This document shows, piece after piece, positions 1 through 39,162 of a DNA stretch of 39,162 nucleotides (position 1 is its first letter; each line of letters opens with the position of its first letter). This DNA is from Promethearchaeia archaeon (lineage in GTDB: Archaea; Asgardarchaeota; Lokiarchaeia; Sigyniarchaeales; SOKP01). Both the position numbers and the translations under genes were made by a program. The notes beneath the pieces were generated by a model. That model saw nothing but the letters and a program-made list of their open reading frames with translations, had not been told where the DNA came from and did no database searches. Location: assembly GCA_029856235.1 (NCBI GenBank), contig JAHQWP010000071.1:1-39162 (forward strand), read 5' to 3'.

Positions 1-8
1 GATTAAAA

Positions 9-1040
9 ATGAATTATTTACCAACTTCTTTGATTTTCATTGGTTATTCCGTTTTAACATTCATTTATGTAATAAAAAATAGAAACGAGAAAATCAAAAA
101 CCACTTATTCTTAAATGAGATATTGATAGCCATCTTATTTTTAGCAGCAGGATTTTTATTTCCTTTTATGCTTCAGTATCACTCGCCGTATTTGCCATTG
201 GAGTCATTAAATTTCTTATGGTTTTTAACTTCTTTAATATTTTTAATTGAAATAAGCGTATGGATTACCACTTTACTTTATAACACGATAATTTCTAAAA
301 AAAATCCCGAAATTATGGCCGAAAGGGACTATAATGATTATTGTACTAAGGTGAAGAATAGATGGGTTGATGATTTTAAGAGTGAATTTGGGAGGAAATT
401 CTTGCACTTATTTACTACCTTTATCATTCTTTTTTTTTGGTCGTTAGGAACTATTCTTGATAATTTAGGCATTTTAAACCAATGGAATTTAGATAATTAT
501 AGTTTTTCTCATTGGTTGATAATTACAATTGGATTAGGTTTTGTTATAATGTTCCAAGTTGCTGATCTTGCGCGCCTAAATAAATTCTATATGCTTCCAA
601 ACTGGGCTAAACGCTGGTTTTTATCTATGAGACCTGAGGAGTTAAACACTTTTGTAGCTTCAACACCTATGGTTTTATCTTTAATACCATTTATTTTTGC
701 GCCATTTCCAATTTTAGCTTCAGTCGCACTAATAACTACAGGAGCTGATGCCGTCGCTTGTTTAATAGGTAAAAAATACGGGACTCATAAACTTAAAAAA
801 GATTCTAACAAAACTATAGAAGGATTTATAACCGGAGGTATAAGTTCGTTTTTAATTGTATTAATATTATTAAATCTTTACCATGTATGGATGCCTATAA
901 GTTTTGTAAAAATTTTACTTATGGCTATAGTATCAACAATTTTATTTTTATTAGTCGATTTCTTTGGAAACCATGTTTCAGATAACATTTTAAATCCTAT
1001 TTTAACTGGTTTTGGTATGTGGTTAATCTTATTTTTATAA
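9..1040 (+). CDS. Dolichol/phytol kinase-like integral membrane protein
   Basis: A 343-residue polytopic membrane protein with about eight hydrophobic segments. Two motifs typical of the dolichol kinase/phytol kinase/DGK1 family (CTP-dependent lipid kinases related to CDP-diglyceride synthases) are visible: GRKFLHL near residues 128-134, and GADAVACLIGKKYG near 245-258 followed by K-T-I-E-G near 268-272. In this family the second block helps bind nucleotide and metal. The likely role is phosphorylation of a polyprenol or another isoprenoid alcohol at the cytoplasmic membrane, for glycan-lipid carriers or archaeal lipid salvage; the substrate cannot be read from the sequence. The ATG lies 8 bases from the window edge, so a longer N-terminus cannot be excluded, but the first residues already lead into a membrane segment. 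It converges with the MoaD-like gene downstream. Confidence 0.75.
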   Translation: MNYLPTSLIFIGYSVLTFIYVIKNRNEKIKNHLFLNEILIAILFLAAGFLFPFMLQYHSPYLPLESLNFLWFLTSLIFLIEISVWITTLLYNTIISKKNPEIMAERDYNDYCTKVKNRWVDDFKSEFGRKFLHLFTTFIILFFWSLGTILDNLGILNQWNLDNYSFSHWLIITIGLGFVIMFQVADLARLNKFYMLPNWAKRWFLSMRPEELNTFVASTPMVLSLIPFIFAPFPILASVALITTGADAVACLIGKKYGTHKLKKDSNKTIEGFITGGISSFLIVLILLNLYHVWMPISFVKILLMAIVSTILFLLVDFFGNHVSDNILNPILTGFGMWLILFL

Positions 1041-1054
1041 TTTATTCCTTTAGA

Positions 1055-1348
1055 CTATCCACCAAAATAAAGGTATAAAAGAGCAATGTCATCTCCATCT
1101 TTCAAAATTGTTTTTAAAAAATTTTCGTCCCTATAGCTTCTACCATTAATGATTATTGAAAGGAAGGAACTGAATTCGTCCTTGTTTTTTTTGTCCCAGA
1201 GTAATTCATAGAATTTATCACCAAAGTGCCCTTTAAAAAATTCTAACAATTTCTTAACTGTTAGTTCCTGATCGAATTTAATGATTTGGTTTGTATCTTT
1301 CGTAATTTCGTTAAAAGGAGGCTCAAATCTAAATTTTAAAGATATCAC
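1055..1348 (-). CDS. MoaD/ThiS-family ubiquitin-like protein with C-terminal Gly-Gly
   Basis: A 97-residue protein whose second half matches the beta-grasp MoaD/ThiS/SAMP pattern: a strand ending in IINGR near residues 66-70, an LKDGDDIALL-like strand, and a C-terminus of exactly F-G-G. In the family the terminal Gly-Gly is adenylated by an E1-like enzyme and then carries sulfur as a thiocarboxylate (molybdopterin, thiamine or tRNA thiolation) or is attached to lysines (archaeal SAMPs). It is about 10-15 residues longer than a typical MoaD, with a charged insert around residues 52-60. No E1-like or MoaE gene lies in the window, so sulfur carrier versus protein modifier is undecided. The gene converges with the kinase-like gene (14 bases between stops) and is divergent from thyA. 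Confidence 0.75.
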   Translation of the reverse strand: MISLKFRFEPPFNEITKDTNQIIKFDQELTVKKLLEFFKGHFGDKFYELLWDKKNKDEFSSFLSIIINGRSYRDENFLKTILKDGDDIALLYLYFGG

Positions 1349-1588
1349 TTTTGGCTTACTTCCATACTTTTAAGAACTGCTAAGAAGATTAAATAATTAC
1401 CAATATTAAATTTTGACGGTAATTATATATAAAAAATTGAATATTTAATTGTATAGACTCAATTACCACCCTTCAATTTAATTGAGGTTTTACCTAAAGC
1501 AATAAAATCGGTTTTGTTAAGGTTTTAACAATTAGATTCTAATATTATCAAAATAAGAATTTTAGTGATTATATAAAGGTTTAAGAAT

Positions 1589-2596
1589 ATGGCTCAAGTA
1601 ATATTTGTTTCTAAAAAAACAGTTCGGGACGCTTGGCTTTCAGCCGTAGCTCAAGTTTTATTCAATGGAGATGACATTAGAACAGAATACGATAAAGAGG
1701 AAGATCCTCTCTCCAAAGACGCAACTGTACTAATCGAAATAGAGAATCCAATGAGTGATCCTATTTCTAGGAAAGGTAAGGTTGTGAATATCAACTCAAA
1801 ATACGGAAATTCCTTCGAAGTGTATGGTTGTATGGCTGATACTTACTTGATAGGTTCTATACAAAGTGGTTATATTGAAGAGATCATGGAAGGCGCAAAC
1901 GATCATTATTTATGGGAGTCTGAAACGAGCTTTCCGTATTCATATCACGATAGAATTTTCAGCTATACCCCTTATTCCTTAGAGGACTCTATTCATGTCA
2001 ATTATGACTTAGAATTCGTTGATAATAACTTCGTAAAAGAGCATAAAAAACTATTGAAAGCGGGGAAGATTGATACTTCGGAGGATGTTATAACTTGGAA
2101 ATTAAAGCATTTAGTAGATTTTAATCTAAATAAAAAAATATCAAATCAGGTAGGAATTAAAAAAATACCAATTGAAGTAATAAAGTTCCCAAAAATAGAT
2201 CAAATAGAATACATAATTAGAAAGCTAAAAGAAAAACCTTATTCACGTAGAGCACAAGCAATAACTTGGCGTCCTCTTGTCGATCCTTTTCACATCGATC
2301 CTCCTTGTCTTCAGAGGATTTATATGCGAGTAAAAGACGATAAATTAATTATGCAGACAACCTGGAGGAGTAGAGATTTATTTAGAGCATGGGAAGCAAA
2401 TGTTAATGGAATGATTCGTATCCAAAAGTACGTTGCCGATCAACTTGGGCTGGAAATGGGACACTACTTAGATTTTAGTAATTCTTTGCACATTTACGGT
2501 AATACCATATCTGAAGTTAAAGACATGTTTAACAGAATGATAACGAGAGGAGAAGAGTTTCCTGATGAAGTACTTGAGTTATTAGAACAAAAATAA
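1589..2596 (+). CDS. thyA: Thymidylate synthase, ThyA superfamily (archaeal type)
   Basis: A 335-residue protein with the thymidylate synthase signature: the paired arginines of S-R-R near residues 219-221 (phosphate grip), the catalytic cysteine in DPPCLQ (Cys240), the R-S-R-D phosphate/nucleobase loop at 260-263, and H-I-Y-G at 301-304. It would methylate dUMP to dTMP with a one-carbon-loaded pterin in the cytosol. The ordinary bacterial G-[LV]-P-F-N segment after R-S-x-D reads F-R-A-W-E-A-N-V-N, so this is an archaeal-like or otherwise divergent branch. A related pyrimidine hydroxymethylase is a less likely alternative. An AAAGGT stretch 8-10 bases before the ATG can serve as ribosome binding site. 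A short, diverged copy of its last 14 codons lies at 8969-9013. Confidence 0.88.
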   Translation: MAQVIFVSKKTVRDAWLSAVAQVLFNGDDIRTEYDKEEDPLSKDATVLIEIENPMSDPISRKGKVVNINSKYGNSFEVYGCMADTYLIGSIQSGYIEEIMEGANDHYLWESETSFPYSYHDRIFSYTPYSLEDSIHVNYDLEFVDNNFVKEHKKLLKAGKIDTSEDVITWKLKHLVDFNLNKKISNQVGIKKIPIEVIKFPKIDQIEYIIRKLKEKPYSRRAQAITWRPLVDPFHIDPPCLQRIYMRVKDDKLIMQTTWRSRDLFRAWEANVNGMIRIQKYVADQLGLEMGHYLDFSNSLHIYGNTISEVKDMFNRMITRGEEFPDEVLELLEQK

Positions 2597-2783
2597 ATAG
2601 TTATTGAATTTAAGTTGCAACTTTTTGAACTTTTTTCTGCAACTCTCCAAAAGAAAAGAGTTTAATTTTATTTTAATTGAATTATATATTTTATTTACTA
2701 GAATCTCTCATTTAATTCCATTTTTCACGAAATTAAGTTCAAATCTCGATTCAAAATGAAAAGTTTATTAATTTTCAAAAAAT

Positions 2784-3470
2784 TATTTATTATCTTTAAT
2801 AAAATCGAGAAGATTCATATATTTATCTCTATTTCTTATTGAATCCCTTTTTCTATAATAAATCTCTGGACTTAGATTAGTATTACGTGCCCAGTTAAGC
2901 AAAAGTTTAATATATTAATCAGAAGTTGATTCTTTCCATGTTATCCCTAGTTTTAATTGTAATTTCTTACTAATTTCAGATTTTTCAAGCTTAATTAATT
3001 CATTTTCTGAAATTATGTCAACAAAAGTCTTAAATGAGTTCATTTCTAATGCACTTTTTTTAAACATCTCCGAAAAAATCGCATTATCCTCATTATACTT
3101 AATTAATTTATCTAAAACTTTAATAGAATGTGTTTTTAATTCAATGAATTCAAAATCAAAATAAACATATTACATTAAATCCTGAGAACTCCGAGGCTTT
3201 GAATGAAAAATAGGACGTTATTAGACAATATTGATTGTCAAAAGAAGCCAACCCTTTTAGTAAATCTATAATTAGCACCACTAAATTATTCAATTCTTTC
3301 TTTAATTCTCCTTCTAACTTTTTATATACAGGCATTATCCTATGTTTTAATCTTAAATCACTATTATATTAATCTACAATGTTTTTTAAATTATCATATC
3401 TTAAACCTAGGTCATTCTCAAGTGTATCCCTTACCCAAGAGGGGAGATCCACTGGTTTATATGTCTTTTC
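2784..3470 (-). pseudogene. Decayed protein gene with stops and a frameshift, family unknown
   Basis: No intact gene fills the roughly 950 bases between thyA and the GH130 gene, but minus-strand translation gives long protein-like stretches with clear breaks. One segment (about 3470 down to 3175) begins TYKPVDLPSWVRDTLEN, has an in-frame stop near 3370, and later reads RIMPVYKKLEGELKKELNN. After a frameshift near 3170 the protein continues from YFDFEFIELKTHSIKVLDKL to LGITWKESTSD. It then meets TAA at 2915-2917 and reads on in the same frame as YIKLLLNWARNTNLSPEIYY until a stop at 2784-2786. The composition is helical and charged, and the last part resembles a small helix-turn-helix-like tail. 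I do not recognise the family. At least two stops and one frameshift make it a dead gene. Confidence 0.6.
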
Positions 3471-3551
3471 CGTCTATATTTTTTTGGTCGAAAAAATAGC
3501 TGGTATACAAAAACTAATAAAACTTAATAACTTTAAATATATCAATTACTT

Positions 3552-4781
3552 ATGGTAGTGATTAAAAGAGAGGGGGTTTTACTTGAAGCGACTGATTTAG
3601 AATTTGAAAATCAAGCAGTTTTAAATCCTACGATATACCAAGAAGATAATACCCTTCATATGTTCTACCGTGCAGTAAGAAAAGGGAATTATTCAAGTAT
3701 TGGACATATTAAATTAGAGGGTCCTTTAAATATTATTGAAAAAAAAGAAGAACCTATTATTTTTCCCGAATATGATTATGAAATCCACGGTGTAGAAGAT
3801 CCTCGGATTGTTTCACTAGATGGGATTTTTTATCTTTTTTATACAGCATATGATGGAAAAAATGCAAGAGTTGCATTCGCAACAAGTAAAGATTTGATTA
3901 ATTGGGAGAAACATGGGTTAATTACTCCTTCAATAAGTTATGAAGATGCAAAAAATTTATTCAAGCAATCACATTTGAAACATAAATATTTTCACTTCGT
4001 ATCATATATTAAAGATATTACCGCTCCAGACGTTCTTTTATGGGAAAAAGATTGTTATTTATTCCCTGAAAAATATAACAACAACTTTGTTTTTATGCAT
4101 AGGATCTTACCAGATATTCAATTAATTGATTTCAAGGACTTCAATCAAATAAAGAATCTAAAGTATTGGGAAGAATATTTAAAAAAATTAGACCAACATG
4201 TCTTGATGGAGCCAGAGTTTAGTTACGAGTCTCACCATATAGGTGGTGGAGCACCTCTAATCAATACACCATTAGGTTGGCTCTTAATCTATCACGCAGT
4301 TGAGGATACTAATGCAGGTCAAATCTATCACGCCTCTGCGGCCTTACTTGAAAAAGAACCTCCCTTTAGAGTTATTGGTCGGTTGAAGAAACCACTTTTT
4401 TCTCCAAAGGAGGATTACGAGAAAATGGGCGATGTTTGGAATGTTGTTTTTCCTACAGGCACTGCTATTTTCAAGAATAGATTGTATATCTATTATGGAG
4501 CAGCCGATAAGCGGATAGCTGTAGTATCACTTAATCTTACTGCGTTATTAAAAGAATTAATAAAATCCCAATCCAATTTCGATGTGGATATAGGATTCCT
4601 TGCTGGAGAAATCTTTAAAAAAGCTTCTAGGAAAGAAATTAATTTAGAGCAGCTAAAGAAAAAGTATGCAGATAGACTAGATTTATTGCTAATGGCAATA
4701 GGCTGGTTAGCGAGGGAAGAAAAGGTTATTTTTAGACGGGAAAATGGTAAATTAAAAATATGGACCGGAGATATTAAGTAA
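3552..4781 (+). CDS. GH130-family glycoside phosphorylase with C-terminal winged-helix domain
   Basis: Residues 1 to about 335 form a five-bladed beta-propeller of the GH130 type (inverting phosphorylases and hydrolases of beta-mannosides). GVEDPRI at 80-86 carries the family's acid Asp83, and GGGAP (231-235) and YYGAADKR (314-321) are further family blocks. The expected reaction is reversible phosphorolysis of a beta-linked mannosyl oligosaccharide to mannose-1-phosphate; the linkage cannot be read from the sequence. From about 340 to 409 there is an added module: the pattern IGFLAGEIF ... LLLMAIGWLAREEKVIFRR matches small archaeal/bacterial winged-helix proteins of the DUF2582 type. Such a fusion is not part of an ordinary GH130 enzyme. 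It lies upstream of two GT4 genes on the same strand, which suggests synthesis or turnover of one mannan-like glycan. Confidence 0.82.
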   Translation: MVVIKREGVLLEATDLEFENQAVLNPTIYQEDNTLHMFYRAVRKGNYSSIGHIKLEGPLNIIEKKEEPIIFPEYDYEIHGVEDPRIVSLDGIFYLFYTAYDGKNARVAFATSKDLINWEKHGLITPSISYEDAKNLFKQSHLKHKYFHFVSYIKDITAPDVLLWEKDCYLFPEKYNNNFVFMHRILPDIQLIDFKDFNQIKNLKYWEEYLKKLDQHVLMEPEFSYESHHIGGGAPLINTPLGWLLIYHAVEDTNAGQIYHASAALLEKEPPFRVIGRLKKPLFSPKEDYEKMGDVWNVVFPTGTAIFKNRLYIYYGAADKRIAVVSLNLTALLKELIKSQSNFDVDIGFLAGEIFKKASRKEINLEQLKKKYADRLDLLLMAIGWLAREEKVIFRRENGKLKIWTGDIK

Positions 4782-4943
4782 TTAGTATTTAGTTTCTTAC
4801 TTAGACCTCGAGAAGGACCTCCTAAGTCATAAAATCATCCTTATATAATAATAATAATAATAACCCAAGAATTTATTTTTGATTGTAATCTTAAATTTCT
4901 ATCTTGTCGAAATAAAAAAAATATTGAGAGTTTCTTTAAAAAT

Positions 4944-7229
4944 ATGAGAAGATATCCAAATCTGAAGACTATTGCGTTCATCGGCAATTATCTGCCAAGG
5001 AAATGTGGTATTGCCACATTTACAAATGATTTATTACAAGCAGTTTCTAAAGAAGGAGATCAAATCGATTGTTGGGCAATCGCAATGAATGATATACCTC
5101 AAGGTTATCCTTATCCAAAACAAGTTCGTTTTGAATTGAATGTAAATTCTATAGCAGGTTATCAATTAGCTGCAGAATTTCTTAATGTAAATAAGGTTGA
5201 TGTTGTTTCACTTCAGCACGAATACGGAATATATGGAGGAGATCATGGTAATCTTATTTTAAGTTTAATTCGAAATCTAAGAATGCCTGTTATTACTACT
5301 TTACATAGTATTTTACCAAATCCGAACGCAACACAAAAAAAAATAATAAATTCCATTTCCGAAATATCTGATAAAATAGTTGTCATGAGCCAAAAAGCAG
5401 TATTATTTCTAAAAGATATTTATAAAGTTCCCCAAGAAAAAATCTCTTTAATCCATCACGGGATTCCTGATTTACCATTCATAGATCCTAATTTTTTCAA
5501 GGATCAGTTTGGAGTAGAAGGAAAAAAAGTGATTTTATCATTTGGTCTTATTAATCCAGGCAAAGGAATAGAAGTAATGATCGATGCTTTACCTACTATC
5601 ATTCGAGAACATCCTAATGTTGTTTATATTATATTAGGTGAGACTCATCCAAATATAAAAAAAGAATATGGTGAAGCTTATCGTCATTCTCTTCAAAGAA
5701 GAGCTAGAGAGCTTGATATCGAAGACCATCTCATATTTCATAATAGGTTTGTTGATATAGATGAATTGTGTGAATTTTTAGGAGTTGCCGATATATATAT
5801 TACACCCTATTTAAATAAGGAACAAATTACCTCTGGAACTTTAGCTTATGCTCTTGGTGCTGGTAAAGCCATAATATCGACGCCTTATTGGTATGCTGAG
5901 GAGATTTTAGCTGATGGAAGGGGATTTATCGTTCCATTCAATGATTCCAATTCTATAGCAAAAAAAATTATTTACTTATTAGATAATGAAGTAGAAGGAC
6001 ATAACATGCGTAAACAAGCATATGTATTCTCCAGAAAAATGATTTGGAAGGAAGTTGCTAGAAATTACTTAGAAATATTTGATGATCTCGTACAAAAGAG
6101 ATCATACCATCCAAAATCTTCATCACAGAGAAAATCTCTGAGATCTACTCCATTTGAGATGCCTGATCCAAAATTTGATCACTTATATCGTCTGAGCGAT
6201 GATGTAGGTATTCTGCAACATGCTAACTATATAATACCAAATCGAAATCATGGATATTGCACTGATGATAACGCGAGGGCAATAATTACTGTTTTACTTG
6301 CACAAAATCTATCATCCGAGGAAAAATTTATAAATAATTATGGATATCGATATTTGAGTTTTATTTTACACGCCTTCAATGAAAACAATAACAGATTTCG
6401 AAATTTTATGAGTTATGATCGGAAATGGATGGAAGAGATGGGATCTGAAGATAGTAATGGGCGTGCAATCTGGAGTTTAGGTTTCACTATTGGGATATCA
6501 AATATTAAAGAATATGAAAATGTACCATTGATAATATTTGAAAAAGCGGTAGAAACTTTATCCACGTTTACTTCTCCTCGTGCCTTAGCTTTTGGTTTAA
6601 TAGGAATTCATGCCTATTTATCAAGATTTAGTGGTGATCGCAAAATGAAACGACATAGAAAGGAGATAGCAAATAAATTATTTGAGATGTATTGTCAAAA
6701 CGCTCAAGATGATTGGCCTTGGATTGAAAATATTGTTGCTTATGATAATGGGAAAATTCCACAAGCTTTATTGATGTCTGGACAATGGTTACAGCGAAGA
6801 GATATGGTTGAAGCTGGATTGCAGTCATTAGAATGGTTATTAAAAATTCAAACAAATGAAAAAGGATACCTCACTCCTATTGGCAATAATGGATGGTATC
6901 CTAAAGGTGGTGAGATTGCACGATTTGATCAACAACCCCTTGAAGCCCAGAGCATCCTTGAAGCATGTATTGAAGCTTTTAAAGTCACTCAAGATAATAA
7001 ATGGATTAATGAAGCACGTCGCTGTTTAGAATGGTTCTTAGGACGTAATGATTTGAACCTTGCAATTTATGATTATAAAACTGGAGGATGCAGTGATGGG
7101 TTATCAGCCACAGGAAAAGGTAGAAATCAAGGAGCAGAATCCACCTTAGCTTGGTTACTCTCGCTGTTAAATATGTATCACCTAGACACCCTACTTGAAA
7201 TTGATATAATAACAAAGGAGGATGAATGA
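4944..7229 (+). CDS. GT4 glycosyltransferase fused to an alpha-helical toroid-like domain
   Basis: A 761-residue two-domain protein. Residues 1 to about 385 are a GT-B fold of family GT4: N-terminal YLPRKCGIATFTNDLL, then FGLINPGKG (200-208) at the start of the nucleotide-sugar domain and EQITSGTLAYALGAGK from residue 293. In that last motif the second glutamate of the usual E-x7-E pair is an alanine (position 301). Residues about 400-761 form a helical domain with HGYCTDDNARA (436-446) and repeated short helices, like the alpha/alpha toroids of glycosidases. This two-domain type is found in prokaryotic clusters together with GH130 and a second GT4, as here. It probably acts in the cytosol on a sugar nucleotide such as GDP-mannose; donor and acceptor are inferred. 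The ATG follows a long AT-rich leader containing a run of ATA repeats. Confidence 0.8.
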   Translation: MRRYPNLKTIAFIGNYLPRKCGIATFTNDLLQAVSKEGDQIDCWAIAMNDIPQGYPYPKQVRFELNVNSIAGYQLAAEFLNVNKVDVVSLQHEYGIYGGDHGNLILSLIRNLRMPVITTLHSILPNPNATQKKIINSISEISDKIVVMSQKAVLFLKDIYKVPQEKISLIHHGIPDLPFIDPNFFKDQFGVEGKKVILSFGLINPGKGIEVMIDALPTIIREHPNVVYIILGETHPNIKKEYGEAYRHSLQRRARELDIEDHLIFHNRFVDIDELCEFLGVADIYITPYLNKEQITSGTLAYALGAGKAIISTPYWYAEEILADGRGFIVPFNDSNSIAKKIIYLLDNEVEGHNMRKQAYVFSRKMIWKEVARNYLEIFDDLVQKRSYHPKSSSQRKSLRSTPFEMPDPKFDHLYRLSDDVGILQHANYIIPNRNHGYCTDDNARAIITVLLAQNLSSEEKFINNYGYRYLSFILHAFNENNNRFRNFMSYDRKWMEEMGSEDSNGRAIWSLGFTIGISNIKEYENVPLIIFEKAVETLSTFTSPRALAFGLIGIHAYLSRFSGDRKMKRHRKEIANKLFEMYCQNAQDDWPWIENIVAYDNGKIPQALLMSGQWLQRRDMVEAGLQSLEWLLKIQTNEKGYLTPIGNNGWYPKGGEIARFDQQPLEAQSILEACIEAFKVTQDNKWINEARRCLEWFLGRNDLNLAIYDYKTGGCSDGLSATGKGRNQGAESTLAWLLSLLNMYHLDTLLEIDIITKEDE

Positions 7230-7306
7230 TATATCAATTTTAAAAATGAGAGATTTATAATTGAAAATTCGATTAAGGATCATAATTCTCTGGGAGGGGG
7301 TAAAAA

Positions 7307-8317
7307 ATGCACATAGCAATGCTTTCCCCCATTGCGTGGCGTACACCTCCACATCATTATGGTCCTTGGGAATCTGTTGTCTCATTATTGACTGAAGGGC
7401 TTGTTGAAAGAGGGATTGAAGTAACACTTTTTGCGACTAAAGACTCGGAAACTAAAGCTCGTCTAGTTGGAGTGTGTCCTCAAGGGTATGAAGAAGATAA
7501 AGAATTGATACCAAAAGTATGGGAATGTTTACATATCTCAGAAGTATTTGAAAGAGGTGATGAGTTTGATATTATTCACAATAACTTTGATTATCTTCCC
7601 TTAACTTACTCGAAGATGACGAAAACTCCGGTATTAACAACAATTCATGGATTTTCTTCCCCAAAAATCTTACCTGTATATAAAAAGTATAATAAAAATT
7701 GTTATTATGTATCTATTAGTGAGGCAGATCGTAGTCATGAACTTGAATATATTGCTACCGTTCATCATGGAATCGATCTTAATCAGTTCACATTTATGGA
7801 AAAAATCGGTAAATATCTATTATTTTTTGGAAGGGTTCATAACGATAAAGGAGCTAGAGAGGCAATTGAAATATCACTCAAATCCGGAATGAGATTAATA
7901 ATGGCAGGAATTATACAAGATGAAAAATATTATGAACAAGAAATTAAACCCCATTTAAATAGTAATAAAATCGATTATATAGGAAGTGTTAGTCCTGAAC
8001 AAAGGAATAAATTATTAGGGGAAGCTTATGCATTACTTCATCCGGTTAATTTTAACGAACCGTTTGGATTGTCTGTTGTAGAAGCAATGGCTTGTGGTAC
8101 TCCAGTAATAGCATTTAAAAGGGGAAGTATGGCCGAAGTCATACATAATACAAAAACAGGATTTTTAGTAAAGTCAATTGAAGAAGCTGTCAATGTTTTG
8201 GACTACATTAAAGACATTAATAGGTTACATTGCCGTAAATGGGTTGAAGAAAAATTTTCTGTCGATAGGATGGTTGACGATTATATCAATGTATATAAAA
8301 AAATCTTATCTAAATAA
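7307..8317 (+). CDS. GT4-family glycosyltransferase
   Basis: A 336-residue GT-B glycosyltransferase of family GT4. The N-terminus IAMLSPIAWRTPPHHYGPWE is typical of this subgroup. GRVHNDKG (175-182) opens the donor domain, and EPFGLSVVE (251-259) is the intact E-x7-E motif that holds the donor sugar nucleotide, followed by AMACGTPVIAF. A strong purine-rich ribosome binding site (GGGAGGGGG, about 7291-7299) lies 8 bases before the ATG, which fixes this start. It is 77 bases downstream of the two-domain GT4 gene on the same strand, so both are probably co-transcribed with the GH130 gene and act on the same glycan. It has no membrane segment. Confidence 0.85.
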   Translation: MHIAMLSPIAWRTPPHHYGPWESVVSLLTEGLVERGIEVTLFATKDSETKARLVGVCPQGYEEDKELIPKVWECLHISEVFERGDEFDIIHNNFDYLPLTYSKMTKTPVLTTIHGFSSPKILPVYKKYNKNCYYVSISEADRSHELEYIATVHHGIDLNQFTFMEKIGKYLLFFGRVHNDKGAREAIEISLKSGMRLIMAGIIQDEKYYEQEIKPHLNSNKIDYIGSVSPEQRNKLLGEAYALLHPVNFNEPFGLSVVEAMACGTPVIAFKRGSMAEVIHNTKTGFLVKSIEEAVNVLDYIKDINRLHCRKWVEEKFSVDRMVDDYINVYKKILSK

Positions 8318-8470
8318 CTAATTTATGCAGTAAAGATCATCCATAAAACTATCTTCTCTCTTTTAAATTATTGAATTTTAAATTTGGAAGTATTTAATTG
8401 AATAATAAGAGTAATATTTATCATACCTTTCTTAATATTCTTTGATCCAAGTCATCATCAAAGTAATTAA

Positions 8471-8636
8471 TTACATCCTGATTCAATACGAGCTTTAAAT
8501 GAACTTAACTCATTAAATCTAAAAAAAATTTGATATCATCATTTCCAGAGATATTGTCTGAATTATTAAAACTAAGAATACTAGATTTAAGCTATAATAA
8601 TTTAACTTCACTTCCAGAATCATATAAAGAAGATTT
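8471..8636 (+). pseudogene. Leucine-rich-repeat gene remnant
   Basis: A fragment that reads as about two leucine-rich repeats: DSIRALNELNSLNL, then a break, then LISSFPEILSELLKLRILDL and SYNNLTSLPES. The break is at an eight-A run (8521-8528): one further A would join the two parts in frame, so this is a one-base deletion. There is a stop just upstream and no LRR continuation past about 8636. It is the remains of a protein-binding LRR protein, a family abundant in Asgard genomes often together with Ras-like GTPases, though no GTPase piece is visible here. Confidence 0.6.
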
Positions 8637-8641
8637 AGATT

Positions 8642-8943
8642 CTACTCCTCTAAAGAAGTCAAGAATGTTTTTGAAAGAATTTTTATTCTTAGCAAAATTT
8701 TTCCTTGATATTCATTTGCTTCAATGCGAGGATCTTTCTCTAAGTAATTCCAACATTTAATCTAAATATCTCGTTTAAGCTTATCTAATGTTATGGATTT
8801 TTTAGAAAGATAGCTATTTAATCCAACTATCTTACTAATTCCCTTTTTTTTTCATCAGCACCAAGAAAAATATATTCACCTTTACCGTTCTCAAAAGCGT
8901 TGATTTGTCCATATATATCATTTCTATGATTTGATTTGTATAG
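8642..8943 (-). pseudogene. Decayed minus-strand gene of unknown family
   Basis: Minus-strand translation gives LYKSNHRNDIYGQINAFENG then KGEYIFLGADEKK. A frame change at the T-run 8844-8852 follows, then KIVGLNSYLSKKSITLDKLK, an in-frame TAG at 8762-8764, and KDPRIEANEYQGKILLRIKI, ending at a TAG at 8642-8644. Coding character is clear but the frame is broken at least twice. I do not recognise the family. It sits between the LRR remnant and the thyA tail remnant, so this interval collects dead sequence. Confidence 0.5.
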
Positions 8944-8968
8944 TTGCAAAAAAAAGTTCAGTAACTAA

Positions 8969-9013
8969 GAAGAATTTCCTGAGGATGTAATTAAGTTAAT
9001 AGAACAAAATTAA
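8969..9013 (+). pseudogene. Duplicated 3' tail of a thymidylate synthase gene
   Basis: Fourteen codons plus stop read EEFPEDVIKLIEQN. The intact thyA ends EEFPDEVLELLEQK. Aligned without gaps, 35 of 42 bases are identical and both end at TAA. A stop codon lies directly upstream in the same frame, and none of the catalytic thyA blocks precede it, so only the tail of a second copy survives. Confidence 0.6.
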
Positions 9014-9052
9014 AATTGTAAGAGATTTAAATAAAAAAATAAAGAAAATTCT

Positions 9053-11410
9053 TTATACGTGACAAAGTCGTTTAAGTAAAGTTGGATCAATTATTTCTTT
9101 TGGTTCCCAACCTTTTTCCTTTAAGAATTCTACAATTCCGTCTTTCATGTTAATAGGGATATCCGCGTCTACTCGAATGAACTTTTCTAAATCGTTTGGA
9201 AAGTCTATTCCTTTGTATTTTCGTTCGAGGTCAATCCAATGCGATAATTTAATCATCCTACCTTTTGAATTATCGGCAGGTCTTAAACACATTTTTGCAA
9301 CTAAACAAATAGCTTGTTCAATGGATTCAGCAGTCACTAATAAATGTTCTGGTCCTGGTCCAACTATATGGCCAGCAGTTCCGTCTCTCGCGTTATATAC
9401 TTTCCACGAATCTTCGTTATCAGATCGACCGACATACATACGCCGATATTCTGCGGCATGTGGACCCACTACAGCTGGAACTCCTACACTATTTGCCATA
9501 CTGGCTATACTGGCAGCTTTTTGAGACATAGCACCCCACGCAACGCCAACAGCTCCAACTCTATGTAAAATGTAATCAGCAATTTCCTCAAAGTTACCCC
9601 TTAATGGTCGTCTGGCAAATATATTCGCTACTTTTATCGCAGCACCAGTAATGTGTGGATTTGAAACGCATGAACCAACATTGACTAATCCTCCTCGATC
9701 AAAATCTCCAGGAAATCTATCATAGAGCGTTTTACCGTCTTCATCTTTTACTAAACCGATATCCATAGCCCCACAACCGGAAACTACTACGATGTAATTT
9801 CTCACGCAGAATTCCTCTGCGAGTTTATATAACTCTTGAATATCCTTGCCATAAGCCGCACAACCAATAATTGCAACTATCCCGGGTATTTCTCCTAGTA
9901 CGATTGGGGCTCCAACATTTCGAATCTCTGTATCTTGTATAGGACCTCGTCCTACTCGAACATTAAACTTCTCATTTCTAATCTTATCTCTTCCCGCATG
10001 CATTATGAGCGTTAATGGAGATACATTTTTCATACAATCAGCTTCACAGCGCCCACAATCTAAACAATCGTCATAAACCCTCTCTAATACTGAAAAATCA
10101 CCCTCTTTCGCTAATCGTACTCCTTCAACAAGGGGTAAATCGTTAGGACAATTGCGTTGACAATTGCCGCACCCATTACAATTGTAAGCCATTTGGATAC
10201 AACCTTCCTCGTCGGGAACAGCGCTTCGAGATTTTCTAATTGGGCGAACTTTAATAGCCGTTTCAACAGCCACCTTTCCTGCCTTTACTGGATCTAAGAT
10301 TAGGACTCCAGGTTGCTTACCACTAACTAAATCGTCTACTATTTCTTCTGCAGGATCGTTTGTTCTATTTGGTAAGCCCCCCATATTTTTTTCGTTAGTT
10401 GCAATAAATGGAGCCCCTACGAGTTGGGCTTGCTCAAAACTTCGAAGATTGACACACTGTTCATCGACCATGACAACATCTGCCAAACCAGAGCGGATAA
10501 AGTGCATTTGTCTAGATAATGATCCAACGACCTTTGCTCCATTATAATACCTGGTTAAATCTAAAGCAGTACAACAAATTGCTCCTACATCTACTTTTTC
10601 GTCTAAGTTATGTTCCCGCACATAATCAACAAGTTCTACTCCAGGCGCAACATTGTGCCCTATCATTAATATCGCTGCTTTATTTTCTACATCCATGGTT
10701 CCCATGCCTAATTCTACAATTGGAACATCAGGTTCTCCCGCGGGGAATCCATACGCAGCAATTTGAACGGCGTCTGATATCTCCATTCCTACCGAATCTG
10801 CTAATCCGGCAAGGAAGCTTTTGGCTTCGTAATCTAAATGAGACGATTCTTGTCCTGTGTGGCCCGATGCGACTAAATGGGTAATTATATAATGTACCCA
10901 TTCCATTGCCGTCTCTAAATCTTCTAATGTTTCAGGTTTCATACCTACGACTAATCGAGTATGAGGCATTTCGACCTCGATATTATTACCAAAATCTATT
11001 GGGACATTCCCATATTTCTCTTTAAGCCAATGAAGTAAATGATCTCCATGAGCAGAATGACATGAAGCACCTATACAACAAGCGATTTCTACGATTCTTG
11101 CTTGTTGAGTCTCCATGTTAATACCACAAGCTCCGGTTCTTCCTTTCGAAAGATTACACTTCCCATATGTACAAAGACAACACATGTCACAGATAGGCAT
11201 GTAGAAGGGAGGATATCTATCCATGAGTTTAAAGAACCAGTCTCGCAATGTAGGAATATGAGGTTTTGGGGTTGGCCCCATTGGTTCCCATTCTGTTTCA
11301 TCGCCCCAACTTACTTTGCCAGTAGTTAATTCAAAACCTTTGATGGAACCTAAAGGTCCTTTGTACTCGTCTATTTTTATTCTAGCACCTTTTTTACTCA
11401 TCCTTTTCAC
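9053..11410 (-). CDS. cdhA: CO dehydrogenase/acetyl-CoA synthase complex, alpha subunit
   Basis: A 785-residue NiFeS protein of the archaeal CdhA family, the CO dehydrogenase subunit of the acetyl-CoA decarbonylase/synthase complex (Wood-Ljungdahl pathway, cytosolic). Visible features in order: an N-terminal cysteine block (Cys74, 77, 78, 80, 85, 95) for the B/D clusters; GHN (His251), CC (279-280) and EQC (Cys319) of the C-cluster side; a two-cluster ferredoxin insert with C-x2-C-x2-C-x3-C at 411-421 and 449-459; then GCAAYG (Cys517), SGCGAMD (Cys546) and GSCVSN (Cys581), the remaining NiFe-cluster ligands. All key residues appear present and the length fits the family. The longest reading starts at GTG 11410; an ATG three codons later (11401) is an equally good start. 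A TATA-like ATTATAAAA lies about 20 bases upstream of that ATG. The other cdh genes are not in the window. Confidence 0.95.
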   Translation of the reverse strand: MKRMSKKGARIKIDEYKGPLGSIKGFELTTGKVSWGDETEWEPMGPTPKPHIPTLRDWFFKLMDRYPPFYMPICDMCCLCTYGKCNLSKGRTGACGINMETQQARIVEIACCIGASCHSAHGDHLLHWLKEKYGNVPIDFGNNIEVEMPHTRLVVGMKPETLEDLETAMEWVHYIITHLVASGHTGQESSHLDYEAKSFLAGLADSVGMEISDAVQIAAYGFPAGEPDVPIVELGMGTMDVENKAAILMIGHNVAPGVELVDYVREHNLDEKVDVGAICCTALDLTRYYNGAKVVGSLSRQMHFIRSGLADVVMVDEQCVNLRSFEQAQLVGAPFIATNEKNMGGLPNRTNDPAEEIVDDLVSGKQPGVLILDPVKAGKVAVETAIKVRPIRKSRSAVPDEEGCIQMAYNCNGCGNCQRNCPNDLPLVEGVRLAKEGDFSVLERVYDDCLDCGRCEADCMKNVSPLTLIMHAGRDKIRNEKFNVRVGRGPIQDTEIRNVGAPIVLGEIPGIVAIIGCAAYGKDIQELYKLAEEFCVRNYIVVVSGCGAMDIGLVKDEDGKTLYDRFPGDFDRGGLVNVGSCVSNPHITGAAIKVANIFARRPLRGNFEEIADYILHRVGAVGVAWGAMSQKAASIASMANSVGVPAVVGPHAAEYRRMYVGRSDNEDSWKVYNARDGTAGHIVGPGPEHLLVTAESIEQAICLVAKMCLRPADNSKGRMIKLSHWIDLERKYKGIDFPNDLEKFIRVDADIPINMKDGIVEFLKEKGWEPKEIIDPTLLKRLCHV

Positions 11411-11651
11411 TTCTTTTTTTTATAATATGGAAGGTAATAAAAATTCCTTATTAAAATTATTCCTTATTCAAAACAATTAGAAGTATCTAAAAATGTTATT
11501 TTTAAAAATTTCCTAGGAAAGATTTTCTTAGAATTTTTGAGGTTTTATTTATTAAGAAATTTACTATATTCAGAGATCAATAGGTATAATAGCTCCTCAT
11601 CTCTCCTTCAGTCTCGTGGGATCTACCGACCTAATTTCGGCATTTTGTGAT

Positions 11652-12416
11652 TTAGAAGATTTTTGGAAAAATTTTTCTCGTATTTTCTTCAATTTGCTTT
11701 TCTAATTCATCTGATTTAATTTCTCTTAACTTTGAAATAGCATGTAAAACATTTTTAACCATTGCTGGAACTCCCACCTCCCCAGAATATTTCACTGGAC
11801 CATCACTTTCCAAAAGAAGGTGTTCTTTATCAACATTTAAAGCAACTTTTTTTACAGCAGGCGAATAACTAATTGCGGGGGTAATTGAGAAAAAATATTC
11901 TCTGTCTATTCCAAGATTTAAGAATTTTTCTGGTCCCGTATACCAATGAATGTTGACATTGGGGATATTATATGAGGGTAAGATATTAAATACTGCCTTT
12001 TCAGCACCTTTTGTGTGGAGATTAACTGGGAGATTCAATTCTTGAGCGAGCAATAACATTTTTTCAAAAATTGTCCTTTGAAGTGGATATAACTCTTTGT
12101 CTTTAACGAAGTAGTGATCTAGACCAATTTCTCCAATAGCACATACATAATTTTTGTTTTTTTTAATTAACGTAATTATTGAATCTAGCTGTTGCTCTAT
12201 TTTCTCGTTCATTTTTACCTCTTCAGGATGAATCCCCAATGAAGCATAAACCTCTTTATATTGGCGGGCTATTTCTAAAACCCTCTCTTGGCTTATAGAA
12301 CTCATTGCTACAGCAACTATTTTCTCAACACCATTGTCTCGAGCATTCTTAATAACTTGTTCAATTGTTAAATATAGATTAATATGGCAATGGACATCGA
12401 TTAAAATTTGAACCAC
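11652..12416 (-). CDS. TatD-family metal-dependent hydrolase
   Basis: A 254-residue TIM-barrel amidohydrolase of the TatD type. Metal ligands are visible at all expected places: D-V-H-C-H (His9, His11), GEIGLD (Glu96), NLHTKG (His134), I-H-W-Y-T-G (His157) and ESDGP (Asp205). Family members are metal-dependent 3'-5' deoxyribonucleases or phosphoesterases; the real substrate here is not known. It shares its strand with cdhA below and the small protein above, with 37 bases to the latter, so transcription together with the upstream minus-strand genes is plausible. Confidence 0.85.
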   Translation of the reverse strand: MVQILIDVHCHINLYLTIEQVIKNARDNGVEKIVAVAMSSISQERVLEIARQYKEVYASLGIHPEEVKMNEKIEQQLDSIITLIKKNKNYVCAIGEIGLDHYFVKDKELYPLQRTIFEKMLLLAQELNLPVNLHTKGAEKAVFNILPSYNIPNVNIHWYTGPEKFLNLGIDREYFFSITPAISYSPAVKKVALNVDKEHLLLESDGPVKYSGEVGVPAMVKNVLHAISKLREIKSDELEKQIEENTRKIFPKIF

Positions 12417-12453
12417 CTATAGTACTAAAATGAGGATAAGAAATTAAAAGATA

Positions 12454-12789
12454 TTAAATTCTATTAATTTCGGCTCTTAAATGAACGATTTTCTTGACTA
12501 AATCAAATTTGCTCCTGGGATATTCCTGGGTATCTAAATAATGCATTAATCGTTCTAATTCTTTTAATAAGTAATTTTTTATATCCTCTTTAGTTGCATT
12601 TCCTAAAACTTTGGGTAATGGCTCAAATCGTTCAATTTTTTTTATTCTTAACGCAGAAATAGTTTTTGCCAATTGAATCTGAAATCCTTTTGATTGAGTT
12701 GGATCTGCTCCATCAAGCATATCTAGCGAAGTTTGTAAACCACTGATAAAAGATTCTAAATCGCTTATATCAATCTTATCATCGCTCAT
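12454..12789 (-). CDS. Small helical protein of unknown function
   Basis: A 111-residue acidic/basic mixed protein, largely alpha-helical by composition, with repeated Leu/Ile spacing (ISDLESFISGLQTSLDML near the start; IKNYLLKELERLMHYLD later) that would suit a coiled or bundled structure. There are no cysteines and no membrane segment. The ATG follows an AT-rich leader. It lies 37 bases upstream of the TatD-like gene on the same strand. I do not recognise the family. Confidence 0.6.
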   Translation of the reverse strand: MSDDKIDISDLESFISGLQTSLDMLDGADPTQSKGFQIQLAKTISALRIKKIERFEPLPKVLGNATKEDIKNYLLKELERLMHYLDTQEYPRSKFDLVKKIVHLRAEINRI

Positions 12790-12922
12790 AAAAATATGTC
12801 AAAATCATATGGTTAATTTTTATATATCCTAGAAAGAGTTCTATTATTTATAATTCATCATTAAAATATTATTTGAAATTGATTCTAACGAGAATTGATT
12901 GAAAAAAAGTATTTGATTCGTT

Positions 12923-13690
12923 TCAATCTGTAAGAGAAAGTTCTTCAAAGAATAGTTGAGCTAAAGATTTTAAAGTTTTTTCTCTTAATAGAGCATCGTA
13001 CAGACGAACATTATCTGAAAACTCTATTTGTATTGCTTGACTATTTTTAATTCGACTTGCTCCATATTTTTGTATAATAAACCCCCCCGTTAAGGCATAT
13101 TCTTTCCTGGTGTGATGTCCTGGCGCGATTGGGATGGTTAGGTCGTTGAATTTTCTAATTATTTTCCCTCGGAAGTTTTTACCCCAATCTTTCTTAGGTA
13201 ACTTTTCAGGAAACATAGATTCTAAATTATTAGTGCCTAAAACCAATTCTACATCGCGAAATCCTTTAGGTCTTTTGCTCTTTTCAAATCCGTGAATGTC
13301 GATCAATAGGGATCGATTAAATTTTTTTAAATTGTAAGAAATTAACTCTAAAATCTTATTATGGTAATACTGGTATATTTCTCTAGCCAAATTAGATTTT
13401 AAATAAAAAGCTTCGGTTTCTTTTCTATTAAAATCTATTTTCACTCTTTTAATTTTTGAAATGATATAGGAGGGCATCCAATTATCTTTAGATTTTAAAT
13501 TAGTAAATTCGTGAATTTTTTCTATTAAATCAAAAGTAAGCCTTATTGTTTCTTTGTCAACTCCATGAATACCGTTTATCCTATCGGGTAAAATTTCAAA
13601 ATTAGTGGTTCCACCGTGAGGAACTGAGAATATCAGAGGGATTGTCCCCCTTCTTAATTCGATATAATCTTGAATATTAACAAAAATCAC
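12923..13690 (-). CDS. N-formylglutamate amidohydrolase-like protein
   Basis: A 255-residue protein with the pattern of the N-formylglutamate amidohydrolase/zinc carboxypeptidase-like family: SVPHGG near the N-terminus (His25, a zinc ligand in the family), V-K-I-D-F-N-R in the middle, LLIDIHGF, and later P-G-H-H-T-R. Family members cleave formyl or acyl amides of amino acids, and some act on peptidoglycan or other peptides. No histidine-degradation genes lie nearby, so the substrate is open. The gene is isolated by about 130 bases on its 3' side and by 68 bases from the membrane-protein gene downstream. Confidence 0.75.
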   Translation of the reverse strand: MIFVNIQDYIELRRGTIPLIFSVPHGGTTNFEILPDRINGIHGVDKETIRLTFDLIEKIHEFTNLKSKDNWMPSYIISKIKRVKIDFNRKETEAFYLKSNLAREIYQYYHNKILELISYNLKKFNRSLLIDIHGFEKSKRPKGFRDVELVLGTNNLESMFPEKLPKKDWGKNFRGKIIRKFNDLTIPIAPGHHTRKEYALTGGFIIQKYGASRIKNSQAIQIEFSDNVRLYDALLREKTLKSLAQLFFEELSLTD

Positions 13691-13758
13691 CTTTAGTTTA
13701 ATAAATACTCTCTTTGTAAAAAAAAGAAATAAAATTTAAAAAAATAAGTTTATAGGAG

Positions 13759-14208
13759 TTATGTTATTGTAAAAGCGCGTAGGATCATAAACACAACCAG
13801 CCACAATGTAAATCCTATGATTCCGAAAATATAATAAGCCCAAACATTTTTATCTTTACCAACAATTTCGTAACAAAAGATCCAAGACAGAATTCCTCCG
13901 AAAGCTCCAATAATTAAGTCTGTTGTGATATTTTGCCAACTGTCTGCGCGCCCTTCGAATTTCCAACCGAGATCAATAAAAACGAAATATTCTAAAGCCT
14001 CCCAAAGGATCAATATTCCCAGTGTTAGGATGAAAACAAAGAGTAGTGAAAATATGGGTGTTTTTCCTTTGTTTTTTGGAACGGTATAAAATAAGCTCAA
14101 AAAAAGAAACACTCCAATCCCAAAGCAGAGGTGTCCGATCGAATAAAAATCAAACCATGCTAAGCCCACCATAGAAGGATCTGTAGCAAATAATTCTACA
14201 AAAAGCAT
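13759..14208 (-). CDS. Four-helix integral membrane protein
   Basis: A 149-residue protein with four predicted membrane segments (about residues 22-42, 53-72, 95-114, 124-145). The block WEALEYFVFIDLGWKFEGRA followed by D-S-W-Q-N-I-T-T-D-L lies between helices 2 and 3. The W-E-x3-E ... D-x(4)-D-L arrangement resembles the conserved core of small VanZ/DUF2238-like membrane proteins, but I cannot fix the family. It is the first gene of the minus-strand block and is divergent from the radical SAM gene across 93 AT-rich bases that must hold both promoters. Confidence 0.65.
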   Translation of the reverse strand: MLFVELFATDPSMVGLAWFDFYSIGHLCFGIGVFLFLSLFYTVPKNKGKTPIFSLLFVFILTLGILILWEALEYFVFIDLGWKFEGRADSWQNITTDLIIGAFGGILSWIFCYEIVGKDKNVWAYYIFGIIGFTLWLVVFMILRAFTIT

Positions 14209-14301
14209 ATTTTTCTCACTTTTTATTTTTATTAAAATATTTATGAATTATAATTTTAATCAACAAAAGATTCTATATTCTTAATATAGCAAAGTATTAT
14301 T

Positions 14302-15585
14302 ATGTGTTTGCGAAAAAAAGTTGGTTTTGTTGTATTTTATCAGAAACAAAATATCTTCAGTTTTAATGCGTTAGTTGCTGCTATCGAAACAGAACGTAAA
14401 TTAAATGACATCGAAATTTACTTCATTCGTGGTAAAGAGAACCTATATAATGATTTAGAAGAAATTAGCGATAAACATGAATCAACGGTATTAGCTATTT
14501 CTTTTTTTACTACTCAGTTATGGGAGGTTAGGGATTTAGTCAAATCTTTACGAAAAAAATATGGGACTAAAGTATTATTTATTGCAGGCGGACCCCACCC
14601 TACTGGAGATCCAGAAGGTACTCTTAAAATGGGTTTTGATTTAGTTGTAAGGGGTGAGGGTGAAGAAACTTTAATCGAAATTCTTACTAATGCAAAAAAT
14701 AATAAAAGCTTGAATGAAATTAAAGGAATCGCGTATTTAGATAAGGATGGTAAAATAATTTTAACTAAAAAACGAGAATGGTTAGATTTAAATAAATATC
14801 CGGCTTTACCAAGTAGGAACATTAAATATGGAGCCATTGAAATAACTAGAGGATGTCCTTATGTCTGCTATTTTTGTCAAACACCTTATATTTTAGGAAC
14901 AACCCCGAGACATAGAAGTATCAAGTCTATTTGTGACGCTGTTAAAATTATGAAAGAATATGAAAAAACCGACATTAGGTTTATAACTCCTAACGCCTTT
15001 TCTTATGGTTCGCAAGATGGAAAAACTCTCAATCTTCCGGAATTAGAGCTATTATTAATTAGTATCGAAAAGATAATTGCGCCTAAAGGAAGAATTTATT
15101 TTGGATCTTTTCCTTCTGAAGTTAGACCTGAGCATGTAACTGATGAGACATTAGGGTTAGTGCGAAAATACGCTGCAAACGATAATATTGTAATTGGTGC
15201 TCAATCAGGTAGCCAAAAGATATTGAACTCGTGTAATAGAGGCCATACGATTGATGATGTATATAACGCAGTGAAATTAACGGTAAAATCTGGACTTATC
15301 GCAAATGTTGACTTTATTTTTAATTTGCCTAACGAAACAGATGAAGATATTAACCTTACTATAGATTTTATGAAAGAATTGTCTATTTTGGGGGCTAAAA
15401 TTCATACACATAGCTTCATGCCCTTACCACAGACAGTGTTTGCAAATGAAGCTGTAAAAAAAATTAACGAAAAAACTAAAAAGGTAATATCTGAACTAAC
15501 TTCAAAAGGACTTGCTTACGGGGATTGGAAAAAGCAAGAAAAGCTAGCAGAAGATATAGCAAATTATTTTAATCGAAGAAATTAA
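14302..15585 (+). CDS. Radical SAM protein with B12-binding domain (MJ1487-like)
   Basis: A 427-residue protein. Residues about 1-165 form a cobalamin-binding-type Rossmann domain (FIAGGPHPTGDP at 93-104; VVRGEGEETL at 115-124). The radical SAM core follows with the cluster motif C-x3-C-x2-C at Cys185, 189 and 192 (RGCPYVCYFCQTPY), then G-S-F-P-S-E-V-R-P and a VIGAQSGSQ strand. The arrangement agrees with the archaeal B12/radical SAM family typified by MJ1487 (TIGR04013-like as I recall it), whose substrate is unknown. It probably performs a methyl transfer or a rearrangement. Its stop codon overlaps the stop of the opposing MutY-like gene: both use the shared palindrome TTAA at 15582-15585. 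Confidence 0.82.
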   Translation: MCLRKKVGFVVFYQKQNIFSFNALVAAIETERKLNDIEIYFIRGKENLYNDLEEISDKHESTVLAISFFTTQLWEVRDLVKSLRKKYGTKVLFIAGGPHPTGDPEGTLKMGFDLVVRGEGEETLIEILTNAKNNKSLNEIKGIAYLDKDGKIILTKKREWLDLNKYPALPSRNIKYGAIEITRGCPYVCYFCQTPYILGTTPRHRSIKSICDAVKIMKEYEKTDIRFITPNAFSYGSQDGKTLNLPELELLLISIEKIIAPKGRIYFGSFPSEVRPEHVTDETLGLVRKYAANDNIVIGAQSGSQKILNSCNRGHTIDDVYNAVKLTVKSGLIANVDFIFNLPNETDEDINLTIDFMKELSILGAKIHTHSFMPLPQTVFANEAVKKINEKTKKVISELTSKGLAYGDWKKQEKLAEDIANYFNRRN

Positions 15586-16382
15586 GAAATTGAAAATAGG
15601 TGTTTCTCTTTTTTAATAAATCCTTCTTTGATTAAAACATTCAAAATATCGTTCAGTTTTTTAGAACTTATATTCAATTCCTTCAATATATCAGATTCAG
15701 TCAAATTAATGTTTGCGATCAGGAGTCTTAAGATTTTTCCTCTGAGTTCTCGATCTGATCCCTTAAATTTTGATTGTTTTCTGTAATGGGCGCTCCTTTT
15801 GTTCAATTCAGGATGAGTTTTTTTTAGCATTACTCCGTAATCCATTAAAGCGTAGTACCACTTTCGTACATTAGCCCGATCCAAAGTTTTTCTTACAATT
15901 GGGAGGATAAGGCTGTCGTTAACTAAATTTTTGCCAGGAAAAAAGTAATAAATATAAACGCGTCTAATGTTCACCTCAATGAAAAAGGTGGGCATAGTGA
16001 ATGCAAATGCTACTATCGATGAAGCTGTATTGTGACCTATATGAGGAAATGATTTTAAAATCTCGACATCAGCTGGCAAAATTCCGTCAAATTCGTTAAC
16101 TACCTTTTCGGCAATATTTTTTAGCGCTACGGCTCTACGGTTATAGCCTAAGCCTTGCCAAACTTTTAACACATTATTTAGGGGCGCATTTGCTAAAGAT
16201 TGAAAATCAGGAAATTCTTGGATAAATTGTTCGAATTTTTCAGACACCCTATTGGTTTGAGTTTGCTGTAACATCATTTCTGAAATTACAACATTATAAG
16301 GACTTATCTCTCTCCTAAAAGGAAACTCTCTTCCATATTGTTTAAAGTATGAGTAAATTATATTTTGGAAAGTTTTAATCAC
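15582..16382 (-). CDS. MutY-like HhH-GPD DNA glycosylase without iron-sulfur cluster
   Basis: A 266-residue protein of the endonuclease III/MutY superfamily. SEMMLQQTQT (34-43) contains the MutY catalytic Glu (Glu35). LKSFPHIGHNTASSIVAFAF (109-128) is the helix-hairpin-helix. The position of the catalytic Asp (LDGNV in E. coli MutY) reads I-E-V-N-I, so Asp is replaced by Glu136. There is no cysteine in the whole protein, so the [4Fe-4S] cluster is absent; the region that would hold it reads RSAHYRKQSKFKGSDRE (196-212), a pattern known from cluster-less MutY relatives. The last 55 residues look like a winged helix instead of the NUDIX-like domain. It probably removes adenine opposite 8-oxoguanine, or has a related base-excision role. 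Confidence 0.8.
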   Translation of the reverse strand: MIKTFQNIIYSYFKQYGREFPFRREISPYNVVISEMMLQQTQTNRVSEKFEQFIQEFPDFQSLANAPLNNVLKVWQGLGYNRRAVALKNIAEKVVNEFDGILPADVEILKSFPHIGHNTASSIVAFAFTMPTFFIEVNIRRVYIYYFFPGKNLVNDSLILPIVRKTLDRANVRKWYYALMDYGVMLKKTHPELNKRSAHYRKQSKFKGSDRELRGKILRLLIANINLTESDILKELNISSKKLNDILNVLIKEGFIKKEKHLFSIS

Positions 16383-16461
16383 ATTTGGGTTTAACCCTTC
16401 CTTTTTATATAAATGATGAAATTCTGTGATAAGAATTTGTTACCACCTTTTAGGGTAAAAA

Positions 16462-17145
16462 TTAAGCAAGAGAAAAAAGGATTGAGTTTACAATATGATT
16501 AATGTGTTTACTCCTTTGAATCTTACATGTTCGAGCAGTTTTCGCGAAGTTAAAAGATTCTGCTAATGCGGTGAGATATGAAATGTTATATAAAATTGAC
16601 ACGTTCTTATCGTTTCGCATGAATAACTTTTCTAACTCTTTCTCAATTTGCTTAACACTTATAACGTTAGTTTTTTCTCTCACTCTAACGATTAATTCTT
16701 TAATAGATTCATTAAATTGTATTTCACGGATACTTGTAGTTAAAGAACTAACGACTATTGTATACATAATAACCGTATCAAATTCAGTGCCATGCATTGC
16801 TGCTAATTTGATTTGAATATCTTGATATATTTCCCTTAAGTGATTCTCATCCACACCCTTAATTCTCTTGAAAGGAGTAAAAAATTTCATATAGTCCTCC
16901 TCTAAAAAGAGATGCATATTTTGGTTAAACAAATTTTCGTATTTCTTGACGATCTGACCCGAATTTTTAATTTTGATTGAAATTTCAGGCGTCCTACCTA
17001 TGATCGTATCGCTCCCACTCTTATAAAACTGCTGTTTAATAAGGTTGTCTGTTGCGTTGTATAATCGCTTCAAGTTAGCATCGATAGTAAAAACACCTAA
17101 ATTACACTCTAAAATTTTGCTGAAATTATAATGAAAGCAATTCAT
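16462..17145 (-). CDS. Protein of unknown function, cysteine-poor and helical
   Basis: A 227-residue soluble protein. The N-terminal third is mixed alpha/beta; residues about 100-200 are strongly helical with charged Glu/Lys stretches (EIYQDIQIKLAAMHGTEFD; KQIEKELEKLFMR). There is no signal peptide and no membrane segment. I do not recognise a family. It lies between the MutY-like gene (same strand, 79 bases) and the divergent M48 protease. Coding character and the ATG start look normal. Confidence 0.6.
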   Translation of the reverse strand: MNCFHYNFSKILECNLGVFTIDANLKRLYNATDNLIKQQFYKSGSDTIIGRTPEISIKIKNSGQIVKKYENLFNQNMHLFLEEDYMKFFTPFKRIKGVDENHLREIYQDIQIKLAAMHGTEFDTVIMYTIVVSSLTTSIREIQFNESIKELIVRVREKTNVISVKQIEKELEKLFMRNDKNVSILYNISYLTALAESFNFAKTARTCKIQRSKHINHIVNSILFSLA

Positions 17146-17307
17146 TTTATTCTTTTCGAAAACGATTCATAATCCTTACAATTTTAAATTCTAGTAGTTA
17201 AAATTATTTATTAAGAACGGTTTGGGTATCATAGTTAATTTATTTTAAGAAATAGAAAATTTATCAAAAAAAATTAAATGTTTAAATTAAACTTTGAGTG
17301 ATTAAAA

Positions 17308-19026
17308 ATGGGATTAAAATTAGCATCTACCCTTGCGGTAATGTTTTTATTTGCTCTTATCTATGCTGTAGTTTTTACTATCGGAGTCTGGTTTTTACCG
17401 AGTAATCTTTTTGGCTTGCTAATAATGATAGCATTTACGATTCTAATAATATTATTTCAATATGGCATGGGCCCAATATTCATTAGATGGATGTATAGAA
17501 TCGACTGGATTCCCTACGAGGATTTTACCTACCAATATCCCCATTTAGCTGATGTTGTAGACAAAGTTGTCGCAATACAAGAAATCAAAACCCCTAGAAT
17601 GGGAATAATCCACGATTTGAACCCTCAAGCTTTCACTTTTGGCTACACTAAAAATAGCGCCAGGTTGGTAATAACCGATGGAATTCTACATTATCTGGAC
17701 GAAAATGAACAGAGAGCTGTCGTTGCCCATGAGTTAGGTCACATTGTCCATAACGATTTCATTCTTATGACTGTAGTTTTTGCGATTCCTCTAATATTAT
17801 TAACAATTGCTAGATGGTCTTATTATACAGTACGATTTTCGAGCTTAAGAAGATCTAGGGATAACGATGCAGGAAGTTATATTTTTTTAGCATTAATTGC
17901 GGTTGCTATAGTGTCCTATATAAGTTATTATATCGGATTTCTAATATCTTTATTCGTAAGTCGAATTCGAGAGTACTTTGCGGATCAACACTCTGCTGAA
18001 TTAACCGAAAATCCAAATATGTTATCAACTGCTTTAATTAAAATTGCGTATGGATTGCTAGCAACCGGAACAGAGGCAGAAATTAAAGAAAAACGTAAAT
18101 CCAGTGTACGAGGACTCCGGGGATTAGGTATTTTTGATCCGAAGAAAGCAGCAGCTGTAGCTGTGCAAACAATGGACAATACGGGTCAAATTTCAAAAAG
18201 ATCTGTTGAGGCTGCAGCAGGGTGGGACTTGTTCAATCCATGGGCAAAATACTTTCAGATATTCAGTACTCATCCGCTTCCGGCAAAAAGAATTCAACGA
18301 TTGAATGAACAATGTGCGACTTATGAAGTCCCTGTAGAGTACGATTTTTCCGGAGCAAAACAGATCAAAGAACAACAAGTAGGTAAATCCATGGCAGGGA
18401 AATTCATAACAGATCTATTTGTTAAAAGTCTACCTACAATCATTTTCATAATTTTAGTTGCGTTATCAGCTGTATGGATATTTGGGTTTTTAGGTTTTCT
18501 ACCTATTGGAACTCTGACCACGATTAACAATTTAATTCTATTATGGGCTGTTGGTTTCTTCATTATGGGATTTGGAGTCATAAGTAGAACATCCTTCATG
18601 TATCGAAAAGGATTCGCGCCTAATGACGTGGTTGAATTGGTTTCAACCATAAATGTCTCACCAATTCGTCCCTTACCCTCAATAATTGAAGGTAAAATAG
18701 TTGGGAAAGGAATAGCGGGATATTGGTTATCGGAAGATTTATACTTTCAAGATAAAACGGGTCTAATGTACATAGATTATCGCTTTGGTTTTCGGCTTGT
18801 TGATTTCTGGTGGGCACTTGCGAGAGCTGATAGATTAGTGGGGCAAAATGTACAAATTCAAGGGTGGTACAGACGAGGTCCAAGTCCATATTTTCAGGTA
18901 GACACGATTTGGACTGAAGCAGGTAAACGATACCGTAACTATTCTAGGCACATGACGTACATTCTAGCAGTAATATTCTTTATAATCGGCGTTGTTCTCT
19001 TTTATCTGTGGTTTACTGTAATCTAA
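17308..19026 (+). CDS. M48-family membrane metalloprotease with C-terminal OB-like membrane extension
   Basis: A 572-residue HtpX/Ste24-like protease. Membrane helices lie at about 7-30, 33-55, 152-172 and 190-217. The zinc site is HELGH (141-145) with the third ligand Glu222 in SRIREYFAD, and STHPLPAKR (320-328) is the usual downstream block. The C-terminal 190 residues add two membrane helices (about 380-440), a beta-rich module with I-V-G-K-G-I-A-G-Y-W and GWYRRGPSPYFQVD, and a last helix (about 548-570). That module resembles OB-like extensions seen on some archaeal M48 proteins. The likely role is quality control of membrane proteins, with the active site on the cytoplasmic face. It is a single gene with its own AT-rich upstream region. 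Confidence 0.88.
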   Translation: MGLKLASTLAVMFLFALIYAVVFTIGVWFLPSNLFGLLIMIAFTILIILFQYGMGPIFIRWMYRIDWIPYEDFTYQYPHLADVVDKVVAIQEIKTPRMGIIHDLNPQAFTFGYTKNSARLVITDGILHYLDENEQRAVVAHELGHIVHNDFILMTVVFAIPLILLTIARWSYYTVRFSSLRRSRDNDAGSYIFLALIAVAIVSYISYYIGFLISLFVSRIREYFADQHSAELTENPNMLSTALIKIAYGLLATGTEAEIKEKRKSSVRGLRGLGIFDPKKAAAVAVQTMDNTGQISKRSVEAAAGWDLFNPWAKYFQIFSTHPLPAKRIQRLNEQCATYEVPVEYDFSGAKQIKEQQVGKSMAGKFITDLFVKSLPTIIFIILVALSAVWIFGFLGFLPIGTLTTINNLILLWAVGFFIMGFGVISRTSFMYRKGFAPNDVVELVSTINVSPIRPLPSIIEGKIVGKGIAGYWLSEDLYFQDKTGLMYIDYRFGFRLVDFWWALARADRLVGQNVQIQGWYRRGPSPYFQVDTIWTEAGKRYRNYSRHMTYILAVIFFIIGVVLFYLWFTVI

Positions 19027-19135
19027 TACTTAAGAACAATTTTTTTTTTATTCTTTTTGACATTTATCTTATTCGATAAGTTATTTTTTCAAGTGAAATT
19101 TTTTAACTAAAAATTATTATGAGAGGGAATTGAAC

Positions 19136-20386
19136 ATGATGGGTCAAACAAAAAAAAGAGTAGAACTAATGACACCTTTAAAAAACTTAAAATCCTTAAA
19201 TGCAGTCTTAGGTAAAGCAGATGCTGTTTTTTTCGGCGTAGAAGCTTTTAATATGAGAATGTTTAGCGATAATATCAAGTTAGACGATTTAAACAGTATC
19301 GTAAAAAAATGCCACGATAACAATATTTTGGCTTATTTAACCACAAATGTGATTGTATATGAAAACGAATTTGACCTCCTCGATAAAGTGTTAGATAATG
19401 CCGTCGAAGCAGAAATTGACGCTGTAATCATTCACGATATCGGCGTGATTGAATCCGTTAAAGAAAAGGGTTTATCTTTTCATATTTCTACTCAAGCCAA
19501 TATTTCAAATTCCCGAACAGCAAACTTCTACGAAAAATTAGGAGCAGAAAGATTAATTCTTGCAAGAGAACTTTCTTTAGACCAAATTAAAGATATAAAG
19601 ATAAAGATTCAAAAAGCTGAAATAGAAACATTTATTCACGGAGCTCAATGTACTTCTGTTTCCGGGCGGTGTTACTTCTCAGCTGAGGTTTGTGGTTCCC
19701 AAGAGTATTCTGCTAATAGAGGAAGGTGCGTCCAACCCTGTCGCAGAAAATGGCGGGTATACGACGACCAATCAAACGAGTTTCTTTACGATGGAGTGTT
19801 TTTTATAAATTCCAAAGATCTATGTATGATTGAACACATCCCAAAGTTAATTGAAGCCAATATTGACGCTTTTAAAATAGAAGGACGAATGAGAGATCCA
19901 ATTTATATAGAAGAAACGACCGCGTGTTATAAAGAAGCCATTGATGCGTACTACGACAATACGTTTAGTCAGGATAAAGTCCAAGAATGGCTTAAACGAT
20001 TAAGTAAAGTGTATAACAGGGGTTTTTCAACAGGTTTTTACTTTGGAATGCCAAAGGGAAGTGAAATTCAACGAGAATTTGATGGAAATATTTCTAACTA
20101 TAAAAAAGTTGAAATAGGAAAAGTTCTTTCTTATTTTCCTGATAAAAAAGCCGCAAAAATACTCCTGTCTAGAGGAAAATTACAGCTAGATGACGAAATA
20201 TTCATAATTGGAACCCATACTGATACATATTTGCGTCAGAAAATTACGTCAATACAAATTAAACAAAAAGGAAATCTAACTGAAACACCGTTTATTAAAA
20301 CACAAAAGGATAGAATAACCCTAGGAATTTTGGTTGATATGGAAGTTAAAAAGAATGATAAAATCTTTAAGCTTGAGGCTAATTAG
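19136..20386 (+). CDS. Peptidase U32-family protein (RNA hydroxylase/collagenase-like)
   Basis: A U32-family TIM-barrel protein of about 416 residues. The family signature is complete: ETFIHGAQC, then SGRCYFS, with Cys172 and Cys179, followed by Cys186, Cys198 and Cys202 in VCG ... NRGRCVQPCRRKW. In characterised relatives such cysteines bind an iron-sulfur cluster and the proteins hydroxylate RNA bases (TrhP, RlhA) or ubiquinone precursors; peptidase activity was the older assignment. Given the archaeal setting, a tRNA or rRNA modification role is the better guess. A TTG at 19130 extends the frame, but the purine-rich GAGAGGG at about 19121-19127 is well spaced (8 bases) from ATG 19136 and too close to the TTG, so I chose the ATG. 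Confidence 0.83.
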   Translation: MMGQTKKRVELMTPLKNLKSLNAVLGKADAVFFGVEAFNMRMFSDNIKLDDLNSIVKKCHDNNILAYLTTNVIVYENEFDLLDKVLDNAVEAEIDAVIIHDIGVIESVKEKGLSFHISTQANISNSRTANFYEKLGAERLILARELSLDQIKDIKIKIQKAEIETFIHGAQCTSVSGRCYFSAEVCGSQEYSANRGRCVQPCRRKWRVYDDQSNEFLYDGVFFINSKDLCMIEHIPKLIEANIDAFKIEGRMRDPIYIEETTACYKEAIDAYYDNTFSQDKVQEWLKRLSKVYNRGFSTGFYFGMPKGSEIQREFDGNISNYKKVEIGKVLSYFPDKKAAKILLSRGKLQLDDEIFIIGTHTDTYLRQKITSIQIKQKGNLTETPFIKTQKDRITLGILVDMEVKKNDKIFKLEAN

Positions 20387-20477
20387 GTATAATTCTGAAA
20401 TTATAAAAATAAATAAAATAAAAAAAAGTTTGAAGAGATTTCCTATATGGTTTTACATTGGTTACAATACAGACTTT

Positions 20478-20912
20478 CTATAAATCTTCAGCTAAATCTT
20501 CGTAAGCCTCTAAGGCTAATTCAATGATCTCTTGAAAAGCCATTGCGTCTTGAAGATTTCCCTCGACGGTAATGTCTCCAGCCATGTATGCGCTAGTAGC
20601 GTCAACTTCGCCGAATAACATACCGGAGCCTACCTCTTTCGTGGCGGAGAATGTGAACGATGGATTTTCCACATCACCTTCGCCGAATTCTAACGTTCCC
20701 TCTTTCGCCTTAAGCCAAAACTTCTTATCAGCGTCGGTAATATTCATTTGGATAGTAATATCCATATCTTCCAATTCTTCTTTTAAATCTTCATTTTCTA
20801 CGGCAATCTGTTTGAACAGCTCGAAAACTTTTAAAGTATCCATTACGTCCGAAGCAGCAGCCCCGGCGTCAAATTTTCCTTTCAATTCCTTTATTAACGC
20901 TTCATCAACCAT
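20478..20912 (-). CDS. SCP2 sterol-carrier-like lipid-binding protein (copy A)
   Basis: A 144-residue acidic protein of the SCP2 fold. The diagnostic parts are the strand ITIQMNITDADKKFWLKAKE, the segment PSFTFSATKEVGSGMLFGEV, and the end GDITVEGNLQDAMAFQEIIE, which matches the SCP2 'G.l.v.Gd...a..f' tail. SCP2 domains form a hydrophobic tunnel for lipids or acyl chains; archaeal substrates are unknown. It is about 87% identical to the next gene (21203-21637), with a shared nucleotide stretch of about 30 bases around 20637-20667. That indicates a recent duplication or gene conversion. Many G/C-ending codons compared with neighbours suggest strong expression. Confidence 0.85.
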   Translation of the reverse strand: MVDEALIKELKGKFDAGAAASDVMDTLKVFELFKQIAVENEDLKEELEDMDITIQMNITDADKKFWLKAKEGTLEFGEGDVENPSFTFSATKEVGSGMLFGEVDATSAYMAGDITVEGNLQDAMAFQEIIELALEAYEDLAEDL

Positions 20913-21202
20913 GATTTTTCAACCTTCTATTATATTTTATGATATGGTATTTAATTTACGATTTTGATCGATTAAATAAATACTATGATGTATAACTTTT
21001 TACAATATAAAAAGGTTTTATATCTTTTATCGATTATACTGCGAAATCCATAATTTCTATAGGTTGCGACGGCGTGAATTTGCAAAATTTGTCGATTATT
21101 AAGAAATTCAGATTTTCCGATTAAAATTAATAATTTAAAAAAAGTGTAGAATTAAAAAGAAAAAGTAAGATTTGAGCTAATACTAAAGAAGATGCGGCTT
21201 TT

Positions 21203-21637
21203 TTATAGATCTTCAAACATATCTTCAAGAGCTTCTAAAGCTAATTCGATAATCTCTTGAAATGCCATAGCATCTTGTAGGTTACCCTCTACGGTGATAT
21301 CACCGGCCATATAAGCGCTAGTGGCATCAACTTCACCGAATAACATACCGGCACCTACTTCTTTCGTGGCGGAGAATGTGAACGATGGATTATCCACAGT
21401 ACCTTCGCCAAATTCCATGGTACCCTCTTTCGCCTTAAGCCAAAACTTAGCGTCAGCATCTGTTATATTCATTTGGATAGTGATATCCATATCTTCCAAT
21501 TCTTCTTTTAAATCGTCGTTCTCTTCAGCTACTTGCTTAAAGAGTTCGTATACTTTTAGAGTATCGTTTACATCTGATGCAGCAGCACCAGCGTCTATTT
21601 TTTCCTTTATTTCTTTTAATAAGGCTTTGTCAACCAT
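21203..21637 (-). CDS. SCP2 sterol-carrier-like lipid-binding protein (copy B)
   Basis: A 144-residue paralogue of the gene at 20478-20912, of the same length and with the same SCP2 blocks (WLKAKEGTMEFGEG, PSFTFSATKEVGAGMLFGEV, ITVEGNLQDAMAFQEI). The two differ at about 18 positions, mostly near the ends (for example K/E at residue 4 and N/M at 24). Each copy has its own AT-rich upstream region, and 290 bases separate them, so they are probably transcribed separately. That spacer holds no gene I can support. Confidence 0.85.
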   Translation of the reverse strand: MVDKALLKEIKEKIDAGAAASDVNDTLKVYELFKQVAEENDDLKEELEDMDITIQMNITDADAKFWLKAKEGTMEFGEGTVDNPSFTFSATKEVGAGMLFGEVDATSAYMAGDITVEGNLQDAMAFQEIIELALEALEDMFEDL

Positions 21638-21854
21638 TATTGTTTAACCTCTTTTTGAGTTTTAACTAATATTTTTAAATTTGAATTAAATTTGAATTGT
21701 GATTAAAGATAAGTAATTGTAGTTTAAAAACCTTTAATCGTTTCTTCTACGAAGTTCGAAAAGTTTTTATTAGGGTTGGGGAATTCGGTTTTAAAAATAC
21801 CATTCTTATTATATTTATTGAGATGTAAAAAAAATTATTGTTTCTTAGGAAGAC

Positions 21855-21867
21855 AAAAGGGGAAAAA
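21855..21867 (-). terminator. Oligo-T terminator after tRNA-Asp
   Basis: Directly after the encoded CCA end of tRNA-Asp the transcript strand reads five T, four C and four T. T-rich runs without a hairpin are the usual archaeal transcription terminator. Confidence 0.5.
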
Positions 21868-21945
21868 TGGCGCCCACACCGGGATTTGAACCCGGGTCGC
21901 AGGAGTGACAGTCCCGAATGCTGGACCGAACTACACTATGTGGGC
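21868..21945 (-). tRNA. tRNA-Asp (anticodon GUC), no intron, CCA encoded
   Basis: A complete cloverleaf on the minus strand. Acceptor GCCCACA pairs with TGTGGGC; D stem GTGT/GCAT; anticodon stem CGGGA/TCCTG closes the loop CTGTCAC with anticodon GTC; T stem CCGGG/CCCGG closes the loop TTCAAAT. The discriminator is G and CCA is encoded. No extra bases are present, unlike the two other tRNAs in the window. Confidence 0.95.
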
Positions 21946-22119
21946 TTTTTTACTAAAAAATAGAATTATTTTATTTTAGTATAACGGTAGAAATAATTCC
22001 AAATATAAAAATTTTATTTTAAATTCCATTTTTTGCTATTTTACGATGAAAAGAATTCAAGTGGAAAAAAAAAATGCAGTATAAAAATATTAAACAAATG
22101 AATTTTTGGATTATATATT

Positions 22120-22698
22120 ATGGAAGATAAAATGGAAGATAAAATTCAATTTATCGAGCTACAAAAGATTGATCTTATTGATGTCGAATTAAAAGGTAGA
22201 ATCTTGGATATTGGAGGTGGAGGGGAGGGGATAATTGGCCAGCTAAAAGGGGAACAAGTAGTAGCCATTGATCGTCGGGAAGCTGAACTGAAGGAAGCAG
22301 CTCCAGGAGATTACTTAAAAATCATCATGGATGCAAAGGATTTACAGTTTTTAGACGAGACCTTCGACACTACGACCGCTTTTTTCACCCTAATGTATAT
22401 TCCTCTTTCAAACCATCAAAAAGTTTTTCAGGAAATTTATCGCGTTACAAAAAAGGGAGGGGAATTTGTCATCTGGGATTTTAAAATTCCAAATCGTGGT
22501 ATTTCAGATAAGGATTTGTATGGTCTTTACCTTGAAGTTAAAATTGGTGAGAAAAAAATTTCAACGGGGTATGCTACAAAATGGGATAAAGAACAAGATT
22601 TAGAATATTATTTAAACCTAGGTACTTCGATTGGATTTAGAAGCGTAGAAGAAAAGATGATGGATCAAATGTTTTATATTAGGTTCCAAAAAGTCTAG
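22120..22698 (+). CDS. Class I SAM-dependent methyltransferase
   Basis: A 192-residue Rossmann-fold methyltransferase. Motif I is ILDIGGGGEGIIG (about residues 28-40), followed by the acidic end of strand 2 (VVAIDRREAEL), a D-A-K-D-L-Q-F-L-D-E-T-F-D segment that matches motif II/III of the type-11 group, and KKGGEFVIWDF. Small-molecule methylation is likely, with the acceptor unknown. The start is repeated: MEDKMEDK could begin at 22120 or at 22135. It sits between tRNA-Asp and the plus-strand SCP2 pair. Confidence 0.82.
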   Translation: MEDKMEDKIQFIELQKIDLIDVELKGRILDIGGGGEGIIGQLKGEQVVAIDRREAELKEAAPGDYLKIIMDAKDLQFLDETFDTTTAFFTLMYIPLSNHQKVFQEIYRVTKKGGEFVIWDFKIPNRGISDKDLYGLYLEVKIGEKKISTGYATKWDKEQDLEYYLNLGTSIGFRSVEEKMMDQMFYIRFQKV

Positions 22699-22850
22699 GC
22701 TATTTTAGAGAGTTTAATAGTTTTTTAATTTATTTTCCCTTGGTTTCACATTATTATATTGCTTTTTTCTGAAGAAAAACAAATAAATAGTTGTTTTATC
22801 TTTATTTATAGGAATAAGGATTTTTCAAAGAGGTATTTATCTGTATACTT

Positions 22851-23282
22851 ATGAACGCTCAGAACCCAATTAGTTCAATTTTGGAACATCTGAACATAGA
22901 GAGTCCAAAATTTGCAAATGTACTTGATAAGATCATCAAAGCGGTAGTAAAAATCATGAATAATACAGAAGAACTTAAGGAAGAATTAACTGGGTTTGAC
23001 GACATTTATCAAACATATGTGCTCGATGCAGATTTTAATTATTGGTTGGAGGTTTCAGATGGAAAACTTCAATACGAGAAAGGAGTTAACCCAAAAGCAT
23101 TATTCGCTATTACTTTCAATAAAGATATACTTATTCAAATTTTAAAAAATAAGTTAAGCGGAACAGACGCTTTCATGAAAGGAAAGATTAATGTCGAAGG
23201 ATCTCTCTCTCAAGGGTTAAGATATATAAAGCTTTTCCGAATATTTGTGAAGTATTTACGAAAAAAAAACGGTATTAAATAA
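22851..23282 (+). CDS. SCP2-like lipid-binding protein, divergent (copy C)
   Basis: A 143-residue SCP2-fold protein. The pattern YVLDADFNYWLEVSDGKLQY ... GTDAFMKGKINVEGSLSQGL corresponds to ITDADKKFWLKAKEG ... TSAYMAGDITVEGNLQDAM of copies A and B. It is basic at the C-terminus (KYLRKKNGIK), in contrast to acidic A and B, which suggests another ligand or membrane contact. It is followed on the same strand by copy D. Confidence 0.75.
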   Translation: MNAQNPISSILEHLNIESPKFANVLDKIIKAVVKIMNNTEELKEELTGFDDIYQTYVLDADFNYWLEVSDGKLQYEKGVNPKALFAITFNKDILIQILKNKLSGTDAFMKGKINVEGSLSQGLRYIKLFRIFVKYLRKKNGIK

Positions 23283-23419
23283 TCGTTTTTGGCTTCTTAT
23301 CATGGCAATATTATATAAAACTATAAATGATCTATCAATAGTATTTTCATAATATTAATTGGAAGAATTGCGAACATAATATTTTTCAAAATAAAGTGTT
23401 AGAGGGATAAGTTTTAGTA

Positions 23420-23872
23420 ATGATTGACTCGAATGCTATACTGATGATGTTGAACTCATTAGATTCGTCAAAAAGTGCATTAAAATCTACAATAGACAAG
23501 TTTATTAGATTAGGAATAAAGATCGTTAATGAAACCGAAGAATTTCAGGAAGAATTAGAATTATATGATGATAAAATTTACCATATATACATTAAAGATA
23601 TAGATTATAACATCTGGCTAAAAAAGATCGGTAGATTGGTTGCTTACAATAATTCGTACTACGAGGAAAACTCAGAAGAGTTGGATGTAATTCACTTTTT
23701 TGTTACTAAAACTACCATGAAAAATGTTATAACACGGAAAATTCAAGCAGATGATGCGTTTATGAGAGGATTAATCAAAATTAGGGGACACTTATCCGAT
23801 GCTATGTGCGCAAAAAATTTACTCTCTTTATTTTTTAGATACATGGATTATATCGCGTATAATTCCGATTAA
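23420..23872 (+). CDS. SCP2-like lipid-binding protein, most divergent (copy D)
   Basis: A 150-residue protein that keeps the SCP2 frame: YIKDIDYNIWLKKIGRLVAY and ADDAFMRGLIKIRGHLSDAM align with the same regions of copies A to C. The otherwise invariant 'G-x-hydrophobic-x-V-E-G' reads L-I-K-I-R-G-H, and there is a longer loop around residues 80-95. It is 137 bases downstream of copy C. It could be a specialised or degenerating paralogue. Confidence 0.65.
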   Translation: MIDSNAILMMLNSLDSSKSALKSTIDKFIRLGIKIVNETEEFQEELELYDDKIYHIYIKDIDYNIWLKKIGRLVAYNNSYYEENSEELDVIHFFVTKTTMKNVITRKIQADDAFMRGLIKIRGHLSDAMCAKNLLSLFFRYMDYIAYNSD

Positions 23873-24003
23873 CAAATAAGAATTGCTTAATTATCATGGG
23901 ATAGATAATTTTTTTAGAAATAAAATATATCAATAAACATTCGATCTTTTCTCTTCATATTATGAATTTAGAAAAAATCGGGCCTGTAATCTAGTCTGGA
24001 TAA

Positions 24004-24031
24004 TTGTGCGATATTTTATCGAGCGATCCGA
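24004..24031 (+). other. BHB intron 1 of tRNA-Arg, D loop
   Basis: GGAT (23998-24001) pairs with ATCC (24026-24029) as the central 4-bp helix. The 3-nt bulges are AAT (24002-24004) and GAG (24030-24032). Inside the intron, TGT/GCG wobble pairs and CGATA/TATCG close a TTT loop. Cutting after the second base of each bulge defines the intron. Confidence 0.7.
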
Positions 24032-24056
24032 GGGGTACCCGGCTTCGGACTGGGAT

Positions 24057-24084
24057 GTCAGGTGGAAGATTCCATCGACCCAAA
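24057..24084 (+). other. BHB intron 2 of tRNA-Arg, variable loop
   Basis: TGGG (24051-24054, the 3' strand of the anticodon stem) pairs with CCCA (24079-24082) as the 4-bp helix, with bulges ATG (24055-24057) and AAG (24083-24085). The inner stem is TC/GA plus GGTGGA/TCCATC, with one bulged A, closing AGAT. Splicing restores variable loop ATGTC. Confidence 0.75.
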
Positions 24085-24400
24085 GTCGCAGGTTCGAATC
24101 CTGCCAGGCCCACTATTAATTTTATATTTCACAAATTTGTTAACAAAATATATTATTATTGGGAGTAATTTGTGGATCTTTGTTATAAAAAAACATAAAG
24201 GGCAGTTTCTTGTTAAATTATTGGGAAAGGGCACTATTTAGCTTTTTTACATTTTATAATAAATTTCCTTTTTCTCATTTTATATACGGGGATTACTTTT
24301 TTACACAAAAGTTACCATACATTTAAATATTATGAACACAATATAATGATCGTCTTTCCCAGTTTTGACCACAAATTACTCTTTTTACAAATAATGAAAA

Positions 24401-25201
24401 ATGATCGAAATAGAGAATAATTCTCAGGATTCATTTGAGGTACCAGCGGCAATTCAAGTTTTAGGTATTAGTTTAGTTTCAATGACAAAAAATCGATATA
24501 GTATTGTGTTCAATAAAGGCATAAGCTGCTCATTACTGAAAGATTTAATACATCTCTATCGTCTCGAGATAAATAGTAAGGAAGAAGGGAAAATAATTGA
24601 TTTATTAGGAGTTTATACTGTTAACATTCATTTTTATTCTGCAGAGAATGAGAAAATAGCAGTTTTTTATATAAACGAGAAAGATAAGTTAGCTAATTAC
24701 GCAGACCTTTGTTCACTTTCGAGATTATTAGTTAAAACATATAGTTCTAATGTCTCACATTCGAAAATTAGTCAAATCTGTAATAAAGCTATTCCTAGTG
24801 CTAAAGGCCTTTCAGCTCTCTTTGTAATTAGTACAACAGGTCACACATTATTTACGAGAATCAGAAATGATAAAACAAAGCTATTAGAAAACTCTATACA
24901 AATCGGGGGGTTTCTGTCAGCAATCTTAATGTTTTCAAACGAAATTATTGGGAAAAATTCTGGAGAAAATCTTCAAGCGATTAATTTTGAAAACCAGCAG
25001 TTCCTTATAACTGTTGAAGAAGGAATAATATTTGCATATCTTATCGAACAATCAAGACCTTCTGAAGTTATTCAAAGATATATGGAATTGCTAAAAGAGG
25101 AATTTTTTGAACTATACTACGACTGCCTGAAAGATTTTAATGGCGATCTTAACCAGTTTCATAAATTTGAACCAATAGTGGAAAAATATTTTTCAATTTA
25201 A
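24401..25201 (+). CDS. Longin-like domain protein, probably two tandem domains (Asgard type)
   Basis: A 266-residue soluble protein. Two successive alpha/beta units of about 110 residues are visible: one at about 15-115, and a second from about 138 (ALFVISTTGHTLFTRI, then IQIGGFLSAILMFSNEIIG, then FLITVEEGIIFAYLIEQ). The order strand-strand-long helix-strands-helix with G-G-F-L-x-A-I is common in longin/roadblock-like proteins that are expanded in Asgard archaea, where such domains bind small GTPases or mediate membrane traffic-like functions. No GTPase is in the window. The roadblock-like gene starts about 100 bases downstream on the same strand, so a shared complex is likely. Family placement is by pattern only. 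Confidence 0.6.
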   Translation: MIEIENNSQDSFEVPAAIQVLGISLVSMTKNRYSIVFNKGISCSLLKDLIHLYRLEINSKEEGKIIDLLGVYTVNIHFYSAENEKIAVFYINEKDKLANYADLCSLSRLLVKTYSSNVSHSKISQICNKAIPSAKGLSALFVISTTGHTLFTRIRNDKTKLLENSIQIGGFLSAILMFSNEIIGKNSGENLQAINFENQQFLITVEEGIIFAYLIEQSRPSEVIQRYMELLKEEFFELYYDCLKDFNGDLNQFHKFEPIVEKYFSI

Positions 25202-25302
25202 TTGGTCAATCATAGGTATTAAAAGATAAGTGTGCGAGAACATAGTACTCACATAAAATCTCACCCAAACATATTTATAATTCAAATTTATAAATTAATT
25301 AG

Positions 25303-25659
25303 ATGACGCTTACTATAGATATGGATGTTATATTGAACAATTTGATTAAGGATTTAGGTCCATCAGTTTATTTTATTTTAATCTCCTCAGAAAACGGAGT
25401 CATAAAGAAATCATACATCAACGAGGAAGAGTTTAACAAAGCTTCTATATCTTTGAATATTTCTCAATTATATGAATTGGCAGAAGAAACCACTGAAAGT
25501 ATCGGTTTACATAGTCCAGATTTTAATATAATTCATACTGATAATTATTATATTTTATCAATAAAAATTCTTGAACATTTAGTCATTCTTTTAACTGAAG
25601 ACCAAGTGGAAGTGAATGATGTTTTTAACACAATTAACAACTCAGTTGCTCCTCCATAA
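25303..25659 (+). CDS. Roadblock/LC7-like protein
   Basis: A 118-residue protein consistent with one roadblock/LC7 domain: an N-terminal helix, then YFILISSENGVIKKS (strand-turn-strand with the E-N-G turn), a helix ISQLYELAEETTESIG, and the later strands IIHTDNYYILSIKI and LVILLTED. The family forms homo- or heterodimers that regulate small GTPases (MglB, Ragulator, dynein light chain). It follows the longin-like gene on the same strand. Similarity is by fold pattern, so some uncertainty remains. Confidence 0.6.
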   Translation: MTLTIDMDVILNNLIKDLGPSVYFILISSENGVIKKSYINEEEFNKASISLNISQLYELAEETTESIGLHSPDFNIIHTDNYYILSIKILEHLVILLTEDQVEVNDVFNTINNSVAPP

Positions 25660-25827
25660 CCAACTCTAACGATTTGGTTTATTTTTTATGAATTAAGCAA
25701 GTAGGAACCATAAATTTTGGATATTTTAATTTATAAAAGAATATTATAAATATTGGTCCCTCAAACTCATATATATCTTTCATTAACTGATTATATAAAA
25801 AATGAATTTAAACAAGATTGAATAAAT

Positions 25828-26322
25828 ATGCATTACGAAAGAAATGAATATCAAGAAGGTTTTAGTATTTGTGCTCTAATCATCGCCGGTATTTTTCTCT
25901 GGTGGGGGTTTAATATTCTCCTTGATGATATGGCGAATTGGTGGTGGCTCTTTGGATTTTTCTGGATTTTAATTGGACTCTCAATAATGTCAAGCCAAAT
26001 TTACAAACTTACAAACAGAAGTAAGTTAAGAAATGTTGTGAAACAAGAATTTGAGCAAAATCCTACCATTTCAATTGAAATGATTGCAAGTAATACGGGT
26101 ATTACAGTTAAAGATGCACGAGCAATTGTATTAGATTTGAAAGCAAGGGGAGAATTGAGGGGAAAATTTTCAACTAAAACGGGTGAAGCAAAACATGTGG
26201 AGGTAACTGCTCCTAATCAAGTAACTTCTGAAGAAACTGGTAAGTATTGTGCAAATTGTGGAACTCCCGTGAAGCGCGAAGGAAACGCAGTATATTGTGC
26301 TTATTGTGGAGCAAAATTATAG
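25828..26322 (+). CDS. Membrane protein with helix-turn-helix and C-terminal zinc ribbon
   Basis: A 164-residue protein with three parts. Two membrane helices (about 11-30 and 37-56) lie in a Trp-rich region. A helix-turn-helix of the PCI/winged type (about 72-112, with TISIEMIASNTGITVKDARA) follows. The end is a zinc ribbon YCANCGTP ... YCAYCGAKL with two C-x2-C pairs. It could be a membrane-tethered regulator or an adapter. The gene stands alone downstream of the roadblock-like gene. Confidence 0.65.
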   Translation: MHYERNEYQEGFSICALIIAGIFLWWGFNILLDDMANWWWLFGFFWILIGLSIMSSQIYKLTNRSKLRNVVKQEFEQNPTISIEMIASNTGITVKDARAIVLDLKARGELRGKFSTKTGEAKHVEVTAPNQVTSEETGKYCANCGTPVKREGNAVYCAYCGAKL

Positions 26323-26404
26323 CTAGTTACTCTTTTTTCCTATTTTTTTTATAAGGCTAGTAAGAAGAATTAAAGGATTAAAATAAAATAAAAAAAAAAT
26401 TTGT

Positions 26405-26571
26405 TTATTCCCGACCTTTTTGTTTTTCTCCATGCAATTCTGTTAATTTCCTTCGGTTCTCCTTGAGTATTTCACCTTTAATTGGATAGAAGTACATCCC
26501 TATCAACGAAAGTCCAAGGACGATTGCTGGGTAAACGCCTATCAATATCTTAAGTCCTAATTCCGTATCTA
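26405..26571 (-). pseudogene. Frameshifted 3' end of the GPH transporter gene
   Basis: Beyond the stop at 26550-26552, another minus-strand frame continues the transporter: TELGLKILIGVYPAIVLGLS then LIGMYFYPIKGE, and a charged tail ending KQKGRE at a TAA (26405-26407). It supplies the missing last membrane helix and a normal cytoplasmic tail. The frame change lies at about 26565-26580, next to a repeated AATCC(A/G)AAT. Confidence 0.65.
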
Positions 26572-27809
26572 TTCGGATTTGGATTATAAGTTTGCCAATC
26601 AGTTGTGCTAAAAACTATCCCAATTAAAACGAAATTAATAATCGCGGATAATCTAATAAAGAAATTAAGGACAGCATAGTAAATACCTGATCGCCTTGTG
26701 CCATGTTTAATCTCATCTTCATCAATAATTTCTGCGATACATTGATCGTAGAAATATAATCCTCCGCCCAAACCAATTCCGTTGAAAATTTGTACAATAA
26801 AAACCATTTCAACGCTGATCGAGAAAGCAAAAAGTATTATAGGAATTATCCATGTTATGATTCCTATCAATCCCGCCATGCGAGCTCCTTTTTTAACACG
26901 AATCCATTCCCAAAAAGGCGTGGAAACAGCAGCTACAATGAATTGTAAAGCTAGAACAAGGCCAATTAATTCCGCATCTACAACTCCAAGAACATGGATC
27001 ATAAAAAGTGGTGCTAATGTTGGAAGAATATTTATAGCAATCCATGTTCCTAACGCTGGTATTAAAAACCATAGGAATGTTTTATTCTTAAATGTAGTTT
27101 TCAGTGTTTTCACAAAAGACATTGCGGTTTCAGCGTCTTTTGAGATGTGCTTAGGTTCTTTCACACCCCATTTCAAAATTATGAAATATGTGATAATTAT
27201 TACAACAGCAGCAATAATTCCTGTTAATTGATATTGTGATAATGTTATATCTACATTGGCAGGATTTGTATTAGCAATATCTTCAATGATCAGAGTGGGA
27301 AGGAGAAATGCAAAAATCAGTGCAACCATCACAAAACTGATCCTAACTTTTCCTGTTGAACTGCGATCTTCCATCGTGACAAACATTTCAGAAAAAATAG
27401 CATTGTAATTTAGATTAAACGCAGTATATGTAGTATCAAAGAGAACTAGAATTACAAAGAAGTATATGAAGTTTACTACATCCGAACCAAGAGCCAATGG
27501 TGGCGTAAAAAGTAAAATCATTACTAACGCTAACGGAATAGTGGCGCCTAACATCCAAGGAATTCTTCTCCCCCATCTAGTTTTTGTTCGGTCAGAAAGA
27601 TACCCTATAAGAGGGTCGTTTATAGCATTCCATAAACTCCATAAAATAAAACCAGTGCTAATCCAAAGAACAGGTAATTCTACAATTGCAAAGTAGAATG
27701 TAAAAATAAGGAATGAGAATGTTTGTAATGCGGTATTATCTCCAACTTCACCAAATGCAAAAGTAATTCGCTTTCCAAGAGGAACTTTCTTAGATTTTCT
27801 TTCATTCAT
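26550..27809 (-). CDS. MFS/GPH-family sugar:cation symporter, frameshifted near the C-terminus
   Basis: A 419-residue transporter of the glycoside-pentoside-hexuronide type (MelB-like). The start GKRITFAFGEVGDNTALQTF is typical, and NDPLIGYLSDRTKTRWGRRI is the conserved loop 2-3 motif with its cation-coupling Asp residues. About eleven hydrophobic segments are present. The frame ends NPNPNRYGIRT, an unlikely end, because the last helix and tail lie in another frame (26405-26571); the intact protein would be about 470 residues. It is either a recent inactivation or an assembly error. It is divergent from the zinc dehydrogenase gene, which suggests uptake and oxidation of one sugar or polyol. 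Confidence 0.8.
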   Translation of the reverse strand: MNERKSKKVPLGKRITFAFGEVGDNTALQTFSFLIFTFYFAIVELPVLWISTGFILWSLWNAINDPLIGYLSDRTKTRWGRRIPWMLGATIPLALVMILLFTPPLALGSDVVNFIYFFVILVLFDTTYTAFNLNYNAIFSEMFVTMEDRSSTGKVRISFVMVALIFAFLLPTLIIEDIANTNPANVDITLSQYQLTGIIAAVVIIITYFIILKWGVKEPKHISKDAETAMSFVKTLKTTFKNKTFLWFLIPALGTWIAINILPTLAPLFMIHVLGVVDAELIGLVLALQFIVAAVSTPFWEWIRVKKGARMAGLIGIITWIIPIILFAFSISVEMVFIVQIFNGIGLGGGLYFYDQCIAEIIDEDEIKHGTRRSGIYYAVLNFFIRLSAIINFVLIGIVFSTTDWQTYNPNPNRYGIRT

Positions 27810-27969
27810 TCATTAATCACCTTTATTTTTATAAACTAATTTTATTTAGTAATTTGAATTTGAATTTTTATTAATATAAGTCTTTAGCTAAAAATTTATA
27901 TTTAATAGTAAATCTTGGTTTAGTGGGATATAACCAATAGCTTCCTATGAATATCTTGAGGTAAATAAA

Positions 27970-29019
27970 ATGGAAAAAATGTTAGCAGCGGTATTTCACA
28001 AGGGTGATACGCAAGGTGGTGATATAATATTAGAAGAGGTTGAATTACCTCGCATCACAAAAAGTGATCACGTTTTATTAGAGATAAAAGCTTGTGGAAT
28101 TTGTGGTACCGATTTAAAAATTATGGAAGGGGGGCATCCTGCTAATGACAATACAATTTTAGGGCATGAATTTGCTGGAATCGTTAGAGAAGTTGGAGAG
28201 AGCGTTCAAGATTTAGAAATTGGTGATAAAGTCGTTGCTGATCCCAATGAAAAGTGTGGATATTGTATCAATTGTAGGAGAGGTTTATCGAGCCTCTGTG
28301 AATATATGGCTACTGGAACAACGTTCGGAATATTTCAGAATGGCGGTTTTGCTAAATACTGCGTAGTACCAAGAAGTGTTTTATTTAAGCTACCTGAAAA
28401 TATAGACCTAACTGCTGCTGCATTAGTAGAACCTCTTTCTTGCGCTATTCACTGTCATAATCTTGCTGATGTTAAAGAACCTGACAATGTGGTCGTAATA
28501 GGAGCAGGTCCAATGGGTTTAATAATTCAATCTGTTATAAGTATGCATCCGATAAAAAGATTAATCTGTATCGAGATAGACAATTGGCGTGGACAGAAGG
28601 CTTTAGAACTTGGTGCAGATCATTTAATTAATCCTGAATCTCAAGATGTTAAAAGTGAGATCACAAGGATAACCGAAAGGGGGATGGCTGATGTGATTAT
28701 AGATGCTGTTGGAATTTCTGATACTTTCGAAATGGCCACTAAAATTTGGGCTCCTGGTGCCCGATTAATTTGCTTCGGCCAAGATTATAACGCTGAAGCG
28801 AAAATAAAGCCAAATGACATCGTTAGATATCAAAGGAAAATCATGGGGTCTTACATTGGCTATCCCGAAGATTTTTTAGATGCAATTGAACTAATTGTCA
28901 ATAAGGCGATTAAAGTCAATAAATTGATCACTGCTACAATTCCTCTGGATGAAGTACTTTCATCAGGATTCAAAATCATGAAAGAGAGAAAATGTGTAAA
29001 AATTATTGCTCTACCATAA
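27970..29019 (+). CDS. Zinc-dependent medium-chain alcohol/polyol dehydrogenase
   Basis: A 349-residue member of the MDR family. Catalytic zinc ligands are Cys42 (CGICGTDLK), His66 and Glu67 (GHEFAG), and probably Glu154 (VEPLSC). The structural zinc lobe has Cys96, 99, 102 and 110. NAD(P) binding is by GAGPMG (178-183), followed by an acidic residue in LICIEID, which points to NAD(H). The closest subgroups are sorbitol/L-iditol and threonine dehydrogenases. It is divergently paired with a GPH sugar transporter, and the 160-base intergenic region presumably carries both promoters. The substrate is probably a sugar alcohol or related polyol. Confidence 0.85.
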   Translation: MEKMLAAVFHKGDTQGGDIILEEVELPRITKSDHVLLEIKACGICGTDLKIMEGGHPANDNTILGHEFAGIVREVGESVQDLEIGDKVVADPNEKCGYCINCRRGLSSLCEYMATGTTFGIFQNGGFAKYCVVPRSVLFKLPENIDLTAAALVEPLSCAIHCHNLADVKEPDNVVVIGAGPMGLIIQSVISMHPIKRLICIEIDNWRGQKALELGADHLINPESQDVKSEITRITERGMADVIIDAVGISDTFEMATKIWAPGARLICFGQDYNAEAKIKPNDIVRYQRKIMGSYIGYPEDFLDAIELIVNKAIKVNKLITATIPLDEVLSSGFKIMKERKCVKIIALP

Positions 29020-29234
29020 TTTAAGAAATGGTTTTTCCCATTTTAAGGATTTTTGGACATTATTTTCTTTTGCTGTGCTTAAATCGTTCATTTATATACA
29101 AGATGCAGTTAAAGTTCACATTTAAAAATCTGCAAAATCATGAAACTATTCAAATTTAAGTCCAAAATTTTTAATTAATTAATTATTATACATATCAAAG
29201 AATAATATTTGATTTTTGATTTATCCATATTCTT

Positions 29235-29777
29235 ATGTCTTTTGATATTTCTGCTTTAAAAGTGCTCTTCAAAAAAATCTTTCCACCTAAGAAATCTATA
29301 TATACCGTTGATACAAATGGCGATGGAAAAGCGGATTCGCTCCTAATCAAGGCTTTGAACGTCATCATGCCGATGGAAATTCCAAAAGAAATTGAAATAG
29401 GGGGATTTAGTACTACAAATTTTGATATTAACACTTTTGAATTACCCGACTACGGAAAACTATTTCTCGATGATATCCCGATTAATGTTTCTAAGAAAGA
29501 CTTTGACATCGTGAAACTCAAAGATCGCTTTACTTTCTATATTAAAAAAGAAAAATTTACGATAGATGATTTACTGAGTGGTAAACTCGCAGGTAAAATC
29601 GTAGCCTTAGGTGATACCATAAATATTTTAATTAAAATCGATGAAGACAGTTTAGAGAAGTTTTCAGAAGGGCATCATAATTTCAAATTCAAATCAGAAA
29701 TAATTCCTATCCTCGAATTTAATTTTGAGTTAGGAAATGAAAATTTGAATCAAAACTTCGATTCTGTAATTAACTAA
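29235..29777 (+). CDS. Protein of unknown function with a DxNxDGxxD calcium-type loop
   Basis: A 180-residue soluble, beta-rich protein. Near the N-terminus YTVDTNGDGKADSLLIK (residues about 23-39) contains D-T-N-G-D-G-K-A-D, the form of a calcium loop as in dockerin, EF-hand or FG-GAP-type repeats. The remaining sequence has alternating hydrophobic strands and no signal peptide, so the loop would have to work in the cytosol. It is upstream of the zinc-ribbon gene 29890 on the same strand. I do not recognise the family. Confidence 0.55.
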   Translation: MSFDISALKVLFKKIFPPKKSIYTVDTNGDGKADSLLIKALNVIMPMEIPKEIEIGGFSTTNFDINTFELPDYGKLFLDDIPINVSKKDFDIVKLKDRFTFYIKKEKFTIDDLLSGKLAGKIVALGDTINILIKIDEDSLEKFSEGHHNFKFKSEIIPILEFNFELGNENLNQNFDSVIN

Positions 29778-29889
29778 ACCGCACACTCCTAACATTTATT
29801 TTCTTATTTTCAATTAATTTTAACTGAGTTTGAAAAACATAGTAGTTTTTATGTGTACATTTAAAAATTTATGCGGGTGTTGAATAACT

Positions 29890-30429
29890 ATGGCGATTTT
29901 AGAACAAAATTTTCAGCCGCAGATAAGCGAATTAAATGAATATTCAAGTGTAAAAATTACATGTCCCGTGTGTAAAGTAAAAAAAGAAGTGAAATTCCCA
30001 AAATCCGTGATTAATGAAGCAAAACAATTAACCACAATATCTCTTCCAAAAGGTTTACTATGTGATCATCACTTTCAAGCGTTTGTTGATAAAAACTTTA
30101 TCGTACGCGGGTATCAAAAAGTAGATTTTGAATTTGAAACCCAAAAATCTGAAGAGCCTAAAGCTGAGGTTAAGCTGTTCAACAAAAATAAAGATGAATT
30201 CTTCGAAGATCTTATTGTTGAGGGAAATTTCGTCGAATATAGACCTAAACGGAAAATCATTAGAGATTCACACCCCCCTCCAAAAGAGATTGAAAAAATT
30301 CCTGGAAAAAGAAGTCTTAAAGATGTATACGACGAATTTTGGGAGTTCATTGATGATAACAATAAACAATTCCAAGAATTTATAAAAACGGATAAACGAA
30401 GAATAAAACTTAAACTTGGATTTAACTAA
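29890..30429 (+). CDS. Zinc-finger-like protein of unknown function
   Basis: A 179-residue protein. Its N-terminal part holds KITCPVCKVKKEVKFPKSVI and later LLCDHHFQAFVDKNFIVRGY, so two cysteines of C-x2-C plus C-x-H-H form a probable zinc site. The rest is highly charged, with a proline stretch (SHPPPKE) and a helical C-terminal part (RSLKDVYDEFWEFIDDNN). I recall similar N-terminal modules from Asgard genomes, without a known function. The gene ends about 40 bases before the convergent tRNA-Phe. Confidence 0.6.
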   Translation: MAILEQNFQPQISELNEYSSVKITCPVCKVKKEVKFPKSVINEAKQLTTISLPKGLLCDHHFQAFVDKNFIVRGYQKVDFEFETQKSEEPKAEVKLFNKNKDEFFEDLIVEGNFVEYRPKRKIIRDSHPPPKEIEKIPGKRSLKDVYDEFWEFIDDNNKQFQEFIKTDKRRIKLKLGFN

Positions 30430-30486
30430 ATTCTATGAAAAACAAGCAAATTTCAATAATTTGAAATTAAAATGCCAAGAAGGGGA

Positions 30487-30517
30487 ATTTCATATTGTTG
30501 CGAATCGCAAAACACAC
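30487..30517 (-). other. BHB intron in the T loop of tRNA-Phe
   Basis: The T stem acts as the outer helix. TTCA (30520-30523) pairs with TGAA (30489-30492) as the central 4-bp helix, with 3-nt bulges AAG and ATT. The intron itself forms TTGCG/CGCAA around ATT. Cutting after the second base of each bulge gives exactly TTCAAA plus T, a normal 7-nt T loop (intron between positions 59 and 60). Confidence 0.85.
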
Positions 30518-30563
30518 TTTGAACCCCTGATACCCAGATCTTCAGTCTGGTGCGTTCCCGGGT

Positions 30564-30590
30564 TTCGCAGAACCTTGATATAAGGTTTCT
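30564..30590 (-). other. BHB intron in the D loop of tRNA-Phe
   Basis: CGTA (30593-30596) pairs with TGCG (30566-30569) as the central helix, with bulges GTA and AAA. The inner stem is a G-C pair, one bulged A, then AACCTT/AAGGTT around ATATC. The outer helix has only two G-C pairs. A 29-nt intron leaving AGCCCGGGA would give a more usual D loop, so the exact cuts are less sure than in the T loop. Confidence 0.65.
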
Positions 30591-30727
30591 ACTACGCCAC
30601 CTTGGCAGATTAGGGCTAATCTTAACTTGGAATTAAAAATACTCTTTTAATTCTAATTAAGATAGAAATAAAAGTAAGGAATGTCATAAAAATCTTTTTA
30701 GTTTTCGATCGAGCAAAGCATTAATTT

Positions 30728-30937
30728 CTATATATTTTCGCATACTCGATTGAGTCTCCCTTTAAGAGCGGTAATAAACCCAATTAAATACGATAGTTGT
30801 AGCATATTATCTTCCTCGTCCATTGCAGTGTTATAGACGGTTTTGGCTCTTTCGCAGAGATCTTCGATAAACTCTTCTGTTGTATTGATACTTTCACCAA
30901 AAAAGGTTTCTTCTCCATCTATTCTCAATCTGATCAC
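30728..30937 (-). CDS. Small protein of unknown function
   Basis: A 69-residue acidic helical protein (TTEEFIEDLCERAKTVYNTA, then LSYLIGFITALKGRLN) with two cysteines. The amphipathic second half could form a dimer. It stands alone, with an AT-rich upstream region. The 170 bases before its start hold a short imperfect hairpin (CCAC/GTGG near 31052-31065) but nothing I can name. Confidence 0.5.
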   Translation of the reverse strand: MIRLRIDGEETFFGESINTTEEFIEDLCERAKTVYNTAMDEEDNMLQLSYLIGFITALKGRLNRVCENI

Positions 30938-31107
30938 ATCCTTTTTTAGTTAAACATTTAAATTTAACAATTTAAAATTAAATAATTTCATCTGTATTTA
31001 AATAAAAAATCTTAAGTTACATGTTAATTGCATAGTTTTCTAGGAGAGAGCACCACGGGAGAGTGGAATAAGGAGGAGAAAAATAATTATTTTAAATTCT
31101 TAATATT

Positions 31108-31770
31108 CTACCTTCTTGGAAGATTTAGCTTTCTTTTTTTATAGAAACTGAAACCAATTAATCCTAGAATCGCGCCAAAACAAATTCCAATGATGATATA
31201 TACAACAAATTTCAGATTTGTGCTGGTAATTTTATAGATTAGGTTGCTGTTATTATCTTTAACAATAATGGTATCTAGTAATCCCTGGGTACTATAAGTA
31301 AATTCCACATTGTAGAGGTTTTCTCCAAACCTCATAAAACTGATTTTATTTTCCTGAACGCTAATATTTACGCTTTCAAGTTCGGTTATCACTTCAGTAA
31401 GATAATTATTGATCGGATTAACCATCACATATCTGTCCAAAATGAAGTGCCATAAAAAATCATCTCCACTTAATATTGGCATGGAAAAATTTATTGCTTG
31501 CAAAGCGGTGTCATTATTAATTACAGCAGTGAAATTGTTGTAATCAGATAAAATGCTTTGAAAATCCGAGGGCTCTCGAAAAAGAAAAGACTCAACCTCG
31601 TGAATTCTACAATTAGAATATTCATTAAATGGTTCCGATCCATAAGACCAAGATGTTAATTGAGGATACCATAAATTATATTGCGGTTGATAATTATCGA
31701 AAAAATACATTTGATCGTAGCCATATTGCCAAAGAATTGAGGTATTTATCTGAGGAAAAAAAGAAAACAT
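31108..31770 (-). CDS. C-terminally membrane-anchored protein, probably 5'-truncated
   Basis: A 220-residue reading frame. The body is rich in Asn, Ser and aromatic residues, as in archaeal surface proteins. A single membrane helix (about 188-210, FVVYIIIGICFGAILGLIGF) is followed by a basic tail KKRKLNLPRR, so the body would lie outside the cell. A protein of this topology needs an N-terminal signal peptide, and none is present. The first 47 codons overlap the opposing response-regulator gene and look like its shadow. The likely explanation is a gene that lost its 5' end, or one that starts further in; the family is unknown. Confidence 0.5.
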   Translation of the reverse strand: MFSFFPQINTSILWQYGYDQMYFFDNYQPQYNLWYPQLTSWSYGSEPFNEYSNCRIHEVESFLFREPSDFQSILSDYNNFTAVINNDTALQAINFSMPILSGDDFLWHFILDRYVMVNPINNYLTEVITELESVNISVQENKISFMRFGENLYNVEFTYSTQGLLDTIIVKDNNSNLIYKITSTNLKFVVYIIIGICFGAILGLIGFSFYKKRKLNLPRR

Positions 31771-32456
31771 GGCGTAAGTTTATTGAAAGTAAAGAACAGA
31801 TTCCAACATTTTCGAAATTGATCAGAGAAGCAGTAGAATTTTATATTGAAAATTCTCTTTTTTCTAACGATTTAGATATTGAACAAAATTATCTAGCACT
31901 TAAGCAGCACCTTACTGTGGTAAAAGGGGCACTGGATTTCCTTCTTAAAGAATACTCAGAACAATTAGGAGATGTAGTCCTCAATATTATTCGAGATGCA
32001 TTTGATCAGTCACTACTTATTGAATCACAAATTAGAACTATAGAAGATAAAACTCAAGACACTGAGAATATAGATTTATTTTGTATTGAAGATACACCGG
32101 GAACAATGAAGCTTCTAAGAATTATTTCTAAAGCAAAAGAAATCACTTTCAAAGGAGCGTCAACTGGTCAAATCGCCCTCGAGATAATAAAGAAAATAAC
32201 ACCAAAATTAATATTAATGGATATTATGTTGCCTGATATTAATGGATTTGAGCTATGTAAATCAATTAAGAATGATGAAGAGCTCAGGGATATCCCTGTT
32301 TACTATATGAGCTGTATGCAAGAAGATAAAATTAAAGAGAGAATGGAGGATACGAATGCTGATGGTTATATTCTTAAACCATTTGAATATGATGATATTG
32401 CTAAACTAATCGATGAATATATTCCCCTAGATAGGTATCCAAAAATTAAGAACTAA
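31629..32456 (+). CDS. Response regulator with N-terminal DNA-binding-like region
   Basis: A 275-residue protein. The receiver domain spans about 148-266, with the acid pair Glu154/Asp155, the phospho-acceptor Asp198 in LILMDIMLPDINGFE, Ser228, and Lys250 in ADGYILKPF. The N-terminal 75 residues (HIAKELRYLSEEKKKTWRKF ... TFSKLIREAVEFYIEN) look like a ribbon-helix-helix or short helical DNA-binding module, followed by a helical linker. No histidine kinase is in the window. The start may be ATG 31629 or ATG 31653; either overlaps the opposite-strand frame. An orphan two-component output is the best reading. Confidence 0.75.
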   Translation: MVPIHKTKMLIEDTINYIAVDNYRKNTFDRSHIAKELRYLSEEKKKTWRKFIESKEQIPTFSKLIREAVEFYIENSLFSNDLDIEQNYLALKQHLTVVKGALDFLLKEYSEQLGDVVLNIIRDAFDQSLLIESQIRTIEDKTQDTENIDLFCIEDTPGTMKLLRIISKAKEITFKGASTGQIALEIIKKITPKLILMDIMLPDINGFELCKSIKNDEELRDIPVYYMSCMQEDKIKERMEDTNADGYILKPFEYDDIAKLIDEYIPLDRYPKIKN

Positions 32457-32457
32457 T

Positions 32458-32632
32458 GCCTCTAAAGTAGTCTTGCTAGATATTATTTTACATGGTGAGA
32501 ATGGATATGAGATTTGTATGATAATTAAATCTGATAACGATTTGAAACATATCCCTGTTTTCCTGTCAACGATCATTCCAGGTTCTGAAGTGATAACACA
32601 TATGAAAGATACATGAGCAGATGGAAGGACAA
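32458..32632 (+). pseudogene. Remnant of a second receiver domain
   Basis: Right after the response regulator stop the sequence still reads as receiver: ASKVVLLDIILHGENGYEIC, then SDNDLKHIPVFLSTIIPGSE, then MKDT, an in-frame TGA (32614-32616) and A-D-G. It parallels the intact domain (LILMDIMLPDINGFELC; DEELRDIPVYYMS; MEDTNADG). The acid pair, the first helices and the Lys region are lost. Confidence 0.65.
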
Positions 32633-32740
32633 TACTTTTTTTTTATCTAATTTTTCCACGTCAAATAGGGTGAAGTTTATACCTTAATACTTAAAAATAG
32701 TTAATAATGAGATAGCTTAACCTCTGCGTAATGAAATGAT

Positions 32741-34276
32741 ATGAGATTTAAAAGAAGTATTTTAGTTGTATTAATTATTATTATTTCACTAATCCTACTC
32801 CCTAGTGAACTAATGATTCGTTTTATTAATTTACTAAATTTTTATCCAATAGTATATTGGATCAGCCATATCTCTGCTATTATTAGTGTTTTAACCATCA
32901 TTATTACTTTATTTTGGTATGGAAACGCGAGAAAAAGCTTTTCATCACCTATCAAAAACAAGAAATTTTCTTCTGTTAAAATAATTCTCACGATAATTAC
33001 AATTTTAGTAATCATTCAGGTAATATTATCTCTATTCGCTCAAGAATTATTATATCAAATAACTTCTATATTATTTATCACATTATCAATATTTTTTGGT
33101 TTTAGAACTTTTGTTAATTTATCTACTTCACTTTTGTTTCGTCCAAATGTTAAGGAGTTTGAGACTACACCATCAGTTTCAATAATTATACCAGCCTATA
33201 ATGAGGGTAAAGTGATTGAAAAAACAATTAGATCAGTTTTAGAACTGACTTATAGTCAAAAAGAGATTTTAGTTGTGGACGATGGCTCAAATGATGATAC
33301 TTTAAAAATTGCAAAATTGATGGAAAGTAATAATCCAATTAGAGTTATTTCAAAAAAAAAGAATGGTGGTAAGTGGGGTGCTCTAAATAAGGGGATAAAA
33401 TCATCTAAATCAGATATTATAGTATGTATAGATGCTGATACAGTTTTAGATAAGAACGCAATACAGCCATTAGTCAGTCATTTCATTGATAGTAAAGTTG
33501 GAGCAGTAGCAGGGAATATAAAAGTCGGAAATCGAGAAAAGATACTTACAAAATTACAAGCTTTGGAATATATTTCTAAGTTAAATATTCAAAGAAGAAG
33601 TGAGGCATTTTTTAGAAAAGTAACAGTAGTTCCAGGTCCTTTAGGAGCTTTCAGAAAATCTATAATTAAAGAGGTAGGTTTCTATACTGGAGATACATTT
33701 GCAGAAGATGCAGATTTAACGTTAAAAATATTAAAAGCAGGATATAAAATAAAATATGAACCTAAATCAATCGGATACACAGAAGCTCCAATATCTATTT
33801 TTGATTTAGCTAAACAAAGGTATCGTTGGTATCGAGGATTATTGCAAGTAATAATTAAACATAAAGGTATGGTTTTTAATCCAAAATATGGAACTACAGG
33901 ATTATTTTTGATTCCTTGGGTATCATTTAATGGCTTAATCTTTACTTGGATTAACTTTTTCGCAGGGGTGTGGACTTTTATACTTATATTTAATCCATTT
34001 TCTGGATTTCTTATGTATATACGAATTTATTTTTTCTGGTTTTTTTTCTTTCTGATAATCGAAATAGCTATCAGTATGTATGCAGTATATGTGGATGTTA
34101 ATGAAAAGCCAAAAATTTTGTTTTATTTAATCGTATATAAATTATTCTACGGATACATGATTAACACAATCAGAATTTTAAGTCAATTAGAGCAATATTT
34201 AAAATATCCTATGAAATGGGAGGTTATTAAAAGGACAAGTGCTATACCTATTTATAAGGAACTACAGTATGTTTAG
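32741..34276 (+). CDS. Processive membrane glycosyltransferase, family GT2
   Basis: A 511-residue protein. Three or four N-terminal membrane helices (about 5-25, 38-60, 80-100, 105-125) precede a GT2 catalytic domain: SIIIPAYNEGKVIEKTI, VVDDGSNDDT (178-187), DAD at 231-233 for metal and nucleotide-sugar binding, AEDADL (321-326) with the base Asp, and QRYRW (359-363), the Q-x-x-R-W motif of processive enzymes such as hyaluronan and cellulose synthases. Three or four helices follow at the C-terminus. It probably makes and exports a beta-linked polysaccharide or extends a lipid-linked glycan. It is separate from the 3.5-8.3 kb sugar cluster. Confidence 0.85.
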   Translation: MRFKRSILVVLIIIISLILLPSELMIRFINLLNFYPIVYWISHISAIISVLTIIITLFWYGNARKSFSSPIKNKKFSSVKIILTIITILVIIQVILSLFAQELLYQITSILFITLSIFFGFRTFVNLSTSLLFRPNVKEFETTPSVSIIIPAYNEGKVIEKTIRSVLELTYSQKEILVVDDGSNDDTLKIAKLMESNNPIRVISKKKNGGKWGALNKGIKSSKSDIIVCIDADTVLDKNAIQPLVSHFIDSKVGAVAGNIKVGNREKILTKLQALEYISKLNIQRRSEAFFRKVTVVPGPLGAFRKSIIKEVGFYTGDTFAEDADLTLKILKAGYKIKYEPKSIGYTEAPISIFDLAKQRYRWYRGLLQVIIKHKGMVFNPKYGTTGLFLIPWVSFNGLIFTWINFFAGVWTFILIFNPFSGFLMYIRIYFFWFFFFLIIEIAISMYAVYVDVNEKPKILFYLIVYKLFYGYMINTIRILSQLEQYLKYPMKWEVIKRTSAIPIYKELQYV

Positions 34277-34335
34277 AATTGTTTGGAAATTTTCACTAAA
34301 TTTTCATTGAAATCAGACTCTGAATTTACCTTTCA

Positions 34336-34749
34336 GTGAGAAATTCTGAGTTTATCAACTTTGACAAATTACATGAATTTGGTCTCAAAGATGATTTAAA
34401 AAATGTCAATTCTGTCCATGTAGATAGATTTTTAAAACGAGTCGTCGAAGAAATCTTATCTGATAACGCATATATCTTACAGAATAACCTTTCTTTGTTA
34501 AATGTTAATTTGGAGGGAAATCTACACATAGAAAGTGTGGAAGAATCGTTTAATATTCCCAACATTAATAGATGTTTTAATGAACTGATAGCTACAGGAA
34601 TTGAATCAGCAAGGGAGAATAAAGAAAAATCTATAGGATTTTTGAAAAAAGTAATAAAATTTGATAAGAAATATAATGAAGAGGCTAAAAAGAATGATGA
34701 TTATTTTGATAACTTAAAAGACTCAAACTTTTTTAAAAAAGTAATCTAA
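34336..34749 (+). CDS. Hypothetical helical protein
   Basis: A 137-residue, highly charged helical frame. It begins at a GTG (34336) with no clear ribosome binding site. An in-frame ATG at aa position 1 is not available, so the true start may be later. The C-terminal part (KKVIKFDKKYNEEAKKNDDY) is Lys/Asp-rich. No family is recognised, and it may be a remnant. Confidence 0.4.
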   Translation: MRNSEFINFDKLHEFGLKDDLKNVNSVHVDRFLKRVVEEILSDNAYILQNNLSLLNVNLEGNLHIESVEESFNIPNINRCFNELIATGIESARENKEKSIGFLKKVIKFDKKYNEEAKKNDDYFDNLKDSNFFKKVI

Positions 34750-34899
34750 CAAATATGTCAAATTATTATTTATTTTTGAGGAATAACTAACCTGTTTTAG
34801 TTTTAAATAATTTCGTGGGTAAATGAATAAAAATAAAAAGTTTTATTATGAAATGAGAGTACTTCAATAAATAAAAAGTGAAAAAGCAAGAGATTTAAA

Positions 34900-35652
34900 A
34901 TGAAAACAATTCGAATGGATGAAATGAATTGGGTTGATATCAAACAAGCGATTAAAGATGGTTTTAAAACAGTTATTATTGGTGTAGGTTCTACTGAACA
35001 ACATGGACCTTACTTACCAACTCAAACTGACGCATTAATCGCAGATGTCATGGTTAATTTAATCGCTCAAAAATTAGAGAACGCGTTACAGGCTCAAACG
35101 ATAAGAGTGGGGTGTTCAGATCATCATTTACCCTTTCCAGGGACAATATCGTTAAAAAAAGCTACTTTGAAGGCGATTATACGCGATTATGTGGAGAGTC
35201 TTCAACGACACGGATTTGAAAACATTATTTTTATCCCTTCGCATGGAGGAAATTTTAATCCAATAAAGGAAGTTATTGAGGAAGTACAGGAGAAATATCC
35301 TAATATAAAGATTTTTGGATTTACAGATTTGATGGCTTTTGTAGAGGCCGGGGATAAAATTGCAGCAGAGTTTAATATAACAAAAGAAGAAGCCGGAGCT
35401 CACGCGGGTGAAGTAGAAACATCCCAAATGTTAACCCTCGCTGAAAATCTTGTTGAAAAAGTCAGGTTCCAACCGGGTTATCTCGGTGTTTTAGGAGAAG
35501 AAGAAATTGAAATGGTTTTTAAGAAAGGAATGCCCTCCTTGACTGATATTGGTGTTATTGGAGATCCGACTAAAGCAAGTAAAGAACACGGAAAAATCTA
35601 TATAGAAAAAATGGTTGAATTTTTATTAGATGAAATTAAAAAAGGAATTTAA
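34900..35652 (+). CDS. Creatininase-family amidohydrolase
   Basis: A 250-residue protein of the creatininase/MftE/ArfB family. Metal ligands are visible: STEQHGPYLP (Glu33, His35), Asp44, SHGGN (His115) and GAHAGEVETS (Glu171). Family members open or cleave cyclic amides or formamides; in archaea ArfB-like proteins act on the formamidopyrimidine of riboflavin and F420 biosynthesis, but the exact branch cannot be decided here. A purine-rich leader (AAAAGTGAAAAAGC) precedes the ATG. It is 63 bases upstream of the acyltransferase gene on the same strand. Confidence 0.8.
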   Translation: MKTIRMDEMNWVDIKQAIKDGFKTVIIGVGSTEQHGPYLPTQTDALIADVMVNLIAQKLENALQAQTIRVGCSDHHLPFPGTISLKKATLKAIIRDYVESLQRHGFENIIFIPSHGGNFNPIKEVIEEVQEKYPNIKIFGFTDLMAFVEAGDKIAAEFNITKEEAGAHAGEVETSQMLTLAENLVEKVRFQPGYLGVLGEEEIEMVFKKGMPSLTDIGVIGDPTKASKEHGKIYIEKMVEFLLDEIKKGI

Positions 35653-35715
35653 AATAACTATTTTTATTAACAATAGAATTTAATTAAAGAATCAGAATCC
35701 TGGTAAATCTTTCAG

Positions 35716-36597
35716 ATGGCGATTATCCAACAAGATTGCAGTGCAAATGATTATCAAATTGAAGCAACGAGGATAATTGCAATAATTTATACTGTAACAT
35801 TTCATATGTTAGTGGAAACAGGGGGGTTTTTGACGGAGGGGCAAGCCTTTATCGCCCTTCAAATTGGAGCAATTATGATGGCTATATTTATGTTTGATTC
35901 TGGTTTTGTGCATGGCATTAAGGAAGAATTTGAGTCTCAAGGTTCTTTAAATAAATCTACATATTTTTCTTATATTAAAAAGCGTTTTTTACGCGTATAC
36001 ATTGGGTTTTATCTCGCCTATACTGTTATTTTTATTACAAAATTTATAAGTAAATATCCAATGACGATTACTCCATATACTCTATTTTTTGATTTAACAA
36101 ATACATGGGGTTTATTTTTCGGTAGGGCTGGCGAGATTTGGAGTGAGGGATGGTTTCTTTGCGCAATTTTTTGGGTATCGGTTCTCTATCCTTTTATTCG
36201 CAGGCTTTTGTCTATTAGTGTAATATATGTCTATATAATTATTACTTTATCTTTTTGCTTTTTTGTGTTCTTTTTATTTACAGCCAATAGTGTGGCATAC
36301 TTTCATCCTTTCTCTTGGATTCCAGAATTTTTTGGAGGTGTTCTACTTGGTAGACACACTGTTCGAAAGGGTACAAGACCAAAACCAGCAACAACACGAT
36401 TTCAAAAGATAATCGTAAACATAGGTGCTAGAACCTATCCTATCTATCTTGCACACATGATCCCAATTGTATTATTATCATATAGACCACCGATATGGGA
36501 ATATATCCTCGCTACAATTGGTGTTTTGATCTTATCTGAAGCTTTTTATCGTTTACTAAAATTAGTTGGAAATTTAAGGAAAGGAAATAAAGGTTAA
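35716..36597 (+). CDS. Acyltransferase-3-like integral membrane protein
   Basis: A 293-residue protein with about eight membrane helices. YQIEATRIIAIIYTVTFHM at the start carries the R-x(n)-H pattern of acyltransferase family 3 (OafA-like). IFMFDSGFVHG and KKRFLRVYIGFYLAY are the usual second and third helices, and the end contains ARTYPIYLAHMIP, the counterpart of 'S-x-P-x-Y-L-x-H'. These enzymes transfer acyl groups to sugars or lipids on the outer face. It is shorter than bacterial OafA and lacks an SGNH domain. The GT2 gene 1.4 kb upstream suggests a shared role in surface glycan. Confidence 0.72.
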   Translation: MAIIQQDCSANDYQIEATRIIAIIYTVTFHMLVETGGFLTEGQAFIALQIGAIMMAIFMFDSGFVHGIKEEFESQGSLNKSTYFSYIKKRFLRVYIGFYLAYTVIFITKFISKYPMTITPYTLFFDLTNTWGLFFGRAGEIWSEGWFLCAIFWVSVLYPFIRRLLSISVIYVYIIITLSFCFFVFFLFTANSVAYFHPFSWIPEFFGGVLLGRHTVRKGTRPKPATTRFQKIIVNIGARTYPIYLAHMIPIVLLSYRPPIWEYILATIGVLILSEAFYRLLKLVGNLRKGNKG

Positions 36598-36679
36598 GCA
36601 ATATTAATTTAAAATGAAGGAATTTCTAACTGAAGACATTAAACAAGAACTTTAAAATAGATATAAATAAAAAAATCTA

Positions 36680-37921
36680 TTATTTCTTTTCTTCTATGAT
36701 TTCTGTTTTCTTGTCTTTTCGATATTTGAGGATATGTTGATACAACTCTTCTAGGAACTTTTCGAATTCCATGGGGGCAAAAATCAAACCAAATTCTCTT
36801 TGGAGATTTAATTTTTCTAAATCTTCCCATTGTAATCCAACACCTAAAATCGGGATAAGATGTAATTCGTGTTCACGTGCGATGTTTAGTTCAAAAATAC
36901 TGTCCTTTGAGTTTAAGGAATTTTGAGTTGAGATAAAAGTTATAATTTGAGATTTTTGGATTGATTTTTTCATCCATTTATCAATATTCCCCGTAAGGTC
37001 CGCTTCGCAAAAATAAACATGCCCAATTTTTTTTTGCTCCCTAAGGAAATTCGCAATATCTTCAATACGGTAACGCTTAAAATCTTCAGTCGAATGGCTA
37101 ATAAACACGCGCATCCCTCTTTTAAGTCTTTTTCCTAATTCAAAATAGCGGATTGAAACTATTATGCCCAAAAGACAAATGATTATAATCATGAGCATGT
37201 AAAGAAACTCATCTGTGTATTCAGGAATTAAGTTTGATAACTGGTGGTATATATTGTAATAAAGCCAAAACAAGCTAAATAAAATAAAATGAGGTAGTTT
37301 AATTCTAATTCCAAAAAAGAAAATGTATGATGCTGCTAAATACACAAGCAATATTTGGAGTGTCGTAAATGTTGTTCCAATAATTGATAATGAAGGCTCT
37401 GAGATCAATTCCGGAATAATTAAAAAATGGTACAGTAATGTTATAATGAAGTAAATAAGGTAAAGAATTGCAAATGATGTGGCATAATTTCCATAGTCTT
37501 TTTCGTTATTAACCCCAAAATTGAAAAAGATAATGAAAATCGCAGACATGATAGCATAAGAGAGATACAAAGCAATCGTATCAAATACGCTAAATAGTGC
37601 GGGGTTCAATAATCGAATCAGCATTATAAGCAAGAAAAAAAATGCAATATGTATTAGAAAGAGAACATATCCTAATACCTTCAATGACATAGTTTTTTCA
37701 AATTCTCTTTTATTTTTTTGTAAATCATAGCCAGCAAAAATCAACAGGAAGATATAGAAATAACCTGAAAATAGAAATAGAAATGGATCAAAAAGATAAC
37801 CTAAATTTATTTCAGAATACCCATGAAAAAATGCCATCTCTAAAACAATCTCAATTAAAGTAAAAAAAACACTGAAGAATATAGCTATTAAAATCTGGTA
37901 AATTCTTTGAATGGAAATCAC
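36680..37921 (-). CDS. Polytopic membrane protein with C-terminal TIR domain
   Basis: A 413-residue protein. Residues 1-260 have about eight membrane helices (roughly 7-30, 45-64, 82-104, 115-134, 148-168, 178-203, 210-228, 240-257). Residues about 270-395 are a TIR-like domain: RVFISHSTED (271-280), VYFCEADLTGNIDKWM (302-317), then SQIITFIST and SIFELNIAREHEL (341-353), where Glu344 is at the place of the catalytic Glu of NAD-cleaving TIRs. The domain would face the cytosol. TIR domains act as NADases or as assembly modules in prokaryotic defence and signalling; the membrane part might be the sensor or the effector. It converges with the acyltransferase gene and is divergent from the DUF2769-like gene. 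Confidence 0.78.
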   Translation of the reverse strand: MISIQRIYQILIAIFFSVFFTLIEIVLEMAFFHGYSEINLGYLFDPFLFLFSGYFYIFLLIFAGYDLQKNKREFEKTMSLKVLGYVLFLIHIAFFFLLIMLIRLLNPALFSVFDTIALYLSYAIMSAIFIIFFNFGVNNEKDYGNYATSFAILYLIYFIITLLYHFLIIPELISEPSLSIIGTTFTTLQILLVYLAASYIFFFGIRIKLPHFILFSLFWLYYNIYHQLSNLIPEYTDEFLYMLMIIIICLLGIIVSIRYFELGKRLKRGMRVFISHSTEDFKRYRIEDIANFLREQKKIGHVYFCEADLTGNIDKWMKKSIQKSQIITFISTQNSLNSKDSIFELNIAREHELHLIPILGVGLQWEDLEKLNLQREFGLIFAPMEFEKFLEELYQHILKYRKDKKTEIIEEKK

Positions 37922-38067
37922 TCTAGAAATTTTAAATTATTTCTAATATTGGATTTTATTCACATTATTAATAAATAATTTTCCTTTTTTGACAATTTTA
38001 GGAAATAATTATTGGTAAATTTTAAAGTTATTTTTAGATGTATCTCAATTAATATGAATTAGCTGAG

Positions 38068-38117
38068 TTTAAGGGATGGTATAACAGCGTCAGATCAGAG
38101 GAGAAACTTCCCTTAAA
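38068..38117. repeat. Inverted repeat, possible structured RNA or operator
   Basis: TTTAAGGGA (38068-38076) is perfectly complementary to TCCCTTAAA (38109-38117), with 32 bases between. It lies in the divergent region between the TIR gene and the DUF2769-like gene, so it is not a terminator of either. It could be a structured RNA or a regulatory site. Confidence 0.4.
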
Positions 38118-38202
38118 ACTGTGAAAACAAAAAGGTTTATTAGAATTTTAATTTGGACTATATATACATCAAATTCGGAAATAAAAAAGAGTAATGACAT
38201 AA

Positions 38203-38520
38203 ATGTCAGAAGAGAATTTCAAAGATGCCACTTTTGAAGAAAAATTGGAAATGTTTTATAGCAAGATGACGGAAAAACAATGGAATGATAGTATTGAACA
38301 AGTAATATATATGTGTAGGAATTATTGCGGGAAATGTCCAAGTCATGTGGGAACGGGGGAAGAATCTCTTGCTTTTTGCATGATGGGAAAGAGTTCTGTA
38401 ATAACTGAGAAGAAAGGTTGTTTATGTGGGCAATGTCCAATTAGTAAATCAATGAGTCTCCGCTGGGGGTATTACTGTACTGAGGGCAGCGCAATAGGGC
38501 TTTCGCAAGCTGGAAAGTAA
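38203..38520 (+). CDS. Cysteine-rich DUF2769-like protein
   Basis: A 105-residue protein with eight cysteines in the arrangement MCRNYCGKCPSH, then FCMMGKS, then CLCGQCPIS and YYCTEGSA. This matches the archaeal DUF2769 family, small proteins probably binding zinc or an iron-sulfur cluster, with unknown function. The start MSEENFKD at 38203 is about 36 bases downstream of a TATA-like ACTATATATAC. It is divergent from the membrane-TIR gene across 281 bases. Confidence 0.75.
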   Translation: MSEENFKDATFEEKLEMFYSKMTEKQWNDSIEQVIYMCRNYCGKCPSHVGTGEESLAFCMMGKSSVITEKKGCLCGQCPISKSMSLRWGYYCTEGSAIGLSQAGK

Positions 38521-38603
38521 GATTTTCTAGAAAATGCTATAATTCATTTATATATTAAAAAAGATATATTTAATTGAGATTAAACGCGTACTAATATGAG
38601 AGT

Positions 38604-39162
38604 ATGTCATTTTCAGTTGAATTAATTTTAGCTTTTATAATATTAATACCGTTTGTTATAATAAATCTATTTTTATGGATGGGTGCTTTATTTCAAAAGA
38701 TACTTTCGTCATTTCTCCGTAAGAATTTTAAATTAGAAGATAGTTTTAAAGAACCTAAGAATAAATTATTTAAATGGATAAATACTATTATCTGGATAAC
38801 AATTGGAACCATAAATGTATTATATTTAGACAATCCTGTTTCTTTTGGTGCTTTATTTATATTTTTAGCGTTTCGTAGTGGAACTACCCTAAGTAAACGT
38901 TTTATTTTTGGTATTCACGACATGAAAACAATGAAATTCCATTTACCCGATTCAAAAATAACAAGAATCGCCTCTTTCATTGTTAAAGTCAGTATTCTAT
39001 TAGAATCATTATTATTGTTATCTTGGGGGTTATTGTATAAGTACCTAAGCGTTTCGATTAAGTCAAATTTAGGCATAGAAGTGAATATTTTAATAATAAT
39101 TCTGTGGTTTTCTGGTCTCATTTATGGAATAATTATCTCAGTGATTAAAGCAAGTTTTCCAA
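38604..39162 (+). CDS. Integral membrane protein, 3' end outside the window
   Basis: An open frame from ATG 38604 to the last base without a stop, about 186 codons. It begins MSFSVELILAFIILIPFVII and has at least five hydrophobic segments (for example INTIIWITIGTINVLYL, ISVIKASFP at the edge), with a charged loop LRKNFKLEDSFKEPKNK between the first two. The family is not recognised. Its continuation lies beyond the window. Confidence 0.6.
   Translation, partial: MSFSVELILAFIILIPFVIINLFLWMGALFQKILSSFLRKNFKLEDSFKEPKNKLFKWINTIIWITIGTINVLYLDNPVSFGALFIFLAFRSGTTLSKRFIFGIHDMKTMKFHLPDSKITRIASFIVKVSILLESLLLLSWGLLYKYLSVSIKSNLGIEVNILIIILWFSGLIYGIIISVIKASFP

Follow-up and report, generated by a model that had tools for sequence, protein, structure and literature searches.

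A Lokiarchaeial tRNA-Phe gene with two predicted non-canonical introns, and relatives of this gene with up to four

Introduction

Non-canonical and multiple BHB introns in tRNA genes are known from the Thermoproteales (Sugahara et al. 2008, reviewed in PMC4090602 and PMC4033280). They are short, adopt the BHB or relaxed-BHB form, lie in the D, anticodon or T arm, can be several in one gene, and go together with a heteromeric endonuclease. Three introns is the maximum given for an archaeal tRNA gene in the tRNAscan-SE 2.0 paper and in a review. Efficient removal of relaxed-BHB introns is a property of the (αβ)2 and ε2 endonuclease types only, and in the enzyme of Aeropyrum pernix, a conserved Lys in the Crenarchaea-specific loop is responsible for broad specificity (PMC6379350). 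For Asgard archaea, main-text passages of a 2024 report state that 92-95% of the tRNA genes of Atabeyarchaeia and Freyarchaeia are intron-bearing, that the introns are often at non-canonical sites, and that more than half of the genes contain several; these passages describe neither a Lokiarchaeial tRNA-Phe nor four-intron genes (PMC11291895). Here, we analyse a tRNA-Phe gene from an Asgard archaeon belonging to the Lokiarchaeia, found on a 39,162-nucleotide stretch of DNA (the window), and compare it with its relatives.

Results and Discussion

Structure of the tRNA-Phe gene

The gene lies on the minus strand (Table 1) and reads GCCAAGG-TG-GCGT-AG (29 nt) CCCGGGA-ACGC-A-CCAGA-CTGAAGA-TCTGG-GTATC-AGGGG-TTCAAA (31 nt) T-CCCCT-TCTTGGC-A. 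A first-pass annotation, made from the sequence alone, had proposed a tRNA-Phe whose D and T loops are 38 nt each and whose anticodon loop has no intron at 37/38. Both points hold: the loops consist of 9+29 and 7+31 nt, and the anticodon loop is uninterrupted, so that this single gene has two predicted introns outside 37/38, at 15/16 and 59/60. Cloverleaf scoring by itself left the intron boundaries tied in many ways. Alignment to relatives resolved them: once the exons were chained to a common tRNA-Phe template, the junctions were unique, with no sliding ambiguity. With both introns out, what is left is the tRNA-Phe also encoded by about 40 relatives, whose genes have other sets of introns. 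The gene is called neither by ARAGORN nor by Rfam at the gathering score, as expected for a gene with 38-nt loops in both the D and the T arm.

Table 1. Coordinates in the window of the tRNA-Phe(GAA) gene, its predicted introns and BHB elements, and a second interrupted tRNA gene
Feature	Positions	Strand	Remarks
tRNA-Phe(GAA) gene	30606-30473	minus	134 nt; full-length, without encoded CCA
Exon 1, positions 1-15	30592..30606	minus	GCCAAGGTGGCGTAG; same sequence in most relatives
D-loop intron, 29 nt, at 15/16, relaxed BHB	30563..30591	minus	TAGAAACCTTATATCAAGGTTCTGCGAAA; from alignment to relatives
D-loop BHB central helix, 5' strand GCGT, positions 10-13 (the D-stem 5' strand)	30594..30597	minus	
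D-loop BHB central helix, 3' strand GCGA	30565..30568	minus	3 of 4 pairs
Exon 2, positions 16-59	30518..30562	minus	anticodon arm without interruption
Anticodon GAA	30541..30543	minus	
T-loop intron, 31 nt, at 59/60, strict BHB	30487..30517	minus	GTGTGTTTTGCGATTCGCAACAATATGAAAT; from alignment to relatives
T-loop BHB central helix, 5' strand TTCA, positions 54-57	30520..30523	minus	
T-loop BHB central helix, 3' strand TGAA	30489..30492	minus	4 of 4 pairs
Exon 3, positions 60-73	30473..30486	minus	no CCA encoded
tRNA-Arg(TCG)	23980..24112	plus	two insertions outside 37/38 (D arm, variable loop); Rfam tRNA 40.5 bits over 133 nt

Upstream of the gene, before position 30606 on the minus strand, the stretch TTCCAAGTTAAGA is conserved ahead of tRNA-Phe in genomes of the same genus (L057, L053, L054), and is possibly a promoter element.

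BHB geometry of the two introns

The T-loop intron conforms to the strict BHB, with a TTCA/TGAA central helix, 3-nt bulges AAG and ATT, and predicted cuts (arrows) at AA↓G and AT↓T, which restore TTCAAAT. This is the structure that had been read from the sequence at the outset, and the unique junctions at 59/60 agree with it. When the intron was randomly reordered, 2.1% of the resulting sequences had a correctly placed central helix with TTCA, and 0.17% had at least three inner pairs as well.

A weaker BHB had been noticed in the D loop, and such is the case. Its central helix, GCGT/GCGA, has three of four pairs, with bulges AG↓T and AA↓C; the relaxed form is present, and the strict form fails, G10 being opposite A. 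Similar mismatches of the outer pair are found in 10 of the 14 introns at 15/16 in the family, and the 3' end of the intron, (A/G)CGN-AA↓, is conserved among the relatives' introns at this position. The intron is missing where the D loop of relatives is uninterrupted (L050, L136 and L150).

The minimum-energy fold given by RNAfold is not the BHB (-40.3 kcal/mol with the T-loop BHB forced, versus -44.1). The case for the predicted BHB introns is carried by comparison between sequences, and not by folding energy.

Comparison across the tRNA-Phe family

Of 65 genomes belonging to the same family, 41 had a match to a search pattern made of the first 15 bases of tRNA-Phe; as these bases had to be unbroken in the main search, genes with an earlier intron escape it. 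The set analysed consists of 41 distinct tRNA-Phe genes readable to their end, including the window gene and a second copy from the same genome (see below). Their exons are almost invariant, and the introns vary in number, place and sequence.

For each of the 95 introns of this family, the four exon bases ending two before the 5' cut were compared with the four intron bases ending two before the 3' cut. At this exact BHB spacing, at least three of four central pairs form in 89 introns and all four in 61, a count slightly favoured by the use of the best-pairing cut point where several were equivalent (a freedom that the D and T introns of the window do not have), and lowered by the T-arm introns of L142, L145 and L148, mis-cut by the chaining and kept. 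L048, under-split by the chaining (its true sites are 15/16, 19/20 and 59/60), was also kept uncorrected in this count. The same exon bases set against other places in the introns gave 13% for at least three pairs and 1.6% for four, and exon bases set against introns of other positions gave 17% and 3.1%.

Pairs also change in a compensatory manner, with TCGG/CCGA and TCAG/CTGA at 52/53, and CACC/GGTG and CACT/AGTG at 30/31. When intron halves were swapped between species, about half of the hairpin energy was lost for T introns, and about 70% for D introns. The real mean hairpin energy was reached by none of 2000 permutations, in the D set as in the T set, shared ancestry being only partly corrected in this comparison. 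The predicted hairpins of the D and T introns thus covary between their halves. Kinship inflates these family figures, but it does not explain an exact spacing common to introns at different positions.

These comparisons bear on whether the insertions are removed at all. If they were retained, the mature tRNA-Phe would have long D and T loops, and the precursor with its insertions does fold stably. However, relatives with only one insertion, or with neither, have identical exons, and selection maintains the geometry of the BHB cuts. Moreover, a T loop of 38 nt is expected to break the contact between D loop and T loop. We regard retention as very unlikely.

Intron number and placement among relatives

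Counting L048 as having three introns, the 41 tRNA-Phe genes comprise 2 without intron, 8 with one, 12 with two, 12 with three and 7 with four. The four-intron genes are L130, L137, L139, L142, L143, L145 and L155; L145 sits on the single 2.27-Mb contig of genome G054. Insertion sites in the family are 15/16, 19/20, 30/31, 51-54 and 59/60, and position 37/38 or a neighbouring site is interrupted in only three of the 41 genes. Within the window's own genus, the sets vary between species: 15+59; 15; 19+59; 19+53; 19+30+59; and 15+30+52. Such a dense comparative set, one gene in 41 copies with zero to four introns, makes rates of intron gain and loss, as well as splicing order, measurable.

Separately, T-loop introns GGGATTCGCCTTGAACGGATTCCGG are nearly identical between two genera (L059 on one side, L142, L145, L147 and L148 on the other), perhaps as a result of intron or gene transfer.

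Copy number and function

An intronless tRNA-Phe(GAA) elsewhere in the genome, together with an absence of spliced reads from this locus, had been named at the outset as the sign of a pseudogene. No intronless copy turned up when the mature 74-nt sequence was searched against the whole genome; the only matches were the window gene and a second gene on contig C61 (L117, G000 C61:1-4000), both intron-bearing. The C61 copy is interrupted at the same two positions by introns of similar sequence, and next to it lies a homologue of the 179-aa reading frame that adjoins the window gene; the two regions are syntenic, with 82% DNA identity. It probably represents this locus in a co-binned relative, as contamination of the MAG is 8.3%. 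Nearly all relatives with a match have a single one. A cell having the window gene as its only tRNA-Phe must splice it, and we take this gene to be a functional, probably single-copy tRNA-Phe(GAA).

A tRNA pseudogene with random insertion damage would be in line with the failure of standard tRNA finders on the window gene. It would be recognised by damaged exons together with a second intact copy, a combination that was not found: the exons are intact, and the genome has no intronless tRNA-Phe. The C61 copy has the same two-intron architecture and the BHB geometry is conserved family-wide. We give a pseudogene slightly less credence than retention of the insertions. An assembly or binning artefact, which the fragmentation and contamination of the MAG could suggest, is the least probable of all and deserves hardly any weight, since independently assembled genomes of other species, the single-contig G054 among them, have introns at these positions too.

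Splicing enzymes encoded in the genome

The type of splicing endonuclease, another check proposed by the first-pass annotation, turned out to be that of a heteromeric enzyme at the level of gene content. The genome encodes two PF01974 paralogues and one RtcB, that is, both endonuclease and ligase. The α subunit (200 aa; L031, 120-722) has Tyr141, His149, Lys180 and a CSL-like Lys loop, and is closest to A. pernix α (3p1z, E 7e-35). The β subunit (202 aa; L032) has neither the catalytic His nor the loop. These are the sequence features of an (αβ)2 EndA: two paralogues, with the His and the CSL-like Lys loop in α only.

Compared with the A. pernix (αβ)2 enzyme (PDB 3p1z, 3ajv; PMC6379350), the Lokiarchaeial α aligns over nearly its full length. 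Its K58 stands opposite the K of the A. pernix EKPRG loop, the catalytic His is also aligned, and in both organisms a separate β lacks the His. The Lokiarchaeial α and β are predicted to assemble as (αβ)2. With 8.3% contamination, an origin of the endonuclease genes in a co-binned relative is conceivable in principle, but this pair is shared by nearly all relatives. Every named relative of α comes from a Candidatus Lokiarchaeota or Lokiarchaeia MAG, with up to 95% identity, which places the window in the Lokiarchaeia. The open-access literature yielded nothing relevant on a Lokiarchaeota RNA-splicing endonuclease.

Exactly two PF01974 matches were found in most of the 94 Asgard genomes searched, and the sampled α and β sequences show the same pattern as the pair described here. 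The presence of this pair in most sampled Asgard genomes is relevant to how the eukaryotic TSEN complex arose. As a side observation, Asgard α subunits (L031 and homologues L064-L093) have a loop like the Crenarchaea-specific loop, Lys included; despite its name, this loop seems to occur outside the Crenarchaeota as well.

A model for the splicing of tRNA-Phe

Taken together, the data point with high confidence to a functional, probably single-copy Lokiarchaeal tRNA-Phe(GAA), whose precursor would contain two protein-spliced introns, removed by a heteromeric endonuclease and RtcB. We infer cleavage, ligation, enzyme assembly and order of steps as follows. At the T-loop intron, pairing of exon bases 54-57 with the intron TGAA would give a 4-bp BHB central helix, stacked on the T stem, and the endonuclease would cut at AA↓G and AT↓T. 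For the D-loop intron, the pairing partners would be the future 5' strand of the D stem (10-13) and GCGA, close to the intron's end, and the cuts would fall at AG↓T and AA↓C. As bases 10-13 are engaged with the intron, the D stem would form only after splicing, or in competition with it. Cutting would be performed by a catalytic α (Tyr, His, Lys, CSL-like Lys loop) together with a His-less β, and the exons would be joined by RtcB, as suggested by established archaeal biology.

Relation to known multi-intron tRNA genes

The intron type of the window gene is already known, and is not a new kind. As in the Thermoproteales, the introns are short, of BHB and relaxed-BHB form, and multiple in one gene, alongside the gene set of a heteromeric endonuclease. 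Position 59/60 is a listed insertion point in PMC4090602, whereas 15/16 is absent from that list, itself non-exhaustive. The Thermoproteales belong to a different phylum, and their published maximum is three introns per gene, versus four in relatives of the window gene. It had been suggested that two introns per gene would be notable if the genome were Asgard. The genome is indeed that of a Lokiarchaeial Asgard, but the novelty was over-estimated: going by the passages of PMC11291895 cited above, Atabeyarchaeia and Freyarchaeia, which are different Asgard classes, also have multi-intron, non-canonical tRNA genes. Open-access literature held nothing relevant on four introns in one archaeal tRNA gene, and with respect to the published passages, the four introns of the relatives' tRNA-Phe would extend the known archaeal range.

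With less assurance, we lean towards a wider proposal, in which Lokiarchaeial tRNA-Phe would be the most intron-interrupted tRNA gene described. It would have up to four BHB introns (7 of 41 genes), with every arm used, 37/38 almost abandoned, and gain or loss between congeneric species. What permits this outside the Thermoproteales would be an endonuclease of (αβ)2 type that has a CSL-like loop and occurs across Asgard archaea.

Other interrupted tRNA genes in the genome

In tRNA-Arg(TCG), also in the window (Table 1) and not called there by ARAGORN, removal of two putative introns, whose cut points are approximate, gives a full cloverleaf. Elsewhere in the genome, non-canonical introns were found in tRNA-Lys(CTT) at 59/60, in tRNA-Thr(TGT) in the D loop and at 59/60, and in tRNA-Arg(GCG) at 59/60; tRNA-Leu(CAA) has introns at about 31/32 and at 37/38. 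This inventory is partial and was read by hand from Rfam matches. A loose T-loop pattern gave 8 real against 6 control matches over the genome, and was used only for independently confirmed loci. Such introns explain how tRNA-Phe and other tRNAs can appear absent from Lokiarchaeial annotations.

Two similar tRNA-Ser(GCT) genes (L027 and L025 of G000) lie about 10 kb apart, at C211:2789 and C211:12613, each with a D-loop insertion. The window itself also encodes, at 36680-37921 on the minus strand, a 413-aa protein with a TIR domain (PF13676, E 4e-8).
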